From NCBI RefSeq assembly GCF_001429185.1, contig NZ_LMIW01000008.1, forward strand, positions 372,001 through 436,000: 64,000 nucleotides of DNA, in the 5' to 3' direction. Both the position numbers and the translations under genes were made by a program. Numbering within the stretch: the first letter of the stretch is position 1; every line of letters starts with the position of its first letter. Of this stretch, positions 1 to 64,000 are shown piece after piece. The notes under the pieces are model-generated. The model did not search any database. It saw only the letters and a program-made list of their open reading frames with translations, and was not told the DNA's origin. This DNA is from Terrabacter sp. Root85. GTDB taxonomy: Bacteria; Actinomycetota; Actinomycetes; Actinomycetales; Dermatophilaceae.

Positions 1-1
1 C

Positions 2-454
2 ACCGTCTTCTCCGGCTGGCTCACCGACCGGGTCGACCCACGGATCCTGCTCGCGGCCTACTACACGCTGCGCGGCGGCTCGCTCTTCCTGCTGCCGGCG
101 CTCTTCAGCGACTCGATGCACGTCAACATGCTCGCGTTCGTCCTCTTCTACGGCCTCGACTGGGTCGCGACGGTGCCCCCGACGATCGCCCTGTGTCGCA
201 GTGCGTACGGCGAGCGCGCGCCGATCGTCTTCGGCTGGGTCTTCGCCTCGCACCAGATCGGGGCCGCCGCAGCGGCCCTCGGGGCGGGTCTCGTCCGCGA
301 CCAGGTCGGCACCTACGACCTCGCCTGGTACGTCGCCGGCGCGCTGTGCCTCGTCGCCGCCGTGATGTGCGTCGCGATCACGACCGCTCGTCTGTCAGAT
401 GCGTCACCTCGGCGCACCGACTCTGGCGCGGCGGCGCCACCGGCGGCACAGTGA
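2..454 (+). CDS. MFS transporter, C-terminal part (truncated by window edge)
   Basis: This reading frame is open from the left edge to a TGA at 452-454, giving about 150 residues of the C-terminal half of an integral membrane protein. It shows hydrophobic helices separated by short polar loops, including a GWLTDRVDPR loop typical of the cytoplasmic loops of major facilitator superfamily carriers. A hydrophilic tail rich in Ala, Pro and Arg follows the last helix. The N-terminal half lies outside the window, so the substrate cannot be inferred. The stop is only 4 bp before the prpE start, so the two genes may be co-transcribed, which would fit a carboxylate carrier, but this is speculation. 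Confidence 0.7.
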   Translation, partial: TVFSGWLTDRVDPRILLAAYYTLRGGSLFLLPALFSDSMHVNMLAFVLFYGLDWVATVPPTIALCRSAYGERAPIVFGWVFASHQIGAAAAALGAGLVRDQVGTYDLAWYVAGALCLVAAVMCVAITTARLSDASPRRTDSGAAAPPAAQ

Positions 455-458
455 GGCC

Positions 459-2372
459 ATGAGCGACGGCGCTTCGACGGCATACCACCGCATCCACGAC
501 GACAGCCTGCGCGACCCGGAAGGGTTCTGGCGTGCGGCCGCGGAAGGCATCGACTGGGTGACGCCGCCGACGCGCATCCTCGACGACTCGAGACCGCCGT
601 TCTACCGGTGGTATCCCGACGCCGAGCTCAACGTCTGCTTCAACGCCGTCGACCGCCACGTGGTCGCGGGGCGCGGCGAGCAGCCCGCGATCCACTACGA
701 CTCGCCGGTGACGGGCACGAAGAGCACGCTGACGTATGCCGTCCTGCTCGAGCGGGTGCGCGCGGTGGCCGGTGGGCTGCGTGGGCTCGGCGTCGGCAAG
801 GGCGACCGGGTCGTCATCTACATGCCGATGGTCCCCGAGGCCGTCATCGCGATGCTCGCGTGCGCCCGCATCGGTGCCATCCACTCCGTCGTCTTCGGCG
901 GCTTCGCCCCGCAGGAGCTCGCCGCGCGCATCGACGACGCCGCGCCGAAGGTCGTGCTGTCGGCGTCGTGCGGCGTCGAGCCGAGCCGCGTCGTGCCCTA
1001 CAAGCCGTTCCTCGACGAGGCCATCCGCCGCTCTGCGCACCAGCCCGAGCGCTGCGTCGTGCTCCAGCGCGAGCAGCTCGTCGCCGAGCTCGGCGAGCGC
1101 GACATCGACTGGGCCGACTTCGAGTCCGGCGACGCGGCCAGCGAGGGCAGCGAGTGCGTCACGGTCGCAGCCACCGACCCGCTCTACATCCTCTACACGT
1201 CCGGGACGACGGGGAAGCCGAAGGGCATCTACCGCGACTGCGGTGGCTATGCGGTGGCCCTGCGGTGGTCGATGGCCAACCTCTACGACGTCGCCCCGGG
1301 CGAGACGATGTTCACCGCGAGCGACGTCGGTTGGGTCGTCGGGCACTCCTACATCGTCTACGCGCCCCTGCTGACGGGCGCCACGACGGTGCTCTACGAG
1401 GGCAAGCCCGTGGGGACCCCCGACGCCGGTGCGTTCTGGCGGGTCATCGCGGAGTACGGCGCCGTCTGCATGTTCACCGCGCCGACGGCCTTCCGCGCCA
1501 TCAAGAAGGACGACTCGACGGCGTCCAAGGTCGCCGAGCACGACCTCTCCCGCTTCCGCGCCCTCTTCCTCGCCGGAGAGCGGCTCGACCCCGACACGTA
1601 CGAGTGGGCCTCCGCCGCGCTCGGCAAGCCGGTCATCGACAACTGGTGGCAGACCGAGACTGGGTGGCCGATCGCCAGCAACCCCGTGGGGATCGGGCTG
1701 CTGCCGGTCAAGGCCGGCTCGCCCACGGTCGCCGTGCCGGGCTACGACGTGCGGGTGCTCGACGCGACGGGCGAGCAGGTCGAGGCCGGCACCGAGGGTG
1801 CCATCTGCATCAAGCTGCCCATGCCGCCCGGCACGCTGCCGACGCTGTGGGGCGACGACGACCGCTACGTCAGCTCCTACCTGTCGGCCTATCCCGGCTA
1901 CTACCTCACCGGAGACGGCGGCTACCTCGACGAGGACGGCTACCTCTACGTCATGGGTCGGACCGACGACGTCCTCAACGTCGCCGGCCACCGCCTCTCG
2001 ACCGGGTCGCTCGAGGCGGCCCTCGCCGGCCACGAGGCGGTCGCCGAGTGTGCCGTGATCGGCGTCCACGACGACCTCAAGGGACAGGTGCCGCGCGCGC
2101 TCGTCGTCCTGAAGTCGGGCGTCGACGCCGAGGCCGACGGTGACCGGATCAAGCGCGAGCTCGTCGCCCGGGTGCGGTCGGAGGTCGGGGCCGTGGCAGC
2201 CCTGCACCAGGTCGACATCGTCGCCGGCCTGCCCAAGACGCGGTCGGGCAAGATCCTGCGCAAGACGATGCGTGAGCTGGCCGACGGCAGGGCGCCGGCC
2301 GTGCCCGCGACGATCGAGGACGCCTCGGTCCTCGAGACCCTGACCCCCGTCCTGCGCGGCCCATCGTCCTGA
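459..2372 (+). CDS. prpE: propionate--CoA ligase (propionyl-CoA synthetase)
   Basis: The gene encodes 637 residues, close to the roughly 630 of enterobacterial PrpE. It is an ANL-superfamily enzyme that activates propionate to propionyl-AMP and then propionyl-CoA in the cytosol. Visible motifs are TSGTTGKPKG (A3 P-loop, residues 247-256), the WWQTETGWP substrate/AMP motif, YLTGDGGYLD, and a C-terminal TRSGKILRK whose Lys598 is the catalytic A10 lysine, often regulated by acylation. The PrpE-like pairs NWWQTETGW and GIYRDCGGY favour propionate over acetate, although acetoacetyl- or acetyl-CoA synthetase activity cannot be excluded. The ATG at 459 is preferred to an in-frame ATG at 399, which would overlap the upstream gene by 56 bp and has no similarity to the family. 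Confidence 0.88.
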   Translation: MSDGASTAYHRIHDDSLRDPEGFWRAAAEGIDWVTPPTRILDDSRPPFYRWYPDAELNVCFNAVDRHVVAGRGEQPAIHYDSPVTGTKSTLTYAVLLERVRAVAGGLRGLGVGKGDRVVIYMPMVPEAVIAMLACARIGAIHSVVFGGFAPQELAARIDDAAPKVVLSASCGVEPSRVVPYKPFLDEAIRRSAHQPERCVVLQREQLVAELGERDIDWADFESGDAASEGSECVTVAATDPLYILYTSGTTGKPKGIYRDCGGYAVALRWSMANLYDVAPGETMFTASDVGWVVGHSYIVYAPLLTGATTVLYEGKPVGTPDAGAFWRVIAEYGAVCMFTAPTAFRAIKKDDSTASKVAEHDLSRFRALFLAGERLDPDTYEWASAALGKPVIDNWWQTETGWPIASNPVGIGLLPVKAGSPTVAVPGYDVRVLDATGEQVEAGTEGAICIKLPMPPGTLPTLWGDDDRYVSSYLSAYPGYYLTGDGGYLDEDGYLYVMGRTDDVLNVAGHRLSTGSLEAALAGHEAVAECAVIGVHDDLKGQVPRALVVLKSGVDAEADGDRIKRELVARVRSEVGAVAALHQVDIVAGLPKTRSGKILRKTMRELADGRAPAVPATIEDASVLETLTPVLRGPSS

Positions 2373-2384
2373 GGCCCCTCCTGC

Positions 2385-2454
2385 ACCGAACGCAGCGTTC
2401 GGTCTCGAGCTCACTGTTCCAACAGCGCGTTCGGCACCGAACGCTGCGTTCGGT
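2385..2454. repeat. paired 19-bp palindromes between convergent genes
   Basis: Positions 2385-2403 read ACCGAACGCAGCGTTCGGT and positions 2436-2454 read ACCGAACGCTGCGTTCGGT. Each is itself a palindrome apart from its central base, and the two copies are exact reverse complements, so they can also form a 19-bp stem across a 32-nt loop. They lie between prpE (+) and the LOG gene (-), so a bidirectional transcription terminator is the simplest role. The strictly palindromic units could also be protein-binding sites. Confidence 0.7.
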
Positions 2455-2475
2455 CAGGGAGCCGAGGCTAGGGAG

Positions 2476-3600
2476 TCAGGGAGCTGGGGTTTCCAGGAGG
2501 GGGAGGACCTCGTCGACGGAGTCGACGAGGTGGACCGCCGCCTCCATCGGGCGACCGGCGGCGATGGCGTGCAGGGCCGGCCAGACGGGCACGCGCTCGG
2601 TCCAGTGCTCGCGCCCGACGAGGACGAGGGGAGGCAGGGGAGCGCCCTCGGGGGCGTAGTAGAGCGGCGTCACGGCCTGGAAGATCTCCTGCACCGTGCC
2701 GGCCGCACCGTCGAGCACGACGATGCCGCCGTTCGACCGGGCGAGCAGCCCCTCCTCGCGGATCGCGTTGGAGAAGTACTTCGCGATGACGTCGCAGAAG
2801 ACGTTGGGCGGCTCGTGACCGTAGAACCACGTCGGGATGCCGAGCGACCGGGCCGACGGGCCCAGCGTCTCCGACGGCGCCTGGAGCTCGTCCCCGACGA
2901 TGTCGTGCCGTGCGGCGAGCGCTGTCGTGGCCCACGCCGTCACGTCGGGCCGGAAGCCCGGGACGCTCGCAATGAGACCGACGGCCTCCTCGACGGCGGC
3001 TGCGCTCCGGCACAGCGCGCCGAGGTTGGCGGCCTCCATCGCTCCCGGACCGCCACCGGTCGCGACGAGGTGTCCCTCCTCGGCGAGCGCGTGCCCCAGC
3101 CCTGCAGCGCCGGCGTATGCCGCTGAGTCCCGTTGCAGCGCATGGCCGCCCATGATCCCGACGACCGATCGCCCCTGGACGAACTCGTCGAGCTCGTCCG
3201 TCACCGAGTCGTCGTGGATCGCGCGGACGAGGGTGGCGTACGCGTCGGTGCGCAGCCGCGCGTCGACGAACCACGCGTACGCCTTCGCGTCGGGCGTCGC
3301 CGCGTAGCCGTGCTCGAGACCGGCGTAGAGGTCGGTCGGGAAGTAGAGGCCGCGCCACGGGTCGACCGGGGCGTCGGCGATGCCGGGGAAGAGGATCGCG
3401 CCCCGGGTCAGCAGCATCTCGGCCACCCGGACCGGCACCGTGCCCCCGAGCACGACGAGGCCGGTCAGGTCTCCGCGGGCCGCCAGCCGGTCGCCGTAGC
3501 CGGTGAGGTCGAGGTCCTGGAGCCGCAGTCCGCGCAGCGGTCCGTCGGAGGCGAGGTGGTCGTCCAGCTCGTCGAGCGTCTCGATCTCCATGCGCCCCAT
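2476..3600 (-). CDS. LOG-family Rossmann-fold nucleotide-binding protein
   Basis: This encodes about 374 residues. It contains the glycine-rich ATGGGPGAMEAAN motif and, further on, GAAGTVQEIF, which together match the nucleotide-binding and catalytic signature (PGGxGTxxE) of the lysine-decarboxylase-like (LOG) fold. Small LOG proteins release cytokinin-like bases from AMP conjugates. This long form is a COG1611-like predicted nucleotide-binding protein of unknown substrate. The frame stays open further upstream, but that sequence is low-complexity and antisense to the next gene. Starts at 3600 (MGRME) or 3591 (MEIET) fit best. The gene converges with prpE and is divergent from the AEC transporter gene. 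Confidence 0.75.
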   Translation of the reverse strand: MGRMEIETLDELDDHLASDGPLRGLRLQDLDLTGYGDRLAARGDLTGLVVLGGTVPVRVAEMLLTRGAILFPGIADAPVDPWRGLYFPTDLYAGLEHGYAATPDAKAYAWFVDARLRTDAYATLVRAIHDDSVTDELDEFVQGRSVVGIMGGHALQRDSAAYAGAAGLGHALAEEGHLVATGGGPGAMEAANLGALCRSAAAVEEAVGLIASVPGFRPDVTAWATTALAARHDIVGDELQAPSETLGPSARSLGIPTWFYGHEPPNVFCDVIAKYFSNAIREEGLLARSNGGIVVLDGAAGTVQEIFQAVTPLYYAPEGAPLPPLVLVGREHWTERVPVWPALHAIAAGRPMEAAVHLVDSVDEVLPLLETPAP

Positions 3601-3673
3601 CCTGCCCCGGCCGGGTGGCCGAGGAGCGGACCCGGGCGACGTCGCGTCGGCCGCGGCTGACAGGATCGGCGGC

Positions 3674-4612
3674 ATGGTCGGCGTGCTCGAGGGATTCGCG
3701 ACGATCGCGATCATCGTCGCGGTCGGCTGGCTCCTCGCCGACCGTCGGGTGCTCGACGACTCCGCCCAGGTCAACCTCTCGCGCCTCGCCTTCCACGTCG
3801 CCTCGCCGGCGCTGCTGCTCACGGTCATGCAGCGCACCTCGCTCGACGCCGTCCTGTCGGCCAACCTCGTCACGTCGCTCATCAGCTTTGCGATCGTCGT
3901 CGGGCTCTACCTGCTCATCGCCCGGTTCCGTTGGGCGGGAGGGACGCTCGGGTCACGGCTCATCGGCAGCCTCTCGGCGGCATACGTCAACGCGGGCAAC
4001 CTCGGCATCCCGATCGCGCTCTACGTCCTCGGCGACGTCGCGTGGGTGGCGCCGACGCTGCTCATGCAGCTGCTCATCATCACACCGGTCTACATGGCGC
4101 TGTTCGACAGCGACGCCCGTGGCGAGCGCCCGACCCTCGGCCGCAGCCTGCGCCGGATGTTCAGCAACCCGATCACCCTCGGTGCGGTGGCGGGCCTGCT
4201 CATCGCCGTCTTCGACATCCACCTCCCACGCGTCATCGCGGCGCCCATCGACCTGCTCGGCGCGATGGCCGTGCCGTCGATGCTCGTCGCCTTCGGCATC
4301 TCGCTGCGGCGCGGACCGCGCCCGGCGACCGGGCGCACCGCCGAGCACGTGTGGACGATCGTCGTCCTCAAGACCCTCCTCATGCCGGCCATCGCGCTCG
4401 GCGTCGGCCTGGCGCTGGGGCTACGGGGCGAGGCGCTCTTCGCCGTCGTCGTGACGGCGGCCCTCCCGACGGCGCAGAACATCTTCACGTATGCCGTCCG
4501 CTACCGACGCGAGGTCAACCTCGCCCGTGACGTCATCTTCGTCAGCACCTTCGCATCGGTCCCGGTGATCCTCGGGATCGCCGCCCTCTTCCACTGGCTC
4601 GTCGGCGTCTGA
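3674..4612 (+). CDS. AEC-family transporter (auxin efflux carrier-like permease)
   Basis: The 312-residue product is almost entirely hydrophobic, with about ten predicted membrane spans. Features typical of the auxin efflux carrier/malonate permease family are the N-terminal half with AAYVNAGNLGIPIALY and the C-terminal half with LPTAQNIFTYA. Family members export or exchange organic anions, and the substrate here is unknown. The ATG at 3674 is chosen because the protein then begins directly with the first helix. A CAGGAT hexamer seven bases upstream could be the -10 of a leaderless transcript. The gene ends at a strong hairpin shared with the convergent VOC gene. Confidence 0.8.
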   Translation: MVGVLEGFATIAIIVAVGWLLADRRVLDDSAQVNLSRLAFHVASPALLLTVMQRTSLDAVLSANLVTSLISFAIVVGLYLLIARFRWAGGTLGSRLIGSLSAAYVNAGNLGIPIALYVLGDVAWVAPTLLMQLLIITPVYMALFDSDARGERPTLGRSLRRMFSNPITLGAVAGLLIAVFDIHLPRVIAAPIDLLGAMAVPSMLVAFGISLRRGPRPATGRTAEHVWTIVVLKTLLMPAIALGVGLALGLRGEALFAVVVTAALPTAQNIFTYAVRYRREVNLARDVIFVSTFASVPVILGIAALFHWLVGV

Positions 4613-4634
4613 CCGCCCCCGGTCCCCGTCCAGC

Positions 4635-4670
4635 GAGCGCTCCGTCCCACCGGTGTCGGACGGAGCGCTC
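4635..4670. terminator. bidirectional terminator hairpin
   Basis: Arms at 4635-4647 (GAGCGCTCCGTCC) and 4658-4670 form a perfect 13-bp stem with a 10-nt loop. The hairpin lies between the convergent AEC transporter and VOC genes, and there is no long T tract, as is usual in high-GC actinobacteria. Confidence 0.75.
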
Positions 4671-4692
4671 ACTCGAGTGATGGTTGGGGGCG

Positions 4693-5064
4693 TCAGCCCC
4701 AGTTGGCGGCCTGGGTGAGGCAGAAGGGGTGACCGCTCGGGTCGAGCAGCACGCGCCACGTCTCGCCCGGCTGCTCGTCGGGCAGCGTCGCGCCGGCCGC
4801 CACGCACTCTGCGGCCGCCGCGTCGAGGTCGTCGACGGCGAGGTCGAGGTGGAACTGCTTGGTGCCGCGCTCGTTCGGCCACGCCGGCGGTTCGTGGTCG
4901 TCGACGAGTCCGAGGCCCAGGGCGACGCCACCGGGGCCGGTGAGCATGGCGTACTCGTCCTGCGCGTGCGCGACCTCCCAGCCGAGCACGGTCGACCAGA
5001 ACGTGGCGTCGCGGCGCGCGTCCGAGCTGTCGAGGGTGAGCATCTTGAGGGCGGCGATGGCCAT
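4693..5064 (-). CDS. VOC-family (glyoxalase/bleomycin-resistance fold) protein
   Basis: The 123-residue single-domain protein has two beta-alpha-beta-beta-beta repeats of the vicinal oxygen chelate fold, for example FHLDLAVDDLDAAAAE in the second half and DPSGHPFCLTQ at the C-terminus. Related proteins bind a divalent metal and act as glyoxalases, dioxygenases or antibiotic-binding proteins. The substrate cannot be assigned. The start at 5064 is supported by an AAAGGA Shine-Dalgarno six bases upstream. The longer open frame upstream is low-complexity and was not used. Confidence 0.75.
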   Translation of the reverse strand: MAIAALKMLTLDSSDARRDATFWSTVLGWEVAHAQDEYAMLTGPGGVALGLGLVDDHEPPAWPNERGTKQFHLDLAVDDLDAAAAECVAAGATLPDEQPGETWRVLLDPSGHPFCLTQAANWG

Positions 5065-5164
5065 CGGGATCCTTTTCGTCGGTGACGGTGAGAGGTCAGC
5101 ATCGCTCGTGCCGACCGTCTCCGTCTTGGACGAACCCGACACCGGGGCGTGTCGGCGCACAGAC

Positions 5165-5225
5165 GCGCGGCGCCCGGTTCCGTTGCCACGAACGCGTCGT
5201 GGACCACGGGAACCGAACGCCGCGC
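5165..5225 (-). terminator. terminator-like hairpin after the glycine-rich gene
   Basis: Arms 5165-5181 and 5209-5225 pair over 8 + 7 bp around a 2x2 internal loop. The apex contains a further 6-bp stem (CCACGA/TCGTGG). It sits 24 bp beyond the stop of the minus-strand gene ending at 5249 and just upstream of the VOC start region. Confidence 0.6.
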
Positions 5226-5248
5226 GGCGATCCTGGCTACGGAGTGGG

Positions 5249-5941
5249 TCAGAACCCCCCGAAGTCCCCACCGCCGCCGAAGTCGCCACCACCGAAGTCG
5301 CCCCCGCCACCGAAGTCGCCGAAGTCCGAGCCGCCGCCGTCGCCGCCCGTGTCACCGCCGACATCGCCAGTGTCGCCTCCCGCGTCTCCTGCATCGCCGC
5401 TGTCGCCCGCGTCGGCGTTCGCGTCGCCGGCCTCCTGGGCCTCGGGCGAGGAGTCGTAGCCCCCGAGCATCATGTCGGCGAGCGCTGATCCGACGACGAC
5501 ACCCGCGATGGTGCCGAGCATCGAGCCCGCGATCATGCCGCCCATGCCCATGCCACCGCCCATGCCGCCTCGGCCCCCGCCGAAGGCGCCCTGGAGGTAG
5601 CCGGGACGGCTCATCTCGGCGCGGGTCGCGCTGCGGGCGAGGTCAGCCGGCTGGTCGCTGCGCGGGCGCTCACCCTCGGGGAGGTCCTCGTTGAGGCGCT
5701 GGAGGACCATCTGGCGCTGCTCGGGGGAGAGCTTGGCGAAGGCCTCGGTGTGCACCCTCTCGATGTCCTCCGGCGGCGCGGTGCGCAGCAGGTACTTGTA
5801 GCGGGCGATGGCCCGCTCGTCCTCGGACGACGCGCCTCCGCGCGGCGGCGGGACGGCATACGGCGCTCCCGTGGGCGGCTGCTGGGCCCGCTGCTGCTGC
5901 TGGAGGGGCTCACGGCCCAGGAGCTTGTCGAGGAATCCCAT
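5249..5941 (-). CDS. glycine-rich hypothetical protein with Gln-rich N-terminus
   Basis: The 230-residue product is not assigned to a known family. It starts with MGFLDKLLGRE followed by a Gln/Pro-rich stretch. A predicted helical domain (about residues 40-100) then contains KYLLRTAPPEDIERVH and KLSPEQRQMVLQRL. After this come a Gly/Met-rich segment and one hydrophobic glycine-zipper-like helix (GSMLGTIAGVVVGSALADMM). The last 60 residues are acidic and Gly/Asp-rich, ending in repeated FGGGGDFGG units. The start at 5941 has a GAAGGAGA Shine-Dalgarno. A single membrane-inserted hairpin or self-associating surface role is possible, but this is inference only. Confidence 0.6.
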   Translation of the reverse strand: MGFLDKLLGREPLQQQQRAQQPPTGAPYAVPPPRGGASSEDERAIARYKYLLRTAPPEDIERVHTEAFAKLSPEQRQMVLQRLNEDLPEGERPRSDQPADLARSATRAEMSRPGYLQGAFGGGRGGMGGGMGMGGMIAGSMLGTIAGVVVGSALADMMLGGYDSSPEAQEAGDANADAGDSGDAGDAGGDTGDVGGDTGGDGGGSDFGDFGGGGDFGGGDFGGGGDFGGF

Positions 5942-6042
5942 GTCTTCTCCTTCGTCGGCGGTGCGTCGGCGTCGCGCTCGTCGGATACCTACCCCAACGA
6001 ACGGCACGGACCAGCGTTCCGGACGGTCCGAGTCCACACACG

Positions 6043-6074
6043 CACGAAGCCACCCGCGAACGGGTGGCTTCGTG
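6043..6074 (-). terminator. strong terminator hairpin after the aminotransferase gene
   Basis: CACGAAGCCACCCG (6043-6056) and its exact complement (6061-6074) form a 14-bp stem closed by a CGAA tetraloop. It is placed 48 bp past the aminotransferase stop on the minus strand. Confidence 0.8.
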
Positions 6075-6121
6075 GCCGGCGACACCCCCACGGCATACGC
6101 ACGGAGTCGGGAAGGCTGGGG

Positions 6122-7561
6122 TCAGAGGTGGTTCTCGGCCTCCGTGAGCACCGAGCGCAGCCGCGACTCGATGTCGTCGAACTGCTCGGGGCCCATGATG
6201 AGCGGCGGCGCGAGCTGGATGACGGGGTCGCCGCGGTCGTCGGCGCGGCAGTAGAGGCCGGCGTCGAAGAGCGCCTTGGAGAGGAAGCCGCGCAGCAGCC
6301 GCTCGGACTCGGCGTCGTTGAACGTCTCCCGGGTGGCCTTGTCCTTGACGAGCTCGATGCCGTAGAAGTAGCCGGCGCCGCGGACGTCACCGACGAGGGG
6401 CAGGTCGAGCAGCTTGTCGAGCGTCGCCTTGAAGATCGGGGCGTTCTGCTTGACCCGGTCGTTGAGGCCCTCGCGCTCGAAGATGTCGAGGTTGGCCATC
6501 GCGACCGCGGCGGAGACCGGGTGGCCACCGAAGGTGTAGCCGTGCGGGAAGTAGGTCGTGCCCGTCTTGAACGGCTCGAAGAGCCGGTCGCTCGCGATCA
6601 TCGCGCCGATGGGGGAGTAGCCGCTCGTCATGCCCTTGGCGCACGTGATGATGTCGGGCACGTAGCCGAAGTCGTCGCACGCGAACATCGAGCCGATGCG
6701 GCCGAAGCTGCAGATGACCTCGTCGGAGACGAGGAGCACGTCGTACTCGTCGCAGATCTCGCGGACCCGCTCGAAGTAGCCGGCGGGCGGCGGGAAGCAG
6801 CCACCGGAGTTCTGCACCGGCTCGAGGAAGACGGCTGCCACGGTGTCGGGGCCCTCGAACTCGATGGCCTCGGCGATGCGGTCGGCGGCCCAGCGGCCGA
6901 AGGCCTTCTCGTCACCCTGCAGGTGCTCGGGGGCGCGGTAGAGGTTGGTGTTCGGGACCTTGTGCGCACCGGGCACGAGCGGCTCGAACATCTCCTTGGC
7001 CGCGGGGATGCCGGTGATCGACAGGGCGCCCTGGGGGGTGCCGTGGTAGGCGACGGCGCGGGAGATGACCTTGTGCTTCGTCGGCTTGCCGGTCAGCTTG
7101 AAGTACTGCTTCGCGAGCTTCCAGGCGGTCTCGACGGCCTCGCCGCCACCCGTCGTGAAGAAGACCCGGTTGAGGTCGCCGGGGGCGTGGCTCGCGAGCC
7201 GCTCGGCGAGTTCGATCGCCTTGGGGTGCGCGTAGCTCCACAGCGGGAAGAACGCGAGCTCCTTGGCCTGCTTGGCGGCCGCCTCGGCGAGCTCCTCACG
7301 GCCGTGGCCGGCCTGGACGACGAAGAGGCCGGCGAGTCCGTCGATGTACTCGTTGCCGCGGTCGTCCCAGATCTTCCAGCCCTGGCCCTTGGTGATGATC
7401 GGCACGGTGTGGCCGAGGCCGCCCTCGGTGCGGTCCTCGAACACCGAGTGGCGCGTGAAGTGCATCCACAGGTGGTCGCGGGCGGCCTCGGAGTGGAGGG
7501 TGCCCATCGGCGTGCGGTGGTCCGAGGTGGGTTCCCAGACCTCGTTCGGGTTGATGCTCAT
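6122..7561 (-). CDS. class III PLP-dependent aminotransferase, probable putrescine (diamine)--pyruvate/2-oxoglutarate transaminase
   Basis: The 479-residue protein is a fold-type I, class III (omega) aminotransferase. It shows the FTTGGGEAVETAWKLA cofactor-phosphate motif, LLVSDEVICSFGRIG with the PLP-pairing Asp, and CAKGMTSGY with the Schiff-base Lys. Members of this subgroup (SpuC-like) move the amino group of putrescine or cadaverine to an oxo-acid, giving 4-aminobutanal. Context supports this: the Lrp regulator gene overlaps its start by 4 bp, and the divergent gene encodes the matching aminobutyraldehyde dehydrogenase. GABA, beta-alanine or another omega-amine remains possible as substrate, and the same enzyme could also serve the missing GABA transaminase step. 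Confidence 0.8.
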   Translation of the reverse strand: MSINPNEVWEPTSDHRTPMGTLHSEAARDHLWMHFTRHSVFEDRTEGGLGHTVPIITKGQGWKIWDDRGNEYIDGLAGLFVVQAGHGREELAEAAAKQAKELAFFPLWSYAHPKAIELAERLASHAPGDLNRVFFTTGGGEAVETAWKLAKQYFKLTGKPTKHKVISRAVAYHGTPQGALSITGIPAAKEMFEPLVPGAHKVPNTNLYRAPEHLQGDEKAFGRWAADRIAEAIEFEGPDTVAAVFLEPVQNSGGCFPPPAGYFERVREICDEYDVLLVSDEVICSFGRIGSMFACDDFGYVPDIITCAKGMTSGYSPIGAMIASDRLFEPFKTGTTYFPHGYTFGGHPVSAAVAMANLDIFEREGLNDRVKQNAPIFKATLDKLLDLPLVGDVRGAGYFYGIELVKDKATRETFNDAESERLLRGFLSKALFDAGLYCRADDRGDPVIQLAPPLIMGPEQFDDIESRLRSVLTEAENHL

Positions 7562-8061
7562 CGTGTACCCCAGTTGTAGAGCTGTTTGTTGAGTTTCAGG
7601 TAGACGAACGTCTCGGTCGCCGTGACGCCCGGGAGCGGGCGGATGCGGGTCGTGAGCAGCTCGAGCAGGTGGGTGTCGTTCTCGCAGACGACCTCGGCCA
7701 GGACGTCGAAGCTCCCCGCCGTCGTGACGACGTAGGAGACCTCTTCCATGTCGGTCAGCGCGTCGGCGACCGACGTCATGTCTCCCGACACCCGCAGCCC
7801 GACCATCGCCTGGCGCTGGAAGCCGACCTGTAGCGGGTCCGTCACGGCGACGATCTGCATGACGTCGGCGTCGAGGAGTCGCTGCACACGCTGGCGCACC
7901 GCGGCCTCGGAGAGCCCGACCTCCTGGGCGATGGATGCGTAGGACTTGCGCCCGTCGTGCTGGAGGAGCTCGATGATGGTCTTGCTCACGTCGTCGAGAT
8001 TGACCGAGGGTTTCTTGGCCCCGTTTCCCCCGGTGTTGGCCACACCTCGGATCGTCGTCAT
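7558..8061 (-). CDS. Lrp/AsnC-family transcriptional regulator
   Basis: The 167-residue regulator has an N-terminal winged helix-turn-helix (about residues 20-75, including SIAQEVGLSEAAVRQRVQRLL) and a C-terminal ligand-binding RAM domain (about 80-160). Lrp-type proteins bind amino acids or related amines and form octamers on DNA. The gene overlaps the aminotransferase start by 4 bp (ATGA) and is divergent from the aldehyde dehydrogenase gene, so it most likely controls both sides of the intergenic region in response to a polyamine or its breakdown product. The ATG at 8061 was chosen over an upstream TTG/GTG extension with no family similarity. Confidence 0.85.
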   Translation of the reverse strand: MTTIRGVANTGGNGAKKPSVNLDDVSKTIIELLQHDGRKSYASIAQEVGLSEAAVRQRVQRLLDADVMQIVAVTDPLQVGFQRQAMVGLRVSGDMTSVADALTDMEEVSYVVTTAGSFDVLAEVVCENDTHLLELLTTRIRPLPGVTATETFVYLKLNKQLYNWGTR

Positions 8062-8117
8062 GGGGCGATACTGACCTGTGGAACGCGCTGTTGGCAAGTC
8101 CCCGCGCAACTGATTCC

Positions 8118-8168
8118 GAAGATTTATCTCGACAAGTCTTCACGATTGCGAAGGTATGTGTTTAGCAT
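8118..8168 (+). promoter_or_regulatory. divergent promoter/operator region; leaderless promoter for the aldehyde dehydrogenase gene
   Basis: TAGCAT at 8163-8168 ends six bases before the ATG at 8175. TTCACG at 8139-8144 lies 18 bp upstream of it, giving a plausible sigma-70-type promoter for a leaderless mRNA. The inverted repeat GAAGA (8118-8122) / TCTTC (8137-8141) overlaps the -35 element. The stretch is locally AT-rich, as expected for an Lrp-type site. Confidence 0.5.
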
Positions 8169-8174
8169 TCCCGC

Positions 8175-9623
8175 ATGACTTCGCAGCCGCGCCAGCTCCG
8201 CAACTTCATCGGTGGCCAGTACGTCGACCCCGACGCCGACGCGACGACCGACGTCGTCGACCCGTCCACCGCACAGGTCGTGGCCACGGCCCCCGTCAGC
8301 TCCCAGGCGGACGTCGACCGGGCGTACGCCGCGGCGGCCACCGCGTTCGAGACGTGGGGCGACACGACCCCCGGCGAGCGGCAGGCCGCCCTGCTGAAGT
8401 TCGCCGACGCCATCGAGGCCCGGGCCGACGACTTCATCCGCCTCGAGGGTGAGAACACCGGCAAGCCGCACGCGCTGACGCAGAGCGAGGAGATCCCTCC
8501 GATGCTCGACCAGCTGCGCTTCTTCGCCGGCGCCGCGCGGGTGCTCGAGGGCAAGTCGGCGGGGGAGTACATGAAGGGCCACACGTCCTTCGTCCGCCGC
8601 GAGCCGATCGGCGTCGTCGGCCAGGTGACGCCGTGGAACTACCCGATGATGATGGCGATGTGGAAGATCGCCCCGGCGCTCGCCGCTGGCAACACCATCG
8701 TCCTCAAGCCCTCCGACACGACCCCCGAGACGACCCTGCTCCTCGCCGAGCTCGCCTCGGAGTTCCTGCCCGAGGGCACCTTCAACGTCATCACCGGCGA
8801 CCGCGAGACCGGCCGCATGCTCGTCGAGCACCGCACGCCTGCCCTCGTCGCCATCACCGGCTCGGTGCGTGCCGGCATGCAGGTCGCCGAGAGCGCGTCG
8901 CGCGATCTCAAGCGCGTCCACCTCGAGCTCGGCGGCAAGGCGCCGGTCATCGTCTTCGACGACGCCGACATCGAGGCCGCCGTGGAGGGCATCGCCATCG
9001 GTGGCTACTTCAACGCCGGGCAGGACTGCACCGCCGCGACGCGTGTCCTCGCCGGCCCCCGCATCCACGACGACTTCGTCGCCGCGCTCGCCGAGTACGC
9101 CAAGGGCTCGGCCAAGGTCGGCATGCCCGACGACCCCGACGCCCTCTTCGGCCCCGTCAACAACCCGAACCAGGTCGCCCACGTCGGCGGCATGATCGAC
9201 CGCCTGCCCGACCATGCCCGCATCGAGGCCGGCGGCCGCCGCGCCGAGGGCCTCGGCGAGGGCTACTTCTTCGAGCCCACCGTGCTCGCCGGCCTGCGCC
9301 AGGACGACGAGCAGATCCAGAACGAGATCTTCGGACCCGTCATCACGGTGCAGCAGTTCAGCGACGAGGCCGAGGCGCTCGCGTGGGCCAACGGCGTGCA
9401 GTACGGCCTCGCGTCGTCGGTGTGGACGCGCGACTTCGGCAAGGCCATGCGCATGAGCAAGCGGCTCGACTTCGGGTGCGTCTGGATCAACACCCACATC
9501 CCGGTCGTCGCCGAGATGCCGCACGGGGGTTTCAAGCACAGCGGCTACGGCAAGGACCTGTCCATGTACGGGCTCGAGGACTACACCCGCATCAAGCACG
9601 TCATGGCCAACATCGACTCATGA
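8175..9623 (+). CDS. patD: gamma-aminobutyraldehyde dehydrogenase
   Basis: The 482-residue NAD-dependent aldehyde dehydrogenase closely follows the E. coli PatD/YdcW pattern (RFFAGAAR, APALAAGN-type NAD segment, HLELGGKAPVIVFDDADIEA, YNAGQDCTA-like, EMPHGG, SGYGKD, YGLEDYT). The catalytic Cys285 sits in GQDCTA and Glu251 in LELGGK. The enzyme oxidises 4-aminobutanal, the product of the putrescine aminotransferase encoded divergently, to GABA. A perfect 12-bp terminator hairpin follows, so the downstream pot genes are probably transcribed separately. The gene appears leaderless. Confidence 0.88.
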   Translation: MTSQPRQLRNFIGGQYVDPDADATTDVVDPSTAQVVATAPVSSQADVDRAYAAAATAFETWGDTTPGERQAALLKFADAIEARADDFIRLEGENTGKPHALTQSEEIPPMLDQLRFFAGAARVLEGKSAGEYMKGHTSFVRREPIGVVGQVTPWNYPMMMAMWKIAPALAAGNTIVLKPSDTTPETTLLLAELASEFLPEGTFNVITGDRETGRMLVEHRTPALVAITGSVRAGMQVAESASRDLKRVHLELGGKAPVIVFDDADIEAAVEGIAIGGYFNAGQDCTAATRVLAGPRIHDDFVAALAEYAKGSAKVGMPDDPDALFGPVNNPNQVAHVGGMIDRLPDHARIEAGGRRAEGLGEGYFFEPTVLAGLRQDDEQIQNEIFGPVITVQQFSDEAEALAWANGVQYGLASSVWTRDFGKAMRMSKRLDFGCVWINTHIPVVAEMPHGGFKHSGYGKDLSMYGLEDYTRIKHVMANIDS

Positions 9624-9627
9624 GCTC

Positions 9628-9654
9628 ACGCGCCGTCCGTTCCGGACGGCGCGT
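9628..9654 (+). terminator. terminator hairpin between patD and potD-like gene
   Basis: ACGCGCCGTCCG (9628-9639) pairs perfectly with 9643-9654 across a 3-nt loop. It starts 4 bp after the aldehyde dehydrogenase stop. Confidence 0.8.
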
Positions 9655-9660
9655 ACTCGT

Positions 9661-9693
9661 CTGTCGCACAAGGTATCCGACAGCAGCACTGTC
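9661..9693. promoter_or_regulatory. candidate operator upstream of the polyamine transport operon
   Basis: Three half-sites alternate in orientation: CTGTCG (9661-9666), CGACAG (9678-9683) and CTGTC (9689-9693), making two inverted repeats with 11-bp and 5-bp spacers. They lie 60-90 bp before the ATG of the solute-binding protein gene, where a transcription factor would be expected to act. Confidence 0.4.
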
Positions 9694-9753
9694 TCGGGTC
9701 AGCGTTGATCCCCTCCACCACCCGACCCCCACGAAACCCCTGGAGATGAACCC

Positions 9754-10998
9754 ATGAACGAGAGCTCCTTCGACAAGGACAACCCGATCCTGCGCGCCGC
9801 CCTCATGCGCGGTCTCGTCAGCCGGCGATCGGCCATGATGGGCGCGGCCGGCGTCAGCGCGGCGGCCTTCCTTGCCGCCTGCGGCTCAGCGGGGAAGAAC
9901 CCGACATCGGGTGCTGCCGGCACGGGCGCGGCGAAGAAGACCGCGGCAGCCGCCACCGACATGTCCGACAGCGAGAAGATCATCAACTGGTCGAACTGGA
10001 CCGAGTACATCGACGTCAACGACAAGACCAAGTCCCGGCCGACGCTCGAGGCGTTCACGAAGCAGACCGGCATCAAGGTCAACTACTCCGAGGACTACCT
10101 CGACAACGACGAGTTCTACGCCAAGGTGCGTCCGCTCCTCGACGGCGGCAAGGACACCGGCCGTGACGTCTGGTGCAGCACCGACTGGATGGTCGCCCGC
10201 CTCATCCGCCAGGGCTACGTCCAGAAGCTCGACCTCGCCAACATCCCGAACGCCAAGAATCTCGATGCCTCCCTCCAGGAGGTCGAGTTCGACCCCGGCC
10301 GGCTCTACTCGCTGCCCTGGCAGAGCGGCTTCGCCGGCATCGGCTACAACCTCAAGGCCACCGGCGGCAAGAAGATCGAGACGATCACCCAGCTGCTCAC
10401 CGACCCGTCGCTCAAGGGCAAGGTGACGTTGCTGACCGAGATGCGCGACACCGTCGGCCTCGTGATGATGGAGCAGGGCAAGGACATCTCGAAGTTCACC
10501 GACGCCGACTTCCAGGCCGCTATCGACGTCATCCAGCAGGCCAAGGACGCCGGCCAGATCAAGGGCTTCACCGGCAACGAGTACACCGACGGGCTCGCCA
10601 AGGGCGACATCGCCGCCTGCGTGGCCTGGACCGGCGACGTCGTCCAGCTCCAGTTCGCCGACCCCAACATCCAGTACACGCTGCCCCAGAAGGGCTTCAC
10701 GCTCTGGTCCGACAACTTCGTCATCCCGGCGCTGGCCAAGCACAAGAAGAACGCCGAGAAGCTCATCGACTACTACTACGACCCCGCCGTCATGGCCCAG
10801 GTCGAGGCCTACGTCAACTACATCGCGCCCGTCGCGGGGACCAAGGAGGAGCTGGTGAAGATCGACGAGTCACTGGCCTCCAACCCGCTCATCGTCCCGC
10901 CGGCGGACGTGCTGGCCCGGGCCCAGGTGTTCCGCGGCCTCAGCCCCGCCGAGGAGACGAAGTACTCCAAGATGTACGCGTCGATCACGGCCGGCTGA
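9754..10998 (+). CDS. polyamine ABC transporter, extracellular solute-binding lipoprotein (PotD/PotF family)
   Basis: The 414-residue binding protein has a twin-arginine-like lipoprotein signal: SRRSAMMGAAGVSAAAF followed by LAACG, so it is probably exported folded and lipid-anchored at the outer membrane face. The mature part has the PotD/F pattern: NWSNWTEYID at the N-terminus, IKVNYSEDYLDNDEFYAKV, LPWQSGFAGIGYN, and a YYYDPAVMAQVEAYVNYIAPV C-terminal segment. It captures spermidine or putrescine for the adjacent PotA-B-C importer. Exact specificity cannot be read from the sequence. The ATG at 9754 has a GGAG Shine-Dalgarno about ten bases upstream. Confidence 0.87.
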   Translation: MNESSFDKDNPILRAALMRGLVSRRSAMMGAAGVSAAAFLAACGSAGKNPTSGAAGTGAAKKTAAAATDMSDSEKIINWSNWTEYIDVNDKTKSRPTLEAFTKQTGIKVNYSEDYLDNDEFYAKVRPLLDGGKDTGRDVWCSTDWMVARLIRQGYVQKLDLANIPNAKNLDASLQEVEFDPGRLYSLPWQSGFAGIGYNLKATGGKKIETITQLLTDPSLKGKVTLLTEMRDTVGLVMMEQGKDISKFTDADFQAAIDVIQQAKDAGQIKGFTGNEYTDGLAKGDIAACVAWTGDVVQLQFADPNIQYTLPQKGFTLWSDNFVIPALAKHKKNAEKLIDYYYDPAVMAQVEAYVNYIAPVAGTKEELVKIDESLASNPLIVPPADVLARAQVFRGLSPAEETKYSKMYASITAG

Positions 10999-11000
10999 CG

Positions 11001-12119
11001 GTGGACACGAGCAAGGGCGACCTCTCGCTGGTCGCGCTCACGAAGTCGTACGGGTCGTTCACGGCGGTGCAGCCGCTCGACCTCACCATCGAGGCGGGAT
11101 CGTTCTTCGCCCTGCTCGGCCCGTCGGGCTGTGGCAAGACGACGACGCTGCGGATGATCGCGGGGCTCGACGCGCCGACGAGCGGGCGGATCCGCATCGG
11201 TGAGAAGGACATCACCGACACCAAGGCCTACCAGCGCAACGTCAACACCGTGTTCCAGTCCTACGCGCTCTTCCCGCACATGACGGTCATCGACAACGTC
11301 ATGTTCGGCCTGAAGCGCCGGGGCGACAAGGACGCCAAGCGCAAGGCGCAGGAGACGCTCGAGCTGGTGCAGCTGGCCCAGGTCGGCGACAAGCGTCCGA
11401 CCCAGCTCTCCGGTGGCATGCAGCAGCGCGTCGCGCTCGCGCGTGCCCTCGTCAACCGCCCGGACGTGCTCCTGCTCGACGAGCCGCTCGGGGCGCTCGA
11501 CCTCAAGCTGCGACGCCAGATGCAGATCGAGCTGAAGCGGATCCAGCAGGAGGTCGGGCTGACGTTCATCCACGTCACGCACGACCAGGAGGAGGCCATG
11601 ACGATGGCCGACCGGATCGCCGTGATGAACGCCGGGCGGCTGGAGCAGCTCGGTGACCCGGCGACGCTCTACGAGATGCCGCGGTCGACCTTCGTCGCGA
11701 ACTTCCTGGGCCAGTCCAACCTGCTGAGGGCCCAGGTGCTCGGGGGGCCGTCCGACGACGGCGTGGTCCGCGTGCGCAGCCACGACACCGAGCTCGAGGT
11801 GTCCCGTGAGCACCTGCCCGACGGCGTGACCGACGTGTGGCTCGGCGTGCGCCCGGAGAAGCTGCGTCTCGGCGAGGCCGGTGGTCCCAACCGGCTGCGC
11901 GGCATCGTGCGCGATGTCTCCTTCACCGGCGTGGCCACGCAGTACATCGTCGAGATGCCCTGGCGCCAGGAGCTGACCGTCGTCCAGCAGAACGACGGCA
12001 CAGCGCGGGCCACGCTCGGGGAGACCGTCACCGTGTCGTGGGCCGCGGCGCACGGGTTCGCCCTCGACGCGTCGCAGGACGCCGAGGCCGGTGCGGAGCT
12101 GGTGGACGAGCATGGCTGA
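11001..12119 (+). CDS. potA: polyamine ABC transporter ATP-binding protein
   Basis: The 372-residue protein starts at GTG 11001, two bases after the binding-protein stop. It contains Walker A GPSGCGKTTT, the Q-loop FQSYALFPHMTV, signature LSGGMQQRVALARAL, Walker B LLLDEPLGALD and the H-loop HVTHDQEEA. A C-terminal TOBE-like regulatory domain (about residues 270-365) is typical of the PotA/CUT1 subfamily. It energises uptake through the two permeases encoded immediately downstream. The stop overlaps the next start by 8 bp, indicating translational coupling. Confidence 0.9.
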   Translation: MDTSKGDLSLVALTKSYGSFTAVQPLDLTIEAGSFFALLGPSGCGKTTTLRMIAGLDAPTSGRIRIGEKDITDTKAYQRNVNTVFQSYALFPHMTVIDNVMFGLKRRGDKDAKRKAQETLELVQLAQVGDKRPTQLSGGMQQRVALARALVNRPDVLLLDEPLGALDLKLRRQMQIELKRIQQEVGLTFIHVTHDQEEAMTMADRIAVMNAGRLEQLGDPATLYEMPRSTFVANFLGQSNLLRAQVLGGPSDDGVVRVRSHDTELEVSREHLPDGVTDVWLGVRPEKLRLGEAGGPNRLRGIVRDVSFTGVATQYIVEMPWRQELTVVQQNDGTARATLGETVTVSWAAAHGFALDASQDAEAGAELVDEHG

Positions 12120-13062
12120 GTCCGGGGTCCTGCCGACCGCGCCCACGAGCGCGTCGCCGAGCACGCCACGGGCGGCCGGACCCCTGGCCGAGCCGCGCAA
12201 GCGGCGCAACTGGGTGCCGTACGCCCTGCTCCTGCCCGGGATGCTGTGGCTCGTCGTGTTCTTCGTCCTGCCGATGATCACCCTCGGGTCGCAGTCCCTG
12301 CAGGAGGGGAACGTCGACGACGGCTACGTGTTCACGGGCAACGTCGGCATCTACGTCGACGCCTTCCAGCAGTACTGGCCGCAGATGGTCCGGTCGCTGC
12401 TCTACGCGGGGTCCGCGACGGTGCTCGCGCTGCTGCTCGGCTACCCGTTGGCGTACTTCATCGCGCAGAAGGCCGGACGCTGGAAGAACGTCGTCCTCGT
12501 GCTCGTCGTCGCCCCGTTCTTCACGAGCTTCCTCATCCGCACGCTGGCCTGGCGCACGATCCTGTCCGACGACTGGTTCATCACGCAGTGGGCGCGCAAG
12601 CTGCACATCACCGACCTGCTGCAGGCCGTGGGCCTGACGAGCAACGACTCGCTGCTGTTCTCGCAGTTCGCGGTGATCATGGGCCTGACCTACAACTTCC
12701 TGCCCTTCATGATCCTGCCGCTCTACACCTCGCTCGAGCGGCTCGACCCTCGGCTGCTCGAGGCGGCCGGAGACCTCTACGCGTCACCGTGGCAGACGTT
12801 CCGCAAGGTCACCTGGCCGCTGTCACTGCCGGGCGTCGTCGCCGGCACGCTGCTGACCTTCATCCCTGCGGCCGGTGACTTCATCAACGCTCGCCTGCTC
12901 GGCAACACGCAGACGACGATGCTCGGGTCGGTCATCGACGCGCAGTTCCTCCGGGTGCTCGACTACCCGCTGGCCGCCGCCCTGTCGTTCATCATGCTCC
13001 TGACCATCGTGACGATGGTGACCATCTACGTCCGCAAGGCCGGAACGGAGGAACTGCTGTGA
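12112..13062 (+). CDS. potB: polyamine ABC transporter permease (PotB type)
   Basis: The 316-residue membrane protein has six predicted spans. A hydrophilic Pro/Ala-rich N-terminal tail precedes the first helix (YALLLPGMLWLVVFFVLPMI). The conserved EAA loop that contacts PotA is LLEAAGDLYASPWQTFRKVT followed by WPLSLPGVVAG. The ATG at 12112 overlaps the potA end by 8 bp. It pairs with the PotC-like permease to form the translocation channel for polyamines. Confidence 0.88.
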   Translation: MAESGVLPTAPTSASPSTPRAAGPLAEPRKRRNWVPYALLLPGMLWLVVFFVLPMITLGSQSLQEGNVDDGYVFTGNVGIYVDAFQQYWPQMVRSLLYAGSATVLALLLGYPLAYFIAQKAGRWKNVVLVLVVAPFFTSFLIRTLAWRTILSDDWFITQWARKLHITDLLQAVGLTSNDSLLFSQFAVIMGLTYNFLPFMILPLYTSLERLDPRLLEAAGDLYASPWQTFRKVTWPLSLPGVVAGTLLTFIPAAGDFINARLLGNTQTTMLGSVIDAQFLRVLDYPLAAALSFIMLLTIVTMVTIYVRKAGTEELL

Positions 13063-13856
13063 TGGCCTGGATCAAGAGGCACCTCATCGCCTTCGCCGCG
13101 CTCGCGGTCCTCGTCTACATGCTCGTGCCCAACATCGTCGTGGCGGTCTTCTCGTTCAACGAGCCGAAGGGCAAGTTCAACTACAGCTTCAACGAGTTCT
13201 CGACTGCGGCGTGGACCAACCCGTGCGGCACCCAGGGCATCTGCGAGTCGCTCGGGCTGAGCCTGCAGATCGGGCTCATCGCGTCGATCACGGCGGCGAT
13301 CCTCGGCTCCATGATCGCCTTCGCGCTCGGGCGCTACCGGTTCCGGGGCCGCTCGGCGACCAACCTGCTCATCTTCATGCCGATGGCCACGCCCGAGGTC
13401 GTCATGGGCTCTAGCCTGCTGACCCTCTTCCTCGCACTGGGCGTGCCCTCCGGCGAGGGCGCGATCCTCATCGCGCACATCATGTTCTGCGTGTCGTTCG
13501 TCGTCGTGGCGGTCAAGGCCCGCGTCGCCACGCTCGACCCGAAGCTCGAGGAGGCGGCCGCCGACCTCGGTGCCAACCCGACCCAGACGTTCCTGCGCGT
13601 CACCCTGCCGCTCGCGGCCCCGGGCATCGCCGCGGGCACCCTGCTCGCGTTCTCGCTCAGCTTCGACGACTACATCATCACCAACTTCAACGCGAGCCCG
13701 AGCTCCATCACGTTCCCCATGTTCGTCTGGGGTGCGACGGCCCGCGGCGTCCCCGTGCAGGTATACGTCATCGGCACCGTCATGTTCCTCCTCGCCCTGT
13801 TGTTCGTCGTGACCGGCCAGGTCATCGGCAAGCGGCGCAACCGTCAGGTGGCCTGA
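13059..13856 (+). CDS. potC: polyamine ABC transporter permease (PotC type)
   Basis: This 265-residue six-span permease carries the EAA motif EEAAADLGANPTQTFLRVTL followed by PLAAPGIAAG. SFDDYIITNF after it is characteristic of PotC proteins. Two starts are adjacent: GTG at 13059, overlapping the potB stop by 4 bp with GGAGG seven bases upstream, and ATG at 13062. The GTG has the better Shine-Dalgarno spacing. It completes the potD-A-B-C importer. Confidence 0.88.
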   Translation: MMAWIKRHLIAFAALAVLVYMLVPNIVVAVFSFNEPKGKFNYSFNEFSTAAWTNPCGTQGICESLGLSLQIGLIASITAAILGSMIAFALGRYRFRGRSATNLLIFMPMATPEVVMGSSLLTLFLALGVPSGEGAILIAHIMFCVSFVVVAVKARVATLDPKLEEAAADLGANPTQTFLRVTLPLAAPGIAAGTLLAFSLSFDDYIITNFNASPSSITFPMFVWGATARGVPVQVYVIGTVMFLLALLFVVTGQVIGKRRNRQVA

Positions 13857-13862
13857 ACGCCC

Positions 13863-15110
13863 ATGCGTGTCCTCATGATCGGCTCCGGCGGGGTCGGTGA
13901 CGCCGCCGCGCGCATCGCCGCCGAGCGTGGCTTCTTCGAGCGCTGGGTCGTCGCCGACTACGACGTGACGCGTGCCGAGCGCACCGTCGCGGCCGTGGCC
14001 GGCCGTCATCCCGGGGAGGCTCGTTTCGTCTCGGCCCAGGTCGACGCCTCGTCGGCCGAGGCGGTGACGGCGCTCGCACGCGAGCACGGGGCGACCCATG
14101 TCTTCAACGCCGTCGACCCGAAGTTCAACATGCCGATCTTCACGGGCGCCAAGGCCGCCGGGGCCGACTACCTCGACATGGCGATGAGCCTGTCGCAGCG
14201 GCATCCCGAGCAGCCCTACGAGAAGGTCGGCGTCATGCTCGGCGACGAGCAGTTCGCCGTGGCAGGGGAGTGGGAGGCCGACGGTCGCCTCGCGCTCGTC
14301 GGCATCGGCGTCGAGCCGGGGCTCTCCGACGTCTTCGCCCGCTACGCCGCCGACCACCTCTTCAGCGAGATCGACGAGCTCGGCACGCGCGACGGCGCCA
14401 ACCTCGTCGTGCACGACGACGACGGCAACGAGGTCTTCGCCCCGAGCTTCTCGATGTGGACGACGATCGAGGAGTGCCTCAACCCGCCCGTGGTCTGGGA
14501 GAGGGATCGCGGATGGTTCACGACCGCGCCCTTCAGCGAGCCCGAGGTCTTCGACTTCCCGGAGGGCATCGGGCCGGTCGAGTGCGTCAACGTCGAGCAC
14601 GAGGAGGTGCTCCTCATGCCGCGCTGGGTCGACGCCGGGCGGGTCACCTTCAAGTACGGCCTCGGCGACGAGTTCATCACCATCCTCAAGGTCCTGAACA
14701 CCCTCGGCCTCGACCGCACCGAACCGATCACCGTCAAGGGCGTGCAGGTCTCGCCCCGCGACGTCGTCGCGGCGGCACTACCCGACCCCGCGACCATCGG
14801 GCCCCGGATGACGGGCAAGACGTGCGCCGGCCTCTTCGTGACCGGCACCGGCAAGGACGGTCAACCCAGGCGCACGTACCTCTACCACGTCGTCGACAAC
14901 GCCGAGACGATGGCGGCCTACGATGCGCAGTGCGTCGTCTGGCAGACGGCGGTCAACCCCGTCGTCGCCCTCGAGCTGCTGGCCCGGGGCACGTGGAAGG
15001 GGGCCGGCGTCCTCGGTCCCGAGGCGTTCGACGCCGTCCCGTTCCTCGACCTGCTCGCGGCACCCAAGCCCGAGGGCTACGGCTCCCCGTGGGGCATCGA
15101 CGAACGCTGA
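13863..15110 (+). CDS. saccharopine dehydrogenase-family oxidoreductase
   Basis: The 415-residue protein begins with a Rossmann fingerprint (MRVLMIGSGGVGDAAARIAAE) and has the saccharopine dehydrogenase NADP-binding and C-terminal domains (GIGVEPGLSDVFARYAAD; GMT-like PRMTGKTCAGLFVTGTGK). The family includes saccharopine reductase, lysine 6-dehydrogenase and carboxy(nor)spermidine dehydrogenase. Its position six bases after potC and before a succinate-semialdehyde dehydrogenase suggests it acts on a polyamine, a lysine/cadaverine derivative or an aldehyde-amine conjugate. Which reaction it catalyses cannot be decided from sequence. It is probably in the pot operon. Confidence 0.72.
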   Translation: MRVLMIGSGGVGDAAARIAAERGFFERWVVADYDVTRAERTVAAVAGRHPGEARFVSAQVDASSAEAVTALAREHGATHVFNAVDPKFNMPIFTGAKAAGADYLDMAMSLSQRHPEQPYEKVGVMLGDEQFAVAGEWEADGRLALVGIGVEPGLSDVFARYAADHLFSEIDELGTRDGANLVVHDDDGNEVFAPSFSMWTTIEECLNPPVVWERDRGWFTTAPFSEPEVFDFPEGIGPVECVNVEHEEVLLMPRWVDAGRVTFKYGLGDEFITILKVLNTLGLDRTEPITVKGVQVSPRDVVAAALPDPATIGPRMTGKTCAGLFVTGTGKDGQPRRTYLYHVVDNAETMAAYDAQCVVWQTAVNPVVALELLARGTWKGAGVLGPEAFDAVPFLDLLAAPKPEGYGSPWGIDER

Positions 15111-15158
15111 GCAGCACTCGCAGGGACAGGGGGCCGACGGTGGACACGACGACAGGAA

Positions 15159-15164
15159 TAGGGT
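15159..15164 (+). promoter_or_regulatory. -10 box of a probable leaderless promoter for gabD-like gene
   Basis: TAGGGT ends seven bases before the ATG at 15172, and no good Shine-Dalgarno is present. The gene may therefore have its own promoter in addition to readthrough from the pot operon. Confidence 0.45.
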
Positions 15165-15171
15165 TCCAGGC

Positions 15172-16641
15172 ATGGCAGCGGTGACGCAGAAGTCAGTGAT
15201 CGACTCGGTGCCCAAGGGCCTGCTCATCGGCGGGCAGTGGCGCGACGGCAGCGACGGGCAGACCATCGCGGTCGACGACCCGTCGAGCGGCCGGGTGCTG
15301 ACCCACGTCGCGGCGGCGTCGGTCGCCGACGGCCGGGCCGCCCTCGACGCCGCCGTGGCGGCGCAGGCCGACTGGGCCCGTACGGCGCCGCGCGACCGCG
15401 GCGAGCTGCTGCGGTCGGCCTACGAGAAGATCACCGAGCGCGCGGAGGAGTTCGCGATGCTCATGACGCTCGAGATGGGCAAGACGCTCGCCGAGAGCCG
15501 TGGTGAGGTCACCTACGGTGCGGAGTTCTTCCGCTGGTTCTCCGAGGAGGCCGTGCGCATCTCGGGGCGTTGGTCGACGGCTCCCAACGGGGCGACCCGG
15601 CTCATGACGATGAAGCAGCCCGTCGGCCCGACGCTGATGATCACGCCGTGGAACTTCCCGCTCGCGATGGGCACCCGCAAGATAGGCCCGGCCATCGCGG
15701 CCGGCTGCACGATGGTCGTCAAGCCGGCCAGCCAGACGCCGCTGACGATGCTCGCGCTGGCCGAGCTGCTCCGCGAGTGCGGGCTGCCCGACGGCGTGCT
15801 CAACGTCGTCATGACGACGCACGCGACGACGGGCGACGTCATGGAGCCGCTCATCCGCGACCCGCGCCTGCGCAAGCTGACCTTCACCGGCTCGACGCCC
15901 GTGGGCCGCTCGCTCATGGAGCAGGCCTCGCAGGGCATCCTGCGGGTCTCGATGGAGCTCGGCGGCAACGCCCCGTTCCTCGTCTTCGAGGACGCCGACG
16001 TCGACCGGGCCGTCGACGGCGCGATGCTCGCCAAGATGCGCAACATGGGCGAGGCGTGCACCGCCGCCAACCGCTTCTACGTCCACGAGTCGCTCGCCGA
16101 CGAGTTCAGCGCCAAGCTGGCCCGCCGGATGGGTGCGCTGACGCTCGGCAAGGGCACGAAGAAGGGCGTCGACGTCGGCCCCCTCGTCGACGAGAAGGCC
16201 CGCGACAAGGTGTCGGCCCTCGTCGACGACGCCGTCGCCAAGGGCGCGAAGGTCCTCGTCGGCGGCTCGGCCCCGAAGGGTGCCGGCTGGTTCTACGAGC
16301 CGACCGTGCTCGCGGACGTGCCGACCGACGCCGACATGGCCCGCGAGGAGATCTTCGGACCGGTCGCGCCCGTCACGACCTTCCGCACCGACGCCGAGGC
16401 CATCCGCCTGGCCAACGACACCGAGTACGGCCTCGTCGCCTACCTCTTCACCCAGGACCTCTCGCGGGCCATCACGATGAGCGAGGCGCTCGAGTACGGC
16501 ATGGTCGGCGTCAACCAGGGCATCGTCTCCAACCCGGCCGCCCCCTTCGGCGGCGTCAAGGCGTCCGGCGTCGGGCGTGAGGGCGGCTTCGAGGGCATCG
16601 ACGAGTACCTCGAGACGAAGTACGTCGGCATCGCCCTCTGA
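15172..16641 (+). CDS. gabD: NAD(P)-dependent succinate-semialdehyde dehydrogenase
   Basis: The 489-residue aldehyde dehydrogenase has the GabD pattern: MTLEMGKTLAESRGEV, ITPWNFPLAMGTRKIGPAIAAGC, KLTFTGSTPVGR, MELGGNAPFLVFEDADVD, and catalytic Cys296 in GEACTAANR. The end GGVKASGVGREGGFEGIDEY is typical of succinate-semialdehyde dehydrogenases. It would oxidise succinate semialdehyde, formed from GABA, to succinate and so connect polyamine breakdown to the TCA cycle. Other omega-oxo acids are possible substrates. The start was chosen because family similarity begins shortly after it. Confidence 0.85.
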   Translation: MAAVTQKSVIDSVPKGLLIGGQWRDGSDGQTIAVDDPSSGRVLTHVAAASVADGRAALDAAVAAQADWARTAPRDRGELLRSAYEKITERAEEFAMLMTLEMGKTLAESRGEVTYGAEFFRWFSEEAVRISGRWSTAPNGATRLMTMKQPVGPTLMITPWNFPLAMGTRKIGPAIAAGCTMVVKPASQTPLTMLALAELLRECGLPDGVLNVVMTTHATTGDVMEPLIRDPRLRKLTFTGSTPVGRSLMEQASQGILRVSMELGGNAPFLVFEDADVDRAVDGAMLAKMRNMGEACTAANRFYVHESLADEFSAKLARRMGALTLGKGTKKGVDVGPLVDEKARDKVSALVDDAVAKGAKVLVGGSAPKGAGWFYEPTVLADVPTDADMAREEIFGPVAPVTTFRTDAEAIRLANDTEYGLVAYLFTQDLSRAITMSEALEYGMVGVNQGIVSNPAAPFGGVKASGVGREGGFEGIDEYLETKYVGIAL

Positions 16642-16714
16642 CGACGGCTGGGCCGGCAGCCCACGCGCTTTCGGGACATTCACGGAACCCGCCCGGCACG
16701 CTGCCGCCCTGTGG

Positions 16715-16720
16715 TGCAAT
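16715..16720 (+). promoter_or_regulatory. -10-like box of a probable leaderless promoter
   Basis: TGCAAT ends six bases before the ATG at 16727 of the DnaB-like gene. No Shine-Dalgarno is visible. Confidence 0.35.
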
Positions 16721-16726
16721 CTGCGC

Positions 16727-17743
16727 ATGGTGACACCAGCCGGCTCCCGCGACGCGGGGTCCCTGCGCCCGCTCGGCGCCCTGCTCAGCGAGACCGACGA
16801 CGTGCTGCGACGCGGGTCGCCGGCCGGTGCGCGCGTGTGGTCGACCGGCTTCCCGGCGCTCGACGCCGTCCTGACCGGTGGCCTGCGCTCCGGTGAGCTC
16901 GTCCTGCTCGGCGGGCCGGCCGGCCACGGCAAGACGACGATCGGCCTCCAGCTCGCCCGCAACGTCGTCGCCGCGGGCGCCACCGCCCTCGTCCTGTCCT
17001 ACGAGCACGAGAGTCACACGCTGCTCGAACGGCTCATCTCGATGGAGGCCGCCGAAGGCGACCCCGGCGAGGTGGCCGGGGTCATCGACGTGCGGCGCGC
17101 GCTCGAGACGGCCGACCACGGCGGCTCGCTCGACACCGTGCTGGGCAGCCTGCCCGGCGGCCGACGCGCCCTCGCGGCGCTCGGCAGCTACGGCGACCGG
17201 CTCCAGATCCACGAGTCGTCCGGCGCGACGACGACCCTCGACACGATCCGCGCGACCGTCGACCGCGTCACGGAGGCGACGGGCCAGGCGCCCTTCGTGC
17301 TGCTCGACTACATCCAGAAGGTGCCCGCCGACCGGGGCGAGGAGGACGATCGCATCACCGCCGTCGCCGAGGGGCTCAAGGACCTGGCCCTCTCCGCCCG
17401 CGTGCCCGTCGTCGCCATCTCGGCCGCCGACAAGGAGGCGCTCGCCGCGGGACACCGGATGCGCACGCACGACCTGCGCGGCTCCTCGGCGCTCGCCTTC
17501 GAGGCCGACGTCGTGCTCATCGTCAACGACAAGGTCGATGTCGTCTCGCGAGAGCACCTCGTCTACAACCTCGGCAACATCCAGCGTTTCCGCGGCTGGT
17601 CGGTCGTCAGCGTCGAGAAGAACCGCCACGGCAAGGCCCACGTCGAGCTCGAGTTCGCCAAGGACTTCGAGCACGGCCGCTTCCACACGGAGGGCCAGGA
17701 GGTCACCGAGCGGCTCATCGACGACCGGGTCTTCGTCTCCTGA
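16727..17743 (+). CDS. stand-alone DnaB-like RecA-fold ATPase
   Basis: The 338-residue protein consists essentially of one RecA/DnaB-helicase C-terminal-type ATPase domain. Walker A is GGPAGHGKTT with Lys69, Walker B lies in FVLLDYIQKV, and sensor-like residues lie in RVPVVAISAADKEAL. LRGSSALAFEADVVLIVNDK resembles the C-terminal DnaB motif 'RxSgxieqdAD'. It lacks the N-terminal DnaG-interacting domain of replicative helicases. Family relatives include RepA-like and phage helicases and KaiC/RadA-like ATPases. Its cellular role is unknown, and it stands alone between gabD and the RNase/barstar pair. Confidence 0.65.
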   Translation: MVTPAGSRDAGSLRPLGALLSETDDVLRRGSPAGARVWSTGFPALDAVLTGGLRSGELVLLGGPAGHGKTTIGLQLARNVVAAGATALVLSYEHESHTLLERLISMEAAEGDPGEVAGVIDVRRALETADHGGSLDTVLGSLPGGRRALAALGSYGDRLQIHESSGATTTLDTIRATVDRVTEATGQAPFVLLDYIQKVPADRGEEDDRITAVAEGLKDLALSARVPVVAISAADKEALAAGHRMRTHDLRGSSALAFEADVVLIVNDKVDVVSREHLVYNLGNIQRFRGWSVVSVEKNRHGKAHVELEFAKDFEHGRFHTEGQEVTERLIDDRVFVS

Positions 17744-17758
17744 GCCGTCCCACCCGAT

Positions 17759-17843
17759 CGCGTATGCCGTCCCGTGGCGTGTGCCGTCCCGTCGCGTCCG
17801 CGCGCCCGCGCCGTCGCACGCGGGTGCCGTGACGGCATACGCG
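17759..17843. terminator. long-loop inverted repeat between convergent genes
   Basis: CGCGTATGCCGTC (17759-17771) is exactly complementary to 17831-17843 across a 59-nt loop. Both arms contain the octamer GTATGCCG/CGGCATAC that is over-represented across the window. It lies between the DnaB-like gene and the convergent barstar gene, so it may act as a terminator. Confidence 0.45.
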
Positions 17844-17862
17844 GTCCCGGCCGTCTCGCCGG

Positions 17863-18210
17863 CTAGCGGGTGATGACGGTGACGTGGAGGTCGTCGCGCT
17901 CGTCGGCGACCTGCTCGAGGATCTCGAGGACGGTGTCGTAGGCGCCGCGGTCGTGCTCGCGCAGGGTGGCGGCGTGGTCCCAGACGAGCTCGAGGGGCAC
18001 GCCCCGGGCGCCGTCGAGGTCGCGCAGCGCGTCGAGCAGGGCGTCCCAGTTGTGCCCGAACCAGTCGGGCAGCTCGAGTCCGGATGCGAACGCGTCGAGC
18101 ACGCCGGCCTTGTCGTTCCCGCCCGAGACGACGCGCACGTCGTGGCCGAGCCAGGCGAGCTGGGCGATGTGGTCGTCGGCCTCGCTGTGCCGGCCCAGGA
18201 ACGTCGTCAC
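17863..18210 (-). CDS. barstar-family ribonuclease inhibitor
   Basis: The 115-residue acidic protein matches the barstar fold: a core with LELPDWFGHNWDALLDALRD in the position of the barnase-contacting helix, then an alternating beta/alpha C-terminal half ending LHVTVITR. Barstar plugs the active site of guanyl-specific extracellular RNases inside the cytoplasm. The GTG start at 18210 overlaps the stop of the upstream RNase gene by 4 bp (GTGA), so toxin and inhibitor are translationally coupled. Barstar homologues without a partner RNase are common, but here the partner is adjacent. Confidence 0.85.
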   Translation of the reverse strand: MTTFLGRHSEADDHIAQLAWLGHDVRVVSGGNDKAGVLDAFASGLELPDWFGHNWDALLDALRDLDGARGVPLELVWDHAATLREHDRGAYDTVLEILEQVADERDDLHVTVITR

Positions 18211-18683
18211 GTGCCCTCCCTGATCCGGCTGAACGATGCGTAGTGGTCGTCCGTCCAGTATCGCTCGCCGCTGCTGCCGGTGATGATGCGCCGGGCCCCA
18301 CGGTCGGCGGATCCCGGTGTCACGACGGTGAACTCGCGGTAGTAGCCGCTCGTGTGCGGCGGCAGGATGCGCTCGCGGTTGTCGAAGGTGCGGTTGTCGC
18401 TGCGGGGGTAGGGGAACGGGCCGCCGGCGCGGATCAGGGCCATCGTCTCGCGGGCCTGCGCGGGCAGGGCCGACTCGGCGACCCAGGGCAGGCCCGAGAC
18501 GGGGTCGGTGTCGCCGGTCGCAGGGGTGCCGCTGGCGGCCGGACCACTGGCCGAGGTGCCGCGGGCCGAGGACGCGGCCGGGGACGACGGACCCTGTGCG
18601 GCGCGCACGACGACCCAGGCCAGCACGACGAGGGCCACGGCGAGCACGCCGAGGAGGACCTGGCGCGAGCCGAGCGTCTTCAC
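18207..18683 (-). CDS. barnase/RNase Sa-type ribonuclease with N-terminal membrane anchor
   Basis: The 158-residue protein has an N-terminal hydrophobic helix (about residues 9-26, LLGVLAVALVVLAWVVV), an Ala/Ser/Gly-rich linker, and a C-terminal microbial ribonuclease domain (about 60-158). The expected catalytic triad is visible: Glu117 in YYREF, Arg131/132 in RGARRIITG and His147 in TDDHYASF. The family cleaves RNA after guanosine. The helix has no clear signal-peptidase site, so the RNase domain is either secreted or anchored outside the membrane. GTG 18683 is the likely start, since the upstream open frame has no similarity. The barstar inhibitor gene overlaps its stop. Confidence 0.8.
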   Translation of the reverse strand: MKTLGSRQVLLGVLAVALVVLAWVVVRAAQGPSSPAASSARGTSASGPAASGTPATGDTDPVSGLPWVAESALPAQARETMALIRAGGPFPYPRSDNRTFDNRERILPPHTSGYYREFTVVTPGSADRGARRIITGSSGERYWTDDHYASFSRIREGT

Positions 18684-18757
18684 GTCGTCATCATGCCCGA
18701 GGAGGCAATGGTCCGAATCCTCTGACGGCGCCGCGCCGCTGGGGGAGACTGCGGCAC

Positions 18758-20068
18758 GTGAGCCTTCTACGCGGCCTCTTCGGGGAGCGGGGCGGCCGGC
18801 GTGACGAGCCGGCACCCGCGGTCGTGGCGCGCGACGTCGGTCACCGGGTCTTCGTCGAGCGCCCTTCCGAGCAGGTCTGGCCACACCTCGTCGCCCCCGG
18901 GCCGGGGGCCGAGCTCGGTGTCGACTGCGTGCGGGTGCTCGCCCTGCCGGCTGCGGGCCCGGCGGGACTGCCTGAGTTCGCCGGGGTCTGGCGGCGGTCG
19001 AACGGTCGGCTCTGGGTCGGGCTCAGCACCGTCGTCGCGGTCGAGCACGGGGTCCAGGTCGTGTCCCGGTCGGCCGACGGTGCGACGGCGCTCACCCTGA
19101 CGACGACGGTGGAGCCGCTCGACGGCGGCTGCGTCGTCGCCCAGCGGCTCGACGGCCTCGCACCCTCAGACCCCGTGGCGGAGTTCGCCCGGGCCTGGAT
19201 GGCGCGGGCGCTGCTCGGGCTCAAGGCGGACGTCGAGGGGAACCCGCGCAGCCGGACGGCGGACCAGACGGCCGACGGACCGGTCGAGGAGGCGATGGCG
19301 AGCGGCTTCGTCGGACACGGTGTCGCCACGGCCGGCGGCCCCGGGGTCCTGCCCGTGCACGAGACGGCCTCGATCGAGGTCGCCGTCGCCCCCGACCGGC
19401 TCCGCGAGCTGCTCGAGCAGCCGTCGTCCGAGCAGCTGCTCAAGCCGTCTCTCGAGCAGCTCGTGCGCCTCGAGCTCGCCGACGAGCCCGGACGCGAGCA
19501 CGTGCTCGCGGTGCACCGCCACGACGACGGGCGCCGGGCCGCCTCGGTCTCGCTCCTCACCCCGGCGTCGGAGCCCGGGCGGACCGTCGAGCGGGACCTC
19601 ACCTCCTCCCACGAGGCCGACGTCGTCACGACGGTCGAGCCGTGCGCGGTCGGCGCCCGCCTCACCGAGACCTTCACCGGCTGGCTCCCCGCCGGGCCCG
19701 GTCGCGTCGTCGACGGCTCCGGGATCGCCGCGCTCATGGCCACCCGTCTCGCCGTCGTCAAGAACGTCGCCGAGGCCGGTGTCGTCCCGCAACGTGACCC
19801 GAGCACCGGCTTCCTGCCGCCCGGCCAGGTGCCGGACCTGCCGCCCCCGTCGCGCCCGCCGACGAGCGGGGCGCCACTGCCGCCGGTGGCCTCCGGTCCG
19901 TCCGCACCGGGCGCCGCCCACGCCGTCGGCGCCCGCCCGTCCGTCCCGTCGAGCGTCCTGCTCCCGCCGCCGCACGTCGCGGCACCTGCGGCCGGCTACG
20001 ACGTCGGGCCGTGGCGGATGTGGACCGACGACGGCTTCTATGCCGCGAGCGAGGCCATGTGGTGGTGA
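18758..20068 (+). CDS. hypothetical protein with two SRPBCC/START-like halves
   Basis: The 436-residue protein is not confidently assigned. Residues about 25-165 and 210-355 have a similar predicted pattern. Each opens with a strand-helix reading like a polyketide-cyclase/START domain (HRVFVERPSEQVWPHLV in the first, ASIEVAVAPDRLRELL in the second) and ends with strands such as TTVEPLDGGCVVAQRLDG or TTVEPCAVGARLTETFTG. A Pro-rich linker (about 355-415) leads to an aromatic C-terminus ending in EAMWW. START-like proteins bind hydrophobic ligands. The GTG at 18758 follows a GGGGGAG Shine-Dalgarno about ten bases upstream. The gene is divergent from the RNase gene. Confidence 0.5.
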   Translation: MSLLRGLFGERGGRRDEPAPAVVARDVGHRVFVERPSEQVWPHLVAPGPGAELGVDCVRVLALPAAGPAGLPEFAGVWRRSNGRLWVGLSTVVAVEHGVQVVSRSADGATALTLTTTVEPLDGGCVVAQRLDGLAPSDPVAEFARAWMARALLGLKADVEGNPRSRTADQTADGPVEEAMASGFVGHGVATAGGPGVLPVHETASIEVAVAPDRLRELLEQPSSEQLLKPSLEQLVRLELADEPGREHVLAVHRHDDGRRAASVSLLTPASEPGRTVERDLTSSHEADVVTTVEPCAVGARLTETFTGWLPAGPGRVVDGSGIAALMATRLAVVKNVAEAGVVPQRDPSTGFLPPGQVPDLPPPSRPPTSGAPLPPVASGPSAPGAAHAVGARPSVPSSVLLPPPHVAAPAAGYDVGPWRMWTDDGFYAASEAMWW

Positions 20069-20120
20069 GGGCCCGCCCAGGTCAGCAAGGACGATCAGGT
20101 CCGTCGTCGGTGCTCGGCGC

Positions 20121-20126
20121 TAGCGT
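20121..20126 (+). promoter_or_regulatory. -10 box of a probable leaderless promoter
   Basis: TAGCGT ends six bases before the ATG at 20133. A GGAGG directly abutting the start is too close to be a normal Shine-Dalgarno. Confidence 0.4.
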
Positions 20127-20132
20127 CGGAGG

Positions 20133-20654
20133 ATGCTCGAGACACCTGACGAGACAGCCGCCCTCCAGGCCCTGCTCGACGCCTCGCACGCCAAGGCGTC
20201 GGGCCACCTGCGGAGCATCATCGACGACGACCGCACCCTGACCGCCGAGCAGCTCGTCGCGCTGCTCACCGGCATGAAGGTGCTCTCCGTGGCCACCGTC
20301 ACCGCGGCGGGCGAGCCGCGCATCAGCGCCCTCGACGGCCACTTCCTCCACGGCACGTGGACGTTCAGCACCGCCGGCACGTCGGCCAAGGCCAAGCACC
20401 TCGAGACGCGGCCCGCGGTGAGCGTCGCGCACGTCGACGGCGAGGACCTCGCCCTGTTCAGCCACGGGTACGCCGACCTCATGCCCCCGGGACCGGAGCG
20501 CGACGAGGTCGAGGCCCACTGGACCGCCCACTACGGCAGCAGCCCGTGGTCCTGGGCCGACGACATCCGGATGTACCGCCTGCGCATGACCTGGGCCGTC
20601 GCCTACGCCTTCAAACGCGACGAGCTGCTCCGGTCGAGGGGAGTGACCGCCTGA
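20133..20654 (+). CDS. pyridoxamine 5'-phosphate oxidase-like (split-barrel FMN-binding) protein
   Basis: The 173-residue protein shows the split-barrel flavin-binding pattern: LSVATVTAAGEPRISALDGHFLHGTWTF at the first strands, then STAGTSAKAKHLETRPAVSVAHVDGEDLALFSHG. The family includes PNPOx, heme-degrading HugZ-like and F420-dependent reductases. The short length and the KAKHLETRPAVSV segment resemble general PNPOx-like proteins of unknown substrate rather than PdxH. It stands 33 bp before dxr and may be co-transcribed with it. Confidence 0.7.
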   Translation: MLETPDETAALQALLDASHAKASGHLRSIIDDDRTLTAEQLVALLTGMKVLSVATVTAAGEPRISALDGHFLHGTWTFSTAGTSAKAKHLETRPAVSVAHVDGEDLALFSHGYADLMPPGPERDEVEAHWTAHYGSSPWSWADDIRMYRLRMTWAVAYAFKRDELLRSRGVTA

Positions 20655-20675
20655 CCGCAGTGCCGTGGCCTGCGG

Positions 20676-20681
20676 GAGAAT
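20676..20681 (+). promoter_or_regulatory. -10-like box before dxr
   Basis: GAGAAT ends six bases before the GTG at 20688, the same spacing as at several other starts in the window, suggesting a leaderless dxr transcript. Confidence 0.3.
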
Positions 20682-20687
20682 GCCGGG

Positions 20688-21890
20688 GTGACTGACACCT
20701 CGGCGCGCCCCCGCCGCATCCTCCTGCTCGGCTCGACCGGCTCGATCGGCACGCAGGCCATCGACCTCGTCCAGCGCAACCGCGACCGCTTCGAGGTCGT
20801 CGGGCTCTCCGCCGGCTCCAACCTCGACCTCGTCGCCGAACAGGCCGTCGCGCTCCGCACCCCCGTCGTGGCCGTCGCGAGCGGGACGCCGGACGACCTC
20901 GCCGCAGCGCTCGCGCGCGCGTCCGACGCGGCCGGCGTGACGGCATACGACCCCGAGCTGCTCGTCGGCCCCGAGGCGAGCACGACGATCGCCGCGCGGG
21001 AGGCTGACGTCGTCGTCAACGGCATCACCGGGGCCATCGGCCTCGAGCCCACCCTCGCCGCGCTGCGCGCCGGCACGACGCTCGCGCTCGCCAACAAGGA
21101 GTCGCTCATCATCGGCGGCCCGCTCGTCAAGGCGCTCGCGGCCCCCGGCCAGATCGTGCCCGTCGACAGCGAGCACTCGGCGATCGCCCAGTGCCTGCGC
21201 GGCGGCCGCGCCGAGGAGGTGCGCCGGCTCGTCGTCACGGCGAGTGGTGGCCCGTTCCGCGGTCGGTCGCGTGACGAGCTCGCCGACGTCACCCCCGAGC
21301 AGGCCCTCGCGCACCCCAACTTCGCGATGGGCCGCGTCATCACGACGAACTCAGCGACCCTCGTCAACAAGGGCCTCGAGGTCATCGAGGCGCACCTGCT
21401 CTTCGACATCCCGTTCGAGCGCATCGATGTCGTCGTGCACCCGCAGCAGATGATCCACTCGATGGTCGAGTTCGTCGACGGCTCGACGATCGCACAGGCG
21501 GGGCCGCCGCGGATGCTCGTGCCGATCGCTCTCGGGATGTCCTGGCCCGAGCGCATCGCCGACGCCGACGTGCCCGTCGACTGGACCCGGGCGCAGTCGT
21601 GGGACTTCGAGCCGCTCGACGACGACGCCTTCCCGGCGGTCTCTCTCGCCCGTCGGGTGGGGGAGGCCGGTGGCACGTGGCCGGCCGTCTACAACGCCGC
21701 CAACGAGGTCGCCGTCGACGCCTTCCACGAGGGCCGCATCGGCTTCGTCGACATCGTCGACACCGTCGCGCACGTCGTCGACGCGTATGCCGCCGAGCCG
21801 GCCTCAGGGGTCAGCGACCTCACGCTCGACGACGTCCTCGCTGCCGACGCCTGGGCCCGCCAAACCGCCCGGAGCACCATCGCCGGGTAG
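20688..21890 (+). CDS. dxr: 1-deoxy-D-xylulose 5-phosphate reductoisomerase
   Basis: The 400-residue enzyme converts DXP to 2-C-methyl-D-erythritol 4-phosphate with NADPH and Mn/Mg, the committed step of the non-mevalonate isoprenoid pathway. Visible features are the NADPH-binding LLGSTGSIGTQAIDLV, the metal/substrate segments LANKESLIIGG and PVDSEHSAIAQCL, TASGGPFRG, and NSATLVNKGLEVIEAH with the C-terminal GTWPAVYNAANEVAV. Length is normal. GTG 20688 starts just before the Rossmann fold. The order dxr - site-2 protease - ispG - GNAT gene is conserved in actinobacteria, including mycobacteria, and places two MEP-pathway genes around the protease. Confidence 0.95.
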   Translation: MTDTSARPRRILLLGSTGSIGTQAIDLVQRNRDRFEVVGLSAGSNLDLVAEQAVALRTPVVAVASGTPDDLAAALARASDAAGVTAYDPELLVGPEASTTIAAREADVVVNGITGAIGLEPTLAALRAGTTLALANKESLIIGGPLVKALAAPGQIVPVDSEHSAIAQCLRGGRAEEVRRLVVTASGGPFRGRSRDELADVTPEQALAHPNFAMGRVITTNSATLVNKGLEVIEAHLLFDIPFERIDVVVHPQQMIHSMVEFVDGSTIAQAGPPRMLVPIALGMSWPERIADADVPVDWTRAQSWDFEPLDDDAFPAVSLARRVGEAGGTWPAVYNAANEVAVDAFHEGRIGFVDIVDTVAHVVDAYAAEPASGVSDLTLDDVLAADAWARQTARSTIAG

Positions 21891-21903
21891 GCCACGGTTC
21901 GAG

Positions 21904-21935
21904 GTGTTCCACGGTCACCGGTGGCCGTGGAACAC
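21904..21935 (+). terminator. hairpin between dxr and the protease gene
   Basis: GTGTTCCACGG (21904-21914) and its exact complement (21925-21935) form an 11-bp stem with a 10-nt loop 13 bp after the dxr stop, suggesting termination or attenuation before rseP. Confidence 0.65.
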
Positions 21936-21977
21936 ATCGACGCGGGAATCACAGGAAGTCGATGTGACAATGGAGGG

Positions 21978-23324
21978 GTGCTGTTCTTCCTAGGGGTCCT
22001 GGTCGTCGTCGTCGGTGTGGCGCTCAGCATCGCGCTGCACGAGATCGGCCACCTCGTGCCGGCCAAGAAGTTCGGGGTCAAGGTGACCCAGTACATGGTC
22101 GGCTTCGGCCCGACGGTCTGGTCGCGCAAGCGTGGCGAGACCGAGTACGGCATCAAGGCGATCCCGCTCGGCGGCTACGTCCGGATGATCGGGATGCTCC
22201 CGCCCCGCCCCGGTGACAAGCCCGGCGAGCTGCGCACCCTCTCGACCGGCCGCTTCAGCCAGATGGTCGACCAGGCCCGGGCCGACTCGATGGAGGAGGT
22301 CAAGCCCGGCGACGAGGACCGCGTCTTCTACAAGCTGAGTCCCGGCAAGAAGATCGTCATCATGCTCGGCGGGCCGGTCATGAACCTCATCATCGCGTTC
22401 GTCCTCATCACGGGCGTCATCACGCTCTACGGCCTGCCGCAGGTGGCCCCCAAGGTCGGACTCCTCTCGGCGTGCGTGCCGACGACGGCCCCGACGCTGC
22501 AGGTGCCGCAGCCCGCCTGCAAGCCCGGCGATCCCGTCGCGCCGGCCAAGGCCGCGGGCCTGCAGGAGCGCGACCGCATCCTCTCCGTCGACGGCAAGCC
22601 GGTCAGCACGTGGGACCAGGTCACCGCGGCCATCCGCGACAGCAAGGGCGCCACGATGGCGTGGGTCGTCGAGCGCGGCGGTCAGCAGGTCACGATCGCG
22701 ATCACGCCCGCCGTCCTCGAGCGCGCCACGTACGACGACCAGGGCAACCCCGTCGCCAAGGACGGCAAGCCCGTCCTCGCCTCGATGGGCTTCGCGGGCA
22801 TCACGCCCGGCCAGGAGCTCGTCCGCACCCCCATCGCGCAGGCGCCCGGCTTCGTCTGGGACCGGATCGTCGACACCGCCTCGATCATCGTCAAGATCCC
22901 CGAGAAGATGACCGGCGTCGTCCAGGCCGCGTTCGGGTCCGAGGCCCGAGACCCCAACGGCCCCATCTCCGTCGTCGGCGTCGGTCGCATCGGCGGCGAG
23001 GTCGCGGCGCTCGACATCCCGGCCGACGAGGGTGGCAACTGGGTCAAGCTCGCCCAGCTCATCCTGCTCATCGCCTCCCTCAACCTGGCCCTCTTCGTCT
23101 TCAACCTCATCCCGCTGCTCCCGCTCGACGGCGGTCACGTCGCAGGAGCCCTCTGGGAGGCCGTCAAGCGGGGCTGGGCGCGACTGCGGCACCGTCCCGA
23201 CCCCGGCTTCGTCGACGTCGCCAAGGGGCTGCCCATCGCGTACGGCATGAGCCTCGTCCTCATCACCATGTCGGTGCTGCTCATCTACGCCGACATCGTC
23301 AAGCCGATCAAGCTCTTCGGCTGA
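21978..23324 (+). CDS. rseP: site-2 intramembrane metalloprotease (RseP/Rip1 family)
   Basis: The 448-residue M50 protease has its zinc ligands in HEIGH (His21, Glu22, His25) within the first membrane helix and the third ligand region in [11 protein letters not shown] near residue 385. A central PDZ domain (about residues 185-260, [16 protein letters not shown]) and four membrane segments match the family. Orthologues cleave membrane-bound anti-sigma factors and thereby control envelope stress and lipid programmes. A GACAAT box plus GGAGGG lie just upstream of the GTG at 21978. The downstream ispG and upstream dxr follow the usual actinobacterial order. Confidence 0.9.
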
Positions 23325-23377
23325 GCAGGCTGAGACGGCCATCCCACCTCCCCGGCTCCCGCTTCGGCGGGGCGCGA

Positions 23378-23383
23378 CATAAT
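23378..23383 (+). promoter_or_regulatory. -10 box of a probable leaderless ispG promoter
   Basis: CATAAT ends six bases before the ATG at 23390, within the 65-bp gap after rseP. No Shine-Dalgarno is seen. Confidence 0.45.
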
Positions 23384-23389
23384 GGCGGC

Positions 23390-24550
<1,161 letters not shown>

Positions 24551-24551
24551 G

Positions 24552-25229
24552 GTGCGTGCCCCCGTCCGCTCGACCGAGCGGTATGCCGTCCTGCGCGACC
24601 TCGCCGAGCGTGTCGTCGCGCTCCGGCCGGGTGAGCGCGTGGCCGTGGCGGTCGACGGGTTCGACGGCGCCGGCAAGACGGTCCTCGCCGACCAGCTGGC
24701 CGAGGTGATCGGCGGTCTCGACGCCGCGCGTGACGTGCTGCGCGTCACCATCGACGGCTTCCACCGGCCCAGGGCCCAGCGCATCGCGCGGGGTCGCGGG
24801 CCGGAGACCTTCTACGAGGACTCCTACGACTACGACGCGTTCCGGCGCGCCGTCGTCGAGCCCTTCCGTCGGGGCGAGCCGGTCACCCCCGCCGTCAACG
24901 ACGTCGAGGCCGACGAGCCGGTGCGGCCCGCCCCCGTCGCCGTCGGGCCCGACACGGTGCTGCTCGTCGACGGGATCTTCCTCCAGCGTCCCGAGCTCAC
25001 CGAGGCCTGGGACGCCGCCGTCTGGGTCGACGTCCCCTTCAGCGTCTCGGTGCCCCGGGGCAACGCCCGCTTCGGGGACGGCCACGACCCCGACCCGGCG
25101 GCGGAGGCGAACCGCCGCTACGTCGAGGGCCAGCGGCTCTACCTCGCGGCCGCCGACCCGCGGGCCCGTGCGACGTGGGTGCTCGACAACACCGACCTCG
25201 AGCGGCCCGTCCTCGTCGCGCCACGCTGA
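24552..25229 (+). CDS. uridine kinase-like P-loop kinase
   Basis: The 225-residue protein has a Walker A motif in VDGFDGAGKT (about residues 34-43) and VTIDGFHRPRAQR, the lid-type sequence of uridine/phosphoribulokinase family members. The Walker B-like strand is LLVDGIFLQRPEL. It is shorter than PRK and matches the actinobacterial 'uridine kinase' group, whose substrate is often not proven. The GTG start follows the ispG stop by one base, so the two are co-translated. The catalytic role in vivo is inferred only. Confidence 0.7.
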   Translation: MRAPVRSTERYAVLRDLAERVVALRPGERVAVAVDGFDGAGKTVLADQLAEVIGGLDAARDVLRVTIDGFHRPRAQRIARGRGPETFYEDSYDYDAFRRAVVEPFRRGEPVTPAVNDVEADEPVRPAPVAVGPDTVLLVDGIFLQRPELTEAWDAAVWVDVPFSVSVPRGNARFGDGHDPDPAAEANRRYVEGQRLYLAAADPRARATWVLDNTDLERPVLVAPR

Positions 25230-25341
25230 GACCCACCCCGACAGCTGCCCGGCGGCTTTCCGGCAGCTGCCTGCACGGTGGTCGTGACGGGTTCGTGAGG
25301 CGCGCCGGGGTGACACCCGGCCCGCGGGCAGGCACTCTTGG

Positions 25342-26190
25342 GTGGTGCTCCGCCAACGCCTCCCCGTGCGACCGCTGTCGGTGGTCGACCACGACGCCGC
25401 GCTCGAGGTGTGCGCGCGTGACCGGGTGGCCAACGCCTTCGTCGCCGCCCGCATCGTCGAGGGATCGCTGCGCACGTCCCCGGGCGCGCTCCTCGGGCAC
25501 TGGGGGGACGGTGAGCTGCGCGGCCTCGCCTGGGTCAGCGCCAACGTCGTGCCGGTGGAGCTCGACGACGACGGCGTCGCGGCCGTCGCGTCGCGGATCA
25601 GCAGGATGCGCCGTCAGTGCGCCTCGATCTTCGGCCCGAGCGGGCAGGTCGGCGGTCTGTGGGACCGGCTCGGCCCGACGTGGGGCCCTGTTCGCGCGAT
25701 CCGCACCCAGCAGCCGCTGCTGACGACGCGCACGCGCCCGTCGGCTCTCGGCCTGAGCCTCGACGCCGGTGTGCGCCCGGCGCGGATGGACGAGGTCGAT
25801 CTCGTGCTGCCCGCTGCGGCACACATGTTCACCGAGGAGATCGGCTACCCGCCCTACTTCGGCTCCGACCGCGGCTACCGGGCGAGCATCGCCGCGCTGA
25901 TCCGCGCCGGCCACACCTTCGTCAAGATCGAGGACGGCGAGGTCGTCTTCAAGGCCGACGTCGGCTCGCTCGCCCTCGGCTGCGCCCAGGTCCAGGGGGT
26001 CTGGCTGCACCCTCGGCTGCGCGGACAGGGTCTCTCGGTGCCGGCCATGGCGAGCGTCGTCGAGCAGGTGCTGTCAGGCCTGGCCGACGAGGTGTCGCTC
26101 TACGTCAACGACTTCAACGTCGCGGCCCGGGCGACCTACGAGCGGTGCGGTTTCCGCGAGGTCGGCTCGTTCACGACGGTGCTGCTCTAG
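25342..26190 (+). CDS. DUF4081 + GNAT N-acetyltransferase family protein
   Basis: The 282-residue protein has an N-terminal DUF4081-type domain (about 1-140) and a C-terminal GNAT domain with the acetyl-CoA loop in WLHPRLRGQGLSVPAMASV and the terminal segment LYVNDFNVAARATYERCGF. A Rv2867c-type gene occupies the same place after ispG in mycobacteria. Substrate is unknown. Two adjacent GTG codons (25342 and 25345) could serve as start. A CACTCT hexamer ends six bases before the second and would fit a leaderless transcript. Confidence 0.78.
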   Translation: MVLRQRLPVRPLSVVDHDAALEVCARDRVANAFVAARIVEGSLRTSPGALLGHWGDGELRGLAWVSANVVPVELDDDGVAAVASRISRMRRQCASIFGPSGQVGGLWDRLGPTWGPVRAIRTQQPLLTTRTRPSALGLSLDAGVRPARMDEVDLVLPAAAHMFTEEIGYPPYFGSDRGYRASIAALIRAGHTFVKIEDGEVVFKADVGSLALGCAQVQGVWLHPRLRGQGLSVPAMASVVEQVLSGLADEVSLYVNDFNVAARATYERCGFREVGSFTTVLL

Positions 26191-26209
26191 AGTCCTCGGG
26201 AGCCCGGCC

Positions 26210-26215
26210 TAGGGT
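26210..26215 (+). promoter_or_regulatory. -10 box of a probable leaderless promoter
   Basis: TAGGGT ends six bases before the ATG at 26222 in the 31-bp gap after the GNAT gene. Confidence 0.4.
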
Positions 26216-26221
26216 GGGCTC

Positions 26222-26632
26222 ATGAAGACCGCGACGAATGCCCCGCTCGGCAAGGACGCCATCGCCCTGGCCGGCCTCTTCCTCACCTCGGGCACGATGC
26301 ACTTCGTCAAGCCCGAGCCCTTCGAGGCGATGGTGCCGAAGCAGCTGCCGTCTCGTCGCGCACTCGTGTATGCCTCCGGCGCGCTCGAGATCGCCTGCGC
26401 CGTGGGGCTGTTCGTCCCTCGCACGCGTCGCGTGGCCGGTCTCGCGTCGGCGGCCCTTCTCGTCGCGGTCTTCCCGGCGAACGTCAGGATGACGGGCCAC
26501 GCCAAGCGTCGCCTCGACCGGAAGCCGGACGACGCGAAGCGGCAGGGCTACCTCGCCGCGACCGTCGCGCGGCTGCCGCTCCAGTGGCCGATGATCCGCA
26601 CGGCGCTGCGCGCCGGGGGAGTGATGCGCTGA
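26222..26632 (+). CDS. DoxX-family small membrane protein
   Basis: The 136-residue protein has about four hydrophobic helices and the DoxX-like N-terminal pattern IALAGLFLTSGTMHFVKPEPFE, followed by ALVYASGALEIACAVGLFVP and VAVFPANVRM. DoxX proteins are poorly characterised membrane proteins linked to thiosulfate or redox processes. No specific function can be given. It converges with the next acetyltransferase gene with only 4 bp between stops. Confidence 0.65.
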   Translation: MKTATNAPLGKDAIALAGLFLTSGTMHFVKPEPFEAMVPKQLPSRRALVYASGALEIACAVGLFVPRTRRVAGLASAALLVAVFPANVRMTGHAKRRLDRKPDDAKRQGYLAATVARLPLQWPMIRTALRAGGVMR

Positions 26633-26636
26633 GGCG

Positions 26637-27491
26637 TCAGGCCTGCTCGCCGAACGCGATGCTGATGCTGTCACCGACACGGCGGTAGCCCATCGCCGTG
26701 TAGATGGCGTTCGACGTCGGGTTGGCGAGGTCGGTGTAGAGCATGCAGGCCTCGCCCGCGTCGAGGCGGGCGCTGCTGAGGGCGGCGACGACACCGCTCG
26801 CGTAGCCGTGTCCGCGCAGCTCCGGTGGGGTCCACACCCCTGAGATGCGGGTGACGCCGCCGCTGGCGGGGGAGGCGTAGGCCATCGACACGGTGCGCCC
26901 GGCGTCCTCCCAGAGGCCCACCCGTCCGTCGGTGACGTGCCGGTCGAGCGACGGGACGACCCGGCCCTCGCCCTCGATCGCGTCGACGAACTGCTGGTGC
27001 CAGCCGTCGACGAGCGCCGTGTCGGCGTCCGTCGCGAGCCGGAAGGAGCCGCTCACCTCGAAGGGCACGTGCGGCGGGGTCGGGAGGTCGAAGCGGCCCA
27101 CCTCCATGGCGACCCTCGACGTCGCTCCCGTGCGCGCGACCCACTCCGTGGCGAAGGCCTCGGCCGGTCTGCGCTGGCCGCCGACGCCGGGCAGCACGTC
27201 GCACTGGTCCGCGAGCAGGGCCGCGAGGTCGCGGGCCTCGTCGGCGCTGGCGAGCGCGATGTGCAGCGGATGGGGCGGCGTGTGCATGAACGCGCCGACG
27301 ACCTCACCCGACGCGTCGGTGGCGGCCCACCACCGGGCCCCGACGTAGCGGCTGCGGTCGACGACGAGACCGTGCGTCACGCTCGCGACGACGCTCAGTG
27401 CCTCCGGCTCGCGCGCCACGAGGCCCGCGAACCGAGCCTGTGCCTCGGCGGCGTCGGTGACGAGCGTGAACGTGCTGGAGGAGCGCGACAT
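26637..27491 (-). CDS. GNAT-family N-acetyltransferase
   Basis: The 284-residue protein has a divergent N-terminal half and a C-terminal GNAT domain. In that domain the acetyl-CoA-binding pattern is GVWTPPELRGHGYASGVVAAL and the C-terminal motif is LYTDLANPTSNAIYTAMGYRRV. The N-terminal half may be a second, degenerate GNAT fold. Substrate is unknown. The start at 27491 is chosen from the onset of a plausible globular sequence. Confidence 0.75.
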   Translation of the reverse strand: MSRSSSTFTLVTDAAEAQARFAGLVAREPEALSVVASVTHGLVVDRSRYVGARWWAATDASGEVVGAFMHTPPHPLHIALASADEARDLAALLADQCDVLPGVGGQRRPAEAFATEWVARTGATSRVAMEVGRFDLPTPPHVPFEVSGSFRLATDADTALVDGWHQQFVDAIEGEGRVVPSLDRHVTDGRVGLWEDAGRTVSMAYASPASGGVTRISGVWTPPELRGHGYASGVVAALSSARLDAGEACMLYTDLANPTSNAIYTAMGYRRVGDSISIAFGEQA

Positions 27492-27559
27492 ACGGCAACT
27501 CTCGCAAAGGACGCGGACGCGTCGCGAGCCGTTTGACGGGCAGCCGACCGGTGACCGGG

Positions 27560-28363
27560 TCAGACGTGGGCGACGACCTCGGCGTGGGTCATCGCGAACC
27601 ACGCGTCGGGGTGCCTCGACCAGTCCTGCCACGCGGCGCTGATCTCCGCGAGCTCGTCGGCCGTGACGAGACCGCGCTCGAGCGCCTGCGTCGCGAAGGT
27701 CGACTCGAGCGTGCGCCGCGCCCACGTGCCGCCCCACCACGCGCACTGCTCGGGCGTCGCGTACGTCCACAGCGAGGCCGACGGCGTGAGCCGGGAGAGA
27801 CCGGCCGCGTGCGCCCAGGCGACGAGGTGGCGGCCGGCGTCCGGCTCGGCGTGGTTGAGGCGCGCGAGGCGGTGGTAGAGCTCGAGCCAGCGGGTCATCT
27901 CCTGCGACGCCGGGTGCCACACCATCGAGGCGTAGTCGACGTCGCGCACCGCGACGATGCCGCCCGGGCGCGTGACCCGCGTCATCTCGCGCAGGGCTCC
28001 CACGGGGTCGGTGAGGTGCTGGAGCACCTGGTGGGCGTGGACGACGTCGAAGGACCCGGCGGCATACGGAAGGGCCATGACGTCGGCGCGCTCGAAGCGG
28101 GTGCGCTCGTCACCTCGCGCGGCGGCGTGGCTGCGGGCCTGCTCGAGGGGGCCGTCGACGTTCTCGACCCCGACCACGACGCCCGAGGGGCCGACGGCCG
28201 CGGCGAGGTCGAGGGTGATCGTGCCGGGCCCGCAGCCGACGTCGAGGACCTGCAGGCCGTCGTGCAGGTGGGGGAGCAGGTAGGCCGCCGAGTCTGCGGC
28301 GGTCCGCGCGCCGTGCGACGCGAGGACGCTCGGGTGGTGCCCGTGGAGGTAGACGTCCGCCAT
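27560..28363 (-). CDS. class I SAM-dependent methyltransferase
   Basis: The 267-residue enzyme carries motif I VLDVGCGPGTITLDLA, a downstream acidic motif (VVGVENVDGPLEQAR) and a post-motif PYAAGSFDVVHAHQVLQHL, the pattern of UbiE/COQ5-like small-molecule methyltransferases. The substrate cannot be inferred. It is a single gene between the GNAT gene and the sugar transporter operon. Confidence 0.8.
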   Translation of the reverse strand: MADVYLHGHHPSVLASHGARTAADSAAYLLPHLHDGLQVLDVGCGPGTITLDLAAAVGPSGVVVGVENVDGPLEQARSHAAARGDERTRFERADVMALPYAAGSFDVVHAHQVLQHLTDPVGALREMTRVTRPGGIVAVRDVDYASMVWHPASQEMTRWLELYHRLARLNHAEPDAGRHLVAWAHAAGLSRLTPSASLWTYATPEQCAWWGGTWARRTLESTFATQALERGLVTADELAEISAAWQDWSRHPDAWFAMTHAEVVAHV

Positions 28364-28418
28364 GGCGCGACGCTACGCCTCGTCCGCGGCACGCGGTGGG
28401 GCCGTCCACGCACGACGA

Positions 28419-28446
28419 AGGCCCGCCCCTGGAACGGGGCGGGCCT
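28419..28446 (-). terminator. terminator of the sugar ABC transporter operon
   Basis: AGGCCCGCCCC (28419-28429) pairs perfectly with 28436-28446 around a 6-nt loop. On the minus strand it is followed by TTCGTCGT, and it lies 35 bp past the stop of the binding-protein gene. Confidence 0.85.
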
Positions 28447-28480
28447 CCACCGAGTGCGGAAACCGGGTGGTGGTCTCAGC

Positions 28481-29584
28481 TCACTTGGTGAGCGGGGCCA
28501 GCGTCGGGTCGTTCGCGTAGGCCTCGGCTGCGTTCTCCTTGGTCACGATGACCGGGGGGAGCAGGTTGGCCGGGACGACCTTGACACCGTTGTTGTAGGA
28601 CTTGGTGTCGTTGACCGTCGGGGCCTGGCCCTTCTGGAGGGCGGTGACCATGGCGATGGTCTCCTTGACGAGGTTGCGGGTGTCCTTGTTGATCGTGGAG
28701 TACTGCTCACCCGCCATGATCGACTTGACCGACTCGACCTCGGAGTCCTGGCCGGTCACGATCGGCACGGGCTTGCCGGCCGCCTTGACCGACGTGATGA
28801 TCGCGCGGGCCAGCGTGTCGTTGGGCGACAGGACGCCGTCGAGCGCCGCGCTCGTGTAGTTCGCCGCGAGGAGCGTGTCCATGCGCTTCTGGGCGTTCTC
28901 GGCCTTCCAGCCCTGGGTGACGACCTGGTTGAAGTCCTTCTGGCCGGACGTGACCTTGAGGGTGCCGTCGTCGATCTTCGGCTGGAGCACCTTCATGGCG
29001 CCGTCGAAGAAGACCTGGGCGTTCGCGTCGTCGGGCGAGCCGGCGAAGAGCTCGATGTTGTACGGGCCGTTCGGCTTCTTCTTGGCCATGCCGTCGAGCA
29101 GGGCCTGACCCTGCAGCTCGCCGACCTTGAAGTTGTCGTAGGCCACGTAGTAGTCAACGGCCGCGGTGTTCTTCACGAGACGGTCGTAGGCGATGACGGT
29201 CGCGCCGGCGTCCTTGGCGGCCTTGAGCTGGGTGCCCAGCTGCGAGCCGTCGATGGCGCCGACGACGATGACCTTGGCGCCCTTGGTGACCATGGCCGAA
29301 ATCTGGTTCTGCTGCTCCGAGACGCCGCCGTTGGCGAACTGGACGTCGCCCTGGAAGCCGGCTGCCGACAGGCCGTCCTTGAACAGCTGCTCGGCGAGCA
29401 CCCAGTTCTCCGACGTCTTCTGGGGCAGGGCGATGCCGATGACGGCGTTGGCGGGGAAGCCCGCCGCGGCGGATCCGCCGTTCGATGCGCCCGGCGTCGT
29501 GCCGGTGTCGCTGCTCCGACCGCAACCGGTCAGAACAAGGGCGGCCACAGCCGTGACGCCCAGCACCTTGGTAAAGGTACGCAT
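28481..29584 (-). CDS. sugar ABC transporter substrate-binding lipoprotein (ChvE/XylF-like)
   Basis: The 367-residue protein has a lipoprotein signal ending in VLTGCG and a periplasmic-binding-protein type I fold (ALPQKTSENWVLAEQLFKDG, KVIVVGAIDG, VIAYDRLV, IELFAGSPDDANAQVFFDGA). The set resembles ChvE and xylose/multiple-monosaccharide receptors. It is the last gene of the transporter operon, separated from the permease gene by 128 bp. That gap may allow a separate or processed transcript for the more abundant binding protein. Sugar identity is not certain. Confidence 0.83.
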   Translation of the reverse strand: MRTFTKVLGVTAVAALVLTGCGRSSDTGTTPGASNGGSAAAGFPANAVIGIALPQKTSENWVLAEQLFKDGLSAAGFQGDVQFANGGVSEQQNQISAMVTKGAKVIVVGAIDGSQLGTQLKAAKDAGATVIAYDRLVKNTAAVDYYVAYDNFKVGELQGQALLDGMAKKKPNGPYNIELFAGSPDDANAQVFFDGAMKVLQPKIDDGTLKVTSGQKDFNQVVTQGWKAENAQKRMDTLLAANYTSAALDGVLSPNDTLARAIITSVKAAGKPVPIVTGQDSEVESVKSIMAGEQYSTINKDTRNLVKETIAMVTALQKGQAPTVNDTKSYNNGVKVVPANLLPPVIVTKENAAEAYANDPTLAPLTK

Positions 29585-29712
29585 GTGCTCTCTTTCCTCT
29601 CATCGCGTCCGGGCGGAGCGCGGATCCCTCTCGGTCGCGGGCGGGCGCCCTGACCGGGTCTCTGGTGGTTCTTGGGTGGGTTTGGGGGGCTTTCGTCGGG
29701 CCGAGCCGGGGC

Positions 29713-31080
29713 TCAGCTGGACTGGCGGATGGTCTCGGAGACGGGAGTCGTCTCGGTGGCCGCGGACGGCGACGGTGGGGCGGACGAGTCGTCGTCGCTG
29801 CCGCCGCGTCGGAAGTTGCGGGTCAGCATGCCGAGGAGCGACACGCGGCCCTGCGACTTGTTGTAGACATCGAAGGCGACGGCGACGAGGAGCACGAGGC
29901 CCTTGATCATCTGCGTCGCGTCGGCGCCGATCCCCTTGAGCTGCAGGCCGTTGTTGAGCACGGCCATGACGAGGCCTCCGACGATGGAGCCGACGACGGT
30001 GCCGACACCGCCGGTGACGGCGGCGCCACCGATGAAGACGGCCGCGATGGCGTCGAGCTCCCAGCCGACACCGTCGGACGGGCCGGAGGCGGTCGAGCGC
30101 GCCACGAAGATCATGCCGGCGAGGGCCGCCAGGATCGACATGTTCATCATGACGAGGAAGTTGACCTTCTTGCTCTTCACACCGGACAGCTCGGCCGCGT
30201 GGCGGTTGCCACCGACGGCGTAGATGTGGCGGCCGATGACGGTGCGGTTGGAGATGAAGCCGTAGAGCAGGACGAGCACGGCCAGGATGATCCCGGAGAT
30301 GGGGAAGGACGTGCCGGGGCGGCCGGAGCCGAAGAGCAGCGTCGCACCGATGATGGCGGCGCAGATGAGGCCGAGCCGCACCCACATGACCCACGCCTCC
30401 TCGACGTCGGCACCGAGCTTGACGAGGGCGCGACGGCTGCGGAGGCTGCCGACGACGATCCCGACGGCGAGCAGCAGCCCGATGAGGACGGTGAGGTTGT
30501 TGTAGCCGGTGTCGGGCCCGACCTCGGGGAGGTAGCCGCCGCCGATGACCTGGAAGTCCTCGGAGACCGGCACCGAGTTGGACTTGCCGACGTACTGGTT
30601 CGCGCCGCGGAAGAGGAGCATGCCCGAGAGCGTCACGATGAACGCCGGGATGCCGACGTACGCGGTCCACATCCCCTGCCACGCCCCGACGAGGGCGCCG
30701 ATCGCGAGGCCGAGGAGGATGCCCATCCACCAGCTGAGGTTCCAGTCACGCATCGCGATGGCCACGCAGATGCCGACGAACGCCGCGACGGAGCCGACGG
30801 AGAGGTCGATGTGGCCGGCGATGATGACGAGCACCATGCCGATGGCGAGCACGAGGATGTAGGAGTTCTGCTGGAAGATGTTGATGACGTTGTCCGGCGT
30901 GAGCGTCAGCCCGCCGGTCCAGATCTGGAAGAAGATGATCAGCGCCACGAGGGCGAAGATCATGCCGAGCTGACGGGTGTCGCCACCGAAGATCTTCTTG
31001 ACCTTGTCCATGGGTGCAGTCCTGGCTGTGTCGGGTGTGGATGGGGGAGGTGTCGGGTCCGGCGTCTCGGCGCCGGTCAC
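29713..31080 (-). CDS. sugar ABC transporter permease (BPD_transp_2 type)
   Basis: The 455-residue protein has about ten membrane helices and the signature of the ribose/xylose permease group: [65 protein letters not shown]. It is longer than RbsC, as in XylH/GguB-type permeases, and has a hydrophilic Ser-rich C-terminal tail. The GTG start at 31080 overlaps the stop of the ATPase gene by 4 bp, so the two subunits are translationally coupled. Confidence 0.85.
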
Positions 31081-32717
31081 GCGCTCTCGCGCGTGGTCGC
31101 CTGGGAGCCGCCGTGGGTGCGCCGGGTCATGAGTCGCATCAGGGACTCCTGGTCGGCCTCCTCACGGGACAGCACGCCGGTGACCGCGCCCTCGGCGATC
31201 GTGTAGATGCGGTCGGACAGGCCGATCAGCTCGGGGAGCTCGGACGAGACGAGGATGACGCCCTTGCCCTCCGAGGCCATCCTCTGGATGATCCCGTAGA
31301 TCTCGAACTTGGCGCCGACGTCGATGCCGCGCGTGGGCTCGTCGAGGATGAGCAGGTCCGGCTCGGTGAAGAGCCACTTCGCGAGGACGACCTTCTGCTG
31401 GTTGCCGCCGGAGAGCTTCGAGACCCCCTCGTCGACGTTGGGAGCCTTGGTGCGCAGGGACTTTCGATAGGACTCGGCGAAGTTGTACTCCTCGCGCTCG
31501 TCGACGACGAAGCCGTGGGTGATGCGCGAGAGCCGCGCCGACACCGTGGTGCGCTTGATGTCGTCGAGGAGGTTGAGACCCAACGTCTTGCGGTCCTCGG
31601 TGACGTAGGCGAGGCCGGCGTCGATGGCATCGGAGACGGACCGCAGCCGCACCTCCTTGCCGTCCTTGAGGATGGTGCCCTCGACGTAGGTGCCGTAGGA
31701 GCGGCCGAAGAGGCTGCGCATGAGCTCGGTGCGCCCGGCGCCCATGAGGCCGGCGAAGCCGACGATCTCGCCGCGGCGGACGAAGAAGTCGCTGTGCTTG
31801 GCCACGAGCCGGTCGGCGACGCTCGGGTGACGCACCGTCCAGTTGCGCACCTCGAAGAAGACCTCGCCGATGTCGGGGGTGTGGTCGGGGAAGCGCGACT
31901 CGAGGTCACGACCGACCATGCCGCGGATGATGCGGTTCTCGTCGACGCCGTCCTCCTTGACGCGGAGGGTCTCGATCGACTTGCCGTCGCGGATGATGGT
32001 GATGGAGTCGGCGATCTGCTCGATCTCGTTGAGCTTGTGACTGATCATGATGCAGGTGACGCCCTTGGAGCGCAGCCCCGCGATGAGGTCGAGCAGGTGC
32101 TGGGAGTCGCCCTCGTTGAGCGCGGCGGTCGGCTCGTCGAGGATGAGCAGCTTGACGTCCTTGGAGAGCGCCTTGGCGATCTCGACGAGCTGCTGCTTGC
32201 CGACGCCGATGTCACGGATCTTGGTGTCGGGCTCCTCCTCGAGGCCGACGCGGGCGAGCAGCTCGCGCGCCTTGACGCGGGTCGAGAGCCAGTTGATGAC
32301 GCCGCTCTTGGCCGTCTCGTTGCCGAGGAAGATGTTCTCGGCGATCGACATCTCCGGGATGAGCGCGAGCTCCTGGTGGATGATGACGATGCCGGCGTGC
32401 TCGCTGTCGCGGATGTTGTTGAACTCGCACAGCTGGCCCTCGAAGTGGATCTCGCCGTCGTAGGTGCCCGCGGGGTGCACCCCGGAGAGCACCTTCATGA
32501 GGGTGGACTTGCCGGCGCCGTTCTCCCCGCAGATCGCGTGGACCTCTCCGCGGCGCACGGCCATGGAGACGTTCGAGAGCGCCTTGACGCCGGGGAACTC
32601 CTTGGTGATGTCCCGCATCTCGAGGATGACGCTGCCGGGCGGGTTCGCGGCAGGGGCCGCGGCGCCGGTGCTGTCCGCACCCGAGGATCCAGGAGCCGGG
32701 ATGGAGGGGTCGCTCAT
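31077..32717 (-). CDS. sugar ABC transporter ATP-binding protein with two nucleotide-binding domains (XylG/GguA-like)
   Basis: The 546-residue protein has two fused ABC domains. The first has Walker [24 protein letters not shown] and [11 protein letters not shown]. The second has a degenerate Walker A ([10 protein letters not shown]) but a normal signature [15 protein letters not shown] and [15 protein letters not shown]. Such pairs drive pentose or multiple-sugar importers. A Gly/Ala-rich N-terminal extension (about 30 residues) precedes the first domain. The ATG at 32717 has AGGAG about 13 bases upstream, rather far, and an alternative upstream start lacks support. Confidence 0.87.
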
Positions 32718-32726
32718 CTGGTCGTC

Positions 32727-32818
32727 AACACTCCTTTGTGGTGTTTCGTGAGGCGCGAACGCCCTCCCCGATTGTTGCTCACCGTTCACCCGTGCGTGGC
32801 CGAACACCCCGTCGTGTT
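32727..32818 (-). promoter_or_regulatory. candidate operator repeats of the sugar transporter operon
   Basis: Two inverted repeats with the same half-sites occur: AACAC-N9-GTGTT (32727-32745, overlapping the ribosome-binding site) and AACAC-N6-GTGTT (32803-32818). Repeated half-sites 60 bp apart suggest binding by a LacI- or ROK-type sugar regulator. No such regulator gene is in the window. Confidence 0.35.
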
Positions 32819-32858
32819 GTCACAAGGACGTCACGATGTCTGGACGAGTTCGACCGCA

Positions 32859-32995
32859 CCTGCCGATCCGGCAGGCTCACTGAACACGCGGGGCTACTCG
32901 CCGGTCAAGCCCGTGACCGGTTCCTGTCCGGTCAGGACGGGAAGTGGACAGGACACGGGCCAACGGGGCATCCCGGGCGGCCGATATCCTGCCGG
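32859..32995 (+). promoter_or_regulatory. structured leader or complex operator upstream of proS
   Basis: Several mutually exclusive pairings are visible. CCTGCCG/CGGCAGG (32859-32865 with 32869-32875) is the first. CCGGTCA (32901-32907), TGACCGG (32914-32920) and CCGGTCA (32928-32934) allow 1:2 or 2:3 hairpins. A nested stem pairs 32909-32915 with 32954-32960 and 32923-32929 with 32946-32952. A second CCTGCCGG occurs at 32988-32995. If transcription starts upstream this would be an attenuator-like leader. If it starts after the TATCCT box it is DNA-level symmetry. Confidence 0.4.
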
Positions 32996-33059
32996 GGTTC
33001 CGCACCCGCGCGCACGAGTCACGCCGCGCCGTGCACCCTGCACCACTCGAGGAGTCCCG

Positions 33060-34838
33060 GTGGCCCTGCACATGTCGTCCCTGTTCCTGCGCACCCTTCG
33101 CGAGGACCCGGCGGACGCAGAGGTCCCGAGCCACCGGCTGCTCGTCCGCGCCGGCTACGTGCGCCGGGTCAGCCCCGGTGTCTACACGTGGCTTCCCCTC
33201 GGCCTGCGCGTCCTGCGCAACGTCGAGAAGATCGTCCGCGAGGAGATGGACGCCATCGGCGCCCAGGAGCTGCTCTTCCCGGCGCTGCTGCCCAAGGAGC
33301 CCTTCGAGGCCACCGGTCGCTGGACCGAGTACGGCGACAACATCTTCCGACTCCAGGACCGCAAGGGCGCCGACCACCTCCTCGGCCCGACCCACGAGGA
33401 GATGTTCACCCTCACGGTCAAGGACCTCTACAGCTCCTACAAGGACCTGCCGCTCTCGATCTACCAGATCCAGACGAAGTACCGCGACGAGGCACGTCCG
33501 CGGGCCGGCGTGCTGCGCGGCCGCGAGTTCGTCATGAAGGACAGCTACTCCTTCGACGTCGACGTCGCCGGTCTCGACAAGAGCTACCAGCTGCACCGCG
33601 AGGCCTACGTCCGCATCTTCGACCGCCTCGGCTTCCACTACGTCATCGTCGAGGCGATGGCGGGCGCCATGGGTGGCAGCAAGAGCGAGGAGTTCCTCGC
33701 GACGGCCGAGGTCGGCGAGGACACCTACGTGCGGTGCACGAGCTGCGGGTATGCCGCCAACGTCGAGGCCGTGCGCGTGCCCACCCCCGACCCCGTCGGC
33801 TGGGACGGCGTGCCCGCCGCGCACGCCGAGGACACCCCCGACACCCCGACCATCGACACGCTCGTCGCACACCTCAACGAGCGCTTCCCGCGCGAGGACC
33901 GCCCGTGGGCCGCCGGCGACACGTTGAAGAACGTCGTCGTGACGCTCGTGCAGCCCGACGGCACCCGCGAGCCGCTCGCCATCGGCGTCCCCGGTGACCG
34001 CGAGGTCGACGAGAAGCGCCTCGGCGCGCAGGTCGAGCCGGCGGAGGTGGAGGCCTTCACCGAGGCCGACTTCGCGGCCAACCCGGCGCTCGTCAAGGGC
34101 TACATCGGTCCGGGTGCGCTCGGGCTCGAGGGCACGACCGGCATCCGCTACCTCCTCGACCCCCGGATCGCCGAGGGCAGCCGCTGGGTCACCGGCGCCA
34201 ACGTCGCCGGCCAGCACGTCATCGACCTCGTCGCCGGTCGCGACTTTGCGGCCGACGGCACCATCGAGGCCGCCGAGGTCCGCGCCGGTGACGCCTGCCC
34301 GAACTGCGACCACACGCTCTCGACGGCCCGCGGCATCGAGATGGGCCACGTCTTCCAGCTCGGCACGAAGTACGCCGAGGCGCTCGACCTCAAGGTGCTC
34401 GACCAGAACGGCAAGCTCGTCACGGTCGTCATGGGCTCCTACGGCGTCGGTGTCTCGCGCGCCGTGGCGTGCGTCGTCGAGGGCAACCACGACGAGTCGG
34501 GGATCATCTGGCCGCGCGAGCTCGCACCCGCCGACGTCCACGTCGTCGTGGCCGGCAAGGACGAGGCCCTCTTCGTCAAGGCCGAGGAGATGGCCCGCGA
34601 GCTCGAGATCCAGGGCCTCACCGTCCTCGTCGACGACCGCAAGGGCGTCAGCCCCGGCGTGAAGTTCAAGGACTCCGAGCTCGGCGGCATCCCGACGATC
34701 CTCGTCATCGGCCGCGGCCTCGCCGACGGGACGGTCGAGATCAAGGACCGTCGCACGGGCGAGCGCCGGGAGGTCGCCGTCGACGACGCCGTCGCCGCCC
34801 TGACCGCCGAGGTCACCGCGGAGGTCGAGCGCTCGTGA
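33060..34838 (+). CDS. proS: prolyl-tRNA synthetase (bacterial type with INS domain)
   Basis: The 592-residue class II synthetase charges tRNA-Pro. Motif 1 lies in [19 protein letters not shown], motif 2 in [22 protein letters not shown] and motif 3 in [16 protein letters not shown]. The YbaK-like editing insertion occupies about residues 225-405 and includes [15 protein letters not shown]-terminal anticodon-binding domain begins near residue 490 ([12 protein letters not shown]). GTG 33060, with GGAG five bases upstream, is preferred to ATG 33072. The stop overlaps the HAD gene start by 4 bp. Confidence 0.95.
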
Positions 34839-35584
34839 CGGCGGCCGTCCCGCCCGTGCGGGCCGTCCTCTTCGACTGGGGCGGCACCATCACGCCCTGG
34901 CACGAGGTGGACTTCCACGCGACGTGGGGGGCGTATGCCGCCGGGCTCGGTCACACGGGCGACGCGCACGCCGCGTTCGTCGCGGCCATCTGCGCCGCCG
35001 AGGACGCCGCGTGGCGCCGCGGGCGCAGCGGCGGCGGCAGCGCACGCCTGCACGAGCTGCTCGAGTCGGTCGGCGTCACAAACGGCCACCCGGGCGCCGA
35101 GGAGGCGCTCACGGCATACCGCGCCTTGTGGGAGCCGCACACGATCACGGCGCCGGAGATCCGCCCCCTGTGGGAAAGCCTGCGCGAGAAGGGGATCCGT
35201 GTCGGCGTGCTGTCCAACACGCTGTGGGACCGCGACTACCACCGGTCGCTCTTCGAGCGCGACGGCGTGCTCGACCTCGTCGACGTCGACGTCTACTCCA
35301 GCGAGACCCCGTGGGTGAAGCCGCAGCCCGAGATCTTCGCCCACGCCGCCCGTGCGGCCGGTGTCGAGCCCGCCGAGTGCGCCTACGTCGGTGACCGGTC
35401 CTACGAGGACGTGCACGGTCCGCAGCAGGTCGGCATGCGCGCCATCTGGGTGCCGCACTCGAGCATCCCGCTCGACCAGCAGGTCTCGCACGACGCGACG
35501 CCCGACGCCGTGGCGCACGAGATCACCGACGTGCTGACGATCGTCGAGTCCTGGAACGCCCGCGCCGACGGTGCGGACGCGTGA
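34835..35584 (+). CDS. HAD-superfamily hydrolase
   Basis: The 249-residue protein has the HAD motifs: nucleophile Asp14 in VLFDWGGT, Thr/Ser in GVLSNT, the conserved Lys in WVKPQPEIF and the acidic motif in [12 protein letters not shown]. The usual second Asp of DxDGT is replaced by Gly16 (DWGGT), a variation found in many uncharacterised HAD proteins. It may weaken or alter phosphatase chemistry. The gene is coupled to both neighbours by GTGA overlaps. Substrate is unknown. Confidence 0.78.
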
Positions 35585-36363
35585 GCGACCCGACCCTCAC
35601 GACCCTCGCGTTCCTCGCTGCCGCGGCGTTCGTCGCGGGCTGGATCGACGCCGTCGTCGGTGGCGGCGGCCTCGTGCAGCTGCCGGCGCTGCTCATCGGC
35701 CTCCCCGGCGCGTCGCCGGCGCAGCTGCTCGCGACGAACAAGTTCGGGTCGATCTTCGGCACGGCGACGAGCTCGGTCACCTTCTACCGTCGCGTGCGCC
35801 CCGACCTGCGCACGGCGCTGCCGATGGCGGCCGTCGCCTACGTCGGGTCGATCGGCGGGGCGCTCATCGGGCTGCACATCCCCAAGTCGGCCTTCAACCC
35901 GATCATCCTCGTGCTCCTCGTCCTCGTCGGCGCGTACACGCTCTTCAAGCCGGACCTCGGCTCGGAGTCGATCCGCCGCTACCACGGCGCCAAGCACACC
36001 GTGCTCGCGATGCTGACCGGCTTCAGCATCGGGGTCTACGACGGCGCGCTGGGTCCGGGCACCGGCAGCTTCCTCGTCTTCGCCCTCGTGGGCCTGCTCG
36101 GCTACAACTTCCTCGAGGCGAGCGCCAAGGCCAAGATCGCGAACTTCGCGACGAACCTCGGTGCGCTCACCGTCTTCCTGCCGATGGGTCTCGTGATCTT
36201 CAAGGTCGGGGTCGTCATCGCCGGGGCCAACCTGCTCGGCGGCTACGTCGGGGCGCGCACGGCCGTGGCGAAGGGGAGCGGCTTCGTGCGCGTCGTCTTC
36301 GTCCTCGTCGTCAGCGCCTTCATCGTCAAGATCGGCGGGAGCCTGCTCGGCTGGTGGCCCTGA
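35581..36363 (+). CDS. TSUP-family (TauE/SafE) anion permease
   Basis: The 260-residue membrane protein has about eight helices and the family hallmarks: GWIDAVVGGGGLVQLPALL, ATNKFGSIFGTATSSVTFY, and in the second repeat GVYDGALGPGTGSFLVFALV with AKIANFATNLGALTVF. TSUP proteins move sulfite, sulfonates or other small organic anions, and the substrate is not known here. The GTG at 35581 overlaps the HAD gene by 4 bp. Confidence 0.83.
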   Translation: MSDPTLTTLAFLAAAAFVAGWIDAVVGGGGLVQLPALLIGLPGASPAQLLATNKFGSIFGTATSSVTFYRRVRPDLRTALPMAAVAYVGSIGGALIGLHIPKSAFNPIILVLLVLVGAYTLFKPDLGSESIRRYHGAKHTVLAMLTGFSIGVYDGALGPGTGSFLVFALVGLLGYNFLEASAKAKIANFATNLGALTVFLPMGLVIFKVGVVIAGANLLGGYVGARTAVAKGSGFVRVVFVLVVSAFIVKIGGSLLGWWP

Positions 36364-36366
36364 CGG

Positions 36367-36394
36367 GTCGGACCGGTCGAGTCGGACCGGTCGG
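36367..36394. repeat. tandem 14-bp repeat with palindromic core upstream of the Ole-like operon
   Basis: GTCGGACCGGTCGA (36367-36380) is followed directly by GTCGGACCGGTCGG (36381-36394). Each contains the perfect 8-bp palindrome GACCGGTC. The array lies between the permease stop and the five-gene operon and is a candidate operator. Confidence 0.6.
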
Positions 36395-36525
36395 GTCGGG
36401 TCTCAGGCCCGGTCACGACGAGGCGGCGGTAGGTGGGGACGAGCACCCGACGAGCCGGCTCGCGGTCGGAGCCGACGCCCCGGGCCTGAGTACGTCGGCT
36501 CTGCGCGGGTGGCATGCGCTCACCG

Positions 36526-36531
36526 TAAACT
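36526..36531 (+). promoter_or_regulatory. -10-like box for the five-gene operon
   Basis: TAAACT stands out in GC-rich sequence, 56 bp before the first ATG, and a GGGAGGG Shine-Dalgarno follows it at 36570-36576. A matching -35 was not found. Confidence 0.35.
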
Positions 36532-36586
36532 GCCCGCACGGCTCCGGAGGGGGCCACGACGCCGAGTCAGGGAGGGCCGCGTTCGC

Positions 36587-37609
36587 ATGTCCAGTCGCCC
36601 GTCCAGCCGCATCGTCGGGGTCAGCGCGCACGTTGCCGAGCACGTCCTCACCATCGAGGAGGTCGAGGCCCGCGTCGTCGGCGCGAGCGACGGGTTCGTG
36701 CCTCCGACCGGGGTCCTCGGACGCCTCACCGGAGTGCGGCGCATCCACCACGCCGGTCCCGACACGCAGGCGTCCGACCTGGCCGCACAGGCGGCGCGCA
36801 CGTCGCTGGCGTCGCTGGGCCTCGCCGTCGCCGACGTCGACCTCCTCGTCTTCGCCTCGGCGTCGCAGGACCTCGTCGAGCCCGCCACCGCGCACATCGT
36901 GGCCGACCTGCTCGGTGCCCGGTGCCCCGTCATGGACGTCAAGAACGCGTGCAACTCCTGGCTGAACGGCGTCCAGGTCGCCGAGGCCCTCATCGCCATG
37001 GGGCAGTACGAACGCGTCCTCGTCGTCACCGGTGAGATGCCGTCGCGCGCCGCGCGCTGGAGCGTGCGCGACGCCCGGCAGTTCGTCGAGTCGGTGCCCG
37101 GCTACACGATGAGTGACGCGGGGGCCGCAGCGCTCGTCGAGCGAGCCTCTCCCGGCGCGCGCGGAGAGATCCTGCACCGCTGGTTCACTGCAGAGTCGCG
37201 GCACTGGTCCGTGGGCCAACTCCCCGCCGGCGGCACCCGCCATCCCCGCGACGTCGACAAGGGCTACTTCGTCATGGACGGCGCGCGCCTGCGCCAGGCC
37301 TTCGACAGCGTCGACGTGGAGGAGATCCACCGAGCCCTCAAGGCCGACGGTCTCGGGGCCGAGGACTTCGCGGCGGTCGCCGTCCACCAGGTCGCGATGC
37401 CCTACCTCGACGTCTTCGCCGCACGCCTCGGCCTGCGTCGCGACCTCGTCGTCGAGACGCTGCCCGACCACGGCAACTGCGCCTCCGCCACCCTGCCCCT
37501 CCAGTGGCAGCAGATCGAGCGGCTCGATCTGGCCGGCCGGGGTGAGCCCGTCCTGCTCGTGGGCCTGGCCGGAGGCATCAGCGTGGGCACGATGGCGGTG
37601 CGGTGGTGA
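36587..37609 (+). CDS. OleA-like thiolase-superfamily beta-ketoacyl synthase (KAS III fold)
   Basis: The 340-residue enzyme resembles OleA, which joins two acyl-CoA chains head to head into a beta-keto acid, more than housekeeping FabH. It shows TQASDLAAQAAR near residue 60 and SQDLVEPATAHIVADLLG, with Glu98 at the place of the OleA general base. DVKNACNSWLNG carries catalytic Cys122, VAVHQVAMPY His267 and PDHGNCASAT Asn297. These spacings match the OleA triad. It is the first gene of a five-gene operon of overlapping genes. A GGGAGGG Shine-Dalgarno precedes the ATG. A FabH-like role with an unusual primer cannot be excluded. Confidence 0.78.
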   Translation: MSSRPSSRIVGVSAHVAEHVLTIEEVEARVVGASDGFVPPTGVLGRLTGVRRIHHAGPDTQASDLAAQAARTSLASLGLAVADVDLLVFASASQDLVEPATAHIVADLLGARCPVMDVKNACNSWLNGVQVAEALIAMGQYERVLVVTGEMPSRAARWSVRDARQFVESVPGYTMSDAGAAALVERASPGARGEILHRWFTAESRHWSVGQLPAGGTRHPRDVDKGYFVMDGARLRQAFDSVDVEEIHRALKADGLGAEDFAAVAVHQVAMPYLDVFAARLGLRRDLVVETLPDHGNCASATLPLQWQQIERLDLAGRGEPVLLVGLAGGISVGTMAVRW

Positions 37610-38397
37610 ACGCTCCGGCGCCCCTGGGTGCCGGGGGAGTCCGCCTCTGGGTCATCGTGCCGGCCTTCAACGAGCAGGAGGGCATCGGGCGGACCATCGC
37701 CGCGATCGCAGCGCAGCGTGACCGCGACTTCACGCTCGTCGTCGTCGACAACGCCAGCACGGACGGGACCGCGGACGAGGTCGAAAGGGTCTGTGCGGCC
37801 TACGATCTCGGAGTCTCGATCGTCACCGAGCCGCGCAAGGGCACGGGCGCTGCCTCCGACACGGGTGTACGCCACGCCATCGCGCACGGAGCAACGCACG
37901 TGCTGCGCACCGACGCCGACACGTTGCCGGTCCGCGAGTGGACCGCCGTCGGTCGGCGTGCCTTCGCCGGCGGCGCCGACCTCGTGACCGGGCCGATGCG
38001 GGCACGCACCGACGAGGTGCGCCTGCAGCCGTGGGAGCGGGTCGTGCTGCCCGGGGTCATCGGCCTGTGCCAGACGTTCGGCCGCTTCCGTCCGAGCAAC
38101 AGGTCTCCCGAGCTGCACGGTCCCTACCGGATGAGCCCCGGTTGCAACATCGGCATCAGCGCCGCGGCCTACGAGGCGAGCGGTGGCTTCCCGCGCACCG
38201 CCATCGAGGAGGTCCACGAGGACCGGGAGCTCGTCAACCGGGTGCGCCGGGTCAGCTCCCGGATCGAGTACCACCGTGGCCTCGTCGTGCACGCGTCGGT
38301 GCGACGCCTCCGGGCCTACGGCCTGCGCAACACCCTCCGGTGGTACCTCGACCACGGCCACCGCCCCGACGTCGTCGACGTCCGAGGCGTCGCGTGA
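37606..38397 (+). CDS. GT2-family glycosyltransferase
   Basis: The 263-residue enzyme has the GT-A fold: nucleotide-binding VIVPAFNEQEGIGRTI and VVDNASTDGT, the metal-binding DxD as LRTDADTLP, and the catalytic-base region HEDREL. It has no membrane helices, so it is likely cytosolic or peripheral. The start is GTG 37606 (overlap GTGA) or GTG 37603. Being second in the operon between the OleA-like synthase and the P450 suggests it glycosylates the lipid product, possibly on a hydroxyl added by the P450. Donor sugar is unknown. Confidence 0.8.
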   Translation: MNAPAPLGAGGVRLWVIVPAFNEQEGIGRTIAAIAAQRDRDFTLVVVDNASTDGTADEVERVCAAYDLGVSIVTEPRKGTGAASDTGVRHAIAHGATHVLRTDADTLPVREWTAVGRRAFAGGADLVTGPMRARTDEVRLQPWERVVLPGVIGLCQTFGRFRPSNRSPELHGPYRMSPGCNIGISAAAYEASGGFPRTAIEEVHEDRELVNRVRRVSSRIEYHRGLVVHASVRRLRAYGLRNTLRWYLDHGHRPDVVDVRGVA

Positions 38398-39659
38398 GGG
38401 CGCTCGCGCGCACCGACCCGGGGAGCCGCTGGGAGTCACGGCTGATCCGCTCGGCACACCCCGTCGTGGCCCGCGTCGTCGACGCGGCCGTGTCGCGACG
38501 CGGAGTCGTACGCGTGCCCGGCGTCGGCGTGCTCGTGGCAGACCCGCGGTCGGCACGACGGGTGCTCACCGACACCGAGGCCTTCGCCAAGAACGGCCCG
38601 GGGTCGTCCGGAGCACTCTGGACCCCGGTGCTCGGCGACCGGGTGCTGCTCAACATGGAGGGCGACGACCACCGCGGCCTGAGGCACACCCTCGCCGACC
38701 TCTTCTCGCCCCGGGTCGTGCGCGAGGTCTGCGACGCGGCGGCCCGTCCCATCGTCGCGGGGGCCGCGGCGCGGCTGCGGGAGGGGGAGGAGGTCGACGT
38801 CGTCCGGCTCGCCCGTGAGGTGTCCGCTGCCGTGATCGGGGCGGTCGTCGGGCTCGACCCCGAGACCCCGCCGTCGGTGCTCCTCGAGGCCAGCGACGCC
38901 ATCGAGTCGATGGTCACGTGGCGCACCCGCACCTTCGACGACGCTGCGGCACAGCGGGCGCGCGCGGCGCTCGCCGTGGTGCAGGACGCCGCCGAGTCCG
39001 CCCATGCTGCGGGCTCGTCGGACACGGTCATGGGTCGGCTGGCGCAGCAGGACGCATCGCTCGACGACGCGCGGTCCCTGGCCGCCGCGCTCTTCCTCAC
39101 CGGCACGGGCACGGTCAGCAGTGCGTTGCCGCGGATCGTCGGCCAGCTGGCCGATGCGGGCCTGCTCGAGCCGCACGCGGCGAAGGGGTGCCGGCTCGAC
39201 GACGTGGTCGCCGAGGGTCTGCGCATGACGACGCCGAGCCTCGCGACCGTGCGACGGGTCGTTCGCCCGACCGAGATCGACGGGGTCCGGCTTCGCGCCG
39301 ACGAGCGCGTCGTCGTGCTCCTGTGGTGGGCGACGCGACGCGACGGGGGCTTCGAGCCGGGACGACCCGCCACGGGCGACCTGCGCCACCTGTGGTTCGG
39401 AGCCGGCTCGCACTTCTGCCTCGGCGCCCCCCTCGCGCTCGCCGAGCTGCAGGCCATGACCGGCATGCTCCTGGAGGTCGCGGGAGAGCGCGGGCTCGTC
39501 GTGACGTCGCGTCGGGCCGCCCGACGCGTTCTCGTGCCGAGATACGCCGAGCTCACGGTCCGCTGCCCGGACGCCAACCGTGCGAGGGCGAGGGCGAGGG
39601 CGAGGGCGAGCTCGGGGGCGGGCGCGACCGGCGCCAGGAGCGCGGGCCGAGCGGCATGA
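38394..39659 (+). CDS. cytochrome P450
   Basis: The 421-residue P450 has heme ligand Cys342 in FGAGSHFCLGAPLA and the K-helix ExxR in EGLRMTTPS. The I-helix region reads LTGTGTVSSAL around residues 235-245. There the normal acidic residue of the (A/G)Gx(D/E)T motif is Gly239, while Thr240 is kept, so proton delivery may be unusual. The C-terminus carries an Arg-Ala repeat encoded by a GCGAGG hexanucleotide array. The GTG start overlaps the glycosyltransferase stop by 4 bp. No dedicated ferredoxin or reductase gene adjoins it. Confidence 0.85.
   Translation: MRALARTDPGSRWESRLIRSAHPVVARVVDAAVSRRGVVRVPGVGVLVADPRSARRVLTDTEAFAKNGPGSSGALWTPVLGDRVLLNMEGDDHRGLRHTLADLFSPRVVREVCDAAARPIVAGAAARLREGEEVDVVRLAREVSAAVIGAVVGLDPETPPSVLLEASDAIESMVTWRTRTFDDAAAQRARAALAVVQDAAESAHAAGSSDTVMGRLAQQDASLDDARSLAAALFLTGTGTVSSALPRIVGQLADAGLLEPHAAKGCRLDDVVAEGLRMTTPSLATVRRVVRPTEIDGVRLRADERVVVLLWWATRRDGGFEPGRPATGDLRHLWFGAGSHFCLGAPLALAELQAMTGMLLEVAGERGLVVTSRRAARRVLVPRYAELTVRCPDANRARARARARASSGAGATGARSAGRAA
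39582..39611 (+). repeat. GCGAGG hexanucleotide tandem repeat in the P450 3' end
   Basis: Four perfect GCGAGG copies (39582-39605) plus a degenerate fifth encode an (Arg-Ala) run near the P450 C-terminus. Copy-number change would add or remove residues in frame. Confidence 0.75.
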
Positions 39660-41227
39660 CCGGCGGGGCCGACATCGTCACGGCGCTCCTCGCCCGGGCG
39701 GCCACCGAGCCGCAACGGGTGGCGATCCGGGACCACCGGGCCCGGTCGGTCGCCTACGGCGAGCTCGGCAGCGACGTCCGTGCCGTGGCGGCCCACCTCA
39801 CCGCCCACGGGGTCGTCCCGGGTGACGGGGTGCTGCTCGCCGTCCGGCCCTCGCCGCGCGCCGTGGCGGCTGCGCTCGGTGTCGTGCTGGCCGGGGGTGT
39901 CGTCGTCGTGGCCGACCCCGGCGCGGGGCAGGCGCTGCTCGACGTGCGGCGTCGCGTCGTGCCCGTGCACGCGGCGGTCGCGGACACCCTCGTGCACGCC
40001 GCCGGTCACCGGCCGCTCTCGTCACTGCTCGCGCGGCTGCCGGCCACCTCGGGCCTGCAGCTGCCCGACCTGTCGGCGGCCGGGCTCGTCCACGTCGTCA
40101 CCGGTCCACGGCTCCCCGGGGTGCCGCGCACCGCGACCCGGTGGGAACGCCTGCCGGCGCCGCTGTCGGCGCCCGTCGTCGGGGATCCCTCGCGCGAGGC
40201 ACTCGTCGTCTTCACGTCGGGCTCGACCGCCGCGCCCCGGGCGGTCGTGCACACCCTCGCGTCGCTCTCGGCGGGGGTCGGCGCCGCCGTCTCGGCACTC
40301 GGCCTCGACACCGACGACACCATGCACACCGACCAGCTGATGATCGGCCTGCCGACCCTCGTGGCCGGTGCGGTCTGGTCGCTGCCGCCGGTCACGGCGT
40401 CACCGGACGCGTGGCTGCGTCAGGCGGCACGCGAGTCAGCGACCCACGCGTACGCCGTCCCGGCCAAGGTGCTCGCAGCGGCCACCCGAGGACTGCCACC
40501 GACCGTGCGGCACGTCGCCATGGGCGGGGCTCCCGTGCTGCCGGCCACGGTGCGACGTCTCGAGGTGCTGGCCCCCGGCGTGGATGTGCGCGCCGTCTAC
40601 GGACTCACCGAAGCGCTGCCGGTCGCCGTCGCCACCGGGGCCGACGTGCTGGCGTCACCCTCCGGGCGCACGAGCCTCGGGCGGCCACTACCCGGCGTCG
40701 CGGTGCGCATCGACGAGCCGGGGCCCGACGGGGTGGGCGAGGTCGTCGTGCGGGCGGCGCAGGCGCGGCACCGTCTCGCGGGGGAGCCGCCGAGTCAGGA
40801 GGTGCGCACCGGCGACCTCGGCGAGCTGGCCGCCGACGGCACGCTCCTGCTCGCCGGTCGAGCCAAGAACATGATCATCCGCGGACAGGCCAACATCTAC
40901 CCGGAGCTCGTCGAGCCGCTCCTCCTCGACCGGCTCGGCGACGTCGTCCGGGACTGCGCCCTCGTCGGGCTGCCCGACGCGGTCACGGGCGACGAGCACG
41001 TCATCCTCGCCGTCGTCCCGGTCGGCGAACTCGGCAGGGTCCGCCCGGCGACGGCGTCACGGGTGAGCCGTCTCGTCCACGGCGCCTGGGCGGCGCTCGC
41101 CGACGAGACCTGGCGACCCGACGACGTCGTCCTCGTCGACGCGCTGCCGCGGCGGGGCCGCTCCGGCGTGGTCGACCTCGATGCGCTGCGGGCCGTCGTC
41201 TCGCACGACCGGTCGGGGGCGGTCTGA
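39656..41227 (+). CDS. OleC-like acyl-AMP ligase (ANL superfamily)
   Basis: The 523-residue protein has an adenylate-forming fold: A3 as FTSGSTAAPRAVVHT (residues about 186-200, with Arg in place of the usual Lys), VYGLTEALPV, and RTGDLGELAADGTLLLAGRAKNMIIRGQANIYP with the core hinge. The expected A10 Lys near the C-terminus is replaced (PRRGRSGVVDLDAL has Val there). OleC uses ATP to convert a beta-hydroxy acid to a cis-beta-lactone. Context favours this or simple fatty acyl-AMP formation. ATGA overlap with the P450 and TGATG overlap with the next gene show tight coupling. Confidence 0.72.
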   Translation: MTGGADIVTALLARAATEPQRVAIRDHRARSVAYGELGSDVRAVAAHLTAHGVVPGDGVLLAVRPSPRAVAAALGVVLAGGVVVVADPGAGQALLDVRRRVVPVHAAVADTLVHAAGHRPLSSLLARLPATSGLQLPDLSAAGLVHVVTGPRLPGVPRTATRWERLPAPLSAPVVGDPSREALVVFTSGSTAAPRAVVHTLASLSAGVGAAVSALGLDTDDTMHTDQLMIGLPTLVAGAVWSLPPVTASPDAWLRQAARESATHAYAVPAKVLAAATRGLPPTVRHVAMGGAPVLPATVRRLEVLAPGVDVRAVYGLTEALPVAVATGADVLASPSGRTSLGRPLPGVAVRIDEPGPDGVGEVVVRAAQARHRLAGEPPSQEVRTGDLGELAADGTLLLAGRAKNMIIRGQANIYPELVEPLLLDRLGDVVRDCALVGLPDAVTGDEHVILAVVPVGELGRVRPATASRVSRLVHGAWAALADETWRPDDVVLVDALPRRGRSGVVDLDALRAVVSHDRSGAV

Positions 41228-42189
41228 TGAGGGTCGCCGTGACCGGAGCCAGCGGCTTCGTCGGCGCCGCCGTCGTCGACCGGCTGCTCGAGCGTGGCCA
41301 CGAGGTGCTCGCCCTGTCCCGGCGACCGGTTCGGGCGCGCCCCGGGCTCGTGCACCGTCCGTGGGACCTCACGACCGGTGTCCTGCCCGACCCGTCGCCC
41401 GTCGACGTCGTCGTCCATGCCGCCGCGCGCGTCGACGAGTGGGCACCCCGGGCCGTCCACGACGCCGTCACCGTGGGCGGCACGCGTGCGGTCCTCGCGA
41501 CGTGGCCGCGGGCCCGGGTCGTCCTCGTCTCGTCGTGCAGCGTCTACCCCCTTCGGCCCCCCGCCGGCTCTGGGCACGTCTTCACCGAGGACGTGCCGGT
41601 GACGACGCACCACCTGTCCTCCTACTCGCGCGCCAAGGCCGACCAGGAGCGGCTCGTCCTCGGGCGCGCGGGCAGCGTCGTGCTGCGACCCCACGCCGTC
41701 CACGGTCCCGGCGACCCGACCCTGCTCCCGCGGCTCGAGCGCGCCCGACGCCGCGGCCGGCTGCTGTGCCCCGGCAGCGCTGACACGCTCGTCCACCTCA
41801 CGGACGTGCGTCTGGTGGCAGATGCCGCCGTCGCCGCCAGCGAATCCGCTTGCGGCACAGCGGTGCTCAACGTCGCCGATGATCACGCTCTGCCGCTCGC
41901 CGTGGTCGCGGCCGGTGTCGCCAAGGCCAACGGATGGCCCGAGCGCCCACTTCTCACCGGAGCGGGCGTCGCCTGGGCCGCGGCGCTGGCCCTGGAGGCC
42001 ACCGCCCGGCTGACCCGGGCGTCCACGCCTCCGCTGCTCACGGCATACGCCGTCTCGCACCTCGCGGTCACCCGCGTCTTCGACACGACCAGGCTGCGCG
42101 AGCAGCTCGGCGTCCTGCCCGCTGCGACAGACCTGTCCCGATGGCGCCACGAGCGCACGGGCCACGGGGACGGCGACTCATACGACTGA
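41227..42189 (+). CDS. OleD-like NAD(P)-dependent epimerase/dehydrogenase (extended SDR)
   Basis: The 320-residue protein has the nucleotide-binding GASGFVGAAVVDRLLERG (GxxGxxG at residues 7-13), the catalytic Ser region VLVSSCSVYPL and the YxxxK pair Tyr133/Lys137 in YSRAK. The C-terminal half resembles 3-beta-hydroxysteroid dehydrogenase-like SDRs, the group that includes OleD, which reduces the beta-keto acid made by OleA. A more hydrophobic segment (VAWAAALALEATARL) near residue 260 may associate with membranes. It is the last gene of the operon. Confidence 0.75.
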   Translation: MRVAVTGASGFVGAAVVDRLLERGHEVLALSRRPVRARPGLVHRPWDLTTGVLPDPSPVDVVVHAAARVDEWAPRAVHDAVTVGGTRAVLATWPRARVVLVSSCSVYPLRPPAGSGHVFTEDVPVTTHHLSSYSRAKADQERLVLGRAGSVVLRPHAVHGPGDPTLLPRLERARRRGRLLCPGSADTLVHLTDVRLVADAAVAASESACGTAVLNVADDHALPLAVVAAGVAKANGWPERPLLTGAGVAWAAALALEATARLTRASTPPLLTAYAVSHLAVTRVFDTTRLREQLGVLPAATDLSRWRHERTGHGDGDSYD

Positions 42190-42239
42190 CACCCCGGCGA
42201 CACAGCGCACGCACAGGGTCCGCCACAAATGTGTGTGAC

Positions 42240-43661
42240 ATGACCTCACTCGCCCTCCCCGAGAGCCGCGACCTCTCGGTGCCGGCCGCGTCACGACGCC
42301 AGGCCCTTGCCCCGACGCCCCGCTGGTGGCGCGACGCCTCCGCCGTCTTCGCCTGGGGGGTCACGCTCTTCGTCGTGGCCCTCTGGGTCGCGGGCGGAGG
42401 GCTGATCGCTTTCGGCTCGCTCGGTGAGAGCCTCACCAACATCGGCCGCCTCGCCGGGCTCATCGCCTCGGTGCTGATGCTCCTGCAGGTGCTGCTCATG
42501 GCGCGCATCCCGCTCGTCGAGCAGGCCTGGGGACAGGACGAGCTCGCCCGCGTGCACCGGCTCGTCGGCTTCACCTCGTTCAACCTCATGATCGCCCACA
42601 TCGCCCTCGTCACCGTCGGCTACAGCGCCGGCACCGACCTCGGCGTCGTCGCCACCTTCGTCGACCAGGTCCTGCACTCCCCGGGCATGCTGCTCGCCCT
42701 CGCCGGCACGATCGCGCTCGTCATGGTCGTCGTGACCTCCGTGAAGAAGGCTCGGGCCAGGCTGCGCTACGAGTCGTGGCACCTGCTGCACCTCTACGCC
42801 TACCTCGGGGCCGGCCTCGCACTGCCGCACCAGCTCTGGACGGGGGCGGACTTCAACGCGAACGTCACCGCGACGGTGTTCTGGTGGGGTCTGTACGCCT
42901 TCGCACTGGTCGCCGTCCTCGTCTACCGGGTGGGGCTGCCGCTCATCCGCTCGCGCCGCCACCGTCTGGTCGTCTCCGCGGTCGTCGCCGAGTCCCCGAC
43001 CGTGACCTCGGTCGTCATGACGGGCCGCCGCCTCGACCGTCTGCCCGTCCGTGCCGGCCAGTTCTTCCAGTGGCGCTTCCTCGACGGCGCGGGCTGGACC
43101 CGGGGCAACCCCTACTCGCTGTCCGCCGCGCCCGACGGCCGCTCGCTCCGGATCACGGCCGAGGCCGTCGGTGGCTCGAGCGCACGCCTCGCGACCCTCC
43201 GCCCGGGCACCAAGGTCCTCGTCGAGGGTCCGTACGGCCGCCTGCACGCCGGGGTCCGCACGAGCGAGAAGGCCGTGCTCATCGGAGCCGGCATCGGCAT
43301 CACGCCGCTGCGCGCCATCCTCGAGGAGCTGCCCGCGTCGCCGGACGGTGTCGTCGTCATCTATCGCGTCGGAAGCCAGTCCGACATCGTCCTCGGCGAC
43401 GAGCTGCTCGACCTCGCCCGCGCCAAGGGCGGCCGCGTCGTCGCCGTCGTGGGCCACCGCAACCGCGAGCGCGACAGCTGGCTCCCCGTCGACTCACGTC
43501 ACCTCAGCGACGTCGAGGCCCTGACCCGGATCGTCCCCGACATCGCCGAACGCGACGTCTACGTGTGCGGCAACCCCGCCTGGATGGACACGGTCATCAC
43601 CGCCGCCCACGAAGCCGGCGTACCCCAGGACGCCGTCCACCACGAGCGCTTCGCCTACTGA
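42240..43661 (+). CDS. ferric reductase-like flavocytochrome (transmembrane heme domain + FAD/NAD(P)H oxidoreductase)
   Basis: The 473-residue protein has about six N-terminal helices (residues 35-235) with paired histidines expected for two hemes (RVHRLVGF, MIAHIAL, ESWHLLHLY, LPHQLW). They are followed by an FAD-binding barrel (RAGQFFQWRF, GNPYSLSAAP) and an NAD(P)-binding lobe (LIGAGIGITPLRAIL, DVYVCGNPAWMD). It would carry electrons from cytosolic NAD(P)H across the membrane. Downstream FMN-binding and ApbE genes suggest an outside flavoprotein acceptor. The ATG is at 42240, and no Shine-Dalgarno is visible. Confidence 0.83.
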   Translation: MTSLALPESRDLSVPAASRRQALAPTPRWWRDASAVFAWGVTLFVVALWVAGGGLIAFGSLGESLTNIGRLAGLIASVLMLLQVLLMARIPLVEQAWGQDELARVHRLVGFTSFNLMIAHIALVTVGYSAGTDLGVVATFVDQVLHSPGMLLALAGTIALVMVVVTSVKKARARLRYESWHLLHLYAYLGAGLALPHQLWTGADFNANVTATVFWWGLYAFALVAVLVYRVGLPLIRSRRHRLVVSAVVAESPTVTSVVMTGRRLDRLPVRAGQFFQWRFLDGAGWTRGNPYSLSAAPDGRSLRITAEAVGGSSARLATLRPGTKVLVEGPYGRLHAGVRTSEKAVLIGAGIGITPLRAILEELPASPDGVVVIYRVGSQSDIVLGDELLDLARAKGGRVVAVVGHRNRERDSWLPVDSRHLSDVEALTRIVPDIAERDVYVCGNPAWMDTVITAAHEAGVPQDAVHHERFAY

Positions 43662-43729
43662 GACCTCGCAGCCGTCGCACCGACTCCGTGACCTGCACCG
43701 ACCCGAACCGAACCGAATCGAGCCCCCCA

Positions 43730-44323
43730 ATGCGTCGCATCGTCCTCTGGGCCATGAGCACCCTGACCGTGCTCGTCCTCCTCTTCAGCTACAGCACGTC
43801 CCGCAGCTCGTCCGCCGTCGTGGCCGCCGAGACCCGGCCGGTGACGGCGAGCAGCAAGACGTCCGACAGCACCGGCTCCACGTCCGGGTCGTCGTCCGCG
43901 TCCTCGACCGACTCCTCCGGCCAGGAGCCGGCCGACGACACCGCCACCGACGACACGACCACCTCGGGCACGACCTCGTCCGGCTCGGGCTCGAGCTCGT
44001 CGGGCTCGTCCTCGGGCTCGTCCGGCTCGACGAGCACCTCGTCCGCGGCCAAGACGTATGCCGGTGACGCCGTCATGACCCGCTACGGCAACGTCCAGGT
44101 CCAGATCACCGTCAAGAGCGGCAAGATCACGGCCGCCGAGGTGCTCCAGGTCCCCTGGAACGACCGGCACGACCAGATGATCAACTCGGCCGCCGTCCCG
44201 GTCTACAACCAGGAGGCCGTCAGCGCCCAGTCGGCGCAGATCGACGTCGTGTCCGGTGCCACGTACACGTGGGACGGCTACACGCAGTCCCTGCAGTCCG
44301 CCATCGACCAGGCCAACCTCTGA
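43730..44323 (+). CDS. extracytoplasmic FMN-binding domain protein
   Basis: The 197-residue protein has an N-terminal signal-anchor helix (VLWAMSTLTVLVLLFSY), a Ser/Thr/Gly-rich linker (about 38-108), and a C-terminal FMN_bind domain. The flavinylation motif DVVSGATYTWDGY supplies the Thr that ApbE enzymes modify covalently with FMN. The linker would let the flavin domain reach partners outside the membrane. It is probably the electron acceptor of the upstream flavocytochrome and the substrate of the downstream ApbE. There is no lipobox Cys. Confidence 0.85.
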   Translation: MRRIVLWAMSTLTVLVLLFSYSTSRSSSAVVAAETRPVTASSKTSDSTGSTSGSSSASSTDSSGQEPADDTATDDTTTSGTTSSGSGSSSSGSSSGSSGSTSTSSAAKTYAGDAVMTRYGNVQVQITVKSGKITAAEVLQVPWNDRHDQMINSAAVPVYNQEAVSAQSAQIDVVSGATYTWDGYTQSLQSAIDQANL

Positions 44324-44357
44324 GGCACTCTTGAGACAGGCGACCAAGGAGCGAACC

Positions 44358-45158
44358 ATGAGCCGACCCGTCACCCGACCGCGCCAGCCCGGCGTCCCCG
44401 ACCCCGCCCCGGCCCCGGCACGGCGCGCGTGGGTCGAGCAGATCATGGGCATGCCGATCTCCATCCACCTGCGGGGCGCCGACGTCGACGGTCTCGCCGC
44501 CCACGAGGCGGTGGCGTCGGCCTTCCGGATCCTGCGCGAGATGGACTCGATCTTCTCGACCTACCGCGAGGACTCCGACCTCATGCGACTTCGCCGCGAG
44601 GAGGTCCAGGTCTCGCAGTGCAGTCCCCTCGTGGAGGAGGCGCTGCGCATCGGGCAGGAGGCCGAGGTGCTCACCCGGGGGGCGTTCACGACCTTGCTGC
44701 CCACGGGCGACGGTGACCTCGCGTTCGACCCGACCGGCCTCGTCAAGGGGTGGGCCGTCGACCGTGCGTCCGTGCCCCTGTCCGGCCTGGAACGGATCTC
44801 CTTCTGCATCAACGCCGGTGGCGACATCCTGATCGGCGCCCACGCCGACATGCCCGCCGACGGACCCGAGTCCATCGCCTGGCGGATCGGCGTGGAGGAC
44901 CCTCTCGACCGGCAGCGGATCGCGAACACCCTGACGCTGACGCGCGGGGCCGTGGCGACCTCGGGGACCGCCGCCCGGGGTGCCCACCTCTACGACCCCG
45001 CGTCCGGTGAGCTCGTCGGACGTCCCGGATCGGTGACGGTGACCGGACCGACCCTGCTCTGGGCCGACATCTGGGCCACGGCACTCTTCGTCGGCTCGGA
45101 GCGCACGAGCGAGGCCTTCGCCGCGAACGCGACGGACTACCTCTCGACGGCCCTCTGA
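44358..45158 (+). CDS. apbE: FAD:protein FMN transferase
   Basis: The 266-residue ApbE-family enzyme shows MGMPISIHLRG, the DPTGLVKGWAVDRA motif, CINAGGDILIGA and TSGTAARGAHLYDP, ending in WADIWATALFVG. It moves FMN from FAD onto a Thr of the FMN_bind partner, which here is the gene just upstream. No signal peptide is evident after the Pro/Arg-rich N-terminus, so it may act before export of its substrate, or use a non-classical route. AAGGAG lies six bases before the ATG. Confidence 0.88.
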   Translation: MSRPVTRPRQPGVPDPAPAPARRAWVEQIMGMPISIHLRGADVDGLAAHEAVASAFRILREMDSIFSTYREDSDLMRLRREEVQVSQCSPLVEEALRIGQEAEVLTRGAFTTLLPTGDGDLAFDPTGLVKGWAVDRASVPLSGLERISFCINAGGDILIGAHADMPADGPESIAWRIGVEDPLDRQRIANTLTLTRGAVATSGTAARGAHLYDPASGELVGRPGSVTVTGPTLLWADIWATALFVGSERTSEAFAANATDYLSTAL

Positions 45159-45173
45159 CCCGACCTGGCGCGC

Positions 45174-45200
45174 CCGGGCGCCGGCCGCTCGGCCGCCCGG
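45174..45200 (+). terminator. terminator-like hairpin after apbE
   Basis: CCGGGCG (45174-45180) pairs with CGCCCGG (45194-45200), with an inner GCC/GGC helix, a 3-nt bulge and a GCTC loop. It begins 16 bp past the apbE stop. Confidence 0.55.
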
Positions 45201-45208
45201 CGGGATGC

Positions 45209-45407
45209 TCCGCAAGGACAAAAGGCGCACGGCTGCCCGAACCGGGAAGGCCTTGAGGCTTTCTTGCGGAAACCATGCGTGCCCCGGGGTTCGCACCTTG
45301 CAGTTGGCGCGGAAGAGTCGTCTTCATCAGCAGCAACGGTCGGGGGACCGGCTCGCTGACTCAGAGACCTTCGGGCGAGTGCCCGCCGATCCGGGGAGGA
45401 GAGCGCC
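45209..45407 (+). other. structured 5' leader upstream of a small open frame
   Basis: TCCGCAAG (45209-45216) is exactly complementary to 45263-45270, enclosing further short stems. Later there are TGCG/CGCA and CGGGC/GCCCG hairpins before a GGGGAGGAG Shine-Dalgarno. It does not match a riboswitch class I can recall. Confidence 0.35.
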
Positions 45408-45632
45408 ATGACCATCAGCACCGACACTGACCCTGCAGTGACGGTGCGCGGTCGCGGCGCCCTCCCCGGTCGGCGGGCCCACTCGGAGCTTTCGGTGGGG
45501 GGAGTGGACCGGAGCGGGACGGGCCAGCCGGTGGGAGGCCGGCCCGTCCCGACCCGGGACATCGCCCGACGTCCGCGGCGCCCCGGGACGGCTCTGGCCC
45601 GGGACGCCTTCGGCGCCGGCCGTGGCCGCTGA
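45408..45632 (+). CDS. small hypothetical protein, possible leader peptide
   Basis: The 74-residue open frame starts at an ATG with an excellent GGGAGGAG Shine-Dalgarno (spacing about 6-7). It overlaps the start of the HPt-like gene by 11 bp. The sequence is Arg/Gly/Pro-rich with no recognisable domain, so it could be a translated leader that couples initiation of the next gene, or a real small basic protein. Composition alone is compatible with a chance frame in GC-rich DNA. Confidence 0.4.
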   Translation: MTISTDTDPAVTVRGRGALPGRRAHSELSVGGVDRSGTGQPVGGRPVPTRDIARRPRRPGTALARDAFGAGRGR

Positions 45633-46032
45633 GCAGGTCGTGAGCCCGGCCTGTCCCGGACTCACGGTCGACGAGCTCGACCCGAGGGCCCTGACCCGTC
45701 TCGCATCGGAGCTCGAGAGCGACGACCTCGCCCGCTCCATCGCCCAGACCTACCTGCGGATGCTCGATGCCCGGCTGGCCCGCGCCGCGTCCGCGCTCGA
45801 CCGCCGCGACGAGGTCGCGGCGATGGACGTCCTGCTCAGCCTGCGCGTCTCGTCGGCCACCGTCGGACTCGTCCGGCTCGAGTCGGCCGTGCTCTGCGTC
45901 ATCGACGCGGTCAGTCGCGGTGAGACCGAGCTGGCCCGCGAACGCGGGACGTCGATGCTCGGCGTGGCCCCGGGTGCGCGCGTCGCGCTGCGGTCGCACC
46001 TCGACCGCTCGGCACCGCCCGTCGTCGCCTGA
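45622..46032 (+). CDS. HPt-like domain protein lacking the phospho-accepting histidine
   Basis: The 136-residue all-helical protein aligns with histidine phosphotransfer domains: YLRMLDARLARAASALDRRD as one helix and VLLSLRVSSATVGLVRLESAV in the place of the 'AHxLKGSSxxLG' helix. The phospho-His position is Leu72, so it cannot relay phosphate in the usual way. It may be a scaffold, inhibitor or evolved signalling adaptor. It converges with an orphan response regulator gene 60 bp away. Start GTG 45622 or 45640. Confidence 0.6.
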   Translation: MAAEQVVSPACPGLTVDELDPRALTRLASELESDDLARSIAQTYLRMLDARLARAASALDRRDEVAAMDVLLSLRVSSATVGLVRLESAVLCVIDAVSRGETELARERGTSMLGVAPGARVALRSHLDRSAPPVVA

Positions 46033-46092
46033 CCTCCGAACGCGTCGACACGTGCGGGCGGCCCAGCGGCCCCAGCCACAGCGCCGTCGGCG

Positions 46093-46890
46093 TCAGAACG
46101 CGTCGGGCTCCTCCATGCGGTAGCCGACGCCCCGCACGGTCCGGATCGGGGCACGCGTGCCGTCGGGGCCGAGACGGCTCAGCTTGCGGCGGAGGTTGCC
46201 CACGTGCACCTCGACGAGGTGCTCCTCGGACCAACCGGGGCCCCACAGGCTGTCGAGGAGGACGGCGCGCGACCACACGCGGCGCGGTGCGCTGATCAGG
46301 GTCGAGAGCAGGTCGAACTCGGTGCGGGTCAGGTCGACCTCGTGGTCGTCGACCGTGGCGACGCGGCCTTCCGGGTCGACGGCGATGCGGCCGTGACGCA
46401 CGAGCTCGGGTGCCGGCTCGTCCGGTGTCGCGCCGTCGGCGGGCGGCCCGCCCGCCGAGACGGCCGAGACGGTGCCGGCCGGACCCGTCGCGTCGTCGGA
46501 GCCGTTGGGTCCGCCGGTGCGCGGCCGCCGGAACATCGCGTTGACGCGGGCCTGCAGCTCGCGAGGGCTGAACGGCTTGGTGAGGTAGTCGTCGGCGCCG
46601 ATCTCGAGGCCCATGAGGCGGTCGATCTCGTCGGTGCGCGCGCTGATCATGACGACGTAGGCCTGGCTCACGTCGCGCACCCGGCGGCACACCTCGATCC
46701 CGTCGAGGTCGGGCAGGCCCAGGTCGAGGGTGACGAGGTCGGGGTCGGTCGCGACGACGAGCTCGAGGCCCGCCTGTCCCGAGGACGCCGCCGAGACCTC
46801 GAAGCCCTGCATGGTCAGGCTGTGCGTGATGAGCTCACGGATGTCGTCGTCGTCCTCGACGACGACCGCGGTGCGCGCTGAGCCCATCAT
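46093..46890 (-). CDS. OmpR/PhoB-family response regulator (orphan)
   Basis: The 265-residue protein has a receiver domain with acidic pocket EDDDD, phospho-acceptor Asp56 in TLDLGLPD and Lys in YLTKPF. A long Gly/Pro/Ala-rich linker (about 125-170) follows. The C-terminal winged-helix DNA-binding domain contains LTRTEFDLLSTLI, HVGNLRRKL and RTVRGVGYR. No histidine kinase gene is beside it; the nearest signalling gene is the HPt-like protein. Start at the first of two ATG codons (46890 or 46887). The long linker is unusual for the family. Confidence 0.85.
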   Translation of the reverse strand: MMGSARTAVVVEDDDDIRELITHSLTMQGFEVSAASSGQAGLELVVATDPDLVTLDLGLPDLDGIEVCRRVRDVSQAYVVMISARTDEIDRLMGLEIGADDYLTKPFSPRELQARVNAMFRRPRTGGPNGSDDATGPAGTVSAVSAGGPPADGATPDEPAPELVRHGRIAVDPEGRVATVDDHEVDLTRTEFDLLSTLISAPRRVWSRAVLLDSLWGPGWSEEHLVEVHVGNLRRKLSRLGPDGTRAPIRTVRGVGYRMEEPDAF

Positions 46891-46955
46891 GCGGTGATTG
46901 TTGCAGAATGCGGGGGTTTGGCCCGCCAGATGCGAATGTCGGGCGGTTCGTCGCC

Positions 46956-48962
<2,007 letters not shown>

Positions 48963-49040
48963 GGCTCCACTCTCGCGCACGCCGGGCGCCGGCCGGGGAC
49001 TGGTGCGTCACACACCCGGCCCACGCATACCCCCCGGGGT

Positions 49041-49046
49041 TAGTGT
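49041..49046 (+). promoter_or_regulatory. -10 box of a probable leaderless promoter
   Basis: TAGTGT ends six bases before the ATG at 49053 of the cupredoxin-like lipoprotein gene. Confidence 0.45.
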
Positions 49047-49052
49047 CGAGGC

Positions 49053-49667
49053 ATGGCCAGAGGCTGGAGCATCCGTCGCTCGTGGACGGGCGGGGCTGCG
49101 TTCGCAGCTGCCGCCCTGGTGCTCACGGGCTGTTCGGCAGCGCCCGCGGCGACGAACCCGATGGGCGGCGCCATGGGTGGCGTGCGCGCCGGGTCGAGCA
49201 GCGGCGTCCCGATGGCGGCGCCGCTGGCGTGTGCGGCCCCGACCGACCTTCCCGGGTCGCGGGTGACCGTCAGCCTCGTCGACATGGGCATGTCGCGGAT
49301 GATGGGCGGCGTCGCCCCGATGGGGGCCCGGATGCTGCTCGTCGCGCGGCCCGCGACCGTCCACTCCGGACCGGTGAGCGTCGTCGTGGAGAACTCCGGG
49401 TGGCGCACCCACGAGCTCGTCGTCCTGCCGCTCGTCGCCGACGCCGTCGCCGGACAGCGCGTGCCGGGCCGGGACGGCACGGTCGACGAGTCGGGCAGCC
49501 TCGGGGAGGCTTCGGCGTCCTGCGCCGCGGGCCACGGTGACGGCATCGTCTCCGGCGCCGTCGGCTGGGTGACGGTGACCCTGGCGCCGGGCCACTACGA
49601 GCTCGTCTGCAACCTCGAGAACCACTACGCCGACGGGATGCGCCAGGGGCTCGTCGTCACCGGCTGA
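49053..49667 (+). CDS. cupredoxin-like lipoprotein with type 1 copper ligands
   Basis: The 204-residue protein has a lipoprotein signal ending at LVLTGC (Cys27), then a Met/Gly-rich region (PMGGAMGGVRAG; MGMSRMMGG) that could also bind copper. The C-terminal half is a beta-rich cupredoxin domain with the four ligands His120 (WRTHELV), Cys186, His191 and Met196 (C-x4-H-x4-M in LVCNLENHYADGM). This spacing is like rusticyanin/sulfocyanin-type blue copper proteins. It probably acts in electron transfer or copper handling at the outer face of the membrane. Confidence 0.75.
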   Translation: MARGWSIRRSWTGGAAFAAAALVLTGCSAAPAATNPMGGAMGGVRAGSSSGVPMAAPLACAAPTDLPGSRVTVSLVDMGMSRMMGGVAPMGARMLLVARPATVHSGPVSVVVENSGWRTHELVVLPLVADAVAGQRVPGRDGTVDESGSLGEASASCAAGHGDGIVSGAVGWVTVTLAPGHYELVCNLENHYADGMRQGLVVTG

Positions 49668-49691
49668 GGCCGGGGGCGACCGGCCGGGCCG

Positions 49692-51092
49692 TCAGGCGGC
49701 GACGGCCTCGCGCGGCGCGACGAGGCGCTCCCAGCGGATCCGACGCGCACGCCACGTGAAGATGGCGAGCTTGGCGAGCTCCTCGAGGATGCGGGCCACG
49801 AAGATGCCGACGTAGCCGAGCGGCGTGTGCAGGCCGAGGAGGACGGCGAGCGGCAGCCCGATCAGGAAGGCACCGGCGACGTCGCCCATGATGACCCCGC
49901 GCACGTCGTTGGCGCTGGGCAGCACGCCCGCTCCGACGATCATGTTGCGCACCTTGACCACCTGGAACGCCGCGTTGATGAGGATGCCGACGCCGGCCAT
50001 GGTGCGCACGTCTCGACCGGCCTCCCCGAAGAGGACGTCGAGCAGCAGCACCGAGGCGGCGAAGAGGACCCCGAAGACGGCGGCGGTCCCGACGCCCGCG
50101 CGGGTCAGCCGCCGCACCCAGGCCATCGCGTCGTGGACGTCCCCGCGACCGACGGAGCGGCCCACGAGGGTGGTCGTGGCGCTCATCAGCCCGATGCTGC
50201 CGACGACGAAGACGCCCTCCAGCGTCGTGACGATCTGCGCGGCGGCCAGCGCCTCGTCGCCGAGCTGCTGGAACACGACGTTGTAGAGGAAGGTCCCGAC
50301 GGTCCAGAAGAGCTCGGTGACGCCGAGGGGGAGCGCGAGGACGAAGAGGGGCACGATGACGGCACGCCACTGCCGGACGCTGTCGGGCAGGCTCCAGCCG
50401 ACGACGGCGCGCCGGCCGTAGGCCATCCACAGCAGGATGAGCGTCTTGACGACGGCGGTCACGAGCGTGGCCCAGCCGGCGCCGGCGACGCCGAGCGAGG
50501 GCAGCGGGCCGAGCCCGACGACGAGGGAGTACGCGATTGCCGAGTTCGCGAAGACGGTGACCATCGTCGCGATCATCGGGCTCGTCGGTCGGCCGGCCGA
50601 GCGGAGGACACCCGAGAGGATCGCGCTGAGCATGACCGGCAGCGTCGCGAGGACGGTGAGGCGGAAGTAGTCGGTGCCCGCCGCCGCCACCGACGGGGAG
50701 GCCCCGACGAGCGACATGAGGTGGTCGGCGAAGAACCACGGCACGAGCGAGACGACGACGCCGAGCCCGACGGCGACGAGAAGCGCCGCCGTGACCGTGT
50801 GGTCGAGGGCGTCCCGGCGACCGGCGCCGTGCGCCCGCGCCACGAGGATGCTCACCGACGTGCCGAGACAGCCGAGCGTCACCGCGAGGATGAAGGTGAG
50901 GCTGTTGGAGAAGCCCACCGCGGCGATCGCCGTGGCCCCGAGGCTCCCGACGACGATCTGGTTGACGAAGTTGAGCACGAGCATGAGGACGAACTCCATG
51001 CTCACCGGCACGGCGATGCGCGCGATCTCGCGAGCAGGGGTCGGCGTGGCCGAGCGCTGGTCGCGGGAGGTGGGCATGGCAAGGCGAGGCAT
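49692..51092 (-). CDS. MATE-family multidrug/cation exporter
   Basis: The 466-residue protein has twelve predicted helices in two homologous halves. It shows the MATE N-terminal pattern IAVPVSMEFVLMLVLNFVNQIVVGSLGA, GFSNSLTF and repeated small-residue rich helices (TSPMIATMVTVFANSAIAY). MATE exporters use Na+ or H+ to expel cationic drugs or metabolites. Substrate is unknown. The start at 51092 has AAAGG eight bases upstream; a TTG further upstream is less likely. Confidence 0.88.
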   Translation of the reverse strand: MPRLAMPTSRDQRSATPTPAREIARIAVPVSMEFVLMLVLNFVNQIVVGSLGATAIAAVGFSNSLTFILAVTLGCLGTSVSILVARAHGAGRRDALDHTVTAALLVAVGLGVVVSLVPWFFADHLMSLVGASPSVAAAGTDYFRLTVLATLPVMLSAILSGVLRSAGRPTSPMIATMVTVFANSAIAYSLVVGLGPLPSLGVAGAGWATLVTAVVKTLILLWMAYGRRAVVGWSLPDSVRQWRAVIVPLFVLALPLGVTELFWTVGTFLYNVVFQQLGDEALAAAQIVTTLEGVFVVGSIGLMSATTTLVGRSVGRGDVHDAMAWVRRLTRAGVGTAAVFGVLFAASVLLLDVLFGEAGRDVRTMAGVGILINAAFQVVKVRNMIVGAGVLPSANDVRGVIMGDVAGAFLIGLPLAVLLGLHTPLGYVGIFVARILEELAKLAIFTWRARRIRWERLVAPREAVAA

Positions 51093-51251
51093 GCGAGTGC
51101 CTTTCGACAACGAAGGTGGGGGAGCGCGACAAGGTTAAGGCTTCAAGCACCCCGGAGTCGAAACGATTTGATCGACGACGTCGAGCGCGTGTCGTCGACG
51201 GTGCTGAGGCTGTCACGAGCGTGTCGAGTCAGCGCTCGAGAGCCCGCCGGC

Positions 51252-52220
51252 TCAGTCGTTCATCGCCTTGATGATCGTCACCGCGAGGCTGATCCGGTCG
51301 TGTGCCCAGGCGTCGTCGGCGGGGCCCTTCGCCAGCGCCTCGGCGGCGTCGAGGGCGTTGTCGGCCTCCCGGACGATCGTCCACGCACGGGCCCGCCCCT
51401 CGTCGAGGCCGGCGCGCTCGCAGATGATCTCGAGCCGCCGGCGCAGCGACCACCGGACCTCGGACCCGGTCCCGAGCTCGTCGGCCCGGTTCCACAGGGC
51501 GGGGGCCACCTCGAACGCCGGGTCGCCGGCCATCGGCTTGGGGTCGATGGCGAGCCACGGGGAGCGGTAGGCGGCGAGCACGTTGGTGTAGTGCAGGTCG
51601 GTGTGCAGCAGCCGGTCCTCGGCGGGGGCCCGCTCGACGAGCTCGCGGGCCAGCGTCGACGCCTGGTCGAGGTAGCGCCGCGGCAGCACCGCGGGTGCGG
51701 CCGCCAGCTCCTCGGCCTGACGGAGGGCGTATGCCGTGAGGCTGGGCACGCGCGGGTGCGGGGGCCGTCGCAGCACCCGGAGCAGGTCGCCGATGACGCC
51801 GCACGCCTCGTCGATGTCGACGCGGGTCAGGTCGCGGGTGTGCAGCCGCTCGAGGAGCAGGGCGAAGCGCGCGGGGTCGGCCCGCACGAGGCGCGCCGCA
51901 CCGTGCCCGTTCCACGTCTGGAGCGCGAGGTGCTCGGTCGCGGCCTCAGGGTGCGGCCAGGTGATCTTGAGGATGCCCTCGCCGCTCACCCCGACGACGT
52001 CGCGGCCCGAGCCCAGCAGGCGCACCGGGATGGCCACCGCGCACACGCCGTTGGTGGCTCGCCCGATGGGCTCGAGCTCCCAGTCGGCGAGCAGGTCGGT
52101 GATGAGCCCCGGCAGTGCGTCGATCCAGTCCTCGCCGGAGACGTAGCCGTCGGGCTCGTAGCCGCTCACCTCGTGGGCGAACAGGGCGGGGATGAGGTCG
52201 TACATCGGGTCGTAGCTCAC
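51252..52220 (-). CDS. APH(6)/hydroxyurea phosphotransferase-family kinase
   Basis: The 322-residue protein has the aminoglycoside-phosphotransferase catalytic loop LLHTDLHYTNVL and the metal-binding LAIDPKPMAGDPAFEVAPALWNR, the form typical of the streptomycin 6-phosphotransferase / hydroxyurea kinase group. Such proteins can confer antibiotic resistance, but many chromosomal members have unknown small-molecule substrates. The GTG start at 52220 overlaps the stop of the DUF4439 gene by 4 bp and has GGGAG nine bases upstream, so the two are co-expressed. Confidence 0.78.
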   Translation of the reverse strand: MSYDPMYDLIPALFAHEVSGYEPDGYVSGEDWIDALPGLITDLLADWELEPIGRATNGVCAVAIPVRLLGSGRDVVGVSGEGILKITWPHPEAATEHLALQTWNGHGAARLVRADPARFALLLERLHTRDLTRVDIDEACGVIGDLLRVLRRPPHPRVPSLTAYALRQAEELAAAPAVLPRRYLDQASTLARELVERAPAEDRLLHTDLHYTNVLAAYRSPWLAIDPKPMAGDPAFEVAPALWNRADELGTGSEVRWSLRRRLEIICERAGLDEGRARAWTIVREADNALDAAEALAKGPADDAWAHDRISLAVTIIKAMND

Positions 52221-53221
52221 GCGGTGGCTCCCGGGAAGGCGGTCAGGGGCACGTCCCAGTCGACGGCGAGTGCCTGGAGGTCGGCGCTCCAGCGCGCGAC
52301 GTCCTCGAGGGAGGCGGCGCTCGGGCTCGGGCCGGCCACCTCGGTGCCGGCGTCCACGGCGGACGACAGGGTCTCGGTCGCGAGGCGTCCGGCCGCCTCG
52401 GGTGTCGTGACGGGGTAGGGCAGCGCCCACCCGGCAGGCGTCGTCGAGCTCGCGCCGGACACGGCGATGTCGAGGCGCACCAGGGCGGCGAGCGTGTCCT
52501 CGGCCCGCGACCGCTGGTCGCCAGAGCTCTGGGCCGCGACGACCTCGAAGGCGTACACGAGGGGGGAGGTCCGGGACACGATCTCGGGTCGCACGGGGCT
52601 GGGCGGCGACGTGGCGACGTCCCGTCCGAGGAGCACCGCGCCGGCGAGGCGTTGTCCGTAGGCGGCCGCGAGCAGCTCGCGGGTGTCGACGGTCGCCGTC
52701 GTGAGCGCGGACCAGTCCTCGGGCCCGAGCGAGTCGAGCAGGGCGGCGAGCTCCCGGCGGGTGCGGACGGGCCGCTGGCTCGTCGCCGGGGCGGCCGAGG
52801 GTGTGGGGGTGCCCGTGGAGCCGGGCCGCGACGACGGCGCCGGCCCGGCGGCCACGGCGGCGTCGATCACGGCCGTCGGCACGCCGGCGTTCGTGAGCCG
52901 GCCGCGCAGGACGCGCAGCTGCTCCCGGTTGACGGTGCGGAGCCGACGGACCAGGCCGCCACCCTCGTCGCCCGCGAGGACCGACGTCTCGGCCGCCACG
53001 ATGTGTTCGAGGTCGGCCACGGCCGAGAGCAGGAGGGCCTCGTCCGGGGCCGGACGGCGGGTGGGCACCGGCGGGGGAGGCGGCGGCACGTCGAGGCGCA
53101 GGCCGCGGTCGACGAGCAGCGCGAGGGCGGCGGCACCGCCGCCGAGCACGAGAAGGCGGCGCGGGGGACGGCCGAGACCGTCCATCACCCGTGACCCGAG
53201 CCCACGGGTGTCGCCGTCCAT
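52217..53221 (-). CDS. DUF4439 ferritin-like domain protein with N-terminal membrane anchor
   Basis: The 334-residue protein has an N-terminal hydrophobic helix after RPPRR (residues about 22-38), a Pro-rich linker and two long helical segments (ALLLSAVADLEHIVAAE; PLVYAFEVVAAQSSGDQRS) as expected for a DUF4439 ferritin-like fold on the outer face of the membrane. The function of the family is not known. It is divergent from rimP, a placement shared with other actinobacteria, and coupled to the downstream kinase gene. Confidence 0.7.
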   Translation of the reverse strand: MDGDTRGLGSRVMDGLGRPPRRLLVLGGGAAALALLVDRGLRLDVPPPPPPVPTRRPAPDEALLLSAVADLEHIVAAETSVLAGDEGGGLVRRLRTVNREQLRVLRGRLTNAGVPTAVIDAAVAAGPAPSSRPGSTGTPTPSAAPATSQRPVRTRRELAALLDSLGPEDWSALTTATVDTRELLAAAYGQRLAGAVLLGRDVATSPPSPVRPEIVSRTSPLVYAFEVVAAQSSGDQRSRAEDTLAALVRLDIAVSGASSTTPAGWALPYPVTTPEAAGRLATETLSSAVDAGTEVAGPSPSAASLEDVARWSADLQALAVDWDVPLTAFPGATA

Positions 53222-53250
53222 GCCGAGATCTTCGCACGCGGGCGGCGGTC

Positions 53251-53278
53251 TGCGACGACCCCCCGGCGCCGATAGAGT
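53251..53278 (+). promoter_or_regulatory. promoter of the rimP-nusA operon
   Basis: TGCGAC (53251-53256) and TAGAGT (53273-53278) are separated by 16 bp, leaving a leader of about 70 nt before rimP. Confidence 0.4.
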
Positions 53279-53354
53279 GGTGGGCACGCGGTGCCCGTCG
53301 CGTCCTTCGGGGCGTCGGCGCCGGACATTCGAGAAGAGCAGGAGGCGTCGACTG

Positions 53355-53969
53355 ATGAGCACGGCCCAGGAGATCAGAGCGACGCTCGAGCCGGTGCTCG
53401 CGCCCCTCGGGCTCGTCGTCGAGGACGTCTCCGTGTCTCCCGCCGGCAAGCGGCGGCTGGTTCGCGTGCTCGTCGACGCCGACATCGCCGGTCTCGACGC
53501 AGCCGACACGACGAGTGCCGTCCCGCCGCTCTCGCTCGACGCCGTCGCCGAGGCGACTCGGGCCGTGAGCGACGAGCTGGACGCGAGCGACGTGATGGGT
53601 CAGGCCCCCTACGTCCTCGAGGTGTCCTCACCCGGGGTCGGCCGGCCGCTCGCCTCCCGCGACCAGCTCCGGCGTCAGGTGGGGCGGCTCGTCGAGGTCG
53701 TCCACCAGGACGGCACCGACACCGGGCGGCTCACCGAGGTCGGCACGGACTCGCTCACCCTCGAGGTCCAGGCCACGAAGAAGACTCCGGCGCGCCACCT
53801 GACCCTCGACCTCGACACCGTCCAGCGCGGCACCGTGCAGGTCGAGTTCACGCGCGCCGAGACCACGAACGACGCCGCCGTCGACGACGCGGGGGACGAC
53901 GCCTCCGACGACGCGCACGACGACACCCACGACCCGGACGAGACGTCCGCCCTGGAAGGGGACCACTGA
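53355..53969 (+). CDS. rimP: ribosome maturation factor RimP
   Basis: The 204-residue protein has the RimP N-terminal alpha/beta domain ([24 protein letters not shown], with [17 protein letters not shown]-like helix), the central [14 protein letters not shown] motif and the C-terminal SH3-like domain ([14 protein letters not shown]). It assists 30S subunit assembly. A long acidic tail rich in Asp (about residues 165-204) is added to the usual length. AGGAGG lies about nine bases before the ATG. The stop overlaps the nusA start by one base. Confidence 0.93.
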
Positions 53970-55012
53970 TGGACATCGACCTCGCAGCCCTGCGCGCCTT
54001 GGAACGGGAGCGCGACATCAGCCTCGACGTGCTCATCCCCGCCATCGAGCAGGCGCTCCTCGTCGCCTACCACCGCACCGACGGCAGCCAGCGCATCGCG
54101 CGGGTCGAGCTGGACCGCAAGACCGGCCACGTCATCGTCTGGGCCCGTGAGGAGGGTGACCTGCTCCCGGTCACCGAGGAGGGCGAGCGTCCGCAGCGCG
54201 GCGAGCCCGGACCCGAGTTCGACGACACCCCGGTCGGCTTCGGCCGCATCGCCGCCTCGACGGCGCGGCAGGTCATCGTCCAGCGCCTGCGCGACCTCGA
54301 GGACGAGGCGATCCTCGGCGACTTCAAGGGCCGCGAGGGTGACGTCATCTCCGGCATCATCCAGCAGAGCCAGGACCCCCGGAACGTCCTCGTCGACTTC
54401 GGCACGGTCGAGGGCATCCTGCCGCTGGCCGAGCAGGTGCCGGGCGAGCGCTACGTCCACGGCGAGCGCCTGCGCTGCTTCGTCGTCAGCGTCAAGCGTG
54501 GGCCCAAGGGCCCCCAGGTGGGCCTGAGCCGCACCCACCCCAACCTCGTGCGCACGCTCTTCAAGTTCGAGGTGCCCGAGATCGCCGACGGCACCGTCGA
54601 GATCGCCGCGCTGGCCCGCGAGGCCGGACACCGCACGAAGATCGCGGTCCACAGCCGGGTCGCCGGCGTCAACGCCAAGGGCGCGTGCATCGGCCCGATG
54701 GGCGCCCGCGTCCGTGCCGTCATGACCGAGCTGCGCGGCGAGAAGATCGACATCGTCGACTATGCCGACGACCCCGCCACCTTCGTCGCGGCCGCCCTGT
54801 CGCCCGCCCGGGTGCAGTCCGTCGAGATCGTCGACGCCGCGGCCCGCGCCGCGCGGGTCGTCGTGCCCGACTACCAGCTGAGCCTCGCGATCGGCAAGGA
54901 GGGCCAGAACGCCCGCCTCGCCGCCAAGCTCACCGGATGGCGCATCGACATCCGTCCCGACACCGAGGCCGCCGACGCGGCAGCGGAGCGCGGGACGACC
55001 GACGGCTCCTGA
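53969..55012 (+). CDS. nusA: transcription termination/antitermination factor NusA
   Basis: The 347-residue protein has the NusA N-terminal RNA-polymerase-binding domain ([25 protein letters not shown]), the S1 domain ([29 protein letters not shown]) and two KH domains ([53 protein letters not shown]). It lacks the acidic C-terminal repeats of E. coli NusA, as usual for actinobacteria. It modulates pausing, termination and rRNA antitermination. Confidence 0.95.
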
Positions 55013-55013
55013 G

Positions 55014-55029
55014 GTCGGCTCGCGCCGAC
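55014..55029. terminator. small hairpin after nusA
   Basis: GTCGGC (55014-55019) pairs with 55024-55029 around a TCGC tetraloop between the convergent nusA and hypothetical gene. Confidence 0.4.
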
Positions 55030-55033
55030 GGGC

Positions 55034-55726
55034 TCAGGAGTCCTTGAGGACGAGGACCGGCTGGCCGGAGCGGCAGGTCACGAGGAGGCGGTCCTCGCGC
55101 GAGTCGCTCTTGAACGTCGCCCGTATGCCGCCGTCCTCGCGCTCCACCTCGTAGCGGTAGCCGTTGCTCGGGGTGACCGAGCGCAGCTGCACCTGACCGT
55201 CCCCGCAACGGGCCGTCAGGGAGCCGCCCGTCGTCGAGAAGCTTGCGGTGGGACTCGTGGAAGCCCTCCCGTCAGGCTGGGCGGTGGTGCGGGACCCGGC
55301 GGGTGCGTCCGAGGTGGACGACGGACCCTCGGGTCCCGGCGCCGCGGCGGAGGTGTCCCCGTCGACGGGTGGACTGTCGGTCCGGCCGGCGACGACCGGG
55401 CCGATCGGCGCGACGGTGTCCGCGCTGCGGGTGGACGCCTCGTGGGGTGCCTGGGTCTGGGTGCCTCCCGGCTCCGCAGGCGGGAGCAGGGCGGGGTCCG
55501 GCGACGGCCCCGTGGTCGTGGGGCCCGGCACGAGCGTGCCGCCGGCCGTGGACGGGACGGTGGTGCTCGGCAGGGTCGCCGTCGCTGAGGGGAGTGGCTG
55601 CTCGAGCTCGCCCGCGACGTCCTGACCCACGCGCGTCACGACGGTCGTCGTCACCGTGGCGGTGACCGCCACGACGGTCAGCCAGCCGAGCGCGAGGCGC
55701 AGCGGACCCGCGCGTCCCGACGTCAT
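55034..55726 (-). CDS. membrane-anchored hypothetical protein with Pro/Thr/Ser-rich stalk
   Basis: The 230-residue protein starts with a hydrophobic helix ([20 protein letters not shown]), then a roughly 110-residue low-complexity Pro/Thr/Ser/Gly stalk. The small C-terminal domain contains two cysteines that may pair ([12 protein letters not shown] and [14 protein letters not shown]). This looks like an extracytoplasmic sensor or surface protein. It sits divergent from the two-component system that shares the nusA-ylxR insertion, so it may be a target or accessory sensor, but this is inference. Confidence 0.65.
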
Positions 55727-55806
55727 CGCGGACCCCCGTCCCGCGGGCCCGGCGGATGCGTCACGACCGGGTCTGCGCAGGTCGGCCCGGGCGTACCGTG
55801 AGGCGT

Positions 55807-56496
55807 GTGACCCACGTGCTCGTCATCGAGGACGACCCCGCGATCCGGGGATCGCTCGTACGGGCCCTGACCGGCCGCGGGCACGCCGTGTCGAGCGCCG
55901 CCAGCGGGCTCGGCGGGCTCGAGCAGGTGCTCAACGAGCACCCGGACGTCGTCCTGCTCGACCTGGGCCTGCCCGACGTCGACGGCCACACGGTGCTGAC
56001 CATGCTGCGCTCGGTCACCGCGACCCCGGTCATCGTCGTCACGGCGCGTGACGACGACGGCTCGATCGTCCGCGCCCTCGACTCGGGGGCCGACGACTAC
56101 GTGCCGAAACCCTTCACCCTCGACCAGCTCGAGGCCCGGATGCGGGCGGTGCTGCGGCGCAGCGAACCGGCCCACGCCGACGAGCGGATCACCGTCGGTG
56201 GTCTCGTCATCGACCCGTCCCGCAGGGGCGTGACCCTCGACGACGTGCCCGTGGACCTCTCGCGACGTGAGTTCGACCTCCTCCTCATGCTCGCCGGTCG
56301 CGTCGGTGAGGTCGTGACCAAGCGCGAGATCATCGTGGAGGTGTGGCAGCAGGTCTACGGAGGCGGCGAGCGCACCGTGGACGTGCACCTGTCGTGGCTG
56401 CGTCGCAAGCTCGGCGAGTCGGCGGCTCATCCGCGGTACCTCCACAGCGTCCGAGGGGTGGGGGTTCGGCTGGCGGCCCCGGAGGACGTGCCCTGA
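55807..56496 (+). CDS. OmpR-family response regulator
   Basis: The 229-residue regulator has receiver motifs VIEDDPAIR, phospho-Asp52 in VVLLDLGLPDVDGH, and YVPKPF, and a C-terminal winged helix (VDLSRREFDLLLML, VDVHLSWLRRKLGE, SVRGVGVRL). The GTG at 55807 starts directly at the first receiver strand. Its stop overlaps the histidine kinase start by one base (TGATG), so the pair is co-translated. Confidence 0.9.
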   Translation: MTHVLVIEDDPAIRGSLVRALTGRGHAVSSAASGLGGLEQVLNEHPDVVLLDLGLPDVDGHTVLTMLRSVTATPVIVVTARDDDGSIVRALDSGADDYVPKPFTLDQLEARMRAVLRRSEPAHADERITVGGLVIDPSRRGVTLDDVPVDLSRREFDLLLMLAGRVGEVVTKREIIVEVWQQVYGGGERTVDVHLSWLRRKLGESAAHPRYLHSVRGVGVRLAAPEDVP

Positions 56497-57797
56497 TGCG
56501 TCGTCAGATCACGTGGCTCGTGGCCGCGACGACGTCTGCGGTCGTCGTCGCCTTCATCATCCCCCTCTGCCTGCTCGTGTCGAACGTCGCCGAGGACCGT
56601 GCCGTGAACCGGGCCCGTCAACAGGCGCACAGTGTCGCCACCGTCGTCGCCAGCGTCGACAGCGAGCAGGTGCTCTCCGAGGCCGTCGGGCTCTTCACGG
56701 CGCAGGGCATGGTCGTTGCCGTGCACCCGCCGTCCGGCCGGGTCATCGGTCGTGACACGTCGGTGGGAGACGACGACGCCGAGGTCGCCCAGGCGAAGTC
56801 GACCCGCACGGCGTTCACCCATCGCACCGACACGGGTCTCGACGTCATCATCCCGGTGCAGACCGAGAGCGGGGTCACGGTCGTCGAGTCCACCGTGAGC
56901 AACGACGAGCTGCGTCAGGGGGTCGCGGCCGCCTGGGCCACGATCATCGGTCTCGGGCTGCTCCTCGTCGGGGTGGCGGCCGTGATCGCCCTCCGTCTGG
57001 GCCGCCGCGTGAGCGTGCCCGTGACCCGGCTGGCGGCGGTCGCCCACCGGATCCGCGAGGGCGAGCTCGGCACCCGTGCCGTCCCCGAAGGGCCACCCGA
57101 GACGGTCGAGCTCGCGGGGGCGCTCAACCAGCTCGCCGACCGCATCGACGTGCTCGTGACGTCCGAGCGTGCGGCCGTCGCCGACCTCGGTCACCGACTG
57201 CGCACACCGGTCACCGCCCTGCGGCTCGACAGCGACCTCGTGACGGACCCGGAGGTCTCCAGGCGGCTGCGCCACCATGTCGACGAGCTCCAGCGCAGCG
57301 TCGACGCCATCGTCCACGAGGCCCGCCGCCCGTTGCGCCGTGCGATGCCGAGCGGGTGTGACCTCGGGGTCGTCGTCCGCCGACGAGCCGCCTTCTGGGA
57401 GCCCCTCGCGCAGGACCAGGAACGGGCCTTCGCCGTGACGGGCCCCGACGGTCCGTGTGCCGTCGACGTCCCGGAGGAGGACGTGAGCGACGTCGTGGAC
57501 GTGCTGCTCGACAACGTCTTCGCGCACACGCCCGAAGGGGCGGGCGTCGAGGTCGCCGTGCGCGTCGACGAGGGCCGGGCCCACCTCACCGTGGCCGACG
57601 GCGGGCCGGGCGCCGCCGAGTCCGCCCTCGACCGGGGCCGCAGCGGCAGTGGGTCGACGGGTCTCGGGCTCGACATCACCCGTCGGGTCGCGGAGGCCGC
57701 CGGTGGCTCGGTCGCCCTGGCCCGCTCCGACCTGGGCGGCCTTCTGGTGGAGGTCTCCCTACCCCTGCGACCAGGGAGCGGTACGCGCCCAGGCTGA
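56496..57797 (+). CDS. sensor histidine kinase
   Basis: The 433-residue kinase has a first membrane helix (about residues 7-28), an extracytoplasmic sensor region (about 30-143), a second helix (about 145-167), and a HAMP domain (LGRRVSVPVTRLAAVAHRIREGELG). The dimerisation helix has phospho-His233 in ADLGHRLRTPVTALRL, and an HATPase domain carries N-box VDVLLDNVFAHTP and G-boxes DGGPGAAES and GLGLDITRR. The H-box reads GHRLRTP, the common actinobacterial variant. The stimulus is unknown. It is encoded with its regulator in the insertion between nusA and ylxR. Confidence 0.9.
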   Translation: MRRQITWLVAATTSAVVVAFIIPLCLLVSNVAEDRAVNRARQQAHSVATVVASVDSEQVLSEAVGLFTAQGMVVAVHPPSGRVIGRDTSVGDDDAEVAQAKSTRTAFTHRTDTGLDVIIPVQTESGVTVVESTVSNDELRQGVAAAWATIIGLGLLLVGVAAVIALRLGRRVSVPVTRLAAVAHRIREGELGTRAVPEGPPETVELAGALNQLADRIDVLVTSERAAVADLGHRLRTPVTALRLDSDLVTDPEVSRRLRHHVDELQRSVDAIVHEARRPLRRAMPSGCDLGVVVRRRAAFWEPLAQDQERAFAVTGPDGPCAVDVPEEDVSDVVDVLLDNVFAHTPEGAGVEVAVRVDEGRAHLTVADGGPGAAESALDRGRSGSGSTGLGLDITRRVAEAAGGSVALARSDLGGLLVEVSLPLRPGSGTRPG

Positions 57798-57948
57798 GAG
57801 CGACCCGGGCGGAGTCGCGCGACGACGGACGAGCACGGATCGTGCGCCACGTCCGCACCCCACGCATACGATGGCAGGGCAGCACGGGTTCGGCCCCTCT
57901 TCCAGGCGGGGGAGGATGCCCGATGCGCGGTCTCGCCCCGTGGCGCGG

Positions 57949-57954
57949 TAGACT
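57949..57954 (+). promoter_or_regulatory. -10 box of a leaderless promoter for ylxR-infB
   Basis: TAGACT ends five bases before the GTG at 57960. It would give ylxR-infB a promoter of its own, as needed if the insertion separates them from nusA transcription. Confidence 0.5.
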
Positions 57955-57959
57955 TACCT

Positions 57960-58346
57960 GTGGCCGACCGGACTGGACTCCGTGCTGAGCCGTCCCGCAC
58001 CTGTGTGGGATGTCGAGGAATGGATAGCTGGTCGGCTCTGCTGCGAGTGGTCGCGGCGACGGACAGAGATGCCGGGGACACCTCCCCGGTCACGCTTCGT
58101 CCCGACCCGAGACACCGGATGCCGGGACGTGGTGCATGGCTGCACCCGACGCCCGACTGTTTCGAGCTGGCAGTGCGCCGCAAGGCGTTCGGACGTGCCC
58201 TGCGCCTGCAGGTCGCCCTCGACGTCAGCGCGGTGGAACGACATCTCGGAGTCCAGGACGCGCAGCAACGCTCCGGTGCCCCACACGGGTCGCACCGATC
58301 AGTCAGAGATCAGTCAACGAACCAAGGCGGGTTGAAAACGCTATGA
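57960..58346 (+). CDS. ylxR: YlxR-family RNA-binding protein
   Basis: The 128-residue protein carries the family hallmark RTCVGCRGMD and, further on, GRGAWLHPTPDCFELAVRRKAFGRAL. YlxR proteins bind RNA or RNase P and normally sit between nusA and infB. Here the YlxR core spans about residues 10-95 with an additional polar C-terminal tail. Start GTG 57960 follows a -10 box with no Shine-Dalgarno, suggesting a leaderless message. Confidence 0.85.
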   Translation: MADRTGLRAEPSRTCVGCRGMDSWSALLRVVAATDRDAGDTSPVTLRPDPRHRMPGRGAWLHPTPDCFELAVRRKAFGRALRLQVALDVSAVERHLGVQDAQQRSGAPHGSHRSVRDQSTNQGGLKTL

Positions 58347-58404
58347 GCACCCGATGAGTACTCAGCGATGAGCAAGCCCCAGCAATAACCCACGGTTCGG
58401 CCAC

Positions 58405-58434
58405 TTCCTGTTCAGGCCGGACCAGGAACAGGAG
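58405..58434 (+). promoter_or_regulatory. hairpin covering the infB ribosome-binding site
   Basis: TTCCTGTTC (58405-58413) pairs with GAACAGGAG (58426-58434) over nine pairs, one of them G-U. The right arm includes the GGAG Shine-Dalgarno at 58431-58434 of the infB GTG at 58439, so pairing would hide the initiation site. Confidence 0.5.
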
Positions 58435-58438
58435 AGAT

Positions 58439-61363
58439 GTGGCTAAGGTCCGGGTCTACGAGCTCGCAAAGGAGCTCGGAGTCGAGAGCAAGACACTGCT
58501 CGCACACTTGAAGAGCCAGGGAGAGTTCGTCCGGTCGGCATCGTCGACCATCGAGCCCCCCGTCGTCCGCAAGATCATCGAGACCTTCCCCCGGGAAGGC
58601 TCGTCCAGCGGCGACAAGAAGCCGGCGGCCCCCAAGGCCGCCCCCACGAGCGCGGCCCCCGCCGCGCCCCAGAAGGCTGCTCCGGCGCCGTCGGCCCCCG
58701 CGCCGGCCGCTCCCGCAGCCGCAGCACCGGCGGCTCCCGCCCCGGCTGCTCCCGCAGCACCTGCTGCCCGCGAGGCCGCTCCGGCCCCCGCCAAGGCAGC
58801 TCCCGCACCCGCCGCCCCGGCACCGAAGGCTCCGGCCCCGGCTGCTCCGGCCCCCGCCGCTCCTGCGGCGTCGGCTCCGGCTCGGGTGCAGTCCAGCCGT
58901 GACGGTGGTCAGCAGACCTCCGGCGTCCCGGCCTCCCCGCGTCCGGCTCCCCGTCCGGGTCAGCCGCGTCCGGGCAACAACCCGTTCGCCCCGAGCCAGG
59001 GCATGGGCCAGTCCCGCGCCCCGCGTCCCGGTGGCGACACCGCGCCGCGTCCGGGCAACAACCCGTTCAGCCCGAGCCAGGGCATGCCGCGTCCGCAGCA
59101 GCGCCAGGGCGGTCAGGGAGGTCAGGGTGGCCAGCGTCCGGGTGCTCCCGGTGGCGCCCCGCGTCCCGGTGCCCCCGCCGCAGGCGGTCGTCCGGGTGCT
59201 CCCGGCGGCGCCCCGCGTCCGGGTGGTCCGCGTCCCAGCCCGGGCATGATGCCCGAGCGCAGCACCGTCGGCCGTCCCGGCCAGCGCCCGGCCGGCGGCC
59301 CCGGCCGTGGCGGCCCGGGTGGCGCCGGTGGCCGTGGTGGCTTCGGTGGTGGCCCCGGCGGCGCCCCCGGTGGCGGTCGCCCCGGTGGCTTCGGCGGTCC
59401 CCGCGGTGGCGGTGGCGGTCGTGGCTCGACGGCTGGTGCCTTCGGTCGCGGCGGCGGTCGTCCGGTCCGAGGCCGCAAGTCCAAGCGCGCGAAGCGCCAG
59501 GAGTTCGAGCAGATGCAGGCGCCGAGCCTGGGTGGCGTCAGCGTCCCCCGTGGCGACGGCAAGACGACCATCCGCGTTCGTCGTGGTGCCTCGCTGACCG
59601 ACTTCGCCGACAAGATCAACGCCAACCCGGCGTCGCTCGTCACCGTGCTGTTCCACCTCGGCGAGATGGCCACGGCCACGCAGTCCCTCGACGAGGAGAC
59701 CTTCAAGGTGCTCGGCGCCGAGCTCGGCTACGAGATCGAGGTCGTGTCGCCCGAGGACGAGGAGCGCGAGCTGCTCGGCTCGTTCAACATCGACCTCGAC
59801 GCCGAGCTCGAGGCCGAGGAGGACGAGGACCTCGAGGCGCGTCCGCCGGTCGTGACCGTCATGGGCCACGTCGACCACGGAAAGACGAAGCTCCTCGACG
59901 CGATCCGCTCCGAGGAGGTCGCCGAGGGCGAGGCCGGTGGCATCACCCAGCACATCGGTGCCTACCAGGTCGCCACGACGCACGAGGGCGAGAAGCGCGC
60001 CATCACGTTCATCGACACCCCCGGTCACGAGGCCTTCACGGCCATGCGTGCCCGTGGTGCGTCGGTGACGGACATCGCGATCCTCGTCGTCGCCGCCGAC
60101 GACGGCGTCATGCCGCAGACCATCGAGGCGCTCAACCACGCCCAGGCGGCCAACGTGCCGATCGTCGTGGCCGTCAACAAGGTCGACAAGCCGGACGCCA
60201 ACCCGGCCAAGATCCGCCAGCAGCTGACCGAGTACAACCTCATCGCTGAGGAGTACGGCGGCGACACGATGTTCGTCGACGTCTCGGCCAAGAACGGCAC
60301 GAACATCGACGGGCTCCTCGAGGCCGTCCTGCTCACCGCCGACGCGGCTCTCGACCTGCGGGCCAACCCCGACAAGGACGCCCGTGGTGTCGCCATCGAG
60401 GCGCACCTCGACAAGGGCCGCGGCCCGGTCGCGACCGTCCTCGTCCAGTCGGGAACCCTCAGCGTGGGCGACTCGATCGTGGCCGGCAGCGGTCATGGCC
60501 GTGTGCGTGCCATGCTCGACGAGCACGGCAACAACGTCGAGCAGGCCGGTCCCTCGCGTCCGGTCATGGTGCTCGGTCTGACGTCGGTGCCGGGCGCCGG
60601 TGACACGTTCCTCGTGGCACCCGACGACCGCACCGCGCGCCAGATCGCCGAGCGTCGTGAGGCCGCGTCGCGTGCGGCGAGCCTCGCCAAGCGCCGCAAG
60701 CGCATCTCGCTCGAGGACCTCAACGAGGCCCTCGCCGCGGGCAAGGTCGACACCCTCAACCTCATCCTCAAGGGTGACGTGTCGGGTTCGGTCGAGGCGC
60801 TCGAGGACGCGCTGCTCAAGATCGACGTGGGCGACGAGGTCGACCTGCGGATCATCCACCGCGGTGTCGGTGCGATCACGCAGAACGACGTCAACCTCGC
60901 GACGGTCGACAACGCGATCATCATCGGCTTCAACGTCCGCCCTGCGGAGCGTGTCGCCGAGCTGGCCGACCGGGAGGGCGTCGACATGCGCTTCTACTCG
61001 GTCATCTACCAGGCGATCGACGACGTCGAGGCAGCGCTCAAGGGCATGCTCAAGCCGGAGTACGAAGAGGTCCAGCTGGGCACGGCCGAGGTCCGCGAGG
61101 TCTTCAAGTCGAGCAAGTTCGGCAACGTCGCGGGTTCGCTCGTGCGCTCCGGCGAGATCAAGCGCGGGACCCGTGCGCGGATCATCCGCGACGGCACCGT
61201 CATCGGCGAGGGCATCGAGATCACCGGTCTGCGTCGCTTCAAGGACGACGTCACCGAGGTCCGCGAGGGCTTCGAGTGCGGTATCAACCTCGGCAACTTC
61301 AACAACATCGAGATCGACGACGTCATCGAGACGTTCGAGATGCGCGAGAAGCCGCGCGCCTGA
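58439..61363 (+). CDS. infB: translation initiation factor IF-2
   Basis: The 974-residue GTPase brings fMet-tRNA to the 30S subunit. It opens with the IF2_N domain ([21 protein letters not shown]), then about 330 residues of Pro/Ala- and Gly/Arg-rich low-complexity linker, long even for actinobacteria. The G domain (G1 GHVDHGKT at 476-483, G3 DTPGHEAF, G4 NKVDKPDA) and the C-terminal domains II-IV (RNGTxVx-like [16 protein letters not shown]) follow. The GTG start has GGAG in a hairpin. The linker DNA carries a 42-bp direct repeat. Confidence 0.96.
58964..59086 (+). repeat. 42-bp direct repeat inside the infB linker
   Basis: Positions 58964-59005 and 59045-59086 are nearly identical (two adjacent mismatches) and encode two copies of RPGNNPFxPSQGM separated by 13 residues. 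Confidence 0.75.
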
Positions 61364-61376
61364 GCTCGACCGGTCC

Positions 61377-61410
61377 GACGGCGCCGGCCCCCACGGGGGT
61401 CGGCGCCGTC
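61377..61410 (+). terminator. terminator hairpin after infB
   Basis: GACGGCGCCGGCCCCC (61377-61392) pairs with 61395-61410 over 16 positions (one G-U) with a two-base loop, 14 bp past the infB stop. It is the most stable hairpin seen in the window. Confidence 0.8.
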
Positions 61411-61546
61411 GCCGTCCGCGGCGGTCCCCACCCGCCCCGCGGACGCCCGAGTGGGAATGCGCGGGGCCCCCGGCCCGCTACTAGGGTGAACACCACGTCG
61501 GCCCGGCTGTCACGGCCCGACCGCACAGCACACGAAAGAGGTAGCC

Positions 61547-62035
61547 ATGGCTGACCCCGCCCGCGCCCGCAAGATCGCCGACCGGATCAAGGTCATCGTC
61601 GCCGAGTACCTCGAGTTCCGGCTCAAGGACGAGCGCCTCGGTTTCGTCACCATCACCGACGCCCGCGTCACCGGTGACCTCCAGCAGGCCTCCGTCTTCT
61701 ACACCGTCTTCGGCAGCAACGAGGACCGCCAGGCCACGGCCGAGGTGCTCGAGGCCAACAAGGGCCGCATCCGCTCGGCCGTCGGCAAGGGCATCGGCAT
61801 CCGTCTGACGCCGTCGATCGAGTTCATCGCCGACGCGCTGCCCGAGGGCGCCGCCCACCTCGAGGACCTCGTGGCCCAGACGCGGGCGAGGGACGAGGAG
61901 CTGGCCCGCGCCGCGGCCAACGCCAAGCCCGCCGGCGACCCCGACCCCTACCGCAAGCCGGTCGACCGGTCGGCGGACGACGAGGACAGCGACGACGTGG
62001 ACGCCGAGGTGGACGCGGACGTCGACGCCCGATGA
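61547..62035 (+). CDS. rbfA: 30S ribosome-binding factor A
   Basis: The 162-residue protein has the RbfA KH-like core (ARKIADRIKVIVAEYLEFRLKDERLGFVTITDARVTGDLQQA, then LEANKGRIRSAVGKGIGIRLTPSIEFIAD) and an acidic C-terminal tail rich in Asp. It assists 16S rRNA maturation. GAAAGAGG precedes the ATG. The last four bases overlap truB (ATGA). Confidence 0.93.
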   Translation: MADPARARKIADRIKVIVAEYLEFRLKDERLGFVTITDARVTGDLQQASVFYTVFGSNEDRQATAEVLEANKGRIRSAVGKGIGIRLTPSIEFIADALPEGAAHLEDLVAQTRARDEELARAAANAKPAGDPDPYRKPVDRSADDEDSDDVDAEVDADVDAR

Positions 62036-62982
62036 CCGACCGCTCGGGTGGCCTGCTCGTCGTCGACAAGCCGGCCGGATGGACGAGCCATGACGTCGTC
62101 GCGCGCGCCCGTCGTCTCTGTGGCACGCGCCGGGTCGGCCACGCCGGCACGCTCGACCCGATGGCGACCGGCGTCCTCGTGCTCGGCGTCGAGCGCGGCA
62201 CGAAGCTGCTGACCTTCCTCGTCGGCTGCGACAAGTCGTATGCCGCCACGATCCGTCTCGGGATGGCCACCCTCACCGACGACGCCGAGGGTGAGACGAC
62301 CCAGGCGCTCGGGGTCGACGACGTGCCCGCGCTCGAGGCGGCCCTGCCCGCGGCCGTCGCGGCCCTGACGGGCGACATCCAGCAGGTGCCGAGCTCGGTC
62401 AGCGCCATCAAGGTCAAGGGTGTGCGCAGCTACACGCGCGTCCGGCAGGGCGACTCGGTCGACCTGCCGGCCCGGCCGGTCACGGTGAGCCGTTTCGACG
62501 TGCTCTCGGTGCGCCCCGGCACCGCGACGGTAGAGGTGGGGCCCCCGATCGACGTCGTCGACGTCGAGGTCGAGGTCGACGTGTCGTCCGGCACCTACGT
62601 CCGCGCGCTCGCCCGCGACCTCGGCGAGGCGCTCGGCGTCGGCGGCCACCTGAAGGCGCTCCGGCGTACGCGGGTCGGCCGCTTCGGGCTCGACGCCGCG
62701 GTCTCGCTCGACGACCTCACGGCCACGTCGGAGACCGACGGGCCGGACGGCATACCCCTGCTCCCGATCGCCGACGCGGCCCGGGCGCAGCTGCCCGTCC
62801 ACGAGGTGACGGCCGAGGAGGCCGTCGCCCTCGGCTACGGCCAGCGCATCCAGAGCGCGGTGGACGGTTCCGACGCGGTGGCCGCCATCGACCCCGACGG
62901 GCGTCTCGTCGCCGTGCTCGACGAGACGCGTCCGACCGCCCGGGCCAAGGTGGTCTTCGCCGCGTCCGGGGCGGGGGCCTGA
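62032..62982 (+). CDS. truB: tRNA pseudouridine(55) synthase
   Basis: The 316-residue enzyme modifies U55 of elongator tRNAs. The catalytic Asp lies in GHAGTLDPMATGVLVL. Other family segments are LLVVDKPAGWTSHDVV, DKSYAATIRLG, VPSSVSAIKVKGVRSY and SSGTYVRALARDLGEALG. Length is normal. It overlaps rbfA by 4 bp. Confidence 0.95.
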   Translation: MTDRSGGLLVVDKPAGWTSHDVVARARRLCGTRRVGHAGTLDPMATGVLVLGVERGTKLLTFLVGCDKSYAATIRLGMATLTDDAEGETTQALGVDDVPALEAALPAAVAALTGDIQQVPSSVSAIKVKGVRSYTRVRQGDSVDLPARPVTVSRFDVLSVRPGTATVEVGPPIDVVDVEVEVDVSSGTYVRALARDLGEALGVGGHLKALRRTRVGRFGLDAAVSLDDLTATSETDGPDGIPLLPIADAARAQLPVHEVTAEEAVALGYGQRIQSAVDGSDAVAAIDPDGRLVAVLDETRPTARAKVVFAASGAGA

Positions 62983-63025
62983 GCCTCGTGCCCGAGCCCT
63001 CGGACGTCCGCTCCGACGGGGCCAC

Positions 63026-63031
63026 TACAGT
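63026..63031 (+). promoter_or_regulatory. -10 box of a probable leaderless ribF promoter
   Basis: TACAGT ends seven bases before the GTG at 63039 in the 56-bp gap after truB. Confidence 0.45.
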
Positions 63032-63038
63032 GGTCGCC

Positions 63039-64000
63039 GTGCAGCGCTGGTACGGACTCGACGACATCCCGGCCGACCTCGGGCCCACCGTCGTCACCCT
63101 CGGCAACTTCGACGGGGTGCACCGCGGGCACCGCGAGGTCCTGACGCGCGTCGTGCGCGAGGCCGCCGACCGCGGGGCCCTTCCCGTGGCCGTCACCTTC
63201 GAGCCGCACCCGATCGCCGTGCTCTACCCCGACCGCGCCCCGGCTGCCGTCATGTCGCTCGAGCAGCGACTGGACGCGCTCGCGTCGGTGGGCGTCGGCG
63301 CGGTGCTCGTCATCGAGTTCACGCGTGACTTCGCCCAGCAGACCCCCGAGGAGTTCGTCCGCGGCACGTTCGTGGACGCCCTCGGTGCCTGCGCCGTCGT
63401 CGTCGGCAAGGACACCCGCTTCGGCGTGCGCAACTCCGGCGACGTCGGCACGCTGCGCGAGCTCGGCGCCGCGCACGGCTTCGAGGTCATCGCCCTCGAC
63501 GACATCGGCGAGGGGGCCGACGAGGGCGCGCGCTGGAGCTCGACGCAGCTGCGCGCCGAGCTGCTCGCCGGCAACGTCGACCACGCCGCCCAGATCATCG
63601 GCCGTCCGCACCGGGTCACCGGCACCGTCGTGCACGGCGACCACAGGGGCCGCGAGCTCGGCTACCCGACGGCCAACCTCTCGCAGGACCACGAGGGCCT
63701 CGTGCCGGCCGACGGGGTGTATGCCGGGTGGCTCGTCCGTCTCGGCCTCGACGAGGGTGCCCCCGACCGCACCCTCCCGGCGGCCGTCTCCGTGGGCACC
63801 AACCCGACGTTCGACGGTCATCAGCGCAGGGTCGAGGCCTACGTCCTCGATCGCACCGACCTCGACCTCTACGGCGAGCGCGTCGCGGTGGAGTTCGTCT
63901 CGCACCTGCGTCCCACCCTGAAGTTCGAGTCGATCGACACCCTCGTCGAGCAGATGGCCCAGGACGTGGTCCGGTGTCGCGAGATCCTCTCGGCGATCGT
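63039..64000 (+). CDS. ribF: bifunctional riboflavin kinase/FAD synthetase (truncated by window edge)
   Basis: The frame is open from GTG 63039 to the right edge, giving about 320 residues of a protein of usual length near 320, so only the very end is missing. The N-terminal FAD synthetase domain shows VVTLGNFDGVHRGH, TFEPHPIAVLYPDRAP and VGKDTRFGVRNSGDV. The C-terminal flavokinase domain shows GRPHRVTGTVVHGD, RGRELGYPTANLS and VGTNPTFDGHQRRVEAYVLD. It makes FMN and FAD from riboflavin, cofactors used by the flavin module at 42-45 kb. The order truB-ribF is conserved. Confidence 0.93.
   Translation, partial: MQRWYGLDDIPADLGPTVVTLGNFDGVHRGHREVLTRVVREAADRGALPVAVTFEPHPIAVLYPDRAPAAVMSLEQRLDALASVGVGAVLVIEFTRDFAQQTPEEFVRGTFVDALGACAVVVGKDTRFGVRNSGDVGTLRELGAAHGFEVIALDDIGEGADEGARWSSTQLRAELLAGNVDHAAQIIGRPHRVTGTVVHGDHRGRELGYPTANLSQDHEGLVPADGVYAGWLVRLGLDEGAPDRTLPAAVSVGTNPTFDGHQRRVEAYVLDRTDLDLYGERVAVEFVSHLRPTLKFESIDTLVEQMAQDVVRCREILSAI

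Follow-up and report, generated by a model that had tools for sequence, protein, structure and literature searches.

The five genes at positions 36587 to 42189 on the plus strand of the window, a stretch of 64,000 nucleotides from Terrabacter sp. Root85 (NZ_LMIW01000008.1, positions 372,001 to 436,000), were assigned at roughly even confidence to an OleA-initiated glycolipid operon of an already published kind, of which they would form a derived Terrabacter/Humibacillus variant with non-canonical ligase and P450. Five open frames overlapping by 7, 4, 4 and 1 bp were found, and the Pfam domains across them (KASIII N/C, Glycos_transf_2, p450, AMP-binding and Epimerase/3Beta_HSD) confirmed the original prediction of overlapping OleA-like, GT2, P450, OleC-like and OleD-like genes on one strand (Table 1). 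The host is a Terrabacter-type actinomycete, and the nearest named synthases were those of Terracoccus sp. 273MFTsu3.1 (96%), Terrabacter sp. Root181 (93%) and Terrabacter tumescens (91%).

Table 1. Genes of the operon with their positions in the window and the state of their characteristic residues.
Gene product	Protein	Position	Strand	Length	Residues and motifs
OleA-type thiolase-fold synthase	P0001	36587..37609	+	340 aa	Glu98/Cys122/His267/Asn297 intact
GT2 glycosyltransferase	P0002	37603..38397	+	264 aa	GT-A fold; Asp-x-Asp motif intact
Cytochrome P450	P0003	38394..39659	+	421 aa	heme Cys342, ExxR and Thr240 present; Gly239 instead of the I-helix acid Glu
OleC-sister ANL ligase	P0004	39656..41227	+	523 aa	Val505 at the A10 Lys position; Asn405 for the GRxKD aspartate; C-terminal domain without lysine
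OleD-like SDR	P0005	41227..42189	+	320 aa	Ser/Tyr133/Lys137 and glycine-rich motif intact; NAD-dependent

Alignment of the synthase to Xanthomonas OleA (PDB 3fk5) showed Glu98, Cys122, His267 and Asn297 in register, and none of these residues varied in the 80 operon rows or in the nine OleA proteins from OleBC clusters. The thiolase triad was present, and Glu98 was followed by Pro99, like the Glu117-Pro of OleA; the Glu-Pro pair is treated as an OleA mark in the discussion of PMC7064751. Among 30 sampled KASIII proteins, Glu98 was seen in four (L183, L185, L187 and L195), all of which score or group as OleA; L187 is itself among the nine OleA references. Operon synthases and OleA together were split from KASIII at 99/98, with one long-branch KASIII row (L194) on the OleA side, and were separated at 100/100 in a tree with FabH as the outgroup. 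A position within FabH, which the original prediction had named as part of the evidence against itself, was thus not found, and FabH identity was ruled out by the trees and Glu98. In HMM comparisons, the synthase scored 154.5 bits with the FabH model PRK09352, 135.9 bits with PRK09258 (cut-off 285; we take this NCBIfam model to be the one closest to OleA) and 134.6 bits with the FabH model TIGR00747, all below their cut-offs. Since the synthase is far from every curated HMM, it is the active site and the trees that support an OleA-type enzyme rather than FabH. Its identity to the OleA of the nine OleBC clusters was about 24-28%.

The arrangement was surveyed by scanning named genomes with the synthase alone, 80 of 111 relatives being kept, which gave 79 loci. 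The complete set of five, with order and strand unchanged, was found in 70 of these loci, all actinobacterial and spread over 25 genus labels (taken from record titles, with MAG bins counted as labels), indicating that the arrangement is not due to chance. Of the nine other loci, four (L016, L044, L065 and L073) were cut by a contig end, and the operon of L056 was rearranged or incomplete. No SDR match was found on searching L052, L054 and L074, of which L052 carries an amylase gene after the ligase and L074 a TPP-enzyme gene downstream; in L088, a different gene set with an ATP-grasp/GNAT protein, GT2 and ligase matches were not found. Within the host family the synthase was present in 7 of 149 genomes (E≤1e-30), and within the host genus the ligase was present in five of nine (E≤1e-80), own genome included in both counts.

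Across the class, the synthase profile matched in 33 of 394 genomes (E≤1e-80), and three kinds of cluster were defined from 20 of these 33 regions. Type I, the kind found in the window, was full in five regions and partial in two, one of which (L232) repeats L074. Type II (n = 7) carries a distant P450 after the ligase; its order was synthase-GT2-ligase-P450-SDR in five, with the SDR match missing in one and the GT2 moved in one. Type III (n = 4) consists of synthase, OleC-type ligase, SDR and OleB, and in the last two regions the synthase was found alone. The synthases of the OleB-bearing type III clusters (L241, L245, L247 and L250) nested among those of type I (97/97 for the 24-row set, 94/97 for the inner fork).

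The lack of OleB in the operon, also part of the original prediction, was examined with a profile built from nine OleBC fusions found in the taxonomic order of the host; each of the nine regions also had same-strand matches to OleA and an OleD-like SDR. The own genome gave no match at E≤1e-20, and within the 79 loci there was only a single 48-bit hit with 22% identity, in L087. OleB was found at E≤1e-130 in 10 of the 57 synthase-bearing genomes, in frames of 905-1354 aa; the remaining signals were one intermediate hit (1.7e-47) and eight weak ones (6e-22 to 3e-29). A dedicated OleB elsewhere in tight co-occurrence with the operon, which had been named as a further possible refutation, was therefore rejected (10 genomes, or 11 with the intermediate hit). 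Because OleB occurs in so few of these hosts and was not matched in the own genome, it looks like a gene that some hosts carry for a separate olefin pathway rather than a hidden partner of the operon.

The combination, which the original prediction took to be undescribed, had in fact been described. PMC7064751 (Smith et al. 2020) reports OleA, a glycosyltransferase, OleC, a P450 and OleD in Actinoplanes atraurantiacus, with no OleB candidate in the genome, and predicts a hydroxylated, glycosylated beta-lactone formed by hydroxylation, glycosylation and lactone closure. According to the same paper, p-nitrophenyl hexanoate was turned over by the Actinoplanes OleA, the C8-C16 acyl-CoAs tested gave no Claisen product and little protein could be recovered. 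All five protein kinds stand together without OleB in the window as in the cluster so defined, and the proposed chemistry is shared. Compared with that published description, the window differs in that its P450 precedes the ligase, where the Actinoplanes P450 is listed after OleC, and in that its ligase lacks the A10 lysine. The type II order is the order in which PMC7064751 lists the Actinoplanes proteins. In the main text of PMC7158056, the terms "glycosyl" and "P450" were both absent. A literature search, mostly by title and abstract, so that more work may exist, found no other paper on the five-protein combination and no published product of this kind of cluster.

With the OleABCD olefin pathway (Xanthomonas; actinobacterial oleA-oleBC-oleD), the window operon has in common the active site and family of the synthase, a ligase that is sister to OleC and the catalytic residues of the SDR; it differs in lacking OleB, in the added GT2 and P450 and in the low identity of its synthase. 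The beta-lactone clusters for lipstatin and nocardiolactone contain oleACD without OleB. By description only, they share the OleA, OleC and OleD types with the window, which differs in having GT2 and P450 inside the operon and one OleA-type gene, and in the absence of an NRPS or formyltransferase gene from its five genes. Both are named in PMC7064751.

Type I and type II ligases formed one clade (100/99), which was sister to OleC including that of type III (100/99) in a wider tree whose small outgroup consisted of ten further ANL ligases from the host genome, without McbA. With smaller sampling, the link to OleC fell to 81/88. The ligase scored 129.9 bits with PRK06187 and 72.4 bits with the OleC model (cut-off 900), a cut-off also not reached by OleBC fusions from the taxonomic order of the host (0 of 119 genomes), and its hinge carries a GRxKDMIIRG-type motif where OleC has GRxxHVI. 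The OleC type that had been proposed is supported by these sequences only in the sense of a sister clade of OleC. The structure model (mean pLDDT 86) confirmed the ANL fold only. McbA (PDB 6sq8 and 6h1b) was the closest solved relative of the window ligase by both sequence and fold, at about 26-28% identity over the fold match, and its substrates are aryl acids (PMC6282839); with a Lys-bearing relative as the query FadD5 scored above McbA, and with the family profile others ranked first.

The position aligned to the lysine of the NGKVDR motif in a solved ANL enzyme, A10, holds what PMC8388817 describes as the key catalytic residue for adenylation. At this position the 75 ligase rows had lysine in 67, V/A/G in seven and a gap in one, the gap being a contig end; lysine was also present in 18 of 18 further ligases of the class-wide loci (17 without the repeat L232). 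The seven ligases without it make up the whole window clade (7 of 7), namely the window, two Humibacillus, three Terrabacter and one Terracoccus record. Their C-terminal domains contained no lysine at all, compared with one to nine in each of the 67 others. The GRxKD aspartate, which is presumably a hinge residue, was N or S in the same seven; among the 68 others it was D in 64, N in two, E in one and a gap in one. The TE of A5, the Asp of A7 and the Arg of A8 were kept in the ligase.

The same seven members had also lost the I-helix acid of the P450, with glycine in place of the glutamate found in the 71 other rows (78 in total), and had kept the heme Cys, ExxR and Thr. In the window P450, the acid-alcohol pair looked for in a monooxygenase is accordingly Gly239-Thr240 instead of Glu-Thr. 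We found no report in the literature of the P450 acid loss, nor of the A10 lysine loss with a lysine-less C-terminal domain, in this clade. In type II P450s, the acid was absent in 7 of 7 (N in four, T in two, A in one), which indicates that an acid-less P450 is neither unique to the window clade nor necessarily dead; the changed P450 may be normal for such clusters. The SDR kept its catalytic residues in 72 of 72 rows, and its best NCBIfam model was OleD, but the score was far under the cut-off (95 bits against 580) and the tree did not join the SDR to OleD. For GT2, many GT-A enzymes matched the structure model (mean pLDDT 85.6) at a similar TM of about 0.6, and an assignment of sugar or acceptor from the fold was rejected.

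To describe the change across the whole operon, we counted columns whose conservation among the remaining family members was 97% or higher, with L088 excluded throughout and L086 and L087 excluded except in their own test. The whole window clade had lost 21 of 99 such columns in the ligase, 19 of 90 in the P450, 12 of 91 in GT2, 7 of 55 in the SDR and 4 of 95 in the synthase. Eleven further groupings were tested, two of which lie within others; the loss in these was 0-5% in every gene, with fewer columns counted as conserved, as the window clade rows then belong to the remaining members. Two very divergent MAG loci had lost 11-34% and kept both the A10 lysine and the P450 glutamate. Since GT2 and SDR of the window clade had also lost more than in other groups (13% each versus 0-5%), the change partly affects the operon as a whole. 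Every one of the 35 genes in the seven clade loci had an open frame of similar length, and the median dN/dS of the 21 pairs, at a mean dS of 0.5-0.7, was 0.156 for the synthase, 0.206 for GT2, 0.253 for the P450, 0.282 for the ligase and 0.274 for the SDR. The ranges in six other groups were 0.105-0.194, 0.072-0.176, 0.121-0.221, 0.137-0.239 and 0.137-0.281, respectively, so that P450, ligase and GT2 of the window clade exceeded all six, which also fits relaxed selection. With every frame open and medians well below 1, these sequences suggest a constraint on the operon that is somewhat relaxed and clearly present.

In the preferred reading, the synthase would form a beta-keto acid by head-to-head condensation of two acyl-CoAs, as its active site and phylogeny suggest, the SDR would reduce this to a beta-hydroxy acid and GT2 would transfer a sugar onto a hydroxyl or carboxyl group. 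Most relatives have a Lys-bearing ligase, for which adenylation of the acid followed by closure to a beta-lactone is conceivable, as is chain hydroxylation for their P450. In the window clade, the residues for adenylation and oxygen activation are lost yet the proteins are intact, so altered or non-catalytic work of ligase and P450, for example as partners of the SDR, appears more likely, and a glycosylated beta-hydroxy acid or a ketone-type lipid would be a likelier product than a hydroxylated beta-lactone. For the window operon, beta-lactone closure and ordinary hydroxylation are doubtful, given the missing A10 lysine of the ligase and the missing I-helix acid of the P450. The hydroxylated, glycosylated beta-lactone of the original prediction is also the product proposed in PMC7064751; the central idea of that prediction was right in outline, not new, and for the window probably wrong in the lactone and hydroxylation steps. 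A further, more tentative possibility is a shift on the clade stem, by which the ligase abandoned adenylation and the P450 ordinary oxygen activation, both being retained as scaffold, carrier or for new chemistry, leading to a different, undescribed glycolipid.

That the published prediction holds for the window unchanged, with a hydroxylated, glycosylated long-chain beta-lactone made by a ligase and a P450 active with substituted residues, seems rather unlikely. The gene set shared with the published Actinoplanes cluster, the sister position to OleC at 100/99 and the retained A5, A7, A8, heme Cys, ExxR and Thr residues would fit it, and an enzyme without the A10 lysine may be active, slowly or with another group in its place; against it stand the lost A10 lysine and the lysine-free C-terminal domain in 7 of 7 clade ligases, the P450 acid gone in the same seven and the loss of about a fifth of the family-conserved columns in both proteins. 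Decay of the operon in the Terrabacter clade, with ligase and P450 dead and genes being lost, could explain the loss of catalytic residues in two genes, the dN/dS of 0.25-0.28 for P450, ligase and SDR and the 4 of 9 genus genomes without a ligase match at E≤1e-80, one of which is just 74% complete. It was considered improbable, because all 35 frames are open in seven genomes and dN/dS is well below 1 at that divergence; moreover, the losses are common to all seven and have been retained since, and the sites of synthase, GT2 and SDR are intact. Least probable of all, and quite unlikely, is that beta-lactone synthesis was at no time the role of the ligases in this operon family and that they have another ANL activity, such as that of an acyl-CoA, ester or amide ligase. 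The higher score with the acyl-CoA ligase model PRK06187, the GRxKDMIIRG hinge and the amide synthetase McbA as the closest solved fold point that way, whereas the wider tree with its small, McbA-free outgroup joins the ligase to OleC apart from ten own-genome ANL ligases, and the adjacent synthase and SDR would supply OleC's kind of substrate.

On the preferred reading of a derived glycolipid operon, the window clade amounts to a natural experiment, in which key residues are gone from two enzymes while the operon is kept intact. The lipids of Lys-bearing and Lys-less species would bear on the ligase step as a determinant of the product and on a non-catalytic role of OleC-type proteins.

Conserved flanking genes were rejected as a family-wide feature, because their recurrence is limited to groups: ABC-type genes and genes that we take to be ilvD- and ilvB-like stood beside the operon recurrently in some groups only. 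The neighbours of the operon in the window are TauE and ferric-reductase genes.

Clusters L241, L245, L247 and L250, which carry OleB, are mosaic: their synthases fell among those of the operon family and their ligases grouped with OleC. The P450 was examined at the I-helix acid position, occupied by Gly239 in the window, and asparagine, alanine or threonine was found there in all seven type II relatives. The Ala-Arg tail of the window P450 is encoded by a six-base tandem repeat, and P450 lengths differ across the seven close relatives (the window and six Terrabacter, Terracoccus and Humibacillus loci).

Among the loci detected by the synthase-alone scan, no OleD-like match was found downstream of the ligase in three (L052, L054 and L074). 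Downstream, L052 carries an amylase gene and L074 a gene for a TPP enzyme. In the Psychromicrobium silvestre locus, the GT2 and ligase are replaced by an ATP-grasp/GNAT protein and an unassigned 447-aa frame, and this gene set is perhaps another route for using the acid. The synthase and GT2 genes of Antribacter gilvus are separated by inserted FtsX/MacB-type permease and ABC ATPase genes, which hint that the operon product is exported.

Features of the operon family and its relatives.
Feature	Location	Coordinates
GCGAGG six-base tandem repeat	Window, near P450 gene 3′ end	39582-39610
FtsX/MacB-type permease and ABC ATPase genes	L060 (Antribacter gilvus)	11154-14294
Synthase, P450 and SDR of operon family	L088 (Psychromicrobium silvestre)	6359-13166
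P450 gene after ligase gene	Type II relatives (L239, L240, L242, L243, L244, L248, L249)
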